Shown here: positions 1 to 53,934 of the stretch, one piece after another
How the letters are laid out: each line of letters opens with the position of its first letter
How positions within the stretch are numbered: position 1 is the first letter of the stretch
From: Clostridia bacterium
GTDB taxonomy: Bacteria; Bacillota; Clostridia; Oscillospirales; Acutalibacteraceae
Assembly (NCBI GenBank): GCA_017409475.1
Contig: JAFQSP010000008.1
Span: 115,650 to 169,583 of the forward strand
Direction: 5' to 3'
DNA length: 53,934 bases
The notes under the pieces: generated by a model
The model's database searches: none
The model's input: only the letters and a program-made list of their open reading frames with translations
Told to the model about the DNA's origin: nothing
Made by a program: the position numbers and the translations under genes

Positions 1-1028
1 TAACCTAATTGTTCAAGATAAGCAACTACTTGTTTAATATTTTGTTCCGAACTGATATGCTGAAGCTCGGCAGCTTCCTTCCAGTTAGCCGGGAAAATGC
101 CTGTAGCAGCTGTTGCAAAACCGAAATATGCCGACTTAACTATTTCGTCTCGTGAAAGGGCTGAACTGATTGCAACTCTCATTTCAGTTTTTGATAAAAG
201 ATAATTATTGGGGTTTATTCCAAGATATACAATATTAGTTAGAGGTACGGCATTTTGCGTTCCGCTCATTTTCGGAATTGTACTGTCCGAAAACTCTGAA
301 TAAATCATATCGATAGCACTTACCTCGACCATGTGCGAAAGAGATTCGTTGTCGGGTGTATCTATTAAATTGATATAATCAAATTTTGTTTTTCCGTTAT
401 AATAGTCTTTGTTCGGAATTAGCCTGTAGCTGTTTTCGCTGTCAATTACATATCGACCGCAACCGATTGGAGGAATTGTTCGGTCGTTCGAATCCTTTGT
501 TTCGGCCGTCCCGTTTTTAAAAATAGGAAAATCCAGCAGATTTATAAAATAAGGGTCGTATTTATATAGGTCGAATACGATTGTTTTTTGGTCAAATATC
601 GAACACGATTTAATGTTGCTAAGTTGCAGTTTATATTTATTTTCGGTCTTGTTCAATTGGTTAAACGAATACTTTACATCGTCGGCTGTAAGCAATGAAT
701 TGTCAGTAAATCTTACGTCTTTTAAGGTTACGGTTACTCGTTGCTTGTCAATACTAATTTCGTCAGCAAGATAATATACCGGACTAAAAGCTTCATCAAG
801 CTTGATAAGGGGGTCATAAAGTAACATGCTCAGTTCCTGATTAACCTTTGTTACCGCAACATAGGGGTTAAGTGAATCGGTTGAAGAATAGGGAAGTGCA
901 ATACCGATTTCTTCAACTGAGGTGTTCTTGCCACCTGAGGTTGTATCGTCAGAAACGATAAGAGAATTACAGGAGGAGAACAAAATAAGACATGATAAAA
1001 TAATGGAAATAACTCTAAAATATCTCAA
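1..1028 (-). CDS. Extracellular solute-binding lipoprotein of a peptide ABC transporter (SBP_bac_5 type), partial
   Basis: The frame is open from a TTG codon at 1028 to the window edge, giving 342 visible residues; the C-terminus lies outside. The start is chosen because a GGGGGAG ribosome binding site lies just upstream and the first residues form a lipoprotein signal: a basic start, a hydrophobic stretch and a Cys in LFSSC-N at residue 20. The mature part has the order typical of oligopeptide/nickel-binding proteins (family 5), with a DSLNPY segment, LLYDPLIKLD, then LTADDVKYSF and the later IPPIGCGRYVI stretch. It would bind peptides or a similar ligand outside the membrane for an ABC importer whose other genes are not in view. 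A promoter is visible at 1062-1090. The exact substrate is unknown. Confidence 0.82.
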   Translation of the reverse strand, partial: MRYFRVISIILSCLILFSSCNSLIVSDDTTSGGKNTSVEEIGIALPYSSTDSLNPYVAVTKVNQELSMLLYDPLIKLDEAFSPVYYLADEISIDKQRVTVTLKDVRFTDNSLLTADDVKYSFNQLNKTENKYKLQLSNIKSCSIFDQKTIVFDLYKYDPYFINLLDFPIFKNGTAETKDSNDRTIPPIGCGRYVIDSENSYRLIPNKDYYNGKTKFDYINLIDTPDNESLSHMVEVSAIDMIYSEFSDSTIPKMSGTQNAVPLTNIVYLGINPNNYLLSKTEMRVAISSALSRDEIVKSAYFGFATAATGIFPANWKEAAELQHISSEQNIKQVVAYLEQLG

Positions 1029-1061
1029 AAATTCTCCCCCTTATATTATAATTTCATCTCT

Positions 1062-1090
1062 ATTTTACATTATTTTAAACATTTAATCAA
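1062..1090 (-). promoter_or_regulatory. Sigma-A-like promoter for the solute-binding lipoprotein
   Basis: Read on the minus strand: TTGATT (1090-1085), a 17-base spacer and TAAAAT (1067-1062), ending 34 bases before the TTG start at 1028. Confidence 0.5.
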
Positions 1091-1127
1091 TAGATTTAGT
1101 TTCATTTTAAAAAATATGTTACAATTG

Positions 1128-1156
1128 TTGAAATAAGTTTTACTATATGCTAAAAT
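1128..1156 (+). promoter_or_regulatory. Promoter for the dockerin transglutaminase gene
   Basis: TTGAAA at 1128-1133, a 17-base spacer and TAAAAT at 1151-1156 with a TG extension at 1148-1149. It lies 43 bases before the ATG at 1199. Confidence 0.55.
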
Positions 1157-1198
1157 GTTTATGTATGAAATCAATAAATATTTGATTCGGAGGAAAAT

Positions 1199-2842
1199 AT
1201 GAATAGGTTGAAAAAATATTTATGCGCCATTTTATCAATTATTATGGTTATTACTGCAATACCGGTTGCTACTGCTACAGCTTCCGCTCAAACAGAGACT
1301 TATTCATCTGAGCTCAGTGAATTAGAGGAGTGCATATATTCTGCATATAAAAATATGGATAAAATTATTTATGTTTATTCATATTCTGCAACATACAGCG
1401 ATGTTATGACTGCTATCGATAATGTGCTTAATAAACGCACCGATGTTTTTTATGTATCTAAGTATGTAGAAAACTGCAATATTTCTGACGGATTTGTAAC
1501 TACAATTACACCTATATATCTTTTTACTCTCGAGGAAATTGAAGCTGCAAAATCAGCTATCAACGCATCTGTTAATTCGCTTATCAGCGACTTGGACAGC
1601 AGCATGACTGATGTTCAAAAGCTGCTGTTATTACACGACCGAATGATTCTTGATATCGCGTATAACGACGACGCTATCGAAAACGATACACTTACCGAGA
1701 GTGATTATACAATTTACGGTGCTTTTGTGAATAAAAAGGGTATTTGCGAAGCATATGCAAAGGCTTTCAAATATTGCGCCGATTTACTCGGTATCGAAAA
1801 CGAAATAATTCCTTTTTCTACAATGAATCACATGTGGAACCAGGTAAAAATTGACGGTGAATGGTACAATGTTGACGTTACATACGATGATGAACTTACA
1901 TCAGATCTTTTTGCTCATGTTGAGCACAAATATTTTCTTTTTTCTGATACCGTTGCATCAAATAAAGGATATCGAGAAGGATATTCTACTAACGGAGCAA
2001 CTGATACAACCTATGATAGTAAAGCTTTTTGGTTGAATAGTCTTTCATCGGTGTTTATGGCCGGAGACGTTTTTGTTTATTCGCTCAGAAACGGAAAGAT
2101 TTGCACTCATGATTTCGAAACCAATACATCTATAACAATAGTTTCGCTTACTTCAAGCGACCGTTGGAAAGCACCGGGTACAAATGGATCATATCCATAT
2201 TATTATATGCGTCCTATCTATTATAACGGATATATTTACTATAATTTGCCTAAATCGATTTGTACCATTCGTCCCGACGGAACAGGAAAAAGTATCATCT
2301 ATACCTATTCAGTTGACGACCGTCAGATTTATGGACTCGGATATAATTACGGTGTTCCCGGTTACACTGTAAGAACAGGTAGTAATTCAGCGGATGATAT
2401 TATCCCTCTTTCCCAAACGACAAGAATTCTTAAAGCCATTAATGTAACAACCAATCCTACAAAGAGTGTATATATGAAGGGCGAAGCCCTCGATACCAGC
2501 GGAATGGTTGTAACCGCATCATATAGCGACGGAAGTACATTTAATTTAATTGATACTGATTATACAATATCTGCTTTTGATTCAAGTACAGTTGGTTCAA
2601 AGTCGCTTACGGTGTCCTATGGAAGCAAGACTTGTGCTCTCGAATTGAGCGTTGTTGATTATGGCGATATAGACATGGATTATGCATGGACAAGTGCTGA
2701 TATGCTTAAATTACAGCAGCATTTCTTTGGAATAACCAGCCTTTCTGATATGGAATTTACTTTAGCCGATATTGATAAAAACGGCGTGCTCGATTCCACT
2801 GATATTTTGACGCTTCAAACAAAAATATTGGGCATTTTTTAA
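1199..2842 (+). CDS. Secreted transglutaminase-like protein with bacterial Ig-like domain and C-terminal dockerin
   Basis: Of 547 residues, the first ~30 form a cleavable signal peptide. Residues ~130-235 are a transglutaminase-like core with a complete Cys-His-Asp triad: C183 in KGICEAYA, H211 in NHMWN and D226 in NVDVTYDDE. Residues ~410-485 resemble a Big_3 bacterial Ig-like domain (NPTKSVYMKGEAL...YSDGST). The last ~60 residues form a type I dockerin: the second loop, DIDKNGVLDSTD, is canonical, while the first (DIDMDYAWTSAD) is degenerate. Dockerins bind cohesins, so the protein is probably attached to a scaffold or the cell surface; no cohesin gene is in the window. The substrate (peptide bond, cross-link or other) is not deducible. 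GGAGG precedes the ATG by 5 bases. Confidence 0.88.
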   Translation: MNRLKKYLCAILSIIMVITAIPVATATASAQTETYSSELSELEECIYSAYKNMDKIIYVYSYSATYSDVMTAIDNVLNKRTDVFYVSKYVENCNISDGFVTTITPIYLFTLEEIEAAKSAINASVNSLISDLDSSMTDVQKLLLLHDRMILDIAYNDDAIENDTLTESDYTIYGAFVNKKGICEAYAKAFKYCADLLGIENEIIPFSTMNHMWNQVKIDGEWYNVDVTYDDELTSDLFAHVEHKYFLFSDTVASNKGYREGYSTNGATDTTYDSKAFWLNSLSSVFMAGDVFVYSLRNGKICTHDFETNTSITIVSLTSSDRWKAPGTNGSYPYYYMRPIYYNGYIYYNLPKSICTIRPDGTGKSIIYTYSVDDRQIYGLGYNYGVPGYTVRTGSNSADDIIPLSQTTRILKAINVTTNPTKSVYMKGEALDTSGMVVTASYSDGSTFNLIDTDYTISAFDSSTVGSKSLTVSYGSKTCALELSVVDYGDIDMDYAWTSADMLKLQQHFFGITSLSDMEFTLADIDKNGVLDSTDILTLQTKILGIF

Positions 2843-2866
2843 ACAAAATATATAAAGCTATTTATC

Positions 2867-2905
2867 AATGGCGGCTTGATGTAGAAATTCAAGCCGCCAT
2901 TTTGT
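2867..2905 (+). terminator. Rho-independent terminator
   Basis: A perfect 13-bp stem (2867-2879 with 2889-2901), a 9-base loop and a short T-rich tail, 25 bases after the dockerin transglutaminase stop. Confidence 0.75.
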
Positions 2906-2944
2906 CAATTTTGTAGAATTGCCTTATTTATATGTATACAAATA

Positions 2945-2973
2945 TTGCTTTTTTTTGAAAATTGTGATAAAAT
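2945..2973 (+). promoter_or_regulatory. Promoter for the second dockerin gene
   Basis: TTGCTT at 2945-2950, a 17-base spacer and TAAAAT at 2968-2973 with a TG extension at 2965-2966. Its position inside the longest possible reading frame supports the downstream ATG at 3005 as the real start. Confidence 0.5.
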
Positions 2974-3004
2974 CTACTTATCTATGCAAAGGAGATGCAA
3001 AACA

Positions 3005-5290
3005 ATGAGTAAACGTATAATTTCTTTACTGCTTACAATCGTAATTCTTGCCGGAAGCATCGTTTCCGCAACTGCTGCGATTGACACAACCGGCCTTGTT
3101 GATATCACAATGCCTACATCGGCTGAGTATTACACTGGTGAAGGTACCAGTATCAGATATTCATGGTTCTGCTGTGACAGTACTAATTACAGCGTTGATG
3201 CTGAAGGTAACGTTACAAGCAGCAATGTTAAGGGCGGAGACAGATATTTTGTTTCAAAAATCGCCTATAACCTTGGTGAAAAATTCAATGTTAGTTTTAA
3301 ATTGAACTCGGATAACCAGAACCCGAATTCAAATAACAGAATTGTTTATCAGCTCGGTGATTTAGCCGTAGCCTTCTTCTCATACGGATCAAAGACGAAT
3401 GATAATCATGGAATTGTCCGTTTCTACTACGGTGATAATATTGCTTCAATTGGAGGCAGTGGCGTTTCTTACACAGATGCATCCGATTACCTTATCGGCG
3501 AAACCGAAGATATCGGAATCTCAACTCACAGGGTAGTAATTGATTTTGATAACGGTACATTTAACTTTGAAGTTTATAACGATGATACCCTTGTTTACGA
3601 ACTTAGTAAAGAAATTTCAGAATACGATTTCACTAATGTTAAGCCCGCTATCAGAGTATATAAGAGATCTTCTGTTTGGGACAACGGATTGTATATGTCT
3701 GGACATAAGATTTTAGCTAATCTTGATGGTGAATCGGTTGCTCAGTCAATAGATGCTCTTGATATTGATACTCTTACCTACGATAACATCGTCGCAGTTT
3801 CAGCCTTGAGAAATTGGTACGATTCAATTGATGAAGTTGAACAGGCTAAAGTTACTAACTACACCGACCTCGAAGCTCTCGAAGCAAAGGTTCCCCTTCT
3901 TATCGCAGAAAACTTTAATGAAGTAATAGGCGATATCGTCATTGACGAATTAAGGCTTTATAACAAGTCTACCATCGAAGGCTATCGTGCCGAATACGAA
4001 AGCTACACCGATGAGCAAAAAGCACTTGTTACCAATATTGATAATCTTGTTGCTGCCGAGGCTGAAATTCTCCGCCTTATAATTCTTAAAAATGATACCG
4101 ATGCAGCAAATATTGTTAATGACGAAATTCTCGCAATGGGAGAAATCACCTTTGCAAATTACCTCTACGTAGGCGACGCAAGAATGTCATACGAAACTCT
4201 TACTGCTCAGGGAAAGACACTTGTTGCTGACTATGCGGTGCTTACTGCTGCTGAGGATACAGTAGACGCTCTCAGAAAATCTGTTAGCTTCCGAATGGTC
4301 ACAAATATGATCGCAGAAATTCCTGAAACTGTAACAATGGCAGACAATGATACAGTATTTAATGCTCTCGGCGCATATTCAATGCTCAGCACCGCTGAAA
4401 AGAGACTTGTTGAAAATATTCAGGTTGCTATCGACGCAGCGAACGTTCTTGTTAAATTAGAGACCGAGAATAATACTCTTATTTCGCCGAAGATTGTCAG
4501 CCTCGAACTTATCGGTCAAAAGATTTCTGCAGGTTGGCTTCCTAACGCCGAAAACGGACGCTATACAGCCGTTCCCGAAGGTGTTACGGTTTATGCCGGC
4601 GATACAGTAAAACCTGGCGTATATTGGGAAAACCTTCTTTACGATGTTAAATATAACGAAGATGGCTCGGTTGCTTCCTATACAGGTACCGGCACCTGCT
4701 ACAATATCACCACAGGCGGTAACAACTGGTGGGGCAATAATATGCAGCCTCTTTCAAACGGCGCTTGCCGTAATGTTTCTGCAGGTACATTGAATCTCTA
4801 CCACTCGAATGTTGGTATTCATGTTGCTGAGGTTGAGGTTTATGAACGTCCGACATACGAATATAACGAGCTCTTCGACGTTTCTATGAACGTTCGTACC
4901 ATGATAGAAGCTCTCCCGAGAGAATACAGCAAGCTTATCGAAGCCGACCGTTATCTCGTAGAATCGGCTAACGAAGTCCTTGATACCATCAGTGTTTTCG
5001 ATCTTGACGAGGTTCATAATGTTCGTTACCTCATCAATGCCGAAAAGGTTCTTAACGGTGCTTCAATCGAAGACGAAGAAAATGTTTACGAATCGAATAT
5101 CACAGGTGATATTACAAATGATTTTGTTATCAATAGCTTAGACCTTCTTTCTCTTCAGTTGCATATTCTCAGTATCAGCGAGGTTATTGATGCTGACCGT
5201 TGCGATTTGAATAATGACGGTTTGGTTGATTCTACCGACCTTGTTGCACTCCAGATGTACATTGTTGGTCTTGCAACATATTTTGAATAA
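3005..5290 (+). CDS. Secreted multidomain dockerin protein with helical repeats
   Basis: A 761-residue secreted protein. The ATG at 3005 is preferred over one 60 bases upstream because GGAG lies 10 bases before it and the protein then opens with a clean signal peptide (SLLLTIVILAGSIVSA). Residues ~30-240 are rich in beta strands and Trp/Tyr and may be a lectin-like sandwich, an inference only. Residues ~245-490 hold about four alpha-helical repeats of ~65-75 residues with the recurring pattern Y..L....K.LV.N...L..AE. A beta-rich segment follows (~495-620). The C-terminus is a type I dockerin with the loops GDITNDFVINSLD and DLNNDGLVDSTD. No catalytic motif was recognised, so it may be an adhesin or carbohydrate-binding component. 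It forms a secreted dockerin pair with the upstream gene but has its own promoter. Confidence 0.8.
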   Translation: MSKRIISLLLTIVILAGSIVSATAAIDTTGLVDITMPTSAEYYTGEGTSIRYSWFCCDSTNYSVDAEGNVTSSNVKGGDRYFVSKIAYNLGEKFNVSFKLNSDNQNPNSNNRIVYQLGDLAVAFFSYGSKTNDNHGIVRFYYGDNIASIGGSGVSYTDASDYLIGETEDIGISTHRVVIDFDNGTFNFEVYNDDTLVYELSKEISEYDFTNVKPAIRVYKRSSVWDNGLYMSGHKILANLDGESVAQSIDALDIDTLTYDNIVAVSALRNWYDSIDEVEQAKVTNYTDLEALEAKVPLLIAENFNEVIGDIVIDELRLYNKSTIEGYRAEYESYTDEQKALVTNIDNLVAAEAEILRLIILKNDTDAANIVNDEILAMGEITFANYLYVGDARMSYETLTAQGKTLVADYAVLTAAEDTVDALRKSVSFRMVTNMIAEIPETVTMADNDTVFNALGAYSMLSTAEKRLVENIQVAIDAANVLVKLETENNTLISPKIVSLELIGQKISAGWLPNAENGRYTAVPEGVTVYAGDTVKPGVYWENLLYDVKYNEDGSVASYTGTGTCYNITTGGNNWWGNNMQPLSNGACRNVSAGTLNLYHSNVGIHVAEVEVYERPTYEYNELFDVSMNVRTMIEALPREYSKLIEADRYLVESANEVLDTISVFDLDEVHNVRYLINAEKVLNGASIEDEENVYESNITGDITNDFVINSLDLLSLQLHILSISEVIDADRCDLNNDGLVDSTDLVALQMYIVGLATYFE

Positions 5291-5300
5291 TTAACGTAAT

Positions 5301-5335
5301 AAAAAAACGCTCTGATTTTTTCAGAGCGTTTTTTT
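5301..5335. terminator. Bidirectional terminator between convergent genes
   Basis: A perfect 15-bp stem (5301-5315 with 5321-5335) and a 5-base loop. The A-run on one side and T-run on the other let it serve both the dockerin gene (+) and the GtrA-type gene (-). Confidence 0.8.
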
Positions 5336-5348
5336 GTACTGGGGGTTA

Positions 5349-5753
5349 TTATTGATTAGTTTCGATTGCGTCTTTAAATACATAAAATCTTTGATATAAA
5401 TATTCGAGTATAAAGTTTAGTACCATATTAAGTGCAGTTATAAGATATTCATTATATCCTATTATATCGGCGAGATAGTATTCCAAAAGGGTTGATAACG
5501 GGGTAAATATAGCATAGAAAGCGAGGGTTTTAAGCATCGCAATCGGTATGTTATTTGCCGAGTGAAAGGTGTATTTTCGGTTTAAAGTAAAGTTCCATAC
5601 AACCGAAAGTAAAAGTGCAATTAGGTAACAAGGCCAAAAAGGCAAATTAGCAAATTCGTTTAAAAGGGCAAATGTGACAATTTGAATAAGCCCTGCGCTT
5701 ATTGAAAAAAGAGTAAATTTTACCGCTCTTAAAAATTCTTTTTTATTAGACAT
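5349..5753 (-). CDS. GtrA-like small membrane protein
   Basis: 134 residues with about four hydrophobic segments and the GtrA-family signature around LLSVVWNFTLNRKYTFHS. GtrA-family proteins are membrane components of cell-surface polysaccharide and teichoic acid glycosylation, thought to help move lipid-linked sugars across the membrane. The start at 5753 is chosen over an ATG 27 bases upstream because AAGGAG sits 6 bases before it. It is a single gene facing the dockerin gene across a shared terminator. A partner glycosyltransferase is not adjacent, though a GT2 gene lies about 4 kb away. Confidence 0.82.
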   Translation of the reverse strand: MSNKKEFLRAVKFTLFSISAGLIQIVTFALLNEFANLPFWPCYLIALLLSVVWNFTLNRKYTFHSANNIPIAMLKTLAFYAIFTPLSTLLEYYLADIIGYNEYLITALNMVLNFILEYLYQRFYVFKDAIETNQ

Positions 5754-5814
5754 ACGATGCTCCTTGTAAATTTTTTTCATATTATAATTTAAATAATTTA
5801 TGCAATATAAAAAT

Positions 5815-5853
5815 AAAAAAGTTCTCGGCTGATTTTAGCCGAGAACTTTTTTT
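5815..5853 (-). terminator. Terminator after rubrerythrin
   Basis: A perfect 10-bp GC-rich stem (5821-5830 with 5837-5846) flanked by a run of six A and a run of seven T. On the minus strand it follows the rbr stop codon immediately. Confidence 0.8.
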
Positions 5854-5860
5854 GCTTTAA

Positions 5861-6397
5861 TTAATAATTTTCTGCGTGAATTTCAAAGAAACTCTTCGGG
5901 TGTGCGCAGGTGGGGCAAATTTCGGGTGCCTTTGTACCAACGATAATGTGACCACAGTTGCGGCATTCCCAAACCTTAACCTCGCTCTTTTCAAATACTG
6001 CGGCGGTCTCTACGTTTTTGAGAAGGGCTCTGTAACGTTCCTCGTGATGCTTTTCAATAGCGGCAACGAGGCGGAATTTATGAGCTAATTCCTTGAATCC
6101 TTCTTCCTCGGCTGTTTTTGCAAAGCCTTCGTACATATCGGTCCATTCATAGTTTTCACCTTCGGCTGCTGCAGCAAGATTAGCTGCTGTGTCGCCGAGT
6201 CCTTCAAGCTCCTTGAACCATAATTTTGCGTGTTCTTTTTCGTTTTCGGCGGTTTTCAGAAAGAGTGCAGCAATCTGCTCATATCCTTCCTTTTTTGCCA
6301 CAGAAGCGAAATATGTGTATTTGTTTCTTGCTTCTGATTCGCCCGAAAAAGCGGCTCTGAGATTCATCTCGGTTTTTGTTCCTGCGTATTTGTTCAT
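5861..6397 (-). CDS. rbr: Rubrerythrin
   Basis: A 178-residue protein with a ferritin-like diiron four-helix domain (residues ~1-140; metal-ligand segments [20 protein letters not shown] and EKHHEERY). A C-terminal rubredoxin-like iron site follows, with the pairs CRNC and CPTC. Rubrerythrins reduce hydrogen peroxide in the cytoplasm of anaerobes, taking electrons from rubredoxin or NAD(P)H systems. Length and layout are standard for the family. The start is preceded by AAGGAG and a strong promoter. It is monocistronic with its own terminator. Confidence 0.97.
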
Positions 6398-6428
6398 TGT
6401 TTATCGCTCCTTAATTGAATTTGATTAT

Positions 6429-6457
6429 ATTATACAATATGATTATTTGATTTTCAA
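6429..6457 (-). promoter_or_regulatory. Rubrerythrin promoter
   Basis: On the minus strand: TTGAAA (6457-6452), a 17-base spacer and TATAAT (6434-6429), 31 bases before the ATG. The surrounding sequence is AT-rich and partly palindromic; a peroxide-repressor site is possible but not demonstrable by eye. Confidence 0.65.
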
Positions 6458-6539
6458 CCGATTTATATTCATTTTATACCGAGAATATTTAAAGTTTATC
6501 TTCGAAAAATAATCATAAAATTTAATTTAGAGGTGTAAA

Positions 6540-7520
6540 ATGTGTACTGCATTAGGTTTTAAAACGGATTTCGGTTGCTTTTTTGGAAGAAATATGGATT
6601 TATCATATTCGTTCAATCAGTCGCCAATTTATTTAAACAAGGGCTTTTGTTACATTAACCCTGTATCTGACGAAAAGGTTGCTCTTAAAAGGTCAATTTT
6701 CGGCATGGGTACGATTATTGATGGTCATCCTGCTTTTGCCGAAGGTATGAATAGCGACGGACTTGGTTGCGCGGGACTTAATTTCTCCCGATATGCGTAT
6801 TATGAGAATAGCGCGGTTGAGGGTAAAACGAATTTAGCACCGTATGATTTTATTTTATACGTGTTATCTAATTTTTCATCTGTTGCTGATGTGAAAAATA
6901 GTATTTCGACTGTCGAACTGGTCAGCGTACCAATAAATAAAGATACCCCGATTGCCACACTTCATTGGATGATATGCGACAAAACCGGAGCATCTATAGT
7001 AGTTGAAAAGACAAAAAGCGGTCTTACTTGTTACGATAATCCTGTCGGTGTAATGACAAATGACCCGACTTTTGATTGGCATTTGACCAACCTTAATGAA
7101 TACATGAAAATTAGCCCATTCGACTGCGAGCTAACCGTTTGGAACGGTCTTAAATTAAAAGGACTCGGTGTGGGTAACGGTACATTGGGGCTGCCGGGCG
7201 ATTTCGAATCGGTTTCGCGCTTTGTTCGTGCGGCTTTTTTGCGCTCAAATCTGCCTATAATGGAAAGTGAAGGCGAGGCGATTTCAGCATTTTTTCATAT
7301 ACTTGATAATCTTGCAATGCCAAAGGGAAGCGTAATCGTCGAAGGAAATAGGGAATCATACACCTTCTATTCTTCGTGTATGAATCTCGATAAAGGTATA
7401 TATTATTTTAAAACTTATAATAACAGTAGAATATCCGCAATTAAAATGAATGACATCATCACCGATAAAATAGAATTGTTTAATTATTGCGACAGTCAGG
7501 ATATAAATTATCTTAATTAA
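6540..7520 (+). CDS. Choloylglycine hydrolase family protein (bile salt hydrolase or penicillin V acylase type)
   Basis: A 326-residue Ntn hydrolase. Met1 is followed directly by Cys2, the nucleophile exposed after Met removal. The family residues follow in order: R17 and D20 in FGRNMD, the Asn in EGMNSDGLGCAGLNF, the Asn in MTNDPTFDWHLTNLNEYM, and the Arg in ESVSRFVRAAFL. These enzymes hydrolyse an amide bond, either in glycine- or taurine-conjugated bile acids or in penicillin V-like or N-acyl substrates; family members differ in preference, which cannot be fixed here. There is no signal peptide, so it is cytoplasmic. AGAGGTG precedes the start. The stop lies only 7 bases from the convergent patatin gene with no hairpin between them. 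Confidence 0.9.
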   Translation: MCTALGFKTDFGCFFGRNMDLSYSFNQSPIYLNKGFCYINPVSDEKVALKRSIFGMGTIIDGHPAFAEGMNSDGLGCAGLNFSRYAYYENSAVEGKTNLAPYDFILYVLSNFSSVADVKNSISTVELVSVPINKDTPIATLHWMICDKTGASIVVEKTKSGLTCYDNPVGVMTNDPTFDWHLTNLNEYMKISPFDCELTVWNGLKLKGLGVGNGTLGLPGDFESVSRFVRAAFLRSNLPIMESEGEAISAFFHILDNLAMPKGSVIVEGNRESYTFYSSCMNLDKGIYYFKTYNNSRISAIKMNDIITDKIELFNYCDSQDINYLN

Positions 7521-7527
7521 GAGTGAT

Positions 7528-8376
7528 TTATTTTTCTAAAAATTCTTTTATTTCAGCTAATCTTTCTGTCGCTATCTTTCTTCCGATTTCATAAACAATA
7601 GTGAGTTTCTTTGGATCTTTTTCGGTCCGTTTGATTGGCAAAGCGGTATCGGGTCGAATAACTAATATCGAGCCGTCCTTTTCCTTTTTATCAATGTAAT
7701 CAAGCGTTTCGTTGTATGTGATGTGTCGATTTTTCATAATTTCGACCAGCTTGGGATATTTCTTATATTTGAGTTTAACGAGCGGGATAATTCCGCTCTT
7801 TTTCTTTTTGTAATCTTTCGGTCGGGTAAGAACAACAATATTTTTATCATATCCTAAATTTTCAAAAAAACGCAGAGGAATTGCATCGGAAATTCCGCCA
7901 TCGAGCATCTTTATACCGTCAATTTCAACTATTTGAGACACCATCGGCATTGACGCAGATGCTCTTATCCAATCGAATCCGTTTCCTTCACAGGCGGTAA
8001 AATTATGATAAACGGGTTCGCCCTTTTCAATATCGGTACAAACGACAAAAAAGTCCATTGGATTACTTTTATAGCTTTCGAAATCGAAAATATCGTGTTT
8101 TAGCGGAACCTCGTTGTAACAAAATTCGGTGCTGTAAAAGTTGCCGGTTTTTATTAAAACACCTAATCCCCCATAACGTTTATCGTTACAAAATTTTGTA
8201 TTATAGCGAAGAACACGACCGATTTGACCCGATTTATAGTTGCAGCCAAAGGCGGCACCCGCCGAAACTCCGACAGCGCCATCAAATACGATTCCGTTTT
8301 CCATTAAAACATCGATAACGCCGGCGGTGAACATACCACGCATAGCGCCACCTTCTAATACAAGCCCTTTTTTCAT
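7528..8376 (-). CDS. Patatin-like phospholipase (RssA/YjjU type)
   Basis: 282 residues. It has the patatin oxyanion glycine-rich stretch LEGGAMRG at the N-terminus, the nucleophile Ser38 in GVSAG, and the dyad Asp in LDGGISDAIPL. Patatin-like proteins are serine lipid acyl hydrolases acting on membrane phospholipids or neutral lipids; the bacterial substrate is generally unknown. The start at 8376 is preferred to one 42 bases upstream because GAGG lies just before it and it gives the usual family N-terminus MKKGLVLEGG. No signal peptide is seen. It is a single gene convergent with the choloylglycine hydrolase. Confidence 0.9.
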   Translation of the reverse strand: MKKGLVLEGGAMRGMFTAGVIDVLMENGIVFDGAVGVSAGAAFGCNYKSGQIGRVLRYNTKFCNDKRYGGLGVLIKTGNFYSTEFCYNEVPLKHDIFDFESYKSNPMDFFVVCTDIEKGEPVYHNFTACEGNGFDWIRASASMPMVSQIVEIDGIKMLDGGISDAIPLRFFENLGYDKNIVVLTRPKDYKKKKSGIIPLVKLKYKKYPKLVEIMKNRHITYNETLDYIDKKEKDGSILVIRPDTALPIKRTEKDPKKLTIVYEIGRKIATERLAEIKEFLEK

Positions 8377-8462
8377 AGTAAGAAAACCTCGAATGCGAAA
8401 TATATAATAATATATCATGTTTTGGTCGGATTTGCAATGCTATGGTAATTAAAGCAAATTAA

Positions 8463-8490
8463 TTGACTTTTATTACTGTTTTATTATAAT
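8463..8490 (+). promoter_or_regulatory. Promoter for the membrane acyltransferase
   Basis: TTGACT at 8463-8468, a 16-base spacer and TATAAT at 8485-8490, 27 bases before the ATG at 8517. Confidence 0.65.
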
Positions 8491-8516
8491 GATTATATAA
8501 GGGAGGAGAGGTTATA

Positions 8517-9590
8517 ATGGATAGAAAGTCGGATAAAAACACTTTATTATTCGATAGCCGTTTTATGAGCGTGATATTCTTTATTTGTTCAATAATGGTT
8601 GTTGGTATTCATTCGTATAATGCGGGGTCGTTACCAAGTAATCATATTGCATCTTATATAGAAGGATTTTTTTGTCACGGTTTATTTGTAGCTGCGGTTC
8701 CGATATTTTTTTATTTATCCGGATATTTATTTTTTAGGAATATTGATATAATTAACGACGTTTTTAAAAAGATAAAAACGAGAACAAAAAGTGTGCTCAT
8801 GCCTTTTTTAGCATGGTCAAGTTTGTATTTTCTTTTTTATCTTGTAGCGAGTTCTTTAATTAGCGGCCTTCTTAATGATCCTATTCTTTTGGACCCGCTG
8901 AGCATTGTTAAATATATAATATTTTATCGTTATTCGTTTGCGTTGTGGTATATGCACCAGTTGATAATGTTTGTATTACTTACGCCAATTATTTACATAG
9001 TGATGAAAAAACGTTGGTTTGCGGTTTCGTTGCTTGTTATCTGTTGTTTGTTCTCAGTGTTTGTAGAGGACAGTATAGATATTGTAGTTCTTAACGGTAA
9101 TTCCCGTTCTCTCTTTCAGTTCAATTTCTTCGGTTATTATCTTGCCGGATGTTTATCGGTTAAGTTCATTGGTGAAGTAAATAAAATAAAAGAATGCATT
9201 TTTAGAAACAAAAAGTTGACCCTTATTATTACTGCTGTACTTTTGATTGTGTTTTCATTTTTATCCTCGTTAGCCTTTGATGAAATAGTGCCTGTTTTTT
9301 ATAAAAGAATTTTTGTCCCGATAGTTGCTATATTATTATTTATTGTTGTAGGCTTAATTTATCAAAAATTTCCTTATCCTAAGCAGGTATCTACGATGAT
9401 AGTTTATGGCGTTCATACATTAGTAGGTATATGTTTATCATTTGTATATACACCGATTTCGCCTTATTTACCAAAATTGGCAATGTTTTGCATTTCATTT
9501 GCAATAACATCAGTATTATCCTGCTTAATTGCTTATATATTAAAACGTTACTTTAAACCGATATATTTTGTTTTAAGCGGCGGAAGATGA
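8517..9590 (+). CDS. Acyltransferase 3 family membrane protein
   Basis: 357 residues with about ten hydrophobic segments and no signal peptide. The N-terminal helix with IMVVGIHSYN carries the conserved His seen in the acyltransferase_3 family (OafA/WecH-like), followed by FFYLSGYLFF and an FLAWSSLYFL segment. Members transfer acetyl or other acyl groups to cell-surface sugars or peptidoglycan at the membrane. GGGAGGAGAGG lies just upstream. It is followed by the convergent glycosyltransferase gene, which may act on the same surface polymer, though this is inference. Confidence 0.85.
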   Translation: MDRKSDKNTLLFDSRFMSVIFFICSIMVVGIHSYNAGSLPSNHIASYIEGFFCHGLFVAAVPIFFYLSGYLFFRNIDIINDVFKKIKTRTKSVLMPFLAWSSLYFLFYLVASSLISGLLNDPILLDPLSIVKYIIFYRYSFALWYMHQLIMFVLLTPIIYIVMKKRWFAVSLLVICCLFSVFVEDSIDIVVLNGNSRSLFQFNFFGYYLAGCLSVKFIGEVNKIKECIFRNKKLTLIITAVLLIVFSFLSSLAFDEIVPVFYKRIFVPIVAILLFIVVGLIYQKFPYPKQVSTMIVYGVHTLVGICLSFVYTPISPYLPKLAMFCISFAITSVLSCLIAYILKRYFKPIYFVLSGGR

Positions 9591-9637
9591 CAATGATTGG
9601 TTAAATGTTGATAAATTGATTAATTGCAGATAAAAAA

Positions 9638-9671
9638 ATTAACCGCTCTGCCTATCGGTAGAGCGGTTAAT
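9638..9671 (-). terminator. Terminator of the GT2 gene
   Basis: A perfect 12-bp stem (9638-9649 with 9660-9671). On the minus strand it is followed by a T-run (9638-9632) and lies just after the glycosyltransferase stop. Confidence 0.7.
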
Positions 9672-9674
9672 ATA

Positions 9675-10736
9675 TTATTTGCCGAGACGTTTGAATTTCA
9701 ATTTGTATATGATATGCAATAACCAAAAGAAAGGTTTTATTGGTTGAAGGAAAAATAATAATCGTATTAATAAATTTTCGTTTGATTTAAGCGCTTGTTT
9801 TCTGAATGGGAAAGGGTAAAGTTTTTCCTTTTTCAAACCTTTCATTTCTTGCTTTACGTATTCAGTGTCAGGAATTCCTGCTAAAGTTATGGCAAGATTT
9901 TGTTTCATATGATGTATTTTATTAAGAAGTACCTGCTTGTCTTTATAATCATCATTTATTAGATGATTGTTATATACATCATACATTATTCTCATTGAGA
10001 CGTAATATTTTATTGATCGTTCACAGCTTTTAGAATGCATAACAGATGTTTTTCTTTGTCTGTATATGTAACAAGGCTGAGAATATTTGATTATGTTGTC
10101 TAATCTTAAGGAAAACTCGTAATAAAATAGTGTATCTTCTTGAGCAATCATTTTTTCTTGAAAGAGCAAATTATTCTCTTTCAAAAAAGATTTTTTAAAC
10201 ATTCCTGCCCAAATTGCGCACATAGGATTACCTGTTTCGCTTTTGGGTAAATAATTATCCTTATCGACAGATAAGATGTTAAATGCAGTTGGTTGATTTG
10301 TTGCCTCAAAATTTTTAAAATCAGCGTCTTCATTGCAGGTTATATAGTTTCCGAGAATAACATTTAAATCGCTGTTTTCTATTTTATCAAAAAATAATTT
10401 TACAACCCCCGGATATAGCATATCGTCAGGGTCAACGAACCAAATGTATTTTCCGTTTGCTAATGAAATCAAACGGTTTCGGGTATAGCTTACCCCTTTA
10501 TTTTCATCGTTTTTAAATAATTTGATTTGAGGGTTTGTGTCTTTTAATTTTTCTAATATTTTATATGAATTATCTGTAGATAGGTCGTCAACAGCTATGA
10601 TTTCATAAGTAATTTCATCAGTACACTGAGATACAATAGAGTTTATACAATCTTTTAAAAAGTTTTCAACATTATATACAGGAAGACAAAATGAAATATC
10701 AATTTTTGTCGTTTGGTTATTAAATTCATTATTCAT
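9675..10736 (-). CDS. Family 2 glycosyltransferase
   Basis: 353 residues. The N-terminal GT-A domain opens with DISFCLPVYNVENFLKDCI, followed by the nucleotide-sugar region AVDDLSTDNSY and the metal-binding WFVDPDDML. The C-terminal ~100 residues are helical and basic, typical of EpsJ/WaaV-like surface polysaccharide transferases. It would add a sugar from a nucleotide donor to an exopolysaccharide, teichoic acid or glycolipid on the inner membrane face; donor and acceptor are unknown. A perfect consensus promoter lies upstream. It is a single gene. Confidence 0.93.
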   Translation of the reverse strand: MNNEFNNQTTKIDISFCLPVYNVENFLKDCINSIVSQCTDEITYEIIAVDDLSTDNSYKILEKLKDTNPQIKLFKNDENKGVSYTRNRLISLANGKYIWFVDPDDMLYPGVVKLFFDKIENSDLNVILGNYITCNEDADFKNFEATNQPTAFNILSVDKDNYLPKSETGNPMCAIWAGMFKKSFLKENNLLFQEKMIAQEDTLFYYEFSLRLDNIIKYSQPCYIYRQRKTSVMHSKSCERSIKYYVSMRIMYDVYNNHLINDDYKDKQVLLNKIHHMKQNLAITLAGIPDTEYVKQEMKGLKKEKLYPFPFRKQALKSNENLLIRLLFFLQPIKPFFWLLHIIYKLKFKRLGK

Positions 10737-10759
10737 ATTATCACCTCAAATCATATTTA

Positions 10760-10788
10760 ATTATATATTTTCAATAAAGTGTTGTCAA
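10760..10788 (-). promoter_or_regulatory. Consensus promoter for the GT2 gene
   Basis: On the minus strand: TTGACA (10788-10783), a 17-base spacer and TATAAT (10765-10760), 23 bases before the ATG. Both hexamers match the sigma-A consensus exactly. Confidence 0.75.
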
Positions 10789-10909
10789 GAAATATGACCT
10801 AATAAGCTTTTTGAGTTGATTTGTTCAATTAAAGGAATATATGTTATTTCATTATGCAAAACATATATGGATTGTATTTGGTTACATGATTCGTATTAGA
10901 TAAAAAATT

Positions 10910-10939
10910 AATCGCTCTACCAAACGAGGTAGGGTGGTT
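10910..10939 (+). terminator. Orphan terminator-like hairpin
   Basis: A 12-bp stem (10910-10921 with 10928-10939) that closes only when several G-U pairs are allowed, so it forms in plus-strand RNA. It is followed by a T-run. No plus-strand gene precedes it. The stem shares the CGCTCTACC core with the hairpin at 9638-9671. Confidence 0.4.
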
Positions 10940-11027
10940 TTTGTATAAAAGTGAAAATTCATTGTGGTACTAATTGGGGTACCAAACCGATTTTTGTTTA
11001 AAAATTCAGCGTTGTTTTAAGCAAAGA

Positions 11028-11070
11028 AAAAGCCCGAAAAGCATTTGATTTAATCAGCTTTTCGGACTTT
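11028..11070 (-). terminator. Terminator of the Gfo/Idh/MocA gene
   Basis: A 14-bp stem with one mismatch (11029-11042 with 11057-11070) and a 14-base loop, followed on the minus strand by a T-rich stretch. Confidence 0.6.
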
Positions 11071-11133
11071 GGCTGTTACGAACGATTTATATGCTTCTTA
11101 TATTAAGCGCCTTTTTAAAAAAATGTTATTCTA

Positions 11134-12432
11134 TTAGTGGTTGTCTATATTATAATCATTGAAAAAATTATCAATACTTTCAACCGTATCTTCGCGTCTT
11201 GATTTTTCTGCTGCAAATCCAATAAGATGGTTTTTAATCGAAATGTTGATATCTGCCGCACAGTAACCGTTATAATTACCGCCAAGATAATCATAAAGCT
11301 CGAATATCAAACCAGCATCGCCGCCGCCATGGCCGCCTAAAATGCTTTCTTCTGTCACGTTAAACGGGATTCCTGTTTGCTTCCTATCCTCAAAAGTATA
11401 AACGTTTATTTTATCGCTTTCCATATGGGCAAAGAGCTCGCCTTTTGTGCCGAAAATACGGATATATCTTCCGCCCTCATTGAATGCATTCATGCTAAGT
11501 GTTGCATTAGCACCGCTTTTAAACTGCATATTGACTGTTTGATGATCAACAACATCGTTATTGGCATGATAAACGCACAAACCGAAATCTGTTGTCTTAA
11601 GCGCTGTCATAACTTCTTCATCGGTTGGGATTTCATTCTTAGCAATACCACGTGTGCACGCAGGTCTAAACCATGAGTTATCCTTGTTTTCATAATAAAG
11701 CTTTTTGCTGTTGTAAGGACAAGTATCTTCAATAGGACATCCACCGTCAATACACCTTTTAGGAGCTCCTTCAGGGGCATTTTCAGGTGTAAAATATGTA
11801 AGTTTGCCGAAGGACTGAATTTTTTCGCAAGGCTCATCTAAAATCCACTGCAGAATGTCTAAATCGTGGCAGCACTTTGCCAAAAGCATAGGTGAAGTTT
11901 CTGATTCACTGTGCCAATTTCCGCGCACATAACTGTGGCTTTGGTGTACGTTTCCTACGGCCTCAACGTGAACAATAGACATAATTTTGCCTATTGTACC
12001 ATTCATTACGATTTCCTTGACTTTTTTGAAAAAAGGAGAATATCTTAACACATGACAAACGAGAACCTTTACGCCCTTTTTATCAGCGGCAAGTGCTAAA
12101 TTAGCACATTCCTCTGCGGTTGGGGCAACAGGTTTTTCAAGAAGAATATCGTAACCTAATTCAATCGCTTTCATGGCGGGCTCGTAGTGCATATTGTCCA
12201 TGGTAGCAATAATGGCTAAGTCAGCCATTTTCGGCTTTGAAAGAATTTCTTTCCAAGTATTAAAGCACATATCATCTGATACATTGTGTTTGTTTTTAAT
12301 GCTTTCTCTCCGGCTTTTAATAGGCTCTGCTACACCGACTACCTTAAATTTGTCCTTTAAATCAAGCATTATATTAGTGTATGTAGTGCCTCTGAGTCCT
12401 GCGCCGATTAAAATTGCAGAATATTGTTTCAT
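11134..12432 (-). CDS. Gfo/Idh/MocA family NAD(P)-dependent oxidoreductase
   Basis: 432 residues. The N-terminal Rossmann fold starts with AILIGAGLRGTTYTN, and the sugar-dehydrogenase motif EKPVAPTAEECANL follows at about residue 100. The C-terminal half is the alpha/beta substrate domain, with HVEAVGNVHQSHSYVRGNWH and an unusual cysteine-rich stretch (CIDGGCPIEDTCPYN) seen in a subset of the family. Members oxidise or epimerise sugars, inositols or other polyols. The start at 12432 follows GAGGAG by about 7 bases. It is divergent from an AraC regulator, which probably controls it in response to the substrate. Confidence 0.9.
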   Translation of the reverse strand: MKQYSAILIGAGLRGTTYTNIMLDLKDKFKVVGVAEPIKSRRESIKNKHNVSDDMCFNTWKEILSKPKMADLAIIATMDNMHYEPAMKAIELGYDILLEKPVAPTAEECANLALAADKKGVKVLVCHVLRYSPFFKKVKEIVMNGTIGKIMSIVHVEAVGNVHQSHSYVRGNWHSESETSPMLLAKCCHDLDILQWILDEPCEKIQSFGKLTYFTPENAPEGAPKRCIDGGCPIEDTCPYNSKKLYYENKDNSWFRPACTRGIAKNEIPTDEEVMTALKTTDFGLCVYHANNDVVDHQTVNMQFKSGANATLSMNAFNEGGRYIRIFGTKGELFAHMESDKINVYTFEDRKQTGIPFNVTEESILGGHGGGDAGLIFELYDYLGGNYNGYCAADINISIKNHLIGFAAEKSRREDTVESIDNFFNDYNIDNH

Positions 12433-12472
12433 AAAAATGCTCCTCACGCTTGAAATTTTGTTATACTTATGT

Positions 12473-12526
12473 TAGCATAAAATCGAATATGAAGATAGCA
12501 TAAAACAAGCGTTTTTTAGCATTATT
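12473..12526 (+). promoter_or_regulatory. Three direct repeats, candidate AraC-type operator
   Basis: TAGCATAAAA at 12473-12482 and 12496-12505, and the variant TAGCATTATT at 12517-12526. Start-to-start spacing is 23 and 21 bases, close to two helical turns. They lie between the divergent oxidoreductase and AraC genes, as expected for binding by an AraC-family dimer. Confidence 0.5.
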
Positions 12527-12545
12527 TTGATATATTGGTGATAAA

Positions 12546-13361
12546 ATGAATAAAGCGTCAAAAGAAATTACACCGGTCGAATACAGCACCGCTGCAGTAA
12601 AAATACTGCATTTTAAAATTAAACCTCATACAACATGCTTTCAACTTCATTGGCATGACCGTGTTGAGATTATCAGAGTGAAAAAAGGTCAAATGGTGCT
12701 TCAATGTTACAATAATACTGTAAAACTAAAAGAGGGAGAAATGATATTATTCACCCCAAAAACAGCGCACGGAGGTTATACTGACGATGAAGAGGTAGAG
12801 TACGATGTTTTGATGTTCGATTTGAAAATGTTTTACAATCAAACTGATGTTTGCAACCACTTTTTTTCGTCTTTTTTTGATGGGGACGCAAAATTTGAAA
12901 CGGTCATTTGCAATAGCGAAACCATATCTTGTATCGACAAAATTTGCAATAGCACTGACCATGGCTCACTTGAAATTATTGCGCTTGTTTACAAACTAAT
13001 ATCTTTGTTATTTAAAAAGCATTTATACAAGCTCAGCCCTGATTCAAATACAAAAATCAAACTTATAATCGATTATATTGAAGAAAACTATAAGCTTGAT
13101 ATCAGCACAAAAACACTAAGTAAAAAATTTGGTTATAGTTCTGAACATTTTTGCAGAAAATTCAAAGAATCCACCGGCATTACTCCCATGACCTATCTTA
13201 AAATTTACCGATTAGAGCAATCTCTTAAAATGATTAAATTTAATGAATATAGCATTAGTGAAATTGCGTTAGAATGCGGCTTTTTAGACGCTAATTATTT
13301 TACCCGTTGTTTCAAGGCTTATTATGGAGTCCCGCCTAAGCATTATAAAAATAAAAGTTAA
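12546..13361 (+). CDS. AraC family transcriptional regulator with N-terminal cupin
   Basis: 271 residues. Residues ~20-110 form a cupin-like sensor (LHWHDRVEIIRVKKG, then TPKTAHGGYT). Residues ~170-270 carry the two helix-turn-helix motifs of the AraC DNA-binding domain, the first in STKTLSKKFGYSSEHFCRKFK and the second ending SISEIALECGFLDANYFTRCFK. It likely senses a sugar-like ligand and controls the divergent Gfo/Idh/MocA gene and itself. The ATG follows a weak TGGTGAT ribosome binding site. Confidence 0.93.
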   Translation: MNKASKEITPVEYSTAAVKILHFKIKPHTTCFQLHWHDRVEIIRVKKGQMVLQCYNNTVKLKEGEMILFTPKTAHGGYTDDEEVEYDVLMFDLKMFYNQTDVCNHFFSSFFDGDAKFETVICNSETISCIDKICNSTDHGSLEIIALVYKLISLLFKKHLYKLSPDSNTKIKLIIDYIEENYKLDISTKTLSKKFGYSSEHFCRKFKESTGITPMTYLKIYRLEQSLKMIKFNEYSISEIALECGFLDANYFTRCFKAYYGVPPKHYKNKS

Positions 13362-13376
13362 TAGTGAAAAAAAAGT

Positions 13377-13410
13377 AAAAATCCCCGTATCAAACGATAC
13401 GAGGATTTTT
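13377..13410. terminator. Bidirectional terminator between AraC gene and tRNA-Tyr
   Basis: A 14-bp stem with one mismatch (13377-13390 with 13397-13410), flanked by A- and T-runs. It can end both the regulator transcript (+) and the tRNA operon (-). The last stem base abuts the CCA end of tRNA-Tyr. Confidence 0.7.
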
Positions 13411-13494
13411 GGTGGGAGAGGGTGGATTCGAACCACCGAAGCGAAGCGCAACAGATTTACAGTCTGCCTCCTTTGGCCACTCGGGAACTCTCCC
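13410..13494 (-). tRNA. tRNA-Tyr (GTA)
   Basis: An 85-nt class II tRNA with a long variable arm. Acceptor strand GGGAGAG (13494-13488) pairs with CTCTCCC, discriminator A and an encoded CCA end follow. Anticodon GTA sits in the loop CTGTAAA. The T-arm has GGTTCGAATCC. It is transcribed with the following tRNA-Thr from the promoter at 13609-13637. Confidence 0.95.
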
Positions 13495-13517
13495 ATATTT
13501 AATTAAAATCGGTTAAA

Positions 13518-13593
13518 TGGAGCTGGTGGACGGACTCGAACCCCCGACCTGCTGATTACAAATCAGCTGCTCTACCAACTGAGCTACACCAGC
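13518..13593 (-). tRNA. tRNA-Thr (TGT)
   Basis: A 76-nt tRNA with acceptor GCTGGTG paired to CACCAGC, discriminator T and encoded CCA. The anticodon loop TTTGTAA gives TGT. D-arm AGCTCAGTTGGTAGAGC and T-arm GGTTCGAGTCC are standard. It lies 23 bases before tRNA-Tyr in the same transcript. Confidence 0.95.
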
Positions 13594-13608
13594 ACAACCG
13601 CAAGCAAT

Positions 13609-13637
13609 AATATACCACAGAAGTCGTTTCATGTCAA
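13609..13637 (-). promoter_or_regulatory. tRNA operon promoter
   Basis: On the minus strand: TTGACA (13637-13632), a 17-base spacer and TATATT (13614-13609), 15 bases before tRNA-Thr. Confidence 0.75.
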
Positions 13638-13698
13638 CAATTATTTTCATTTTTTTTAAATTTATTTTACGGCACAAAAAAAGGTCATTTAAACCGAC

Positions 13699-13725
13699 TT
13701 GACACGGCAATATGTTTGGTATAAA
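13699..13725 (+). promoter_or_regulatory. Possible promoter for the lipoprotein gene
   Basis: TTGACA at 13699-13704 and TATAAA at 13720-13725 with a short 15-base spacer, about 30 bases before the ATG. Confidence 0.4.
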
Positions 13726-13755
13726 GTAGGAGTATAAGCTATTAGGAGGTGCACC

Positions 13756-14247
13756 ATGAAAAGATTGTTTATAACAGTATTATTATTTTCAATATCTATC
13801 TTTTTTACCGCCTGTTCAACCGAAAGTGAAACAATTCCTCACGCTGAAAAAACATATTCTGACCTTTATCCTCAAAGTTCATTTAGTGAAAATTCAGAGG
13901 ATGGCGCTGATACCGAATTTCTTGGCGACATTGCCGAATGCGAATATAATAAATTCTATGAATTCAAGGTTAAAGAAACTGCATCATATAATTTCGAGAT
14001 TGTAAAAACCTCGTCAAAAGTTAATGAAAAATTAAGGTGGTTTATCTATGTCCTTGACGAGCCTTTTTTAAACGGTATGCGCTATCTTTACGAATCGGAT
14101 AATCCCGATTGCGCAATTAATTTAGGCGAGTCTGTCTCGCTTAATCTTGTCGAAAACAGTTATATATACTGTTTCTGTTCTTATAACGAGTATAATGCGA
14201 CAAGTGATATCGAAGCAGGCGCATATCTTCTTATCGAAAGGGAATAA
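13756..14247 (+). CDS. Putative lipoprotein of unknown function
   Basis: 163 residues with a lipoprotein signal: basic MKR, a hydrophobic stretch and the lipobox FFTAC with Cys at residue 20. The mature part is acidic, with a Ser/Glu-rich linker and then a beta-rich segment with CEYNKFYEFKVKETASYNFEI, which resembles small beta-sandwich domains. No family was recognised. TAGGAGG lies 9 bases before the ATG. It is followed 4 bases later by a small cysteine-rich protein gene, probably in the same transcript. Confidence 0.75.
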   Translation: MKRLFITVLLFSISIFFTACSTESETIPHAEKTYSDLYPQSSFSENSEDGADTEFLGDIAECEYNKFYEFKVKETASYNFEIVKTSSKVNEKLRWFIYVLDEPFLNGMRYLYESDNPDCAINLGESVSLNLVENSYIYCFCSYNEYNATSDIEAGAYLLIERE

Positions 14248-14251
14248 GCCT

Positions 14252-14425
14252 ATGAAAACAAACTGTGAAGAATGCGTATATTACGTATATGATGACGAAA
14301 CAGATAGTTATTGCTGCGAAATGTCGTTTGACGAGGATGAATATGCCAGGTTCTTATCATCTGCAAATTATAGTTGTCCGTATTTTCGACTTGATGACGA
14401 ATACGCCATTGCACGAAAACAATAA
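14252..14425 (+). CDS. Small cysteine-rich protein, DUF6472-like
   Basis: 57 residues beginning MKTNCEECVYYVYDDE, with five Cys in all (CEEC, CC and CPYF). The strongly acidic, Cys-rich pattern resembles the small DUF6472 family of Clostridia; this is from memory and not checked. A metal-binding role is plausible but unproven. The start follows AAAGGGAA by about 8 bases and the preceding stop by 4. Confidence 0.7.
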   Translation: MKTNCEECVYYVYDDETDSYCCEMSFDEDEYARFLSSANYSCPYFRLDDEYAIARKQ

Positions 14426-14426
14426 T

Positions 14427-14460
14427 AAAAAAGTCACCTGCAGTTGCAGGTGACTTTTTT
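14427..14460. terminator. Bidirectional terminator
   Basis: Perfect inverted repeat (14427-14442 with 14445-14460) with GC core, flanked by A- and T-runs, between the small cysteine-rich gene (+) and fucO (-). Confidence 0.8.
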
Positions 14461-14469
14461 GTATCATAA

Positions 14470-15615
14470 TTACATGAGGCTTCTGTAAAGTGCCTTTATA
14501 TCTTCAACAGAGGTTTCTCTCGGATTACCCGGACGGCAAGCGTCAGCGTATGCCGATTCGGCAAGCTCGTCAATGTCCTCTTCTTTTACAATGCCTTTAA
14601 GTGTTGTAGGAATTCCTACATCCTCAGCTAACTGCTTAACAGCGTCTACAGCAGCTGCTCTGTATTCATCCTGGCTCATGCTATCAACGTTTTCTACGCC
14701 CATTGCAATAGCGATATCGCGATATTTTGTACCGGTGTATTCGGCGTTATAAGCCATAACGGTCGGGAGAAGAATTGCGCAAGCCTTACCGTGAGGAGTA
14801 TCGTAATATGCCGAAAGTGTATGTGCCATCGAGTGGTCAACACCGAGTCCTACGTTAGAGAAGCCCATACCTGCAACATACTGACCGAGTGCCATGCCTT
14901 CTCTTCCGTCGGCTTCGTTCTTAACAGCGGCTCTGAGGCTTCTTGCAATGATTTCGATTGCTTTAATGTGGAACATGTCTGAAAGCTCCCATGCACCCTT
15001 TGTAATATATCCTTCGATAGCGTGGGTGAGGGCATCCATACCTGTAGCTGCTGTAAGAGCAGCCGGCATTGTGTTCATCATATCAGGGTCAACAACTGCA
15101 ACAACGGGAATATCGTGAACGTCAACACAAACAAACTTACGCTTCTTTTCAACGTCGGTGATAACGTAGTTAATGGTAACCTCGGCAGCTGTTCCTGCGG
15201 TTGTAGCAACGGCGATAATCGGAACGCACAGATTTTTTGTCGGTGCAACGCCTTCGAGTGAACGAACGTCTTCAAATTCGGGGTTGGTTATGATAATGCC
15301 TATTGCCTTTGCGGTGTCCATTGATGAGCCACCACCTATTGCAATAATGCAATCTGCGCCACATTCCTTGAAGGTTTTTACGCCGTTTTGAACGTTTTCA
15401 ATTGTCGGGTTAGCCTTTATATCGGTAAAGAGGGTATAAGGAATATCAGCCTTTTCGAGAAGGTCGGTAACCTTTTTTGAAATGCCGAATTTGACAAGGT
15501 CGGGGTCGGTAGCAACAAAGGCCTTTTTAAAGCCTCTGCTTTTAATTTCTTCCGGTACAGCGTTTATTGCGCCTGAACCGTGGTAAGAGGTTTCGTTAAG
15601 TACAAACTTTTTCAT
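14470..15615 (-). CDS. fucO: Iron-containing alcohol dehydrogenase, lactaldehyde reductase type
   Basis: 381 residues, full length for the group III (iron-dependent) alcohol dehydrogenases. It shares long stretches with FucO as I remember it: GGGSSMDTAKAIG for NAD binding, RSLEGVAPT, TTAGTAAEVTINYVITD and GYITKGAWELSDMFHIKAIE. Metal ligands are visible as Asp and His in MDALTHAIEG and His in SMAHTLSA and DTPHGKA. FucO interconverts L-lactaldehyde and 1,2-propanediol with NADH, closing anaerobic fucose or rhamnose fermentation; a related aldehyde or diol substrate is possible. No fucose pathway genes are adjacent. AAAGGTGG precedes the ATG. Confidence 0.88.
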   Translation of the reverse strand: MKKFVLNETSYHGSGAINAVPEEIKSRGFKKAFVATDPDLVKFGISKKVTDLLEKADIPYTLFTDIKANPTIENVQNGVKTFKECGADCIIAIGGGSSMDTAKAIGIIITNPEFEDVRSLEGVAPTKNLCVPIIAVATTAGTAAEVTINYVITDVEKKRKFVCVDVHDIPVVAVVDPDMMNTMPAALTAATGMDALTHAIEGYITKGAWELSDMFHIKAIEIIARSLRAAVKNEADGREGMALGQYVAGMGFSNVGLGVDHSMAHTLSAYYDTPHGKACAILLPTVMAYNAEYTGTKYRDIAIAMGVENVDSMSQDEYRAAAVDAVKQLAEDVGIPTTLKGIVKEEDIDELAESAYADACRPGNPRETSVEDIKALYRSLM

Positions 15616-15738
15616 TTCAATTAACCACCTTTTAAATTAATATTTAGAACGGTTTTCCGTTACCTTTATTATATAACCAACTGTATAAACTTTCAAGAGC
15701 TTTTGTTAAAAAATTATCAAACTTTAAAATATAAATAA

Positions 15739-15774
15739 ATCCCCTTTTAGCCGTTGTAAGCGGTCAAAAGGGGA
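15739..15774 (-). terminator. Terminator-like hairpin after the rsmA-linked membrane protein gene
   Basis: Long stem with outer pairing ATCCCCTTTT (15739-15748) with AAAAGGGGAT (15765-15774) and inner CCG with CGG. The T-tract on the minus strand is weak. Confidence 0.5.
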
Positions 15775-15783
15775 TGGCGTTTA

Positions 15784-16698
15784 TTAGGTTACTTTAAAGC
15801 TGTACTGAATGTCACTTTCCATTGTGCCGTCGGCAATTTCCATTGTAACGACAAAGTTTTTGTATATTAGCGGAATCTCACCTGTAAGGTCAAAGCGGTA
15901 TTCTACAATGTTTTTTGGAAAATCAGATGCTGGTTGAGTGAGGCTGATAACCGTTCTTTCCTCATTTTCGTCAACCGTCGGCTTATGAACAGAGTTGTTT
16001 ATATTGTCAACAACCGTGTTGAAAATATGCCTTCTGATAGCTTCGTTGTAGCCTTTTGTCGATTTAAGGTTAAGCTCATATCCTACGTTTTTCATGGTTC
16101 CGCAGCCGAATGAAAGGGTAAAGTTGTTCAACTGCATATGATATTCGGATTTGTCATAATTTGAAAAATTGATACTGCCTTGACTTGTGTTGTATATAAG
16201 AGTGAAACGCTTAAATTCATTCATTTTGATTGTTGCGGTAGTTTTATCAAATTCTTTTTCAAAGCCAAAAACAGCTATGTCAAGCGTTTTTCTGTTTTCG
16301 TTAGTTGAATAAAAGCTCTGGGCTATTGCAATATGATTTTTACTTTCGTGAATAAGTGGCTGATTTTCGTTATAAACCGACGGGTCCATATTAAACAACT
16401 TGGCTATTGTCGGGAATTTTTCGGAAAAACCGCCATCCATTTCGAAATGATTTTCGGGGTCGAGCATTGCTTCATAAACGTCATAAAATTCGTTATTTTC
16501 GGCAAGTGTTTGTGAAAAATCGGCTTTTTCGGTTTCGGTTGTTTCGAAAAAGTATTTCATTCCATAGTCGGTTGGAGTCATAATGAGGTATATACCAAAG
16601 ATAAAAAGTCCGATAATAACGCAAATAGAAACATTTGACCAAATTCGACGTTTTTTGTCACTTTTTGGCTCATAGGGATTATATTTGCCGTATCTCAT
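15784..16698 (-). CDS. Membrane-anchored protein of unknown function, coupled to rsmA
   Basis: 304 residues. A short basic cytoplasmic N-terminus (MRYGKYNPYEPKSDKKRR) is followed by one membrane helix (~residues 22-42) and a ~260-residue beta-rich extracytoplasmic part; no family was recognised. Its ATG directly follows the rsmA stop (TAA-ATG), so it is probably translated by coupling. It may simply ride with rsmA; no functional link is evident. Confidence 0.75.
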   Translation of the reverse strand: MRYGKYNPYEPKSDKKRRIWSNVSICVIIGLFIFGIYLIMTPTDYGMKYFFETTETEKADFSQTLAENNEFYDVYEAMLDPENHFEMDGGFSEKFPTIAKLFNMDPSVYNENQPLIHESKNHIAIAQSFYSTNENRKTLDIAVFGFEKEFDKTTATIKMNEFKRFTLIYNTSQGSINFSNYDKSEYHMQLNNFTLSFGCGTMKNVGYELNLKSTKGYNEAIRRHIFNTVVDNINNSVHKPTVDENEERTVISLTQPASDFPKNIVEYRFDLTGEIPLIYKNFVVTMEIADGTMESDIQYSFKVT

Positions 16699-17559
16699 TT
16701 AGTTCACACCCTTTTTAAAAGTATTCGCAATAGCGGTGAATTGTTCCATTGAAAGCTGTTCGCCTCTTGCGTTTCGGTCAATTCCGCATTCGTCTAAAAT
16801 TTCATAAATAGCTTGCTTATCCTTTTTTAGTCCGTTTGTAAGACAGTTGACAAGTGTTTTTCTCCTCATCGAAAATGCGGCTTTTATGATTTTGAAAAAG
16901 TCGGCAGGGTCAACGTCGAATTCCTTTTCTTTTCCGAAAATGTCGAGCTTTATAACCGCGCTGTCAACCTTTGGCGGCGGCATAAATGAATCGCGCGGAA
17001 CGTTGAATAAAAGCGACGGAGTACAATAAAATCTAACCGCTGCAGTAACTGCACCGCATTCTCTTGTTCCCATTTCGGCACAAAGTCGGTCAGCCGCTTC
17101 CTTTTGAACCATTACGGTTATGCTTTCGATTGAAAGATTAGATTCGAGCAGCATCATGATAATTGGCGAGGTGATATAGTAGGGTAGATTGGCGCAAACT
17201 GCGATTTTCATTCCCTGCAATTTTTCGTCAATAAGCTTGTTTAAATCGATTTTCATAACGTCGCCGAAAACAACCTCAACGTTATCGTAATCGGCAAGCG
17301 TTTCTTTTAAAACCGGTCTTAATTTTTCGTCAATTTCGATTGAAACAACCTTTTTTGCTCTTTTTGCAAGCTCGACGGTGAGTACCCCTGCACCGGGACC
17401 GATTTCGATTATCGCATCGGCGTCGGTACAAGCCTCATCGGCCATTTGCGGACACACTGTTGGGTCGATAAGAAAGTTTTGACCGAGCGATTTTTTTAAA
17501 TTAAAGCCGTTTCTCTCTAAAATGGTGCACAGCGTTTTATAATTTGAAAGGTCAGCCAT
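16699..17559 (-). CDS. rsmA: 16S rRNA (A1518/A1519) dimethyltransferase
   Basis: 286 residues, normal length for RsmA/KsgA. Motifs in order: KKSLGQNFLIDP near the N-terminus, the SAM-binding IEIGPGAGVLTVELA, EIDEKLRPVL, the catalytic NLPYYITSPIIM, and FMPPPKVDSAVI in the C-terminal domain. It dimethylates two adjacent adenines in helix 45 of 16S rRNA during late 30S assembly, and loss gives kasugamycin resistance. A GGAGAT ribosome binding site precedes the start, and the gene is coupled to the downstream membrane protein gene. Confidence 0.97.
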   Translation of the reverse strand: MADLSNYKTLCTILERNGFNLKKSLGQNFLIDPTVCPQMADEACTDADAIIEIGPGAGVLTVELAKRAKKVVSIEIDEKLRPVLKETLADYDNVEVVFGDVMKIDLNKLIDEKLQGMKIAVCANLPYYITSPIIMMLLESNLSIESITVMVQKEAADRLCAEMGTRECGAVTAAVRFYCTPSLLFNVPRDSFMPPPKVDSAVIKLDIFGKEKEFDVDPADFFKIIKAAFSMRRKTLVNCLTNGLKKDKQAIYEILDECGIDRNARGEQLSMEQFTAIANTFKKGVN

Positions 17560-17646
17560 ATATTATCTCCGTTGTTTTTGATACATTAATTATATCATAT
17601 TTTATCTCAAACGCAAATGATATATTTTAATATTTCGTAAATAATG

Positions 17647-17675
17647 GTGACAAAATGAAAAAAGTATGATATAAT
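17647..17675 (+). promoter_or_regulatory. Promoter for the 246-residue protein gene
   Basis: GTGACA at 17647-17652, a 17-base spacer and TATAAT at 17670-17675 preceded by TGA, giving an extended -10. Confidence 0.6.
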
Positions 17676-17714
17676 GTTTAAAGTTTTAAAATAGTACGGA
17701 GGATTTTTATAATT

Positions 17715-18455
17715 ATGAACGATAACGCTCTTAAAATAATACTTAACGAGCTCGAACCCGTTTTTTCAGCTCAGAAGCTTGTTCGTCAGCAGGGTGACGA
17801 GGTTGTATACGCTAACAGTACCCACGCAGTTAAGATATGGTATAACGAAGATAGAAAGCTGTTTATGCTCGATTTGGCTGTACTGAATGGCGAAGAAAGC
17901 GTCGATTTTGTTAATAAATCTATGTATCTTTTCGACGAAGGTCATAATGACAAGGATGCGAAATCGGTTGGCAGCGACTTTGCAGATACCCTTAATGATG
18001 CCTTTGGCGTTACCCAAAAAAGAAGGGTTTCGGTTGATTTGCCGTCAAAGGCTGCACCCGGCTCAACTCCGGGTGAAGATGCATTTTGTAATCGCTTTTT
18101 GACCCTTTATCCTCAATATAAAGAAAAGTATAAGGAAGATGTCGAAAAATACGGCGATTTCCTTTACGAAAGATTTTTCAGCGAAACAGCCGCAGTTAAG
18201 CTTAATGAGCTTATGACTTCGGGTGATAAGAAGGCTATTATAAAAATGCTCCAAATGCTCGATGAATTTTATGTTGACGGTAATTTCGACGTTCAGAGTA
18301 CAATTACTTATACAATCATCGGCGGAGCCTTCCGTAATGATATTGACCTTTTCGAAAAGGCTTGCGCATATATGCAGGAAAATGCCCCCCATCTTCTTAT
18401 CCCGTCAAAGAATATAATGGAACACGTAATTGCAAAAGAAAATAATAAAAAATAA
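17715..18455 (+). CDS. Soluble protein of unknown function
   Basis: 246 residues, acidic, with no signal peptide or membrane helix. The N-terminal ~100 residues look like an alpha/beta domain (QQGDEVVYANSTHAVKIWYNEDRKLF) and the C-terminal ~120 residues are helical. They are joined by a Pro/Ser-rich linker. No family was recognised. GGAGG lies about 10 bases upstream and codon use matches its neighbours. It has its own promoter and terminator, so it is a single-gene unit. Confidence 0.75.
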   Translation: MNDNALKIILNELEPVFSAQKLVRQQGDEVVYANSTHAVKIWYNEDRKLFMLDLAVLNGEESVDFVNKSMYLFDEGHNDKDAKSVGSDFADTLNDAFGVTQKRRVSVDLPSKAAPGSTPGEDAFCNRFLTLYPQYKEKYKEDVEKYGDFLYERFFSETAAVKLNELMTSGDKKAIIKMLQMLDEFYVDGNFDVQSTITYTIIGGAFRNDIDLFEKACAYMQENAPHLLIPSKNIMEHVIAKENNKK

Positions 18456-18460
18456 TAAAA

Positions 18461-18490
18461 AAAGCGGTCATATTTTTTTATGGCCGCTTT
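18461..18490 (+). terminator. Rho-independent terminator
   Basis: 10-bp stem (18461-18470 with 18481-18490, one G-U pair) with a T-rich loop, a few bases after the stop of the 246-residue gene. Confidence 0.6.
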
Positions 18491-18566
18491 GTGGTTTATT
18501 GACAATTATATGATATAATGATAAACTAAAAGGTACTTTATTTTTTTAAGCGAGGTATATTAGCTT

Positions 18567-20804
18567 ATGGCTGAATGTAATAAATGCGGAAATCCGCTTG
18601 ACGAAAACGGCGTATGTGATAATTGCGCCAAAACGGATGGCGGAGATATATACGAAATGTGGGGAAAGCCTGGTTCATCATCCGAAAAACCGACAATGAA
18701 TCAGCAAACCGAAACTGATAAAACTGAGTCTGTTTCTCAACCCGAAAAAACGGAGGAGCCTCAAATTAAATATGCCCAGTCGCAAATCGGTACAGCCGAA
18801 CAACGTGCGGCATATTTTAACGCTATCGCAGGCGTTGAGGAAGAGGAGGTTGACGAACAGTTTTATGTTTCGGAAAATAGCCTATTTGACGTTCCGTTTA
18901 ACGACACAAAGGAGAATTTGGGCTATAATTTCCCTAAATTCCGCAACACCGCTTCTAAAAAAACAAAAAAGAGTTTAAAAATCGCTGCAATTGCAGCTTC
19001 GGCAGTTGCCTTATTGACGGCTGCCGTAATCGTTGTATCAAATTATTTTAGCTTCGGCTTTTTGTCTTCGGGTCCCGAGGTGCCGATTATCGCAGTAAAG
19101 GATACTTCGCTTTATCTTACTACAAGTAAGGGCGGAATCCAGAGCGATATTTATTACAGCGACCGTATTGCAACCATAAAGAATACCATTCTCGACGGAA
19201 AAGTAAAGCGAATTGACTTTACCTCCGATTACAGCCGAATGCTTATCGTCGAAAAGTATGAATCGACTAACAAAACATACACCCTTCACGAAAGAGAGAC
19301 CTATTCAGACGGCTGGGTAACTGCTAAAAACAACGGTACCATAGTTGATACGGCAATATGCAGTGAATATAGATTTTTAAATGGCGAAAAATCAATCGTG
19401 TATTTAAAATTAAACGGTGACGTAACCGAGCTTTGTGTATATTCATTTGCCGACGGAAGTGCGAAAAAAATTGCTACCGATGTAACCGATTTCTGCCTCC
19501 AAAATGATAATACCGTATTTTATATTTCCGATGGAAATTTAAATAGCTTAAATTACAAAAGTCATACTGACTTTAGTACAAAGCTTGTGACCGAGTTTGT
19601 TTATCAGGTAAAAACGGCCTATGATTACGGATATACCGATTCAAACGATTATTTTTATATTACCGTAAAGCTCGAATATATAACCCAGAATATGTATTAT
19701 AATGCGGGCGAGCTTCATTACGTAAAATCGGGCAAGGATACAAAAATCGGAGATAATGTATCCGATATCATATTGCCGCTCTTTGATGATGGCTCGGCAT
19801 ATTATATGCGCTCAAAGTATTTTTCGCTTGGAGTAGGGTCTTTTATTGAGGACGATTGCGCCGAAAGTGACGCCGAGTACGTAGCAAAGCATTATGAGAA
19901 GAATAACGATGAGGTATATACAACCAGTACAAAGGATTGGGCAAAGGTTCTTCGCCATAACAGAAGAAATATTAAATTCGGCGATAAAACATTCTCGATA
20001 CTTGATATGGGCGTTTATAGCGAAATCGCCAATGACCTTTGGTATGTAAAGGGTGAAAAGCATACCGAAATAGCACAGAATATTGTCGATATTTCGTTTA
20101 CAGATAAAGAAGCAAAGACCCTCATTTACAGCTACTATCCGTTTAATATTAATAAAGTTTTGTTCAGCGATGTTGAGCAGAATTATATCCAATCAGAAAG
20201 CTCTATGATGGGCTATTGTAAGGATATTCTTTTACCAAAATATTTGATAAAGAAATTTGGCGCTTCAAAGGAAAATAAGAGCATAAATATCGACGTTTCA
20301 TATGTTCGTAAAGCTGATATTACAGATGACGGTAAAAAGCTATATTTTATGGACACCGAAAAGGAAAAGAGCGAATCGGGCGCATTAAAAATGATTAAGC
20401 TCAGCGACCTTTCGGGGTGCGAAACGGTGATCGAGTCGATTGCCGATTTTGATATAATGGGAAATAGTGCAGTATCAATTGCGCTTAATGATGACCTGTT
20501 CTTAGATAACGAAAAAATCGGTCAGAATGTTCAAAGCTATCAGACAGCCGAGGACGGAAAAAGCCTTGTCTTTATCGACAATTTCAGCGCTGTAGATAAT
20601 GTTGGACGGCTTCAGAAGTTTAAGAATAATGAATTGGATACAATTACCGAAGGTGTACGCGATTTTGCCGTAATTAACGAGAATATCCTTGCCTATATCG
20701 GCAACTACAATAAGGCTGAGGGTAAGGGTACGCTTTATATTGCATCGGGTATAAAATCGGGCAAGGCAACCGATGATATGGTTAAATCTCTTATTAGATA
20801 TTAA
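18567..20804 (+). CDS. Zinc-ribbon membrane protein with large C-terminal domain of unknown function
   Basis: 745 residues. The N-terminus has a zinc ribbon of paired CxxC motifs (CNKCGNPLDENGVCDNC). A disordered acidic linker follows, then one membrane helix at ~residues 137-160. The remaining ~580 residues are beta-rich with repeated YF/Y-S-D segments resembling WD/propeller-like blades, probably outside the cell. Similar zinc-ribbon membrane proteins are common in Clostridia but their role is not known. The nfnA start lies 11 bases downstream, so it may be cotranscribed, although no redox role is evident. Confidence 0.78.
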   Translation: MAECNKCGNPLDENGVCDNCAKTDGGDIYEMWGKPGSSSEKPTMNQQTETDKTESVSQPEKTEEPQIKYAQSQIGTAEQRAAYFNAIAGVEEEEVDEQFYVSENSLFDVPFNDTKENLGYNFPKFRNTASKKTKKSLKIAAIAASAVALLTAAVIVVSNYFSFGFLSSGPEVPIIAVKDTSLYLTTSKGGIQSDIYYSDRIATIKNTILDGKVKRIDFTSDYSRMLIVEKYESTNKTYTLHERETYSDGWVTAKNNGTIVDTAICSEYRFLNGEKSIVYLKLNGDVTELCVYSFADGSAKKIATDVTDFCLQNDNTVFYISDGNLNSLNYKSHTDFSTKLVTEFVYQVKTAYDYGYTDSNDYFYITVKLEYITQNMYYNAGELHYVKSGKDTKIGDNVSDIILPLFDDGSAYYMRSKYFSLGVGSFIEDDCAESDAEYVAKHYEKNNDEVYTTSTKDWAKVLRHNRRNIKFGDKTFSILDMGVYSEIANDLWYVKGEKHTEIAQNIVDISFTDKEAKTLIYSYYPFNINKVLFSDVEQNYIQSESSMMGYCKDILLPKYLIKKFGASKENKSINIDVSYVRKADITDDGKKLYFMDTEKEKSESGALKMIKLSDLSGCETVIESIADFDIMGNSAVSIALNDDLFLDNEKIGQNVQSYQTAEDGKSLVFIDNFSAVDNVGRLQKFKNNELDTITEGVRDFAVINENILAYIGNYNKAEGKGTLYIASGIKSGKATDDMVKSLIRY

Positions 20805-20815
20805 GGTGAAAAGGT

Positions 20816-21667
20816 TTGTATAAAATAATTTCTAAATCGAAGCTTAATGACCAAATGACCATGCTGGTTATAGAGGCACCTTTTGTCGCAAAAAAGGCAA
20901 AAGCAGGTCAGTTTATAATGCTTCGTGTAAATGAAACCGGTGAAAGAATACCCTTAACGGTTGCTGATTATGACCGCGAAAGAGGCTATGTAACCGTAAT
21001 TTTTCAAAAGATTGGAAAAACAACCATGCTTCTTGACAGTCTTGACGAGGGCGACTCATTACTTGATTTTGTCGGTCCTCTTGGTAAGCCTACCGATTTC
21101 AAAGGGGTAAAACGTGCGGCCGTAATCGGCGGTGGTGCAGGCTGTGCAATCGCTTATCCTCAGGCAAAGGCTATGAAGGAAAACGGAATATATGTTGATA
21201 TGATAGCCGGTTTCAGAAACAGCGATTTAATCATTTTAGAGGACGAAATGAGAGCCGAAAGTGATCGGCTTATCATGATGACAGATGACGGCTCGAATGG
21301 AAACAAGGGCTTTGTTACAAATGCTCTCGAAAACGAAATTTTAGCTGGTAAAAACTATGATTTCGTTATTGCAATCGGCCCTTTACCGATGATGAAGGCT
21401 GTTTGCGAATTGACCAAGAAATACGGAATAAAAACAGTTATCAGCATGAATTCGTATATGATTGACGGAACTGGAATGTGCGGCTGTTGCCGAGTAACAG
21501 TTGACGGAAAGGTGAAATTCTCTTGCGTTGACGGACCCGATTTTGACGGTCACCTGGTCGATTTTGACGAAGCGATAAAGAGAAGCAGAATTTATGCCGA
21601 GCAGGAAAGAAAGGCTCGTGACGAATACTGTAATTTAATGAAGGCAAAGGTGTCGGACAATGGCTGA
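20816..21667 (+). CDS. nfnA: NfnA-type ferredoxin-NADP reductase subunit (FAD/[2Fe-2S])
   Basis: 283 residues starting at a TTG with GGTGAAAAGG upstream. The N-terminal ferredoxin-reductase beta barrel binds FAD (RIPLTVADYD), the middle holds the NAD(P) domain (AAVIGGGAGCA), and the C-terminus has the [2Fe-2S] motif DGTGMCGCCRVTVDG plus KFSCVDGPDFDGH. It is the small subunit of NfnAB, which couples NADH and reduced ferredoxin to NADP reduction by flavin bifurcation. It overlaps nfnB by 8 bases. Homologues also pair with the homotetrameric glutamate synthase or act as sulfide dehydrogenase, so the reaction is inferred from pairing. Confidence 0.88.
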   Translation: MYKIISKSKLNDQMTMLVIEAPFVAKKAKAGQFIMLRVNETGERIPLTVADYDRERGYVTVIFQKIGKTTMLLDSLDEGDSLLDFVGPLGKPTDFKGVKRAAVIGGGAGCAIAYPQAKAMKENGIYVDMIAGFRNSDLIILEDEMRAESDRLIMMTDDGSNGNKGFVTNALENEILAGKNYDFVIAIGPLPMMKAVCELTKKYGIKTVISMNSYMIDGTGMCGCCRVTVDGKVKFSCVDGPDFDGHLVDFDEAIKRSRIYAEQERKARDEYCNLMKAKVSDNG

Positions 21668-23042
21668 ACTGAATAAGCAAAGGGTCGCTATGCCCGAACA
21701 GCCGGCAGATGAGCGTGTGACGAATTTTAACGAGGTTGCGCTTGGCTATACTGCCGAAATGGCGAAAAGTGAAGCGTCACGTTGCCTTAATTGTAAAAAT
21801 ATGCCCTGTGTCAGCGGTTGTCCCGTTAATATTCGAATTCCTGAATTTATCAAAAAAATACGTGAAAATGATATTGAGGGTGCGTATAAGATTATTAAAT
21901 CGACAAGCTCTCTTCCTGCTGTTTGCGGTCGTGTTTGCCCTCAGGAAAATCAGTGTGAGGCTCGTTGCGTTTGCGGCATAAAGGGCGAAAGCGTTGCAAT
22001 AGGCCGACTTGAAAGATATGTAGCAGATTATATGTTTGGTAAAGAAACTACCGAAAAAGCCGAGCCAAATGGTAAAAAGGTTGCGGTTATCGGCGGGGGA
22101 CCTGCCGGTCTTACCTGTGCAGGAGACCTTAATAATCTCGGCTACGATGTTACCGTTTTCGAGGCGTTTCATACCGCCGGCGGCGTTCTTTCTTACGGTA
22201 TTCCTGAATTTCGTTTGCCAAAAAGCGTTGTTCGTCACGAGATGAAAAATCTCGAAAAAGCGGGCGTCAAAATCATGACAAATATGGTTATCGGCAAAGT
22301 ACTTACTATTGATGAAATTTTTGATATGGGTTTTGAGGCTGTGTTTATCGGAAATGGCGCCGGATTACCTAATTTCATGGGCATCGAAGGCGAAAATTTA
22401 AACGGCGTATTTTCGGCTAATGAGTTTTTAACCCGTATTAATTTAATGAGAGCGTTTGATGATAATTACGACACACCGATTTGTAACCTTTCGTCGGTGG
22501 CGGTAATCGGCGGCGGAAACGTTGCTATGGACGCAGCCCGTTCGGCAATACGTCTCGGCGCAGAAAAGGTATATGTCGTATATCGCCGCTCTGAGCAGGA
22601 AATGCCCGCAAGAAAAGAAGAGGTGTTTCATGCAAAAGAGGAGGGGATTGAGTTCCTTTTTCTCAATAATATAGTTAAAATTAACGGCGACGAAAACGGT
22701 AATGTTGAGTCAATTACATGCGTGAAAATGGAACTTTCAGAAGCCGACGAAAGCGGTCGACGTGCGCCCGTTCAAATTGACGGAAGCGAATTTGACTTAA
22801 CCGTTGATGCCGTAATTATGGCGATAGGAAATTCACCGAATAAAACGGTTGTTTCTGCTTGTAAGGGTATAGAAACGAATAAAGGAGGTTGCATCGTAGT
22901 AGATGAAGAAACGCTGAAAACAACCCTTGACGGAGTTTATGCCGGCGGTGATGCAGTAACGGGTGCGGCTACCGTAATTCTTGCCATGGGCGCAGGAAAA
23001 AAAGCGGCATTATCCATTCACAATTATCTTAAAAATAAATAA
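21660..23042 (+). CDS. nfnB: NfnB-type NADPH oxidoreductase, glutamate synthase small-subunit family
   Basis: 460 residues. Two N-terminal [4Fe-4S] clusters are supplied by RCLNCKNMPCVSGCPV and CGRVCPQENQCEARC. An FAD-binding VAVIGGGPAGLTCAGDL follows at about residue 140 and an NADP-binding VAVIGGGNVAMDAARSA near 280, ending with a VYAGGDAVTGAATVI segment. With NfnA it forms the cytoplasmic electron-bifurcating transhydrogenase. The same fold is found in the GltA/GltD glutamate synthase small chain, so gltA is the alternative name. It is translationally linked to nfnA. Confidence 0.88.
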   Translation: MAELNKQRVAMPEQPADERVTNFNEVALGYTAEMAKSEASRCLNCKNMPCVSGCPVNIRIPEFIKKIRENDIEGAYKIIKSTSSLPAVCGRVCPQENQCEARCVCGIKGESVAIGRLERYVADYMFGKETTEKAEPNGKKVAVIGGGPAGLTCAGDLNNLGYDVTVFEAFHTAGGVLSYGIPEFRLPKSVVRHEMKNLEKAGVKIMTNMVIGKVLTIDEIFDMGFEAVFIGNGAGLPNFMGIEGENLNGVFSANEFLTRINLMRAFDDNYDTPICNLSSVAVIGGGNVAMDAARSAIRLGAEKVYVVYRRSEQEMPARKEEVFHAKEEGIEFLFLNNIVKINGDENGNVESITCVKMELSEADESGRRAPVQIDGSEFDLTVDAVIMAIGNSPNKTVVSACKGIETNKGGCIVVDEETLKTTLDGVYAGGDAVTGAATVILAMGAGKKAALSIHNYLKNK

Positions 23043-23054
23043 GTCATACATGAG

Positions 23055-23096
23055 TAACAGCGGTTTGAAAATTTTTTTCACCGCTGTTATTTTTTT
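23055..23096 (+). terminator. Terminator after nfnAB
   Basis: 10-bp stem (23055-23064 with 23080-23089) followed by a T7 run. Confidence 0.8.
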
Positions 23097-23148
23097 ATCG
23101 TCAGTGTCATATTAATTATTGATTTAATATAATTAGGCGGTGATTAAT

Positions 23149-23946
23149 TTGTCGGGCGAGAAAATAATTGAGGAAATGACAAAGGATGAGAATAAAAAAG
23201 TAAAAGACCGCCTTATGAGTTTGATTTTTACTCAATCGGTGGTGTGCATTTTAATCATACTTTTTTCCTTTTTGTTAAAGTTGATAGGCGGTGATTTATA
23301 TGAATGGGAAAAGGGAGTATACATAAACGATTTTGAAGATAAAACCTCTGTAAAGGAGGTTTTGAATCAGCTTTCGGTTGCCGTAAAGTCGCCCAATTCG
23401 GATGGAAAAGAGGATAAATCAAGTGATACCGAAGTAAAGGCTAATGCAACCCTTGAGTATGAGCTTTTAAGCGAGGATGACGGAACAGACACCATAATCG
23501 ATTTTAAGCAGGTACAAACCCTTTCAAGTGTGAAAATGGCAAAAATGAATATGATTATGCCTCTTTCAAATTATCGGGTAAGCAGTAAATACGGTTATAG
23601 AGTGAACCCCGTTTCAGGTGTTTACAAATTGCATAGCGGAGTAGATTTGGCGGCAAGCAGCGGTGAAAAAATTTATTCAGTGCTTGACGGAAAGGTTGTC
23701 CGTTCAAATTACGTATCCGATTACGGCCATTGTATCATGATTGACCACGGTGACGGGCTGTGCACCCTTTATGCCCATTGTTCGCAAAGATTGGTGAGCG
23801 TTGGTGATACGGTTAAGCAGGGGGATGTAATAGCTCTTGTAGGAAGTACGGGTGCATCGACAGGCCCGCATCTTCACTTTGAAGTAAGGGTGAATAACGA
23901 GCGCATAAATCCGCTTAACATTTTGTCAGATGTTTATACAGCATGA
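23149..23946 (+). CDS. Membrane-anchored M23 (LytM) protein, SpoIVFA-like
   Basis: 265 residues from a TTG start; the alternative GTG at 23140 is part of the AGGCGGTGA ribosome binding site. A short cytoplasmic N-terminus is followed by one membrane helix (~residues 25-45), a linker, then an M23 domain in the last ~125 residues. The zinc ligands and catalytic residues are intact: HSGVD and HLHFEV. The layout and the overlapping downstream M50 protease match the SpoIVFA/SpoIVFB pair that controls pro-sigma-K processing in the forespore outer membrane. In Bacillus SpoIVFA the LytM site is degenerate, whereas here it looks active. It could alternatively be a stand-alone peptidoglycan hydrolase (SpoIIQ-like). 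Confidence 0.82.
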   Translation: MSGEKIIEEMTKDENKKVKDRLMSLIFTQSVVCILIILFSFLLKLIGGDLYEWEKGVYINDFEDKTSVKEVLNQLSVAVKSPNSDGKEDKSSDTEVKANATLEYELLSEDDGTDTIIDFKQVQTLSSVKMAKMNMIMPLSNYRVSSKYGYRVNPVSGVYKLHSGVDLAASSGEKIYSVLDGKVVRSNYVSDYGHCIMIDHGDGLCTLYAHCSQRLVSVGDTVKQGDVIALVGSTGASTGPHLHFEVRVNNERINPLNILSDVYTA

Positions 23947-24533
23947 CGGTTAAATTATTTAAGGGCGAATTTAACATATCCTTTTCGTTTGCTTTAATGG
24001 TCGCTGTTTTGCTTTGTTGCGACAAGACGGAAATGATGTCAGCGTCACTTTTGTCCATCTTTTTGCACGAGATGGGTCACCTCGTTATGCTTTATGCTTT
24101 GAAGCTGCCGCCTCGAAGGGTGAATTTTCGCCTTTGCGGAATAGAAATTGTCGAGTCGCGGCTTTTTTGCGGGTATTTGGCTCAGCTGGCAGTTGCCGCC
24201 TCGGGACCGCTTATAAATATTCTGCTCGGCTTAATTCTTCTGCCTTTTTCAAATCTACCCTTTACCGCGATTGTGAGCGCATCGAATATTGTCATAGGTG
24301 TATTTAATCTTTTACCGCTGTCACAGCTCGACGGCGGTGAAATTTTATGCTGCGCTATGTCAGCCTTTATGTCTGAACAAAAAGGTAAAAAAATATCCCG
24401 CATCATTGATATGCTTTTTATTTTATTACTGATTACGGGCGGAGTTTATATATTTTTAATGCCTAATCATAATCCTACCTTGCTCATAACGGCGGTGTAT
24501 TTATTGGTTTATGCAATTATTAAGCATAGATGA
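23943..24533 (+). CDS. M50 family intramembrane metalloprotease, SpoIVFB-like
   Basis: 196 residues with about five membrane helices. The zinc-binding HEMGH is at residues 42-46 inside a helix, and the third ligand Asp is in NLLPLSQLDGGEI. Site-2 proteases of this size cleave membrane-bound transcription factor precursors; SpoIVFB releases sigma-K in sporulation. The ATG overlaps the M23 stop by 4 bases (ATGA). The family lacks a CBS domain here, and no sigK is in the window, so its client is unknown. Confidence 0.85.
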   Translation: MTVKLFKGEFNISFSFALMVAVLLCCDKTEMMSASLLSIFLHEMGHLVMLYALKLPPRRVNFRLCGIEIVESRLFCGYLAQLAVAASGPLINILLGLILLPFSNLPFTAIVSASNIVIGVFNLLPLSQLDGGEILCCAMSAFMSEQKGKKISRIIDMLFILLLITGGVYIFLMPNHNPTLLITAVYLLVYAIIKHR

Positions 24534-24535
24534 TA

Positions 24536-24564
24536 TTGAAAAAACGAGCCTTGTTTGGTATAAT
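24536..24564 (+). promoter_or_regulatory. Promoter for the radical SAM gene
   Basis: TTGAAA at 24536-24541, a 17-base spacer and TATAAT at 24559-24564, 31 bases before the ATG. Confidence 0.65.
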
Positions 24565-24595
24565 TGAAATATTAACTTTTTAGGAAGGTAAAAAA

Positions 24596-26443
24596 ATGGA
24601 GCTTTCAGATATACTTTTAAAGGTTCAAAAACCTGCACGATATATTGGCGGTGAACAGGGAGCAGTTATAAAGGATAAAAATAATATTGATGTAAGATTT
24701 GCCTTTTGCTTTGCCGACAGCTATGAGGTGGGAATGTCCCATCTCGGAATGAAAATACTTTACTCGGTTGCGAATACTCCCGATTGGGCTTGGTGCGAAA
24801 GGGTATTTGCGCCATGGGAGGATATGGAAGCCGAGATGCGCAAGAATAATATTCCGTTATTTGCGCTCGAAAGCGGAGATAAACTCTCTGATTTTGATAT
24901 TATCGGCTTCACAATTCCTTACGAAATGTGCTATACGAATATTCTTAATTGCCTTGACCTCGGCGGAATACCCTTGCGTTCAAGTGAACGAAAGGATTTA
25001 TCACCGATAGTTATTGCAGGTGGTCCATGCACCTGTAATCCCGAACCACTTGCCGATTTTATTGATATATTTTCGCTTGGCGAGGGTGAGGAGCTTACCC
25101 TCGAAATAATGGAGCTTTACCGAAAGCATAAAAAGCTCGGCTCGGATAAAATGACCTTTTTACGCGAAGCGGCGAAGCTTGAAGGCGTATATGTCCCGGC
25201 ATTTTATGATGCGGAATATAACGCTGACGGTACTATAAAAGCGTTTCACGCAAAGGATGGCGCTCCCGAAAAAATTACAAAGCGAATTATAAAGGATTTG
25301 GATAATTGTCATTATCCGGATAATTTTGTTGTACCATATCTCGATATTGTTCACGACCGTGCAGTTTGCGAAATTTATCGCGGCTGTATTCGAGGCTGCC
25401 GTTTCTGCCAGGCGGGTTACATTTATCGACCAATTCGAGAAAAGTCGCCTACGGTTGCGAACGCTCAGGCAAAGCAACTTTGCGAAAATACAGGATATGA
25501 CGAGCTTTCGCTTTTGTCACTTTCAACCTCCGATTATTCTGCGCTGAATGAATTGCTTGGTTGCATGCTCCCTTGGACAGAAAAGGAAAAAATCGGGCTT
25601 CAATTACCGTCGCTGAGAATTGATAATTTCTCTGACGAATTGCTTCAAAAGGTGGCCTCTGTTCGTAAATCGGGACTTACCTTTGCGCCCGAAGCGGGTA
25701 CCCAGCGACTCCGCGACGCTATAAATAAAAACGTCACCGAAAAGGATGTTATGGATACCTGCCGAGTAGCATTTGAAGGAGGATATACCTCGGTTAAGCT
25801 CTATTTTATGATGGGATTGCCGACCGAAACGATGGAGGACATAGAAGGAATAGCCAATCTGGCTCAAAAGGTTGTCGACCTCTATTATTCGCTTGAAAAT
25901 CGACCGAAGGGAAAGGGCGTTTCTGTTTCGGTTTCTTGCGCTACATTTATTCCAAAGCCGTTTACGCCGTTTCAGTTCGAGGCTCAGGACGATTTCGCAA
26001 CCATCGAAGAAAAGCAGAAGCATCTTCGCAAGTGTATTAAAACCAGAAAGATTTCGGTTAGTTTACATAATTCCGGAACATCGCTTATTGAAGCGGTGCT
26101 TGCACGTGGTGACCGCCGTCTTTGTGACGTAATTTATAAGGCTTGGGAAAAGGGCTGTAAATTTGACGGCTGGGATGAGTTTTTTAATTACGAAAAATGG
26201 CTGGAAGCGTTTGACGAATGTGGACTTGACCCCGCCTTTTACGCTAATAGAAAGCGTGAATATGACGAGATTCTGCCGTGGGACCATATCGACATCGGCG
26301 TAAGTAAAAAGTTTCTTATAAATCAGGACAAGCTCGCGCACGAAAGCGTTACTACACCCAACTGCCGCCAAAAATGTGCCGGTTGCGGTGCAACAAAATT
26401 CGGGGAGGGAATATGCCGTGAGGCCTGTAAGAATTTATTATAA
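24596..26443 (+). CDS. B12-binding-type radical SAM protein (TIGR03960 family)
   Basis: 615 residues. The N-terminal ~230 residues resemble a cobalamin-binding-like domain (CFADSYEVGMSHLGMKILY; FDIIGFTIPYEM). The radical SAM domain has the cluster motif CIRGCRFCQAGYIYRP (CxxxCxxC) at about residue 264. The C-terminus ends in a Cys-rich zinc-like site (NCRQKCAGCGATKFGEGICREAC). In Firmicutes this protein is nearly always followed by a DUF2344 protein, as here, often near rplU/rpmA or ribosome genes; the reaction is not established. It overlaps the next gene by 26 bases. Confidence 0.88.
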   Translation: MELSDILLKVQKPARYIGGEQGAVIKDKNNIDVRFAFCFADSYEVGMSHLGMKILYSVANTPDWAWCERVFAPWEDMEAEMRKNNIPLFALESGDKLSDFDIIGFTIPYEMCYTNILNCLDLGGIPLRSSERKDLSPIVIAGGPCTCNPEPLADFIDIFSLGEGEELTLEIMELYRKHKKLGSDKMTFLREAAKLEGVYVPAFYDAEYNADGTIKAFHAKDGAPEKITKRIIKDLDNCHYPDNFVVPYLDIVHDRAVCEIYRGCIRGCRFCQAGYIYRPIREKSPTVANAQAKQLCENTGYDELSLLSLSTSDYSALNELLGCMLPWTEKEKIGLQLPSLRIDNFSDELLQKVASVRKSGLTFAPEAGTQRLRDAINKNVTEKDVMDTCRVAFEGGYTSVKLYFMMGLPTETMEDIEGIANLAQKVVDLYYSLENRPKGKGVSVSVSCATFIPKPFTPFQFEAQDDFATIEEKQKHLRKCIKTRKISVSLHNSGTSLIEAVLARGDRRLCDVIYKAWEKGCKFDGWDEFFNYEKWLEAFDECGLDPAFYANRKREYDEILPWDHIDIGVSKKFLINQDKLAHESVTTPNCRQKCAGCGATKFGEGICREACKNLL

Positions 26444-27050
26444 TAAAACGGGTAAGTTGAAGTATATTTCCCATCTCGATATCAACCGAGTTATGCTTCG
26501 TATGATTCGCAGGGGTAAAATTAACGTTTGGTTTACCGAAGGGTTTCATCAGCATCCGTATGTTAATTTTGCATTACCGCTTTCACTTGGATTTGAGAGT
26601 GAGAGCGAAGCCGTCGATATGCGTATCAATGACGATATGACAAATGACGAGATTATGAAAAGACTTTCTGCCGTAGCACCCGACGGAATGGAAATCACCG
26701 CTGTATGCGACCCGATAAAGAAATTCAGTGAAATTGCATATGCCGATTTTTATATTGTAATAAAGGGCGAATGTGAAAAGGAATTGGATGACTTTCTTTC
26801 ACAGCCGCAAATCATCGTCGAAAAGACCACTAAAAAAGGCGGCATAAAGCAAATCGACCTTAAAGAAAAGATAGTAAAATATTCAGTTTCTGCTGAAGGT
26901 GGCGATACAGCTTTACTCATAACACTTCCGGCAGGAACGCAGGAAAATATCAACCCGAATCTCGTTTTAGCTGCGTTTAGTGATGATTTATCAATAAAAA
27001 GAGTGGTCAGACGAGCCATTTACGACAGCGAAATGAATATATTTGCATAA
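26418..27050 (+). CDS. Radical SAM-associated DUF2344 protein (TIGR03936)
   Basis: 210 residues from a GTG start with GGGGAGGGA 8 bases upstream; a longer frame reading is possible but lacks a ribosome binding site. The start VRPVRIYYNKTGKLKYISHLD and WFTEGFHQHPYVNFALPLSLG are the hallmark of this family. It overlaps the end of the radical SAM gene and is presumably its partner. Function is unknown. Confidence 0.88.
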   Translation: MRPVRIYYNKTGKLKYISHLDINRVMLRMIRRGKINVWFTEGFHQHPYVNFALPLSLGFESESEAVDMRINDDMTNDEIMKRLSAVAPDGMEITAVCDPIKKFSEIAYADFYIVIKGECEKELDDFLSQPQIIVEKTTKKGGIKQIDLKEKIVKYSVSAEGGDTALLITLPAGTQENINPNLVLAAFSDDLSIKRVVRRAIYDSEMNIFA

Positions 27051-27064
27051 TATTAAAAAAATGC

Positions 27065-27093
27065 TTGCATTTCGCGTTTAGTTGTGGTATTAT
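27065..27093 (+). promoter_or_regulatory. rplS promoter
   Basis: TTGCAT at 27065-27070, a 17-base spacer and TATTAT at 27088-27093, directly before the L19 leader region. Confidence 0.6.
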
Positions 27094-27099
27094 ATTCGG

Positions 27100-27215
27100 G
27101 CATGTGATAAACGCCGATCCTTTTCGGCGGTGGTCATTGCCGTCTTATTATTTAAAACGACATTGAAGCGGATAGTCCTCTGTGTCCATTTCGGGTGCAT
27201 GAATATCTGATAAAT
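27100..27215 (+). ncRNA. L19 leader, 5' regulatory RNA of rplS
   Basis: A ~115-nt untranslated leader before rplS, with a GCCGATCCTTTTCGGC-type hairpin near 27112-27128 and a further paired segment before the ribosome binding site. Position and size match the L19 leader known upstream of rplS in low-GC Gram-positives, which is thought to mediate autoregulation. The assignment is by context; the fold was not computed. Confidence 0.55.
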
Positions 27216-27233
27216 TAAAAGGAGGATTTTAAA

Positions 27234-27575
27234 ATGGACGCATTGAAAGAATTAGTTGCTCCTATGCTTAAGGAGGAAAAACCCCAGTTTAACATCGGTG
27301 ACGTTATCCGTATCGGTGTTAAGATTCGCGAAGGTGAAAAGGAAAGAATTCAGGCCTTCGAGGGTACCGTTATTGCTAAGAATAATAGCGGAATTGCCGA
27401 AACATTTACCGTTCGTCGTATCGCTTACGGTGTCGGCGTAGAAAGAGTATTCCCGATCCACTCACCGAACGTTACCGAAATCAAGGTTATCCGTAGAGGT
27501 AAGGTTCGCCGTTCCAAGCTCTACTATCTCCGTGATAGAGTTGGTAAGGCAGCAAAGGTTAAGGAAAAAATCTAA
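27234..27575 (+). CDS. rplS: 50S ribosomal protein L19
   Basis: 113 residues, standard length. The family stretch [22 protein letters not shown] is followed by [12 protein letters not shown] and [33 protein letters not shown]. It sits at the 30S-50S interface. AGGAGG precedes the ATG by 8-9 bases; the upstream leader suggests autoregulation. Confidence 0.98.
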
Positions 27576-27588
27576 AAGATTAAATGAG

Positions 27589-27614
27589 AAAGGGACAGTG
27601 TCTGTCCCTTTTTT
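27589..27614 (+). terminator. Terminator after rplS
   Basis: 9-bp stem (27589-27597 with 27603-27611) followed by a T-run. Confidence 0.7.
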
Positions 27615-27640
27615 GTTATTTTTGGTAAGGAGATGATTTT

Positions 27641-28498
27641 ATGGCTGAAATACAGGATATCCAGTGGTTTCCCGGCCACATGACTAAAACAAAGCGTCAA
27701 ATCAAGGAAAGCATTAAGCTAATTGATGCGGTAGCCGAAATTGTCGACGCAAGGGTTCCTATGTCAAGCCGAAATCCCGACCTTTCCGAAATGTCGAATA
27801 ATAAACCGCGACTTATTTTGCTCAATAAATGCGATATGGCCGACCCTGTTGCAACGAAGAAATGGCTCGAATATTTTGAAAAAAAGGGCATGAAAGCAAT
27901 CGCAGTTGATTGCAAAAGCGGAACAGGACTTAAACAGTTTGTCCCTGCTGTAAAGGATTTGCTCAGCGAACGACTTGCCGTTCTTAAAGAAAAGGGAATG
28001 GGCGGAAAGGCGCTTCGAGTAATGGTCGCCGGCATCCCAAACGTTGGTAAATCATCGTTTATTAATAAAATTGTCGGCGGAACAAAGGCAAAGGTTGAGG
28101 ACCGACCCGGTGTTACGAGGGGTAACCAGTGGTTTTCTGTTCAAGGGGGTATTGACCTTCTTGATACTCCGGGCGTACTTTGGCCCAAATTTGATGATAA
28201 AATTGTTGGAGAAAGACTTGCATTTACAGGCGCAATAAGAGATAATATATTGGATATAGAATTATTAGCAATGCGCCTTTTAGAAACGCTTATGCCGCTC
28301 TATTCTGACAATATTTGCGAAAGATATAAGCTAACCGACGTAGAAGGACTTGATTCATATGATTTGCTCGGTGAAATCGGTCGAAAGCGCGGTATGCTTA
28401 TGGGTAGAGGCGAAATTGATACCGAAAGGGCTGCAATAATGCTTCTTGATGAATTTCGCGCGGCAAAGTTTGGCCGAATTTCATTGGAACTTCCTTAA
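27641..28498 (+). CDS. rbgA: Ribosome biogenesis GTPase RbgA (YlqF)
   Basis: 285 residues. The circularly permuted GTPase order is visible: G4 LNKCDMAD (~residue 60), then G1 GIPNVGKSSF (~130), then G3 DTPG (~172). The opening WFPGHMTK is diagnostic. RbgA drives late assembly of the 50S subunit. It follows rplS by 65 bases after a terminator and is closely followed by lepB and rnhB, a conserved Firmicute order. Confidence 0.97.
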   Translation: MAEIQDIQWFPGHMTKTKRQIKESIKLIDAVAEIVDARVPMSSRNPDLSEMSNNKPRLILLNKCDMADPVATKKWLEYFEKKGMKAIAVDCKSGTGLKQFVPAVKDLLSERLAVLKEKGMGGKALRVMVAGIPNVGKSSFINKIVGGTKAKVEDRPGVTRGNQWFSVQGGIDLLDTPGVLWPKFDDKIVGERLAFTGAIRDNILDIELLAMRLLETLMPLYSDNICERYKLTDVEGLDSYDLLGEIGRKRGMLMGRGEIDTERAAIMLLDEFRAAKFGRISLELP

Positions 28499-28518
28499 AA
28501 ATAAACGAGGTTTTTATT

Positions 28519-29085
28519 ATGACAGCTGAAACAAAAAAGAAAAACTTTGCAGGTGAATTATTAGAGTGGCTTGACTCGATTGTCATATCCGCTATTGCTG
28601 TTGTGCTTTTATTCACCTTTGTTTTTAAAATTGTCGGAATTGTCGGCGAATCAATGACTAATACCCTTATGGAAGGGGATAAGGTACTGGTTTACAGCTA
28701 TAACTATACGCCAAAGGTTGGCGATATCGTGGTTATATCTCGAAATGCGAGTAATATCTATGAGGACGAAAGCTCGGAACATGACCGAATTATAAAGCGT
28801 GTCATTGCAACCGAGGGTCAAACGGTGGATATTAACGATTCCGGTCTCGTTTCTGTTAACGGAGTCGAAATTGCCGATACATACGTTCGCGATTATGCAA
28901 AGACCTTTAAAAAAGATGTCCAGTTTCCTCATGTTGTAAAGGACGGTTGTGTCTTTGTTTTAGGAGATAACCGACTTAATTCGCTCGATAGCCGCTCATC
29001 AGGCATCGGCGACGTTGATATCAGATATATTCTCGGTAAAGCAATTTGCCGAATTTTACCTTTTTCGGAGTTTAAATTACTGTGA
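28519..29085 (+). CDS. lepB: Signal peptidase I
   Basis: 188 residues. One N-terminal membrane helix (~20-40), the catalytic Ser in GESMTNTL, the general-base Lys in DRIIKRVIA, and the box E motif [12 protein letters not shown]. It cleaves signal peptides of secreted proteins at the outer membrane face. It lies 20 bases after rbgA and overlaps rnhB. Confidence 0.96.
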
Positions 29086-29708
29086 TGAAAGAAAATTTTA
29101 CACCCGATTATTCATATGAAACAGCGGTACTGAATAGCGGATTTTCGCTTGTTTGCGGCGTTGACGAGGCGGGACGCGGTCCTTTAGCCGGCCCCGTTTT
29201 TGCCGCGGCAGTCATATTGCCAAAGGAATGTCCCGAAATTGATGGACTTAATGATTCAAAAAAGCTCAGCGAAAAGAAGCGCGAAGCTCTTTTTGACATC
29301 ATAATCGAAAAGGCCGTCGCATATAAGATTGCAAGCGCATCTGTTGACGAAATTGAGAAATATAATATTCTCAACGCCACCTTTTTAGCTATGAAAAGGG
29401 CAGTCGAGGGATTGCCTGTTGCGGCCGATTATGCAATTATTGATGGAAATAGATTGCCTGAGCTTAACATAGCCTGTTCACCGCTGATTAAGGGCGATTC
29501 AAAGAGCCTCTCTGTAGCCGCCGCATCAATACTGGCAAAGGTTGCACGTGACCGTTATATCACCGAGCTTGACGAAAAATATCCCGAATATAATTTTAAA
29601 AAGCATAAGGGTTACGGCACAAAGGAGCACACCAACGCGATACTTAAATACGGACCCTGCGAAATTCACCGAATGAGCTTTTTAAAAAAGCTTTTTGGGG
29701 ATAAATAA
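29085..29708 (+). CDS. rnhB: Ribonuclease HII
   Basis: 207 residues from the ATG at 29085 whose A is shared with the lepB TGA; a GTG at 29082 is an equally close alternative. Catalytic carboxylates are visible in [15 protein letters not shown], in the AIIDGN segment and in the later SILAKVARD. It removes ribonucleotides and RNA primers from RNA-DNA hybrids. Overlaps with both neighbours suggest coupled translation. Confidence 0.96.
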
Positions 29709-30082
29709 TGAATTTAGGCTCTACCGGCAGTAATGGTGAAAGCTATGCTGCCGAATATCTTCAACATAAAGGTTATGAAATCATTACACGAAACTTTTCA
29801 TCCCGATTCGGCGAAATTGATATTGTTTGTAAAAAGGACAATTTCATCGTATTCGTCGAGGTAAAGACGAGGGGCAGAAAAGCATTGGTTTCGGGTAGGG
29901 AAGCCGTCACAACGGGCAAGCAAAAGAGGATAATAAAAACGGCTTTAATCTATCTTTCGGCTAATGGAATTATTAATCTTCAGCCGCGATTCGACGTTGT
30001 AGAAATTATGATTACCGAAAGGGTTACGGTCGAGCACATTATAAACGCATTTGATGGGAGTGCCTTTCGTGGATTTATTTGA
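29708..30082 (+). CDS. yraN: YraN/UPF0102 family nuclease-like protein
   Basis: 124 residues with the endonuclease-fold pattern: GSNGESYAAEYL, then RNFSSRFGEIDIVC and FVEVKTR, giving the E-x-D-E-V-K metal site. Members resemble Holliday junction resolvases in fold, but their role is unsettled; they often accompany rnhB, as here. The ATG overlaps the rnhB stop by one base. Confidence 0.93.
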   Translation: MNLGSTGSNGESYAAEYLQHKGYEIITRNFSSRFGEIDIVCKKDNFIVFVEVKTRGRKALVSGREAVTTGKQKRIIKTALIYLSANGIINLQPRFDVVEIMITERVTVEHIINAFDGSAFRGFI

Positions 30083-30989
30083 CCTTCATTGTGATACCTT
30101 GTCAAAATGTTTGGAATCTAACGGCTCGCTTTATGACGGAGAGTTCGATTTCAATATATCAAAAACACGCATTTTTAATAAAAAATGCCAGACCTTTGCG
30201 GCCTTTATCCCCGATGAATATCGTGGTGAAGCGGCATTTGAATATTATAAAAGGCTGAAAAATTGCCTATATAATCAGCTTGAAAAATATAGTGATTATA
30301 TGTCGCTTTGTTGCACTGATAAGGAGATAGAGAAAACCGTTTCCGAAGATAAATTGGCGGCACTTTTTTCGGTCGAGAATGCTGCTGCGCTTGGCGGAAA
30401 AATTGAAAATATCGTGACCCTTTATAACGACGGAGTTCGCATAATGTCGCTCACATGGAATGATGATAATGAGCTTGCCGGAGGAATAAGGGGTAGCGGA
30501 ATGGGCCTCACCGAGCTTGGAAAAAGGGCGGTTTACGAAATGAACCGACTTGGCATTATAATTGATGTGTCCCATTTGAGCGATAGAGGATTTGACGAGG
30601 TCAGCGAAATGGGGATTGCACCCATTATTGCTACTCACTCGAATTTAAGGTCAATCAACGAAAATATGCGAAACCTCACCGAGCGGCAGTTTTTGAAAAT
30701 TGCTCAAACGGGTGGCGTCGCAGGAATTAATTTTTATACCGATTTTTTGGGCGAAAGGCCATTTGAAAGCGCGTTTCGTCACGTTTACCGAATGCTGTCG
30801 CTTGGCGGTGAGGATAATATCGCGATTGGAAGCGATTTTGACGGAGCCGATTTTGACGAAAGGCTTAATTCGGTTGAAAAGGTATATAACTTAGCCGAAT
30901 ATTTGAGTTCAATGGGACTCAGCGATTCGGTGATTGAAAAGATAATGTTTAATAACGCCCTCAGGGTTTTAGGAGTAATGAAAAAATGA
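30069..30989 (+). CDS. Membrane dipeptidase family (M19) peptidase
   Basis: 306 residues from a GTG start; GGGAG lies 8 bases before it, so it is preferred over TTG or ATG codons a few residues upstream. Zinc ligands appear in order: LHCD, the bridging Glu in FSVENAAAL, His in DVSHLSDRGF, His in ATHSN, and Asp in IGSDFDGAD. The family cleaves dipeptides including D-amino-acid-containing ones. It overlaps yraN and thrC. Confidence 0.93.
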   Translation: MDLFDLHCDTLSKCLESNGSLYDGEFDFNISKTRIFNKKCQTFAAFIPDEYRGEAAFEYYKRLKNCLYNQLEKYSDYMSLCCTDKEIEKTVSEDKLAALFSVENAAALGGKIENIVTLYNDGVRIMSLTWNDDNELAGGIRGSGMGLTELGKRAVYEMNRLGIIIDVSHLSDRGFDEVSEMGIAPIIATHSNLRSINENMRNLTERQFLKIAQTGGVAGINFYTDFLGERPFESAFRHVYRMLSLGGEDNIAIGSDFDGADFDERLNSVEKVYNLAEYLSSMGLSDSVIEKIMFNNALRVLGVMKK

Positions 30990-32470
30990 AGTATAACAGT
31001 ACACGAAACAGCGCTTTATCAGTAAACGCTGCAAGAGCAATTAACGACGGAATTTCAAAGGAAGGCGGTCTTTTTGTTCCGACCGAGCTTCCGAGGCTTG
31101 ATAAGGAATTCTTTATAAAGCTGTCAAAAATGAATTATATCGACCGTGCAAAAGAGGTTTTGAGCCTTTTCCTTACCGACTTTACCGATGACGAAATTGC
31201 CGCCTGTGCAAACGGTGCATATTCAGGAACGTTTGATAATGACGTACCCGCACCTCTTCACCGTCTTGATGATAATACATCTGTGCTTGAATTATGGCAT
31301 GGACCTACCTGCGCTTTTAAGGATATGGCGCTTCAAATTTTGCCCTATCTCCTTACCACATCGTCAAAGAAGGTTGCCGACGGTCAAACAACTGTTATCC
31401 TCGTTGCAACTTCGGGTGATACAGGAAAGGCAGCATTAGAGGGATTTAAGGACGTACCGAATACAAAAATAATCGTATTCTATCCCGTTGACGGAGTATC
31501 AAAGGCACAAAAGCTTCAAATGATGACCCAGCAGGGTGACAACGTGTACGTTTGCGCAATAAAGGGTAACTTTGACGATGCTCAAACGGGTGTTAAAAAG
31601 ATATTTACCGACCCGTCGGTTGCCGAAAAGCTTAGCAAAAACGGAATGGCATTTTCGAGCGCAAACTCAATCAACTGGGGACGTCTCTTGCCGCAGATTG
31701 TTTACTACATTTCGGCGTACTGCGACCTTATCGCCGAAAAGAGTGAGGTTGACTGCTTCAACGTAGTTGTACCGACAGGAAACTTTGGTAATATTCTCGC
31801 CGCATATTATGCAAAAAAGATGGGCGCGCCGATTAAAAAGCTCATTTGCGCCTCAAACTCAAATAAGGTTCTTACCGACTTTATCTCGACAGGTGTTTAT
31901 GACCGTAACCGTAGCTTCTATACTACAATTTCGCCGTCGATGGATATTCTCATTTCGTCGAATTTGGAACGTCTTATCTATGATATGTGCGGAAATAATA
32001 GTGACGAGCTTTCGTCATATATGTCAAGCCTTGCAACCGACGGAAAATACGAGGTTAGCAACGCTATCAAAGCAAAGCTTAGCGACGAATTTATCGGTGG
32101 ATATGCGACTGATGATGAAACAAAGGCAACCGTCAGCGCTACATTTGATCAGTTTGGTTATCTTGCCGATACTCATACCGGCGTAGCTATTAAGGTTTAC
32201 AACGATTACGTAAAGGAAACCGGTGACCTTACCGAGACTGTAATCGTTTCTACTGCATCACCTTACAAGTTTGCTGCCGATGTACTTGACGCAGTAAGCC
32301 CGAATGAAAACAACCCGACAGGTGTTGAGGCTATGGACGTTTTAAGTAAGTCTACCGATACAATTATTCCTACTCCTCTTCGCGACCTTGATAAGCGAGA
32401 GGTGCGCTTTACCGACGTTTGCGATGCTGATGATATGATTAAGGCGGTTTACACCAATCTCGGCATCTAA
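30986..32470 (+). CDS. thrC: Threonine synthase
   Basis: 494 residues, the long form. The PLP lysine lies in HGPTCAFKDMALQ (~residue 113), and the phosphate-binding loops LVATSGDTGKAAL and VPTGNFGNILAAYYAK follow. It converts O-phosphohomoserine to threonine. The start overlaps the dipeptidase stop by 4 bases; no threonine riboswitch or T-box is seen nearby. Confidence 0.97.
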   Translation: MKYNSTRNSALSVNAARAINDGISKEGGLFVPTELPRLDKEFFIKLSKMNYIDRAKEVLSLFLTDFTDDEIAACANGAYSGTFDNDVPAPLHRLDDNTSVLELWHGPTCAFKDMALQILPYLLTTSSKKVADGQTTVILVATSGDTGKAALEGFKDVPNTKIIVFYPVDGVSKAQKLQMMTQQGDNVYVCAIKGNFDDAQTGVKKIFTDPSVAEKLSKNGMAFSSANSINWGRLLPQIVYYISAYCDLIAEKSEVDCFNVVVPTGNFGNILAAYYAKKMGAPIKKLICASNSNKVLTDFISTGVYDRNRSFYTTISPSMDILISSNLERLIYDMCGNNSDELSSYMSSLATDGKYEVSNAIKAKLSDEFIGGYATDDETKATVSATFDQFGYLADTHTGVAIKVYNDYVKETGDLTETVIVSTASPYKFAADVLDAVSPNENNPTGVEAMDVLSKSTDTIIPTPLRDLDKREVRFTDVCDADDMIKAVYTNLGI

Positions 32471-32498
32471 TTATACTTAAAAAAGGGGGACAAGCAAG

Positions 32499-33182
32499 TT
32501 GGCGATATTTGCAATAAGCGATTTGCATTTATCTCTTAATTCCGACAAGCCCATGGATATTTTCAAGGGCTGGGAAAACTATGTCTCCCGATTAGAAAAG
32601 AATTGGAGAGCCATCGTAGGTGATGACGATACCGTTGTTATTCCCGGTGATATTTCCTGGGAAATGAAAATCGAGGATACCGTAAAGGATTTTTCGTTTA
32701 TTCATTCCTTGCCGGGTAAAAAGATTATATTTAAGGGAAATCATGACCTATGGTGGAATTCGCTTAAAAAGATGAAAGAGCACCTTGAATACAACGGATT
32801 TGACTCAATCACAATCGTCAATAATGGCGCTGTACGGGTTGGGGAATATGCCGTTTGTGGCACAAGGGGCTGGGCTATTGACGAAAGCGGCACCGACTCA
32901 AAGCTTATAAAGAGGGAAGCGCTCCGTCTTGAAGCTACTATAAAAGAGGCTGAAAAGCTCGGCGGTGAGACACTCGTATTTTTACACTATCCTGTTGTTT
33001 TCGAGGAAAATGTTTGTACCGAGCTCGTCGATGTGCTGAAAGCGCACGGGATAAAAAAGGTCTATTACGGTCATTTGCACGGAAAAAAATCGCATTTAAG
33101 TCGATGTGCCGAATATGACGGAATTTCGTTTTATCTCGTGTCCTGCGATTTTCTCGAATTTACGCCTTTGCTCATAAGATAG
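32499..33182 (+). CDS. Metallophosphoesterase (COG1768 type)
   Basis: 227 residues from a TTG start with AAAGGGGGA 9-10 bases upstream. Dimetal motifs in order: ISDLHLSL, VIPGDISWE, FKGNHDLWW, FLHYPVVFE and YYGHLHGKKS. Substrate unknown, probably a cytoplasmic phosphodiester. It follows thrC by 28 bases. Confidence 0.92.
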   Translation: MAIFAISDLHLSLNSDKPMDIFKGWENYVSRLEKNWRAIVGDDDTVVIPGDISWEMKIEDTVKDFSFIHSLPGKKIIFKGNHDLWWNSLKKMKEHLEYNGFDSITIVNNGAVRVGEYAVCGTRGWAIDESGTDSKLIKREALRLEATIKEAEKLGGETLVFLHYPVVFEENVCTELVDVLKAHGIKKVYYGHLHGKKSHLSRCAEYDGISFYLVSCDFLEFTPLLIR

Positions 33183-33256
33183 CCTAAATTAACAAATAAA
33201 CTAATCTATTTTCAATTAAATTTAGATAAAAAAATATAGAAAATGGAAAAATTATG

Positions 33257-33265
33257 TGATATAAT
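33257..33265 (+). promoter_or_regulatory. Extended -10 element upstream of tig
   Basis: TGATATAAT, 31 bases before the tig ATG; the -35 region is weak, so recognition would rely on the TG extension. Confidence 0.5.
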
Positions 33266-33296
33266 TAAGCGATGTATATATTAGGAGGATGTTATA

Positions 33297-34814
33297 ATGC
33301 TCAAGGGAACAAACAAAGTTGAAACCAACCGATACGAATTGACAATTTCTGTCGACGAACAGACTTTTGCCGATGCCTGCTCAAAGGCATACAAAAAGGT
33401 TGGAAAGAAAATCGCTATACCCGGATTCAGAAAGGGTAAGGCACCCCGTACAATTATCGAAAAATATTACGGCGCCGAAGTATTTTATGAAGATGCACTC
33501 GAAATTCTTTATCCCGATGCTGTTCAGTCGGCTCTTGACGAGTCAGGACTCGAAATGGTTAGCGATAAGGTTGATTTCGACCTCGTTTCAATGGATAAGA
33601 GCGGCGTTGAATTTAAAATTACAATTACAGTTAAGCCTGAAGTAACCGTTAAGGACTACAAGGGACTTAAAGCCGAAAAGGTAAAGACTGTTGTTACCGA
33701 CGAAGAAATTGACAATCAGATTAAGGCAGTTGCCGAGCGTAACGCAAGAATGATCACTGTTGAAGATAGAGCTTCTGCAATGGATGATACCGTTGTATTC
33801 GATTTCGAAGGATTTATCGACGACAAGGCATTTGACGGCGGAAAGGCAGAGGGCTTTTCTCTTAAGCTCGGCTCAGGCCAGTTTATCCCCGGCTTCGAGG
33901 AGCAAATGGTTGGCAAGAATGCCGGTGAAGAATTTGACGTTAAGGTAACCTTCCCTGAGGAATATCATAGCGCTGAATGTGCCGGTAAGGAAGCTGTATT
34001 CAAGATTAAGCTTCACGAAATTAAGGTTACCGAGCTTCCCGAAATTGATGACGAATTCGTAAAGGATATTAGCGAATTTGACACACTTGACGAATACAAG
34101 GCTGACTTAAAGCAGAAGGCTACCGAATACAAGGACCGCGCTGCTAACGACTATGTCGAAAATCAGCTTATCGATAAAATGCTCGAAGGCTTTGAAGCTG
34201 AAATTCCCGATGAAATGGTTGAGCATCGCGTTGACGAAAATATTCGTGATTTCGCATACCGTCTCGAAATGCAGGGCATGAACCTCGAAACATATCTTAA
34301 ATATGCAGGTGGCGATATTGCCGCGTTCCGCGATACCTTCAAGGAACAGTCACTCCGTCAGGTAAAGGTTCGCTTAGCTCTTGAAAAGATTGCTGAACTC
34401 GAAGGAATAAAGGCTGAGGAAGCTGACATCGACGCTGAGTATGCACGTTACGCTACACAGTATCAGATGGATGTTGAGCAGATTAAGAAGGCTGTTCCCG
34501 TTACCGAAATCAGCAAGGACATCGTTGTTCAAAAGGCAATCGACTTTGTACGCGAAAATGCAGTAATCAGCGAGGTTGACGCTCCGTCAGAAAAGCCTGC
34601 TGCTAAGAAGCCTGCTGCTAAGAAGAACGCAACAAAGAAAACAGCAGCAAAGACCGAAACCGAAGGCGAAGAAAAGCCTGCAGCAAAGAAGCCTGCCGCT
34701 AAAAAGACTGCAACAAAGAAAACAGCAGCAAAGACCGAAACCGACGGTGAAAAGAAGCCGGCAGCAAAGAAACCCGCTGCTAAGAAGACCGCTGCAAAGA
34801 AAACAGAGGAATAA
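33297..34814 (+). CDS. tig: Trigger factor with a Lys/Ala-rich C-terminal tail
   Basis: 505 residues, about 70 longer than usual. Residues 1-~145 are the ribosome-binding domain (signature GFRKGKAPRTIIEKYYG), ~150-245 the FKBP-type prolyl isomerase (DDTVVFDFEGFIDDKAFDGG), and ~250-430 the helical chaperone domain. From residue 433 a 73-residue tail is built from a 27-residue repeat of KKPAAKK-type units, strongly basic and histone H1-like, interrupted by acidic TETEGE clusters. Trigger factor folds nascent chains at the ribosome exit; the tail may bind nucleic acid or ribosomes, but that is inference. AGGAGG precedes the ATG and the gene leads tig-clpP-clpX. Confidence 0.97.
   Translation: MLKGTNKVETNRYELTISVDEQTFADACSKAYKKVGKKIAIPGFRKGKAPRTIIEKYYGAEVFYEDALEILYPDAVQSALDESGLEMVSDKVDFDLVSMDKSGVEFKITITVKPEVTVKDYKGLKAEKVKTVVTDEEIDNQIKAVAERNARMITVEDRASAMDDTVVFDFEGFIDDKAFDGGKAEGFSLKLGSGQFIPGFEEQMVGKNAGEEFDVKVTFPEEYHSAECAGKEAVFKIKLHEIKVTELPEIDDEFVKDISEFDTLDEYKADLKQKATEYKDRAANDYVENQLIDKMLEGFEAEIPDEMVEHRVDENIRDFAYRLEMQGMNLETYLKYAGGDIAAFRDTFKEQSLRQVKVRLALEKIAELEGIKAEEADIDAEYARYATQYQMDVEQIKKAVPVTEISKDIVVQKAIDFVRENAVISEVDAPSEKPAAKKPAAKKNATKKTAAKTETEGEEKPAAKKPAAKKTATKKTAAKTETDGEKKPAAKKPAAKKTAAKKTEE
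34593..34811 (+). repeat. 81-bp tandem repeat in the 3' end of tig
   Basis: About 2.7 copies of an 81-bp unit encoding a 27-residue Lys/Ala/Pro-rich repeat, the first two differing at three residues (N/T, E/D and E/K). Likely grew by unequal recombination or slippage. Confidence 0.8.
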
Positions 34815-34877
34815 TTATCCTTTTACCTGTATAAACGGTCACTTATTTGCCTATATTTTTAATATGCTTAATTTACG

Positions 34878-34912
34878 AGTGCCGTCAACTTAATATATTG
34901 ACGGCACTTTCT
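34878..34912 (+). terminator. Terminator between tig and clpP
   Basis: 11-bp stem (34878-34888 with 34898-34908) and a T-rich tail, implying clpP has its own promoter or partial read-through. Confidence 0.65.
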
Positions 34913-34940
34913 TTTCAATTTTAAAAGGAGTGCATTTATA

Positions 34941-35522
34941 ATGAGTTTTGTACCTTATGTAGTTGAACAAACCGGTCGTGGCGAAAGGTCATATGACATT
35001 TTTTCGCGACTTCTTAATGATCGTATAATCGTTTTATCCGACGAGGTAAACGATGCAACAGCCAGCGTTGTTATTGCTCAGTTGCTTTATTTAGAGGGTC
35101 AGGATGCTGAAAAGGACATTAGCCTCTATATCAATAGCCCAGGTGGCTCTGTTTCAGCAGGATTAGCAATTTACGATACAATGCAGTATATCAAATGTGA
35201 CGTTTCAACTATCTGTATGGGTATGGCGGCAAGTATGGGTGCGTTTCTCCTTTCAAGCGGCGCAAAGGGAAAGAGATTCGCTTTACCTAATGCCGAAATT
35301 ATGATTCACCAGCCTCTTGGCCAGGCAAGAGGTCAGGCAAGCGATATTATTATTCACGCTGACCATATAAAGTTTACCCGCGAAAGACTTAATAAAATTC
35401 TTGCCGAAAACACCAATCAGCCGCTCGAAATTATCGAACGCGATACCGAACGTGATAATTTCATGACTGCAGAAGCAGCTGCTGCATACGGATTGGTTGA
35501 TAAGGTAATCACAAAGAGGTAA
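34941..35522 (+). CDS. clpP: ATP-dependent Clp protease proteolytic subunit
   Basis: 193 residues. Catalytic Ser in [12 protein letters not shown], His in IMIHQPLG and Asp further on in a typical [15 protein letters not shown] segment. It forms the tetradecameric barrel that degrades proteins fed by ClpX. AAAGGAG precedes the ATG and clpX follows after 2 bases. Confidence 0.98.
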
Positions 35523-35524
35523 TC

Positions 35525-36811
35525 ATGGATAATATCGAAAATAAAATTTGTTGCTCTTTTTGCCGAAAGAGTGCCGACGAGGTAAGACAGCTCGTTGCAG
35601 GGGACGGAATATATATCTGTGACGAATGTATCGAAACCTGTTACGAAATTGTCAACGGTGTCGAACCCAAAAAGGTTAAAAGGGGTAAAAAATCAGCTGA
35701 ATTTGTCCTTCCTACACCAAAGGAAATAAAGGAAAAACTCGACCAGTATGTAATCGGTCAAAATGAGGCAAAGGTTGCCCTTTCGGTAGCAGTTTATAAT
35801 CACTATAAGCGTACCTGTTTTGCACCTCACGACCCCGAGGTTGAAATTAATAAGAGTAATATTCTCATGCTCGGTCCCACCGGCGTAGGAAAAACTTTAC
35901 TCGCTCAAACATTGGCAAAAACGCTTGACGTACCCTTTGCAATCACCGACGCAACCACACTCACCGAAGCAGGATATGTCGGCGAGGACGTCGAAAATAT
36001 TCTCTTGCGACTTATTCAGGCGGCTGATTTTGACATTGAACGAGCCGAAAGAGGAATTATTTATATTGACGAAATTGATAAAATTGCAAGAAAGTCCGAA
36101 AATCCGTCAATCACTCGTGATGTAAGCGGTGAGGGCGTTCAGCAAGCACTTTTAAAAATTCTCGAAGGTACTGTTGCCAATGTGCCGCCGCAGGGTGGAC
36201 GAAAGCATCCTCAGCAGGAGTTTATCCAGATAAATACACAGAATATACTTTTTATCTGCGCAGGAGCATTCGACGGAATTGAAAAGCAGATTGAGAAAAG
36301 AATCGGTGGTTCGGGAATGGGCTTTGGCTCCGAAATAAAGGAAAAGTCAAAGCTGGAGCCGGCCGAGCTTATAAAATCAGTAATCCATCAGGATTTAGTG
36401 AAATTCGGACTCATACCCGAATTGGTAGGAAGATTGCCTGTTGTAACAGCGCTGGAGCCTCTTGATAAGGAATCATTGCTTAAAATTATGACCGAACCGA
36501 AAAACTCGGTTGTAAAGCAGTATCAGTCGCTGTTCGCTATGGATGGAGCCCAGCTTGAATTTGAAACCGAAGCTCTCGAAAAAATTGCCGATAAGACAAT
36601 CGAGAGAAAAACGGGAGCAAGAGGCTTGCGTTCTATTTTTGAGGGCGTTTTGACAAAGATAATGTATGATTTGCCGAGCGATTCAACGGTTGAAAAGGTA
36701 ACAATTACCGCCGAAACTATTGATGGCGGCGAACCTAAAATTTCGTACGACCCGAATCGAAAACAGGTAAGATTGACCCTTCCCGAAAAGAAAAAATCAA
36801 CAATAGCATAG
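35525..36811 (+). CDS. clpX: ATP-dependent Clp protease ATP-binding subunit ClpX
   Basis: 428 residues. The N-terminal zinc-binding domain has four Cys (CCSFCRKS...ICDECIETC); the AAA+ core has Walker A GPTGVGKT, Walker B IIYIDEID, sensor regions and the pore GYVGED loop. It unfolds substrates for ClpP. The GAGGT before its start is inside the clpP 3' end, so the pair is likely cotranscribed. Confidence 0.98.
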
Positions 36812-36821
36812 TAAAGTTTTT

Positions 36822-36858
36822 AAACACCGACCGAAACATATTTTTCAGTCGGTGTTTT
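36822..36858 (+). terminator. Terminator after clpX
   Basis: 10-bp stem (36822-36831 with 36848-36857) with a short T-tail. Confidence 0.65.
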
Positions 36859-36895
36859 GATAATTATTATATTATGTATTTTTTGGGCCAAAACC

Positions 36896-36924
36896 TTGAA
36901 ATTTTGGCTAAAAAAGGGTATTAT
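36896..36924 (+). promoter_or_regulatory. Promoter for the DUF951-prfA operon
   Basis: TTGAAA at 36896-36901, a 17-base spacer and TATTAT at 36919-36924, 22 bases before the ATG. Confidence 0.6.
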
Positions 36925-36946
36925 TAAATGATAAGGAGATGTGACT

Positions 36947-37132
36947 ATGGATATACGCGTTGGAGATATTCTCGAAATGAAAAAAACTCATCCCTGCGGT
37001 GCAAAACAGTTTAACGTTTTGCGAATCGGCGCCGACTTTAAAATTAAATGTGTAGGCTGCGGTCACGAGGTTATGGTCACTCGCCAAAAATGTGAAAAAA
37101 ATATTAAAAAAGTTATAAGAAACGAAGAATAA
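36947..37132 (+). CDS. DUF951 family small protein
   Basis: 61 residues beginning MDIRVGDILEMKKTHPCGAK, with a CVGCGHEV motif (three Cys in all with CGAK) suggesting a zinc knuckle. It matches the DUF951 family, found across Firmicutes. AAGGAG lies 8 bases before the ATG at 36947, which is preferred to a GTG two codons upstream. Function unknown; it is 15 bases from prfA. Confidence 0.9.
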   Translation: MDIRVGDILEMKKTHPCGAKQFNVLRIGADFKIKCVGCGHEVMVTRQKCEKNIKKVIRNEE

Positions 37133-37147
37133 AAAGGGGAAAATTCT

Positions 37148-38221
37148 GTGTTTGACAAACTAAAAGATGTCGAAGCAAAATATAACGAAATATCTGAACG
37201 TCTTAGTGACCCGGCGGTTGTAACCGACCAGGAAATGTATAAAAAACTTATGCGTGAGCACAAGCAGCTTACACCAATTGTTGATAAGCTGCATGAATAC
37301 GAGGCGGCAAAGACCGATTTTGATGAAGCAAAAGACTTACTTGACGAAGGTGGGCTTGATAAAGATTTCAAGGAAATGGTCGAGGAACAAATGCTTTCGT
37401 CAAAGAACGAGGTTGACCGAATTTCAGAGGAGATAAAAATTCTCCTTTTACCGCGCGACCCTAATGACGATAAAAACGTTATTATTGAAATTCGCGGTGG
37501 TGCCGGTGGAGAGGAAGCGGCTCTTTTTGCGGCTACTCTTATGCGTATGTATTCGATGTATGCCGAATCAAAGGGCTGGAAAACCGAAATTATTAACGAA
37601 AATGCCACCGAGCTCGGCGGATATAAGGAAGTCAGCTTCATGATTGAGGGTGACGGTGCGTATTCACGGCTAAAATTTGAATCGGGCGTTCACCGTGTCC
37701 AGCGCGTTCCCGATACCGAATCACAGGGTCGAATTCATACATCAACCGTTACAGTTGCGGTTCTGCCCGAAGTTGACGATGTCGAAATTGAAATAAATAT
37801 GGCCGATTTGCAGATTGATACCTATCGTGCATCGGGTGCAGGCGGTCAGCATGTTAATAAAACGGAATCGGCTATCAGAATTACCCATTTACCCACCGGC
37901 TTGGTTGTTGAATGCCAGGATGAAAGAAGCCAGCATAAAAACAAGGATAAGGCGATGAAGGTTCTCCGTTCCCGACTTTATGAACAGGCGCAAAAGGAAC
38001 AAACCGATAAAATTGCATCCGAAAGAAAGTCACAGGTTGGAACGGGTGACCGAAGCGAACGAATTCGTACCTATAATTATCCGCAGGGAAGGGTAAGTGA
38101 GCATCGAATCGGGCTGACCATATATCACCTTGAACAAACGCTTAACGGTGACCTTGACGAGATAATCGATGCACTTATTACCGCTGACCAGGCGGAAAAG
38201 CTAAAAGCAGAGGCAAATTAA
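37148..38221 (+). CDS. prfA: Peptide chain release factor 1
   Basis: 357 residues from a GTG start with AAAAGGGG upstream. The GGQ peptidyl-tRNA hydrolysis motif is in [16 protein letters not shown], and the C-terminus has the RF1-type [18 protein letters not shown]. It ends translation at UAA and UAG. No HemK gene follows, unlike in many bacteria; tsaC follows instead. Confidence 0.97.
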
Positions 38222-38225
38222 ATCA

Positions 38226-39251
38226 ATGAATACAAAAGAAATTAGAATTATGTCAAACGACGATAACCCTCTCGGGTTAAAAGAAGTTGCGGATATTTTA
38301 AAAAGTGGCGGCATCGTAGGTATTCCTACCGAAACTGTTTACGGTCTTGCTGCAAATGCCTATGACGAGTCGGCTGTAGCAAAAATATTCGAGGCGAAGG
38401 GAAGACCGCAGGATAACCCGCTTATAGTTCATATTGCGGATATGAATGAGCTGGATGTTATCGCCGCCGAAATTCCCAAATCGGCGAAAAAGCTTGCAGC
38501 AGCATTTTGGCCGGGACCGCTTACTATGGTGCTCAAAAGGACCGAAAAAATACCTGCATCAGTTTCAGCAGGACTTGATACAGTAGCGGTTAGAATGCCG
38601 TCAAATGAGGTAGCAAGGGCAATTATCGAGGCTTCGGGACTTCCTCTTGCCGCACCGTCGGCCAATATTTCAGGTCGACCGAGCCCTACAACCGCAAAGC
38701 ACGTAATCGATGACCTTGGCGGAAAAATCGATGCGGTTGTCGTATCAAGCGAATGCTCGGTTGGAGTTGAATCAACGGTAATTTCACTCGTCGATGGTAA
38801 AAATCGGCTTCTGCGTCCGGGCGGCATCACCCACGAACAGCTCGAAAGCGTTATAGGACCGGTCGAAATTGATTCATCGGTTTTAACAAGCGAGGTTAGC
38901 TCAAAGGTTTCGTCTCCCGGAATGAAATATAAGCATTATTCGCCAAAAACGAAGGTTGTAATTATCGAGGCTGATTCAAATTCGTTTTGTGATTATGTAA
39001 ACCGACAATCTGAAAATTACGCAGCTATGTGTTTTAGCGAGGAAGCCGCGCATATAAATAAAAAAACCATAACTTATGGTAAAATGAGCGACGATATGTC
39101 TCAAGCAAGGGAGCTGTTTGATGCGCTTCGTGTAGTTGATACGCTTGACGTTGATGTTATTTTTGCTCATTCACCAAAAAAAAGCGGAGTTGGACTCGCA
39201 GTATATAACCGCTTGTTAAGAGCGGCAGCATTTGAGGTGATTAAGCTTTGA
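38226..39251 (+). CDS. sua5: L-threonylcarbamoyladenylate synthase
   Basis: 341 residues with the long Sua5/YwlC layout: an N-terminal YrdC domain (GGIVGIPTETVYGLAANA, KGRPQDNPLIVHI and SANISGRPSPT) and a C-terminal Sua5 domain. It makes threonylcarbamoyl-AMP for tRNA t6A37 synthesis. A conserved fold residue string FWPGPLTMVL is present. It starts 5 bases after prfA and overlaps coaE. Confidence 0.96.
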   Translation: MNTKEIRIMSNDDNPLGLKEVADILKSGGIVGIPTETVYGLAANAYDESAVAKIFEAKGRPQDNPLIVHIADMNELDVIAAEIPKSAKKLAAAFWPGPLTMVLKRTEKIPASVSAGLDTVAVRMPSNEVARAIIEASGLPLAAPSANISGRPSPTTAKHVIDDLGGKIDAVVVSSECSVGVESTVISLVDGKNRLLRPGGITHEQLESVIGPVEIDSSVLTSEVSSKVSSPGMKYKHYSPKTKVVIIEADSNSFCDYVNRQSENYAAMCFSEEAAHINKKTITYGKMSDDMSQARELFDALRVVDTLDVDVIFAHSPKKSGVGLAVYNRLLRAAAFEVIKL

Positions 39252-39856
39252 GTATTGTAATCGGAATAACCGGTCAAACCGGCGCCGGAAAGGGCACAGT
39301 AGCCAAAATTTTAGTCGAAAATAATCTGGGTTATATTGATTGCGATTTGGTTGCACGAGATGTTGTAAAAATCGGAAGTATAACCTTGGCTGAACTGTGC
39401 GATACCTTTTCTGATTCAATTCTTAATGCTGACGGAAGTCTTAATCGTGCCGAGCTTGCGAAAATTGCTTTCTCGTCACCTCAGTCGGTCCGATTGCTGA
39501 ATTCAATTACTCACCCCGCAATAATCGATAGAATTGTTGAAATTATCAATGAAATGGCGAAAAACGGCGAAAAATTTATTGTGCTTGATGCGCCTACGTT
39601 AATCGAAAGTGGCGCTGCCGAAATATGTGATGTTATTATTACGGTTGTAGCCGATGAGGATGTACGTCTTTTACGTATAATGAAAAGGGATAATATTGAT
39701 ACCCAAGCTGCGCAGAGGAGAATGTCAGCCCAGCCGAAGCCTGATTTTTACATTGAAAACAGCGACTATACTGTTTATAATAATGGTGATAAAGAATCAT
39801 TAAGAGAACAAATTAGTTGCATTTATGATGATATTTTAAGGAATTATAGTTCATGA
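39248..39856 (+). CDS. coaE: Dephospho-CoA kinase
   Basis: 202 residues from a TTG start overlapping the sua5 stop. P-loop GQTGAGKGTVAK and the family DCDLVARDVV segment, then HPAI and LDAPTLIESG. It phosphorylates dephospho-CoA in the last step of CoA synthesis. Cys/Asn variations in the usual P-loop GLTGGIGSGKS are minor. Confidence 0.94.
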   Translation: MSIVIGITGQTGAGKGTVAKILVENNLGYIDCDLVARDVVKIGSITLAELCDTFSDSILNADGSLNRAELAKIAFSSPQSVRLLNSITHPAIIDRIVEIINEMAKNGEKFIVLDAPTLIESGAAEICDVIITVVADEDVRLLRIMKRDNIDTQAAQRRMSAQPKPDFYIENSDYTVYNNGDKESLREQISCIYDDILRNYSS

Positions 39857-40374
39857 AATTCTTTTTTAAATTTATAATAATACTTACTTTGCTGATTGTT
39901 CTGTTTGTCGGTGCTTTTTACGGAGCGCATCAGCTTTATCCTAAAAAATACAGCGAATATGTCGAACTGTATTGCGAGAAATATGATGTGCCGATTGACC
40001 TCGCTTATTCGGTGATAAAATGTGAAAGTGGTTTTGACCCAAACGCGGAATCAAAAATTGGTGCTATTGGACTTATGCAAATTACTCCCGAAACATTTGA
40101 ATGGATTCTCACGAAGATTGATGATAATAGCGAGATGTCCGATTTATATGACCCGAAAACGAATATTCGAGCCGGAATTTATCTTTTAAAACTTAATTTA
40201 GCCGATTTTGAATCGACCGAATATGCTATTGCGGCATATCATGCAGGTCGGTCAAAGGCACAAAGCTGGTTTGACGAGGGGATAAAACCTGAGGATATAC
40301 CGTATGAGGAAACTAACGCGTATATAAAGCGCGTTATGATAACGTCAAAAATTTATAATCTACTTTATCAATAA
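39853..40374 (+). CDS. Lytic transglycosylase (SLT family)
   Basis: 173 residues. One N-terminal membrane helix acts as a signal anchor. The SLT domain has the catalytic Glu in IKCESGFDPNAES and IGLMQITPET, then IAAYHAGR. It would cleave peptidoglycan glycan strands outside the membrane. It overlaps coaE by 4 bases. Confidence 0.92.
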   Translation: MKFFFKFIIILTLLIVLFVGAFYGAHQLYPKKYSEYVELYCEKYDVPIDLAYSVIKCESGFDPNAESKIGAIGLMQITPETFEWILTKIDDNSEMSDLYDPKTNIRAGIYLLKLNLADFESTEYAIAAYHAGRSKAQSWFDEGIKPEDIPYEETNAYIKRVMITSKIYNLLYQ

Positions 40375-40393
40375 AAGGAAAGGAATTGATTTT

Positions 40394-41791
40394 ATGTCAG
40401 AAAAAACTCAGGGCGAAATGCTCATGGAGAAATTGACCTTTAAGCGCGATAATGGTTGCAAGGACGAGAAGGTTGTAGCCGAAGCAGAGCTCTTTTGTGA
40501 AGGATATAAGAGTTTCCTCGATTTAGCAAAAACCGAACGTGAAGCGGCTGATTTTGCTGTTGCCGCCGCTATTGAAAAGGGTTTTAAGCGCTTTGACAGA
40601 AACACAAAATACAATCCCGGAGACAAGGTTTATCTTAATAACAGAGGAAAATCGGTTATACTCGCTATTTTCGGTAATCAGCCTGTTGAAAACGGCGTTC
40701 GTGTTGCCGCATCGCATATCGATTCACCGCGCATTGACTTAAAGCCGAATCCTGTTTATGAAGATTGCGAAATGGCTCTTTTCAAAACCCATTATTACGG
40801 CGGAGTTAAAAAATATCAGTGGACAGCAATTCCGCTTGCGCTTCATGGCGTTGTTATCCGTGCCGACGGAACAAAGGTTTCGATTGTAATCGGCGAGGAT
40901 GAGAATGATCCTTGCTTCGTTATTACCGACCTTTTGCCGCATCTTGCTGCGGAGCAGTATAAGCGTACTCTTGGCGAGGCAATTCGTGGCGAAGATATGA
41001 ATGTTCTTATCGGAAGCTATCCCTTTAAGGACGACAAGGTAAGCGAAGCTGTAAAGCTCAATATACTCAATATAATTTACGAAAAGTATGGAATTGTTGA
41101 GGCTGATTTCATTTCTGCCGAGCTTGAGCTTGTACCTGCGTTTAAGGCAAGAGATATCGGCTTTGACCGTTCACTTATCGGATCATACGGTCATGATGAC
41201 CGCGTTTGTGCATATCCGTCACTTATGGCAACGCTTAATGCTACCGGAATACCGGAACACACAGTTATCACTGTTCTTGCTGATAAGGAAGAAATCGGTT
41301 CAATGGGTAACACCGGACTTGAATCAGCATTTCTTAAATATTTCGTTTGCGATTTAGCCAATATTCAGGGTGGAGACGGCTTCACTGCTCTTGCAAACAG
41401 CGAATGCTTGTCGGCTGACGTTAATGCCGCATTTGACCCGAATTATCCCGATGTTCTCGACCGTAGAAATGCCGCTATGATTAATCATGGTGCCGCATTC
41501 ACAAAGTATACCGGATCACGAGGAAAGAGCGGCACAAGTGACGCTTCCGCTGAATTTGTCGGTAAAATGAGATGTCTTATGGACGCCAACAATGTTAAGT
41601 GGCAGATGGGTGAACTCGGAAAGGTTGATTTGGGCGGCGGCGGCACAGTTGCCATGTATATCGCTAATTTAGGTATGGATGTTATCGATATTGGCGTACC
41701 CGTTCTTTCTATGCACGCGCCTTTTGAAGTGGTATCAAAGTTTGACGTTTATATGGTTTATAAGGCCATTGAAGCTTTTTTCAAAAGCTAA
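40394..41791 (+). CDS. M18 family aminopeptidase
   Basis: 465 residues with M18 motifs: ASHIDSPRIDLKPNP near residue 110, GHDDRVCAYPSL, DKEEIGSMGNTGL and a final PVLSMHAPFEVVSKFDVYM. A cytoplasmic cobalt/zinc aminopeptidase that trims N-terminal residues. AAAGGAAAGG precedes the ATG; the preceding transglycosylase gene ends 19 bases upstream. Confidence 0.95.
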   Translation: MSEKTQGEMLMEKLTFKRDNGCKDEKVVAEAELFCEGYKSFLDLAKTEREAADFAVAAAIEKGFKRFDRNTKYNPGDKVYLNNRGKSVILAIFGNQPVENGVRVAASHIDSPRIDLKPNPVYEDCEMALFKTHYYGGVKKYQWTAIPLALHGVVIRADGTKVSIVIGEDENDPCFVITDLLPHLAAEQYKRTLGEAIRGEDMNVLIGSYPFKDDKVSEAVKLNILNIIYEKYGIVEADFISAELELVPAFKARDIGFDRSLIGSYGHDDRVCAYPSLMATLNATGIPEHTVITVLADKEEIGSMGNTGLESAFLKYFVCDLANIQGGDGFTALANSECLSADVNAAFDPNYPDVLDRRNAAMINHGAAFTKYTGSRGKSGTSDASAEFVGKMRCLMDANNVKWQMGELGKVDLGGGGTVAMYIANLGMDVIDIGVPVLSMHAPFEVVSKFDVYMVYKAIEAFFKS

Positions 41792-41801
41792 GTAATTTTA
41801 C

Positions 41802-41830
41802 TTGATTTTTATGCCGGTTTGTGTTATCAT
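41802..41830 (+). promoter_or_regulatory. tRNA-Leu promoter
   Basis: TTGATT at 41802-41807, a 17-base spacer and TATCAT at 41825-41830, 14 bases before the tRNA. Confidence 0.55.
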
Positions 41831-43618
41831 CTATTTTGTTACAAGCCGGTGTGATGGAATTGGCAGACGTAGTGGACTCAAAATCCACCGCCAGCGATGG
41901 CGTGCCGGTTCGAGTCCGGCCACCGGCACCACTAAGCTCTCGAAGCTATATGCTTCGGGAGTTTTTCTTTGTTCGGTATCGACACCAACACCCCCGAAAA
42001 CGAACAGATTTCTATGAACCAATGCTTTTCGGGAGTTGTTCGACAATCGGTCACTATTGTTTTCTATTGATAATCTATCCCCGATAATCGTATGGTTATA
42101 ATCAAAATTCGCCGATTTTCCATCATCTGAAGTAAAGAAAAAGCTAACCTTGACGGTTAGCTCAATTTTATTATTATAAACAGTTATTCTTTCGATATAT
42201 TCTCTGAGTAGTAGTTTTGTTTTGTCTATGTGCTGTGGGTTTTGAAGCGCTTTCTTTAGTCTTGTGATTTTAGCCTTGACCTGTGCTTCAGTTACTGTTA
42301 GTTCGGTCTTTTTGCTCTCCTCTGTGGCTATGAGTGTTTCGTTTTCTGCTATCTGCTTTTCTATTGCTGTCAGCCTTTCAGAAAGTGCTTCATTGTAGCC
42401 GATTTTTGCTATAGAGTCAATGAGATTTCCTCTTGCCATCTTTAATCCTTGCAAAGCATTTTTGGCAAGTGTAACGCTCTCACTATCAATATAAAGAGTT
42501 TCCTTAATTTTATCATTGATTTGCTTTGTTATCTGCTCTATAACACCCTCACCAAAAAAGAATTTAATAAGATTGTCTATAACAAATTCTTCAAGTATAT
42601 CGGCACGAATTTCTCTGCTGTCACAAGTTAACTGATTCGCTTGTTTATTGCATTTATAAGTATTGTAGCCCCCCTCACCGTATTTCCTATGATTTCCGTG
42701 CATTTTACATCCACACTCTCCACAATATACAAGTCCTGATAATAAGTACGGAAACTTTGCGTTCGTGGAAGTTTTTGCGGTTAATTTTCTCGAAGCGTTA
42801 GCTCTTTCCCACAGTTCAGGCGATACTATGGCAGGAATAGCATTTTCAATGCGAATAATCTCACTTTCATCTTTATATTTATGCATATTACGCTTTCGTT
42901 TACTATTTCGTTTTGCGGCTTTGTTATAAGTATATACGCCTTTATATCTCTCATTTCTTAAAAGGTCATAACAAGAATTTTTACCAAATGTATTACCATT
43001 TCTTGTGCGGTATCCCTTTCGGTTTAGTTCTTGAATAATAGCATTATATCCATAACCATCAGCAGCCATTCGAAAAATCTCTCTTACGATTATAGCTTCA
43101 GTTTCTTCAATTTCATATCTACCATCAACAATTTTATAACCCAATGGTGCAGTACCACCATTAAATAGAGATTTATGTGCTCTTTCGCACATACCCTTCA
43201 TAACTTCCTTCGATAAAGCCTGAACATAACGCTGGTTAAGAAGAGCATTTAAACCTAATATAAAATCATCACCATTAAAATTCTCCTCTACAGAAACAAG
43301 TTCAATGTTGTTATCTGCAAAGCGTTGTTGATATTGAAATGTATCAACAACATTTCTTGAGAATCTGTCAAGCTTATGTACTATGACTGCTCTAAATTCA
43401 CAAGTCTTGTTTTCTATTGCATTCATCATTCTTTGGAAGTCAGGTCTATTAGTTGTTTGTCCCGAAAAAGCTCTGTCAATATACCAATCTATTATATCAT
43501 AACCGTTAGATTCGGCATATTTTTCTATTGCTCGTTGTTGAGCCTCAATGCTTAGTTCTTTTTGATGGTCGCTACTGAATCGACAATAGCCAACCGCTTT
43601 TATTTTATCAGTATACAT
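41831..43618 (-). CDS. Large serine recombinase (integrase of the element)
   Basis: 595 residues as integrated. The N-terminal resolvase domain has GYCRFSSDHQ with catalytic Ser15, then AFSGQTTNRPDFQRMM and VHKLDRFSRNV. A recombinase domain follows (~160-260), then a zinc ribbon (CGECGCKMHGNHRK and later CNKQANQLTC) and a coiled coil (~385-460). It should integrate and excise the surrounding element at tRNA-Leu. The frame has no stop inside the element: residues after ~563 are encoded by the att core and tRNA. In the predicted circle the frame would end after VVPVVHNQ at 570 residues. AAAGGAAA precedes the ATG. Confidence 0.93.
   Translation of the reverse strand: MYTDKIKAVGYCRFSSDHQKELSIEAQQRAIEKYAESNGYDIIDWYIDRAFSGQTTNRPDFQRMMNAIENKTCEFRAVIVHKLDRFSRNVVDTFQYQQRFADNNIELVSVEENFNGDDFILGLNALLNQRYVQALSKEVMKGMCERAHKSLFNGGTAPLGYKIVDGRYEIEETEAIIVREIFRMAADGYGYNAIIQELNRKGYRTRNGNTFGKNSCYDLLRNERYKGVYTYNKAAKRNSKRKRNMHKYKDESEIIRIENAIPAIVSPELWERANASRKLTAKTSTNAKFPYLLSGLVYCGECGCKMHGNHRKYGEGGYNTYKCNKQANQLTCDSREIRADILEEFVIDNLIKFFFGEGVIEQITKQINDKIKETLYIDSESVTLAKNALQGLKMARGNLIDSIAKIGYNEALSERLTAIEKQIAENETLIATEESKKTELTVTEAQVKAKITRLKKALQNPQHIDKTKLLLREYIERITVYNNKIELTVKVSFFFTSDDGKSANFDYNHTIIGDRLSIENNSDRLSNNSRKALVHRNLFVFGGVGVDTEQRKTPEAYSFESLVVPVAGLEPARHRWRWILSPLRLPIPSHRLVTK
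41845..41931 (+). tRNA. tRNA-Leu (CAA), integration target
   Basis: An 87-nt class II tRNA: acceptor GCCGGTG paired with CACCGGC, discriminator A, encoded CCA (41929-41931), anticodon CAA in the loop CTCAAAA, variable arm and T-arm GGTTCGAGTCC. Its last 12 bases are the attachment core repeated at 51672-51683. The integrated element keeps the tRNA intact by supplying identical 3' bases. Confidence 0.96.
41920..41931 (+). repeat. attL core (12-bp direct repeat)
   Basis: CCACCGGCACCA, the 3' end of tRNA-Leu. The same 12 bases are at 51672-51683; flanking bases differ on both sides. Confidence 0.85.
41934..41966 (+). terminator. Element-supplied terminator behind tRNA-Leu
   Basis: Stem 41937-41946 with 41952-41961 (one G-U), extended by three further pairs, followed by a T5 run. 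It sits in the element just after the att core, so it ends the tRNA transcript when the element is integrated. Confidence 0.7.
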
Positions 43619-43669
43619 AATTTAAATTTCCTTTCTGTAATATCAAAAAAATAATATATTTTTAAAATA

Positions 43670-43698
43670 GGGCTTGGTGCATTTATGTCACCAAGCCC
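43670..43698 (-). terminator. Terminator upstream of the recombinase
   Basis: A perfect 10-bp stem (43670-43679 with 43689-43698); on the minus strand a T-rich tail follows. It lies between the small 56-residue gene and the recombinase start, which suggests the recombinase has separate transcription control. Confidence 0.65.
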
Positions 43699-43711
43699 GT
43701 AGTTTTCTTCA

Positions 43712-43882
43712 TCATTTAATAAATAATTCTTGTGCTATATAGTCAGCCATTGGCTTTAAAAATTCGAGCCAATCATTATCGGCGATATCGCTTTGCTGTA
43801 AGCACTTTATTTCATCATTACAATAGTCAATATAAGGGCTTTTCCCTCTTTGTTTAGTTATTTGAATTTTTAAGAGTTGCAT
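43712..43882 (-). CDS. Small 56-residue protein of unknown function
   Basis: 56 residues starting MQLLKIQITKQRGKSPYIDY, with an AAGGTG-type ribosome binding site about 10 bases upstream. It is acidic at the C-terminus (DNDWLEFLKPMADYIAQELF). No family was recognised. It is too short for many gene callers but has a proper start, stop and position behind the 128-residue gene in the same direction. Confidence 0.55.
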   Translation of the reverse strand: MQLLKIQITKQRGKSPYIDYCNDEIKCLQQSDIADNDWLEFLKPMADYIAQELFIK

Positions 43883-44018
43883 TACAACTCAACACCTTTA
43901 TTGGTGTATAGTTCCGAGAAACTCGGAGTCGTAGAACGCAGTATCAGCGCACCTATTTTCTACAGTACCATAAAACGCATACATTAAGTACCGTCTTACT
44001 ACAAATACGATTTACAGT

Positions 44019-44405
44019 TTATTTGATTTTAACCGCTATTGTTTTTTCTTCACCTTCAACAATATCAATGTCCGTAAAAGTGAAGCAAGTTTGATTTTTA
44101 TAATCAAATTTATAATGTTCAAGGATTTCTTTAACCAATGGAGCACAGTAAATTACTTTACGCTTCGACATTGCTTTGAGTGGAAAACCCTCTTCTGTAG
44201 ATGTTATTAGCAAATACTCATCTGAATAACTAACATTAACATAATCGGGGTTATCTAACATATTAAGTACATTGTTAGAGAACTCAATACGTTTTCCACA
44301 CTTGTGATAAATAAAAGTTATGCCTCCATTTCCTGCTCCTCTTATAACTGGTTTAGCTACAGCTTTTGTAGCAACTATTGATTTTAAAATTTCACGCTTA
44401 ATCAT
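44019..44405 (-). CDS. Element protein of unknown function, 128 residues
   Basis: 128 residues, basic N-terminus, no signal or membrane helix. No family was recognised. Its ATG overlaps the end of the preceding 114-residue gene by 4 bases (ATGA), so the two are translationally coupled in the operon that starts with the DUF927 gene. Confidence 0.7.
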   Translation of the reverse strand: MIKREILKSIVATKAVAKPVIRGAGNGGITFIYHKCGKRIEFSNNVLNMLDNPDYVNVSYSDEYLLITSTEEGFPLKAMSKRKVIYCAPLVKEILEHYKFDYKNQTCFTFTDIDIVEGEEKTIAVKIK

Positions 44406-44746
44406 TCGAAAACAACCTCCTCAGATTCGTCAAATATTGGCTCTAATGAGCTGAATTTGGAATAAACTTTTCCATTTATTTCACGGTTGATTAGTGTAAA
44501 AGATATTCTTACATTAAGAAAATCTTCTGTATCTAATTCACCGTTTACATCAGCAAAATGCATTGCGAAATTATTAAGCAGATTACTTGCTAATGCAATG
44601 CTGATATTTAACTCTGAACTACGACCGTCTACAGCCACATTTAACCATAGATATTTATTGTCGCTACTAACACTTTGGTTAGTGATTTTACCCGTATAAT
44701 TTCCTTCGGGTAGGTTGTTTATTGTTTGTACAACCTGTATGCGCAT
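44402..44746 (-). CDS. Element protein of unknown function, 114 residues, possibly OB-fold
   Basis: 114 residues, mostly beta strands by pattern (EGNYTGKITNQSV; YLWLNVAVDG), suggesting a small OB-fold or beta-barrel, perhaps a nucleic-acid-binding accessory to the upstream ATPase. This is inference from sequence pattern only. AGGAAG precedes the ATG. Confidence 0.65.
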   Translation of the reverse strand: MRIQVVQTINNLPEGNYTGKITNQSVSSDNKYLWLNVAVDGRSSELNISIALASNLLNNFAMHFADVNGELDTEDFLNVRISFTLINREINGKVYSKFSSLEPIFDESEEVVFE

Positions 44747-44768
44747 ATTAACGCACTTCCTTTCTTTT

Positions 44769-46544
44769 TTAAAATTTTATATCAACATCATCAAAATTAT
44801 CGGATGATACTGATTCAAAAATAGATTGGTGCTTTGTTATGTGTTCGCTACTGCACATAGGCAGTTTAAATACATAACAATGCTGTAGTGGCAAGTCTTT
44901 TGATAACTTAACCCTTTTGTATGCTCTGTCTTTTTCGCAGAGCAGGATTTGTTTTTGTCGCCATTTCTCAACAAGGGTTTTTATACTCTCGTAACCATTT
45001 TTAGCAAGTAGAGCTTCGGCAACCGATTTTAGTATTGATATTTCAACAGAATTACTGCCTTTGATTATTTTGCCTTCCACACAAGATTCATAATCGCTAA
45101 TATTTGCTCTAATGAATTTGGAAGAATTACGACTGATATAATCCAAAATACAATCAAGAGCTTTATCTGCTATGTCAGTTTCCGTATTTATACGGTTTTC
45201 AAGTGTGTATATGTACTCCTTGATATGTTCTTCGCAAAATTCCAAGCCAAAGCAATCGTTGACATATATAGCTGTAAGATATACTACGGATAGCTTTTCG
45301 AGAATACGGTCGGTAAGCTCACCTTTACAACCTTTATACTCGGTTTTAAGCTTATCAACACAAATATTGTAATCTTCTATTATTCTATCAGGTGTATCAA
45401 TCATATAGCTAATAAAGTCATCATACAACAATCCATAATTATTTAAGACTGTTGTTTTGATAATATTGCTATGCTCTGCATTTAGCGTAAGTTCATCGGT
45501 AAGCTCGAAAATTCTTGCTCTTATACCATTTGGAGCTGAGCTATCGATTATACTATGTTCACTTGTAACGATAATCGCAGAATTGAACTCTGCCGTTTCC
45601 TTTAATTCGCCTGATGTGTTAAGCCTTTTTCGTTCTCTACCACTACAAATTTGATATAAGAGTTTGCGAGATTGTAGTGCTTCTGCTGTTCCTGCTTCAT
45701 CCAAAACAACGGTATGTCCGTTGCTTTGGGAAACAAAGTTTAGAACGGCATTAGAAGTACCGCTAAAGTTCGTAATAAGTCCTCTGTCAAATATTGGATT
45801 AGATGTTATAGAGGTCGAAAGCATTGCGGCAGTAGTTTTACCCTTGCTCGAAAGATTATTTAAAGCAAATATTAAGCATCCAAAATCAAAGTGTTTATTG
45901 AGATAAGCCAATATTATTGAACAAAAGCCAATAAGCCAAACAAATAGTAATGGTGTATATTGTAATACTTGCGATTTTATCATATCGAGATAGATTTCTT
46001 TAGAGCCTTTAGGATAGAAATCTATACCACCGATATACTTACTTGAAGTCTTAGATTCAGGAAAAGACTTTGATGACAGAAATAAATCCCCGTTCCAACC
46101 GAGTGTAGTATGTACTGTTTGTGTTTCTGCTTTATATGCTGACATCATCAAATATCTTTGTAACTCCTTTGCTTGTCGTTCATCATAAAGCACACCCATT
46201 TTCAACAACTCTTTTAGTCCAAGTGTCGTTAATACTTCTGCTTTAACATCAAAGTATATATATTCACCATTCAGCATCGCTTTGATTGTGTAACTTCTTT
46301 CATTGGTTACTATATCAATGTTACACTTTGATATTTCAAAGCGAGAAGCTATTGAAGCAATAAAATAGTATGTTTCATTATTCTTAGTTTTACTTAAAAT
46401 CATACATATCCAATTATCCATTACTACAAACGGAAACATATCGCCTGACTCTTCAGCATAGTAATCATATTCTTCCTTTGTTATACCACTACAACAAAAT
46501 GGTTTTACTTCAGTTTTTCGAATAGATTTAAGGTTGATTTTCAT
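44769..46544 (-). CDS. DUF927-type P-loop ATPase, putative replication helicase of the element
   Basis: 591 residues. The start at 46544 is set by a perfect AAGGAGGTGATAAAA-ATG arrangement; a longer frame upstream lacks one. The P-loop is LSSKGKTTAAML at about residue 245-255 and a Walker B-like TVVLDEAGTAEAL follows. DUF927 proteins are found in mobile elements and are related to replicative or packaging ATPases. The natural guess is element replication, not shown. A consensus promoter lies 60 bases upstream. Confidence 0.8.
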   Translation of the reverse strand: MKINLKSIRKTEVKPFCCSGITKEEYDYYAEESGDMFPFVVMDNWICMILSKTKNNETYYFIASIASRFEISKCNIDIVTNERSYTIKAMLNGEYIYFDVKAEVLTTLGLKELLKMGVLYDERQAKELQRYLMMSAYKAETQTVHTTLGWNGDLFLSSKSFPESKTSSKYIGGIDFYPKGSKEIYLDMIKSQVLQYTPLLFVWLIGFCSIILAYLNKHFDFGCLIFALNNLSSKGKTTAAMLSTSITSNPIFDRGLITNFSGTSNAVLNFVSQSNGHTVVLDEAGTAEALQSRKLLYQICSGRERKRLNTSGELKETAEFNSAIIVTSEHSIIDSSAPNGIRARIFELTDELTLNAEHSNIIKTTVLNNYGLLYDDFISYMIDTPDRIIEDYNICVDKLKTEYKGCKGELTDRILEKLSVVYLTAIYVNDCFGLEFCEEHIKEYIYTLENRINTETDIADKALDCILDYISRNSSKFIRANISDYESCVEGKIIKGSNSVEISILKSVAEALLAKNGYESIKTLVEKWRQKQILLCEKDRAYKRVKLSKDLPLQHCYVFKLPMCSSEHITKHQSIFESVSSDNFDDVDIKF

Positions 46545-46603
46545 TTTTATCACCTCCTTGCGAAATTTATATTGCAGTTTGTATTTTTCCGCCCTGCAAG
46601 TAT

Positions 46604-46632
46604 ATAATAACACACAATTTCGGTTATGTCAA
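46604..46632 (-). promoter_or_regulatory. Promoter of the DUF927 operon
   Basis: On the minus strand: TTGACA (46632-46627), a 17-base spacer and TATTAT (46609-46604), about 60 bases before the ATG. Confidence 0.7.
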
Positions 46633-46924
46633 ATTTGCTAAGTTTTAGTTGCGTAGGAAAAATCCATTTGTGCACTTTGCACAAACGAGAACTCACAAGC
46701 CAAACGATAAAGGCTTCTAATGTCTTCAATTTTTTCAGCAACAATCATTTGGCGCTAAGCACATTTAAGATGTTTTTGCGTTTTTTTAAAAATACAAGAT
46801 GGGTTGATGCCAAGATTGTTTGACCTAAACAGTTTTTAGATTTTGAAAATTAAAAATTTTTAAAAAATTTTTTGAAGACCAAAAATAAGACTTTTTTAAA
46901 CATTATGTCAAATTGCACAAATAC

Positions 46925-46950
46925 AAAAAAATAGCAGTCTTAACTGCTAT
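46925..46950 (-). terminator. Terminator of the DUF1643 gene
   Basis: A perfect 8-bp stem (46931-46938 with 46943-46950) and, on the minus strand, a T6 run. Confidence 0.7.
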
Positions 46951-47024
46951 CAAAAACCATCTTACGACAGTTTTTGAATTTTCATTTTGATAGCCAACTA
47001 AAATGCTTATTGTTGTTATAAGAA

Positions 47025-47519
47025 TTATATTATTGACTCAATCAACCAGTGCCGACAGCGAGGTGATAGAGGATGTGAGAAAGCCTGACCCGAGCTGTCA
47101 ATTATTGTGTGCAGTTTTTCAGGACAGGTCTTTTTGAGTGCTTCGAGCAACCGTTCTTTTTCTTCTGTGTGTGCAGTTCCTCTGCCGTATGCTACGATTA
47201 CCACATCAGCCTTGCCGCACTCCTCGAGCACAATAGAACTGTTTATTCGGTCTGTTTCGGGCTTTTTGTAGTCCAATCCACAAAAGACATTGACTATCGA
47301 AATGCCACCGAAATTTTGTGCAACAGCGTTGTTATAGCACAACATTGTGGTCTGGTCGGTCAGAAGCTCATCTGCTGTTGATGGTTGGCTCATTATTATA
47401 CACGCTTTAGGCTTCTTTTCATCCCATACGGATTCGAGTTTATAACGTTTCTTTCCATCTTTAGAAAAGATAGCACTTCTTGTAATATGACTTATTCTTT
47501 CAGTTAGATTATTATTCAT
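47025..47519 (-). CDS. DUF1643 family protein
   Basis: 164 residues. The family pattern is visible: ACIIMSQPSTADELLTDQT, ISIVNVFCGLDYKKP, VVIVAYGRGTAH and a C-terminal HPLSPRCRHW. DUF1643 proteins are scattered in mobile elements and phages and have no settled function. It starts 2 bases after the preceding 135-residue gene, so the two are likely coupled. Confidence 0.85.
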   Translation of the reverse strand: MNNNLTERISHITRSAIFSKDGKKRYKLESVWDEKKPKACIIMSQPSTADELLTDQTTMLCYNNAVAQNFGGISIVNVFCGLDYKKPETDRINSSIVLEECGKADVVIVAYGRGTAHTEEKERLLEALKKTCPEKLHTIIDSSGQAFSHPLSPRCRHWLIESII

Positions 47520-47521
47520 TT

Positions 47522-47929
47522 TTATTCCTCCAATGTTAAATACTTATTATTTATAAATCGTGCTTGTTCGAATATTGCTTGTTGTTCAGGTGATAAAATA
47601 TTTATAGGCAGCAATAGGTAGATAGCATAATCGGCAGATATGACAAAACACCCAAGAACGTATACAAAAAGTTCTTGGGTGTTTATTGATGATAGAAATA
47701 TTTTATCGGCAAATTCTATATTATCTGCCGATATTGGCTCACACATTTCAAAAGCTTTGTAATTTGTTATTTCTGCCTCATTTTCTAAAATGTATATGCT
47801 ACCGATATCCCTGATTGTATTGATTCCGTATAGCTCAAACAATTCTTTTAAATACTGTTTAACTATAATCTTTTCTTGCTGTGTTACACCGCTATTTTCA
47901 AGCGTTGCGAAGTCGGTAATTTTCTTCAT
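47522..47929 (-). CDS. Element protein of unknown function, 135 residues
   Basis: 135 residues, acidic, with a helical N-terminus (VTQQEKIIVKQYLKELFELY) and one hydrophobic stretch (LFVYVLGCFVISADYAIYLLL) at ~90-110 that may be a buried helix or membrane segment. No family recognised. GAGGTAG precedes the ATG, which directly follows the stop of the 39-residue peptide. Confidence 0.65.
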   Translation of the reverse strand: MKKITDFATLENSGVTQQEKIIVKQYLKELFELYGINTIRDIGSIYILENEAEITNYKAFEMCEPISADNIEFADKIFLSSINTQELFVYVLGCFVISADYAIYLLLPINILSPEQQAIFEQARFINNKYLTLEE

Positions 47930-48049
47930 TTATCTACCTCGTTTCCTTTTGTTTTTAGGTGTCTTAACTCCACAATAAAGTGATATTGCCGCCGTACACC
48001 CAGATATAAAGTATTCAGTTGCTATCTTCGAAACTAATGCAAAAAACAT
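47930..48049 (-). CDS. Tiny membrane peptide, 39 residues
   Basis: 39 residues: a hydrophobic half (FFALVSKIATEYFISGC) followed by a very basic tail (KTPKNKRKRGR). GAGG lies about 10 bases before the ATG. The TAA is immediately followed by the next ATG, and the preceding peptide gene ends one base upstream of its start region, so it belongs to a tight run of four genes. Confidence 0.5.
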   Translation of the reverse strand: MFFALVSKIATEYFISGCTAAISLYCGVKTPKNKRKRGR

Positions 48050-48050
48050 A

Positions 48051-48149
48051 TTAAAAAACCTCGCTTTCTTTTTGTCTGCTCAACAATAATTTATCAGCCG
48101 CTAATAACAGGGTAAATGTGGCAATAAAGCCACCGATGAAGTAATTCAT
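48051..48149 (-). CDS. Tiny membrane peptide, 32 residues
   Basis: 32 residues with one membrane segment starting MNYFIGGFIATFTLLLA and a charged tail. GAGGG is 4-5 bases before the ATG. It resembles the very small DUF3789-like peptides found in element and phage genomes, though the family is not certain. Confidence 0.5.
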   Translation of the reverse strand: MNYFIGGFIATFTLLLAADKLLLSRQKESEVF

Positions 48150-48186
48150 ATCATCCCTCACTTTCTATGTTTGTTTTATATAGAAA

Positions 48187-48217
48187 GCCCCATATCCGCA
48201 ATTAAGCAGATATGGGG
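48187..48217 (-). terminator. Terminator-like hairpin after the SHOCT gene
   Basis: 9-bp stem (48188-48196 with 48209-48217); the T-tail on the minus strand is short (CTTTCTATA). Confidence 0.5.
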
Positions 48218-48239
48218 TATCTTTAAAGAAACTTTATAT

Positions 48240-49490
48240 TTATAACTTTGCTAATAAATCAGCTTTTTTAGTTGCAAATTCTTCTTCGGTTATGACTCCT
48301 GCATCTTTAAGCTTTTGCAATTTTTCAAGTTGCTCCAATGGGTCAATTGCTTTCTCCGCTTGCTGAACTATAATAGGTTTCTTTGCTTCCTCACGAGCAA
48401 GTCGCTTATAAAGATTATAAATCTCAACAACTCTTTCTGCTTCGGTAGTACTTAATGTTTGAATTTTTAAGTTAGTTCCCGCAGTAAAAATTGTGAGGTC
48501 GCAAAGCTTTAAAGCGGCATTAAGTAAGGTTACTGTTAAGCTATCACTATTCGCTTGCTCGGTTGACATCGAAACAATATCTTCATAGTAAAACTTCTTA
48601 ACATTTTGTGCAACACCAAATACTTCTCTATCAAGCATTACAAATTGTCTTGTTGTACACATTAAGAAATCTTTTGCAGTAATGCTGTCTACACCCCAAG
48701 CAAAATATATGATAAGTTCATCTTCTTCCATATATTTTTTTGCTTCGTTGTATGCTTCATCACCAATTTTTTCGTGAATAAATTTATCTATTTCTTGTTC
48801 GGTAATTTCAAAGTCTGATTTTTCAAGACATTCGAAATAGTATTTAAGATTCACAAAATCTGTTTCTCTTAAACGAGCAGGTATACAGAAAAGCAGTTCA
48901 CCGTTACAAAGTATTTTATTTGTTTCGCCTTCAGTTTCAAAGCCTATAGATGTAATTTCGGCTAACGGAATTTTTATATTATAGAAAAATTGCGGATTAT
49001 CTTCTAATGCAATTCGTGCATATAAAAAATCAGTAGTAACCGTTAAATACTCTTTAGTTGTATTATTATCTAAAAGGAAAATAATTTGTTCGCTGTCGGG
49101 TAAATCTGCAAATCTTTTTAATACATCTCTGCGAGTAACCTTATCTTCGGTATAAGGCAACATTTTCAGTTTACTCACTTTAAGACTCGAAGCAGGTAAA
49201 ACAAGCTTTTTCATATATTCTTTAGTAAAAGCTAAAGTATCAGCCATTGAATTGATAGCAAAAATCCCTGTTTTTGTGGCATCTTTACCCGAAAGAATTT
49301 TGTCACATTTGATTTTGCTATTGGCTTCCGCTTCTTCTCGTGCTTTTCTTTCGGCTTCTTCTCGTGCTGCTGCTTCTGCGGCTCGTGCTTCTTTAGCGGC
49401 ATCCATTTTTGCTTTTGCTTGGTCTGCGGCATTTTTGGCAGTATCTTTTGCCGCCTTTGCGGCATCCTTTAAAGAATCTAAAAATCCCAT
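48240..49490 (-). CDS. SHOCT-domain protein with PH-like repeats
   Basis: 416 residues. Residues ~5-60 form an Ala/Lys/Glu-rich coiled coil (DSLKDAAKAAKDTAKNAADQ). Two beta-rich segments, ~130-230 and ~255-345, resemble bacterial PH (YokE-like) domains. The C-terminus is a SHOCT domain (EQLEKLQKLKDAGVITEEEF). No membrane segment. SHOCT/PH proteins are common in mobile elements and are thought to act in membrane- or protein-binding. AAAAGGAG precedes the ATG. Gene spacing links it to the two genes upstream. Confidence 0.78.
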   Translation of the reverse strand: MGFLDSLKDAAKAAKDTAKNAADQAKAKMDAAKEARAAEAAAREEAERKAREEAEANSKIKCDKILSGKDATKTGIFAINSMADTLAFTKEYMKKLVLPASSLKVSKLKMLPYTEDKVTRRDVLKRFADLPDSEQIIFLLDNNTTKEYLTVTTDFLYARIALEDNPQFFYNIKIPLAEITSIGFETEGETNKILCNGELLFCIPARLRETDFVNLKYYFECLEKSDFEITEQEIDKFIHEKIGDEAYNEAKKYMEEDELIIYFAWGVDSITAKDFLMCTTRQFVMLDREVFGVAQNVKKFYYEDIVSMSTEQANSDSLTVTLLNAALKLCDLTIFTAGTNLKIQTLSTTEAERVVEIYNLYKRLAREEAKKPIIVQQAEKAIDPLEQLEKLQKLKDAGVITEEEFATKKADLLAKL

Positions 49491-49505
49491 ATTTTACTCC
49501 TTTTG

Positions 49506-49799
49506 TTATGATAATAATGCATCAGTTAATTCGCCAACTTGTGCCCAATAAAATACACCTATTACAACTACTACTGCGAAAATTGTAACCAAACTTAAAG
49601 TGCGTTCTTTAGCGGCAACCTCTAAAAACTCTTTAGGTGTAAGGTTTTCTTTTTTATATGCCATAACCAAATCAACAATAGCTAATACAATGCTTAATAT
49701 GTATACAATTAAGCCAAAGGTTGAGTTGATAATCAACATAATCAATATTGAAGCAATAGTGCCAATTAATGAAAACAATCCTAAATTTTTCTTATCCAT
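49506..49799 (-). CDS. Small membrane protein, 97 residues
   Basis: 97 residues with three hydrophobic segments, the third at the C-terminal third, and a charged loop KKENLTPKEF. No family recognised. AAAGGAG precedes the ATG. Its stop is 15 bases before the SHOCT gene start, so the two are probably cotranscribed. Confidence 0.68.
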   Translation of the reverse strand: MDKKNLGLFSLIGTIASILIMLIINSTFGLIVYILSIVLAIVDLVMAYKKENLTPKEFLEVAAKERTLSLVTIFAVVVVIGVFYWAQVGELTDALLS

Positions 49800-49896
49800 T
49801 TTAAAGACTCCTTTTTATATGTTTATTTTTATTATTTTATCGGCTAAAATCCTACCCTCCTATCAATATTATCTGCCGATATAGATAATTAAATTA

Positions 49897-51015
49897 TTAG
49901 TGTATCTCGATACAAATAGCAGGTCTAACGCCAATAAAATCCATTTCAACGAAGTTACCGTCTAAATCAAAACGACCATCAGATAATACTTTCATTGCTG
50001 TTTCGTTTCCGTGGTCGCCAGGTGTTCTTAACCAATAGGATGAACCGCCATCCCGTCCGTACATCTGATATGGTGTTCTTTCGGCTGTTCTTGAAGCTTT
50101 ATTGCTGAGAAAAGTACTTATTTCTTCATAGCTCAAGCAGAATACTTTATCTTGAGTATCATTACCACCATCCGTTGTGTATTTTACATTTCTTCCACTT
50201 GTTTGTGCCGTAATTGTAGGTATTTTTTGCTGTTCACTCTTGGTAAAAGCATTATTAAGAAAATCGCTATTTAGCCATTTCCTTAATTCACAATTTTCCC
50301 AAGTTATTTTTACATCATCTGCATGATACGCTCTACGGTCAAGTATTTTATGTGATATAACTACAAGATAGTTGCCTTCTTTGGCTAAAACAAGCCACTC
50401 AATTTTTTCTTTGCCGTTATCTAAAATGTTATCTTGCTCATAATTTCCAAAATAAATGATATCTCCCACTTTTGCTTTTGAAATGGGTACAATGTAATCG
50501 GGTTCTGTCTCAACTGTAGTTCCGTTAGATTGTGTTTCGCTTGATACAGGAGGAGTATATGTATAGGTTTTAAGGGGTATTTTGTCATATATTTCTTTCG
50601 TAATTCTCTTTGCAGTAGAACCGTTTGATATTTTTAATTCAGTTCCATCAAAAACATAGTAAACTACAAATTGCCTATAAACTGAAATTTCGTATGTTGT
50701 AATGTTGTTATCACCCATTGAAACATTTATAGCATCAACATCACCATATCTGTAATCATATTCCTCGATTTTGGATTTTTCTTCATAATAATCCTTGCTT
50801 ATATACACATAGGCTTCATCGGTTTCGTAGTAACCGTATAAAGCATTTAGATAGTCTTCTCTTGTTTCAAGCTTTTGGGATGAAGATACTGAAACAGTAT
50901 CGTTTTTCTTCGAAGATGATGAACCGTCTATATTTTCATTGTTATCTTTACCACAACTGCATAAACACAGGATAATAGAAACGGCAACAATTATTGATAA
51001 TACTCTTATTTTCAT
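49897..51015 (-). CDS. DUF6273 lipoprotein
   Basis: 372 residues. Lipoprotein signal with lipobox CLCSC (Cys ~22), a Ser/Thr-rich linker (~25-50), a middle beta-rich region, and a C-terminal DUF6273 domain with AKVGDIIYFGNYEQDN, WLVLAKEGNYLVVIS, WENCELRKWLN and SYWLRTPGDHG. DUF6273 is common in Clostridia surface proteins and has no settled function. AAGGAGATT precedes the ATG. It is cargo of the element, not obviously needed for mobility. Confidence 0.85.
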   Translation of the reverse strand: MKIRVLSIIVAVSIILCLCSCGKDNNENIDGSSSSKKNDTVSVSSSQKLETREDYLNALYGYYETDEAYVYISKDYYEEKSKIEEYDYRYGDVDAINVSMGDNNITTYEISVYRQFVVYYVFDGTELKISNGSTAKRITKEIYDKIPLKTYTYTPPVSSETQSNGTTVETEPDYIVPISKAKVGDIIYFGNYEQDNILDNGKEKIEWLVLAKEGNYLVVISHKILDRRAYHADDVKITWENCELRKWLNSDFLNNAFTKSEQQKIPTITAQTSGRNVKYTTDGGNDTQDKVFCLSYEEISTFLSNKASRTAERTPYQMYGRDGGSSYWLRTPGDHGNETAMKVLSDGRFDLDGNFVEMDFIGVRPAICIEIH

Positions 51016-51031
51016 AGCTAATCTCCTTAAT

Positions 51032-51325
51032 TTATTCTTTGTCTATGTGTTCTTTAAGAATCTTACGAATCCACTTTTCTGTGTACCCGTATTTTGTAGC
51101 AAGTTCACGAACATTGTAGCCGTTATATTCCTCCACAATCTGCTTAACAATGAACTCTCTACTAAATAGTTCTACAGGGAAGAATATCTGAGTGCCTCGA
51201 TATTTTGAATGAATTTTAAGTACTGCATCAATACCGAGTAGTGCGGCAAGCTCACTATAAGCACCATTTAAATACTCACCCTTAATTTTAACTTTATCTA
51301 TGGTAGACATTGGAACACCTCGCAT
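51032..51325 (-). CDS. Mor-like transcription regulator
   Basis: 97 residues. AYSELAALLGIDAVLKIH and GTQIFFPVELFSREF are followed by a helix-turn-helix (NVRELATKYGYTEKWIRKIL). This matches the Mor activator family, which controls middle genes in phage Mu and is common in Firmicute elements. AAAGGAG supports the ATG at 51325, with one 15 bases downstream as alternative. Being at the head of the minus-strand genes, it probably controls the DUF6273-SHOCT cargo. Confidence 0.82.
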   Translation of the reverse strand: MRGVPMSTIDKVKIKGEYLNGAYSELAALLGIDAVLKIHSKYRGTQIFFPVELFSREFIVKQIVEEYNGYNVRELATKYGYTEKWIRKILKEHIDKE

Positions 51326-51671
51326 ATTAAAAACTCCTTTCTGTATTATAAATTATAGCGTTGGAACTGTGTAGCCGCACAGTTCACGGGAACTATTCCC
51401 CAAAAAGTTCCGCATTTTTCCAAAAAGAAAACCGCATCCATCCGAGAGGACGAACACGGTTTTTCTCTTGTGTGATTTGACAAAACGGTTTCTATTGTTT
51501 ATAATATGAAAGTGGTTTCCCAAAAATCCGCTTTTCCAAGAGAAAAGAGAATTTTGTAGAAGCCAATGCTATTTATAATATTTATATTGTAAATGATGAA
51601 TGAGCTGATTTTGGGGTTTGGATAGTGTATTAAGAAAGTATAACTTATTCGGGAGTTCTACTGGTTATGCA
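51326..51671. other. Right-end control region of the element
   Basis: 346 bp without a gene. It holds an 8-bp inverted repeat GAACTGTG-TAGCCG-CACAGTTC (51364-51385), a second GGAACT/AGTTCC pair (51389-51411), a large imperfect hairpin at ~51430-51466 and a consensus promoter on the plus strand. Confidence 0.55.
51477..51505 (+). promoter_or_regulatory. Outward-facing consensus promoter near the right att end
   Basis: TTGACA at 51477-51482, a 17-base spacer and TATAAT at 51500-51505; both hexamers are exact. It points toward the att core 166 bases away, and no plus-strand gene lies between. Confidence 0.7.
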
Positions 51672-51683
51672 CCACCGGCACCA
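51672..51683 (+). repeat. attR core (12-bp direct repeat)
   Basis: CCACCGGCACCA, identical to the tRNA-Leu 3' end at 41920-41931. Confidence 0.85.
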
Positions 51684-51690
51684 AAGCATT

Positions 51691-51736
51691 CAAACCCGAA
51701 CCTTTTACCAATCGGTGAAACGTTCGGGTTTGTTGT
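51691..51736 (+). terminator. Original tRNA-Leu terminator, now displaced
   Basis: 11-bp outer stem (51691-51701 with 51722-51732) and a further inner stem, followed by a T-rich tail. It starts 8 bases after the attR core, as expected for the tRNA terminator before integration. Confidence 0.7.
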
Positions 51737-51843
51737 TTTCTTAAAAGATGTTAAATAGCCTTTGTTTGTGGCAGTACAAAGTGTTTTGCTCTGTACTGCC
51801 ACTTCTTTGTTTCAATGGATTTCGTACATAAAGGAGATTTGAA

Positions 51844-52728
51844 ATGAAGACCACAAAAATAAGAATTATTTTCTTTGCTATTGTACTTACATATAATTTA
51901 ATATTGGGATTTTACTTGAGAGACTTTCTTGTTCTCTCTCCCACACTACACGTATTCTATCTATTATCAGTTTTACCATCATTATTTTTGATAGTTAAAA
52001 TAAATTCAAAAGTAATGAAATCAATGGTTTTTGTTTCTCTGATACTCATTGCTTGTATGAACGCTATTTATGCAATTTATTGTCGCAGAGTGTTTCCTTT
52101 TTTAGCACTTATTTCACTTGTTATTATTCTTATGTACTTTATCGCTTTTGCCGATAACAAAGGTAAAGATACTATATTGACGAAAATATTTGTGCTGGTG
52201 GTATTTTTTGTAATTTTATCACTACTATTATCAGCATAAATTTTCGTTTACAAACAGGATAATGTTTCACTTACGAATGGTCAGGCAACCTTATGGGATA
52301 CAAAGACTGTAGAACATGCTGACGAAATTTGTGCCGATTGCGATACTGATGAAGAAAAGATAAAAGCAATATATGAATGGATGATATTTAATTTTGAGTA
52401 TGATTATGATTGTAATCTGGTAATACAGTATTTCAATGTTCGTAAAACCTTAAGCAAACGAAAAGGAATTTGTTATGACTTTTCCCATCTGTTTGCCACG
52501 CTTTGTCGTAGTCAAAATATCCCCTGCTATGTAGTTGACGGTAATAAACGAGAAAATGTTCAGTATCACCATACCTGGAATAGAGTTTATTTTAATGATT
52601 CTTGGTGGAATATAGATGTAACTTTTGACACCATTCAAACTATTAATCGACAGTGCCTTTACGGACTCCGTAAAATTGATTGTGCATTTGTTACGGATGA
52701 AGAATTTTTCATAACGAAGATATATTAA
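51844..52728 (+). pseudogene. Membrane transglutaminase-like protein split by an in-frame TAA
   Basis: The N-terminal part (51844-52239, 131 residues, AAAGGAG before the ATG) has about five membrane helices and ends LSLLLSA-stop. The frame then runs open without shift from 52240 to 52728 and encodes IFVYKQDN, EEKIKAIYEWMIFNF and a complete transglutaminase triad: Cys in KGICYDFSH, His in YHHTWN and Asp in NIDVTFD. No start codon with a ribosome binding site is found between. It is therefore best read as one gene broken by a TAA at 52237-52239. Alternatives are a short membrane protein plus a separate peptidase fragment starting at 52381. Confidence 0.65.
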
Positions 52729-52737
52729 GAGCATTGT

Positions 52738-52763
52738 AAAAGCCGCCCGAGTGGGCGGCTTTT
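52738..52763. terminator. Bidirectional terminator
   Basis: A perfect 11-bp GC-rich stem (52738-52748 with 52753-52763) between the disrupted transglutaminase (+) and the XRE gene (-). Confidence 0.8.
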
Positions 52764-52764
52764 A

Positions 52765-53076
52765 CTACTTATTAGAGTTAATTGTGCGGATCATCTGCAT
52801 GACCACTTTCTTCTGTTCAGCTGTGAGGCTAACCCAAGAGTCAAAAAGTTCTTTAATTTCGGGTGTCATCTCAACCATATCTCCGTCTGCAAAGAATTGG
52901 GATATTGTAATGCCGAATCCGGCACAAATTGCTTCTAATGTGCTTATTGAAGGCAAAGTGTTTCGTCTAAAAATATTAGCAAGAGTAGATTCGGATAACC
53001 CGCATTCTTTTGACAAGCGATACTCAGTCCATCCACGTTCATCCAACAACTGACGAAGCCTCTTATGTGTATCCAT
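52765..53076 (-). CDS. XRE family transcription regulator
   Basis: 103 residues. A Cro/C1-type helix-turn-helix in the first ~60 residues (YRLSKECGLSESTLANIFRRNT, then SISTLEAICAGFGITISQFF) and a C-terminal helical tail. GGTGG precedes the ATG. It is divergent from the DUF1273/SLOG gene, and two similar 18-bp sites lie between them. Confidence 0.93.
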   Translation of the reverse strand: MDTHKRLRQLLDERGWTEYRLSKECGLSESTLANIFRRNTLPSISTLEAICAGFGITISQFFADGDMVEMTPEIKELFDSWVSLTAEQKKVVMQMIRTINSNK

Positions 53077-53105
53077 AGCCTCACCACCTTTCTTAATTAT
53101 ATTTT

Positions 53106-53168
53106 ACCGCTAAACTTAACGGTTTCATACCTAAGATTTATAATGTGTACACCGTTATGTTAAACTGT
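53106..53168. promoter_or_regulatory. Paired candidate XRE operators
   Basis: Two partial palindromes of 18 bases, 53106-53123 and 53151-53168, share the form ACCG-N10-CGGT/TGT and are 45 bases apart centre to centre. The segment 53113-53123 is an inverted copy of 53151-53161 in 10 of 11 positions. The second site lies just before a TATAAT at 53173-53178 for the plus-strand gene. Confidence 0.5.
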
Positions 53169-53192
53169 ATTATATAATTAAGTTGAGGGGTA

Positions 53193-53670
53193 ATGAGTGC
53201 TGTGTTAGAGAATATTTGTTGTTTTATCGGTCACAGAGAAATAAATGTGACTGATGAGTTAAAGGAAAAACTACATATGATAATCGAGCGCTTAATTACA
53301 GAAGAAAGTATGGATACTTTTCTTTTCGGTAGCAAAAGCCAATTTGATGATCTTTGCTATGATATAGTAACCGAAACAAAGAAAAATCACCCTCACATAA
53401 TAAAATTTTGTGAGGGCAGAATATCCGTATATTAATAAAAGCTATGAAGCATACCTTTTAGAAAGTTATGAGGCTACCTATTTTCCTAAAGCGGTGGAAG
53501 GTGCGGGTAAAGCAAGCTATGTAAAGCGAAACTGTGAGATGATAGATAATAGCTGTTTCTGCATTGTTTATTATAAAGAGGAGTATACTCCAAAAGGTAG
53601 AAAAAGCGGAACAAAAATAACCCTCGCTTATGCCGAGAAGAAAAAGAAAAGCATTATCAAATTTCCTTAA
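53193..53670 (+). pseudogene. DUF1273/SLOG-type protein with a one-base frameshift
   Basis: The first frame (53193-53435) carries ICCFIGHREINVTDELKEKL and DTFLFGSKSQFDDLCYDIV, the SLOG-like nucleotide-binding start. The second frame, shifted by one base, continues with RAEYPYINKSYEAYLLESYE and ends SGTKITLAYAEKKKK. Dropping one T from the AAAATTTTG at ~53402-53410 restores IIKFVRAEYPYI, as in intact family members. So it is a single ~158-residue gene with a probable slippage frameshift, or a sequencing error. GAGGGG precedes the ATG. Confidence 0.75.
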
Positions 53671-53722
53671 AATGTATTATGGCGAATTTGCCGTAGTTAT
53701 ATTAGAAAATGTGTCATATAAA

Positions 53723-53754
53723 AATGATCAGCACAATGATTTGTGTTGATCATT
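53723..53754 (-). terminator. Terminator of the rightmost gene
   Basis: 14-bp stem with one G-U (53723-53736 with 53741-53754), followed on the minus strand by a T5 run. Confidence 0.65.
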
Positions 53755-53769
53755 AAAGTGCTCGGCGTT

Positions 53770-53934
53770 TTAACCATCTTTTAATTCCTTGACCGTTCTT
53801 ATTTTATTAACCGGAGTTTCAACATAACGAAGCAAATCATCAAGTTTATCCGTTACATAATATAGTTCTTTACAATTATCACGAATAAAGTTTTTCTTCA
53901 TAGCCTGTTCCATTGCATAATTTATATCATCGTA
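53770..53934 (-). CDS. Partial protein of unknown function (C-terminus only)
   Basis: Open to the window edge; 54 residues are visible, ending KIRTVKELKDG. They are acidic and helical with YYVTDKLDDLLRYV. No family was recognised; the start lies outside the window. Confidence 0.5.
   Translation of the reverse strand, partial: YDDINYAMEQAMKKNFIRDNCKELYYVTDKLDDLLRYVETPVNKIRTVKELKDG

Follow-up and report, generated by a model that had tools for sequence, protein, structure and literature searches.

Mycobacteriophage BPs is said to show integration-dependent immunity, in which integration through attP alters a phage protein at its C terminus; the altered protein is reportedly the repressor, whose gene contains attP and which loses a degradation tag in the process. 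Among integrases, the serine integrases of streptococcal ICEs in rumA change length and C terminus upon integration (PMC4701971, in excerpt). For Mx8, which has a tyrosine integrase, the same excerpt cites the replacement of a 112-residue C terminus by 13 residues with lower activity; a myxophage review (PMC6070905, in excerpt) disagrees and states that integration alters specificity instead. According to the cited portion of the Islander paper of 2014 (PMC4383910), some integrases extend across attP, and no serine integrase was then known to use tRNA genes as targets. Serine recombinases are placed inside genes and tyrosine recombinases at gene ends by a review of mobilizable elements (PMC5704250, in excerpt). 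A large database of islands that lists serine integrases together with the sites they use is indicated in PMC12884075 (in excerpt). Our search of the open-licence literature found no reports of serine recombinases at tRNA or tmRNA 3′ ends.

An element at the 3′ end of tRNA-Leu(CAA)

We analyzed a stretch of 53,934 nucleotides, the window, belonging to genome G000. It contains a tRNA-Leu(CAA) gene (41845–41931, plus strand, from a tRNA call) with a CCA that is encoded in the sequence, and this gene is the target of a 9752-bp integrative element (41932–51683, one core included). Repeat search and junction analysis placed a 12-bp att core, CCACCGGCACCA, at the tRNA 3′ end (attL, 41920–41931, plus strand) and again at 51672–51683 (attR, plus strand), giving the arrangement expected of an element at a tRNA 3′ end, with the tRNA intact at one end and its 3′ end repeated at the other. 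The core has four copies in the whole genome, and its reversed control has none. The 9.75-kb island was most likely integrated by its own large serine recombinase.

Relatives show what else may stand at this site. In G094, from another genus of the same family, the right flank of the window lies directly after tRNA-Leu(CAA) (locus L042) with nothing between, and this flank may itself be accreted. In G052, of the same genus, a similar left end follows the orthologous tRNA-Leu on contig C41, and contig C16 carries an identical right arm and core, then a right flank unlike that of the window; we infer that C41 and C16 carry parts of a single element. The window element matches that of G052 in four stretches at 82–90%, and about 2.8 kb before the right end is unmatched. 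Other sequences stand after tRNA-Leu in G248 and G309, both of the same genus, and in G171 the tRNA-Leu was not found within the stretch examined. Because the sequences after tRNA-Leu differ among relatives, this is apparently a hotspot for insertion.

The same comparisons bear on the chance that the right-hand 12-bp repeat is a coincidental match, in which case the element would end elsewhere and a circular form predicted from it would be wrong. The repeat is short, and the circle was not observed: the right-arm/core pattern had no exact match in viral_contigs, and in 398 genomes of the family the right arm plus core, allowing up to two mismatches, gave two matches, both at known attR places. 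Against coincidence stand the identical arm and core in G052, the flank directly after tRNA-Leu in G094, and a candidate core of 12–16 bp starting exactly at the RNA 3′ end in 4 of 10 further elements (see below), and we regard a chance repeat as extremely improbable.

Among nine element proteins, the Pfam scan found DUF927 with a Cch-type helix-turn-helix, DUF1643, SHOCT, DUF6273, and a Mor-family regulator; four proteins had no match, and conjugation and capsid families were absent among the matches. The motif TTCGGGAGTT occurs near both ends of the element (42028–42037 and 51648–51657), and an L034-type element has GGCAGTTT near each of its two ends; the two motifs could be a recombinase-binding arm changing in step. 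The right flank (51684–53934) begins exactly past the core. In other genera (G094, G004, G075, and G027), its first part is found again immediately behind tRNA-Leu genes with three different anticodons, and its first 217 bases had no match in four genomes of the same genus; it may be an island accreted earlier, or what is left of one, that has a terminator of its own.

Two predicted ends of the recombinase

The recombinase frame runs from 43618 to 41831 on the minus strand and in its integrated form encodes 595 residues followed by a stop. The initial annotation had described the frame as stopless within the element, crossing the core into the antisense of tRNA-Leu and ending at 41831, and both the translation and the tRNA call bear this out: no stop occurs from the ATG to the end of the element, the element-borne part (41932–43618, minus strand) is open throughout, and the final 29 residues come from the antisense strand of the tRNA gene and of a few bases past it. 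Lacking a stop within the element, translation would cross the core into whatever lies beyond. When both element ends are joined via the core, as in the predicted circle, the frame ends in VPVVHNQ and TAG after 570 residues, which reproduces the length and ending that had been proposed. The last residues and the TAG of this form would be encoded by the right arm of the element (51658–51671, minus strand, from the predicted junction). The two forms have residues 1–566 in common, after which the integrated form, read from the sequence, continues for 29 residues ending in LVTK and the predicted circular form for four, VHNQ. The G052 element gives the same predicted pair, 595 residues integrated and 570 circular, the latter again ending in VHNQ.

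Matches above the cut-offs to PF00239, PF07508, and PF13408 place the Resolvase catalytic domain first, followed by the Recombinase and zinc-ribbon (Zn_ribbon_recom) domains, which together extend to residue 350. The match to the phrog_95 integrases (E 2.1e-118) reaches residue 493, and the best solved match is the integrase domain of TP901-1. By this domain order, as read from the sequence, the protein is a large serine recombinase, or serine integrase.

The DNA beneath the tail and its constraint

Just after tRNA-Leu, on the tRNA strand, the element supplies a terminator-like hairpin (41934–41964) with a U-run, together spanning 41934–41967 (plus strand; alignment, folds, and covariation), which is antisense to the recombinase frame and lies inside the element. 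Across five elements, 95.4% of cells were paired and 5 of 13 pairs had changed on both sides. Among 500 shuffles, none matched the covariation score, 1 matched the number of double-changed pairs, and 63 matched the number of further pair types, a test that overstates the signal because the hairpins stem from related sequences; shifting the partner by 1 to 3 columns lowered every measure. We also computed the best fold within 55 bases past the RNA gene for 24 recombinase loci, comprising the 17 read-through loci described below and L034, L072, L012, L004, L019, L079, and L011; for loci that stop before the RNA gene, the insertion site was assumed unless a core had been located. The fold reached −9.0 kcal/mol or lower in 23 of the 24 (no shuffle control), the exception being L086 at −3.0 kcal/mol, and was weak or untidy in L021 and L025. 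Read most simply, each element gives the RNA gene back its 3′ end and terminator, and the recombinase frame overlies both by chance. The DNA under the tail is accounted for by the tRNA and a covarying terminator-like hairpin, an indication that elements of this kind carry in a terminator for the RNA gene they enter.

A hairpin at this position could also end the recombinase mRNA ahead of the core, so that neither tail is made and the message has no stop codon. In G052 the recombinase strand, too, has a U-run after the hairpin, but in the window this strand has none and transcription should pass; a standing nonstop message would, moreover, presumably be costly. We consider this reading very unlikely.

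To describe constraint along the protein, we compared codons among the window, G052, and L033 only, whose proteins are 91% and 86% identical to that of the window. Over the three pairwise comparisons, dN/dS was 0.02–0.12 in residues 1–430 and 0.12–0.21 in residues 430–495, where synonymous changes are few. It was 0.36, 0.46, and 0.73 (the last value resting on four changes) in residues 495–530, which keep some constraint, and it rose to 1.39, 0.96, and 1.69 in residues 530–564. Changes by codon position numbered 22, 15, and 118; 43, 28, and 170; and 39, 24, and 137 in residues 1–494, and 6, 3, and 6; 5, 5, and 4; and 5, 6, and 8 in residues 530–562, where they are spread over the three positions (Fisher P = 0.0052, 0.0021, and 0.039, the three tests being mutually nonindependent). 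The frame is open across the tail in all three close sequences, as would also be seen with a selected tail. The chance of zero stops without selection is about 0.31 for residues 530–562 (24 variable sites, 4.7% of substitutions making a stop), and that of the frame staying open over residues 495–562 is about 0.10 (48 variable sites). A selected tail was considered and rejected, given the dN/dS of 0.96–1.69 in residues 530–564, the codon-position test, and the stops of L034 and L072 before the RNA gene (see below). Taken as an indirect test of a difference in activity between the 595- and 570-residue forms, constraint gave a negative answer.

Silent changes are scarce in residues 430–495 (42134–42331), with a dS of 0.13–0.22 vs. 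0.42–1.51 in residues 1–430, as though the sequences were kept alike by recombination or by some signal in the DNA close to the att site.

Related loci and comparison with known systems

We collected 48 recombinase loci by their similarity to the window protein, so that the shares given here are not rates for the family; two weak matches that gave no hit in a further search (L005 and L006) and L007, the same place as L032, were left out. The omitted L006 (G000:C5:41409-41528), a second place in the window's own genome, resembles residues 555–594 at 48% and is perhaps another tRNA-Leu read backwards. RNA genes were called with ARAGORN on all 48 loci and with Rfam on 26 of them. The frame enters an antisense RNA gene in 17 of the 48, a tRNA in seven (L003, which is the window, L022, L023, L025, L030, L032, and L033) and a tmRNA in 10 (L013, L018, L020, L021, L024, L073, L074, L080, L082, and L086); in L021 and L086 the contig ends inside the tmRNA, which was recognized via Rfam only. 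Five of the 17 frames stop no more than 21 bases into the RNA gene. Six other loci stop 76 to 232 bp ahead of an RNA gene, two have one at 408 and 554 bp (for L077, an early in-frame stop was used), and 23 have no nearby RNA gene, two of these running off their contigs. Tails resembling (G)NRTPVRK in L018, L020, L021, L024, L073, and L086 are antisense tmRNA and not protein domains.

Three further loci were examined for read-through next to tRNA-Leu. L034 (64% identity over the compared part) stops 76 bp and L072 (50%) 80 bp before the tRNA; the frame of L028 (56% over 190 residues) is cut by the end of the contig and is uninformative on this question. As L034 and L072 keep a stop within the element, read-through looks derived in the window lineage, a reading made without a tree.

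Besides the window and G052, we searched for right ends in 10 further elements and obtained a candidate attR in four (L024, L074, L023, and L072); the 12-bp candidates of L074 and L072 (E 0.083) depend on their exact placement at the RNA end. The other six (L073, L030, L020, L080, L025, and L022), several of them on contigs that end early, yielded no clean right end; the 13-bp match in L030 (E 0.021) was rejected, being one base off and overlapping an adjacent inverted copy. The likely right end of L034 lies on another contig (L066). Both ends are identified or likely for seven elements (window, G052, L024, L074, L023, L034, and L072); the C terminus is predicted to depend on the integration state in five of them and to be unchanged in two. 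Measured from where the BLAST match begins, the integrated and circular lengths are 564 and 552 or 546 for L024, 627 and 592 for L074, 485 and 507 for L023, and 534 in both states for L072. The two circular values of L024 come from two candidate right ends, perhaps in tandem, either of which gives a changed C terminus.

According to the initial annotation, the integration state decides the last ~30 residues and could thereby bias excision vs. integration or protein stability. The first part stands on the predicted junction, with 29 residues vs. four; the functional part is not supported, as the tail shows no protein-level constraint, L034 and L072 stop early, and the DNA beneath is otherwise explained. 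Nor are tRNA-derived residues kept whatever the site: among the 48 loci, such tails arise where the neighboring RNA gene supplies them. The state-dependent C terminus, as predicted from the junction, is real, and judging from sequence comparison the tail is most likely a passive by-product, without selected function, of having the att site next to the integrase gene. As a whole, we hold it highly probable that this is an island with its own integrase, a lost stop, and a passive state-dependent tail. The recombinase gene adjoins the attachment site, and the window lineage lacks a stop within the element, whereas L034 and L072, beside a tRNA-Leu, retain one; the stop would have been lost here rather than gained elsewhere. 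The integrated form would read the antisense tRNA (595 residues) and the circle, forming with exactly the predicted junction, the other element end (570 residues), and both proteins would be active with little or no difference.

The two forms might instead act as a passive switch, the integrated form with its basic 29-residue tail recombining less and so stabilizing integration, and the circular form of 570 residues carrying out integration. That both forms are predicted for the window and for G052, and that Mx8 and the rumA ICEs provide precedents (PMC4701971, in excerpt), speak for such a role; the unconstrained tail (dN/dS and codon-position test), the single predicted C terminus of L034 and L072 beside tRNA-Leu, and the mere four circular-specific residues speak against it, and we judge it unlikely. 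A broader version, in which a clade of large serine recombinases targeting tRNA and tmRNA 3′ ends has repeatedly lost the stop, leaving the C terminus to be set by the integration state, and, in some members, the circular tail marks the integrating form while the antisense tail damps recombination, seems to us rather improbable. With the tail read as passive, it may still have a small effect on recombination; the Mx8 integrase is an example of an enzyme altered in this way.

C termini of integrases in databases can be the antisense of a host tRNA or tmRNA and should not be taken as a feature of the protein. The loci also document large serine recombinases beside tRNA and tmRNA 3′ ends, targets that were unknown to the island survey of 2014 (PMC4383910, in the portion cited).

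Among the known systems, BPs-type immunity differs in that the attP-spanning gene of the window encodes a recombinase, not a repressor. Here the att site lies inside the integrase frame, and the C terminus is predicted to differ between states (595 vs. 570 residues) in two genomes. The rumA ICEs (PMC4701971, in excerpt) likewise combine a serine integrase with an att site within the integrase gene, but their target is a protein gene, rumA, with repeats of 2–21 bp, whereas the window element uses the 3′ end of tRNA-Leu and gains an antisense-tRNA tail. As in Mx8 (cited also in PMC4383910, in excerpt), attP lies within the integrase gene, which acquires a new 3′ end after integration; the Mx8 enzyme, for which changes of activity or specificity are reported, is a tyrosine integrase, and that of the window is a serine recombinase. 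Like the islands of the Islander type (PMC4383910, in excerpt), the element restores the 3′ end of the tDNA, differing from them by its serine integrase. The state-dependent integrase C terminus is thus already published for Mx8 and the rumA ICEs, to which the window adds a further case; the less documented part is the clade of serine recombinases at tRNA and tmRNA 3′ ends.
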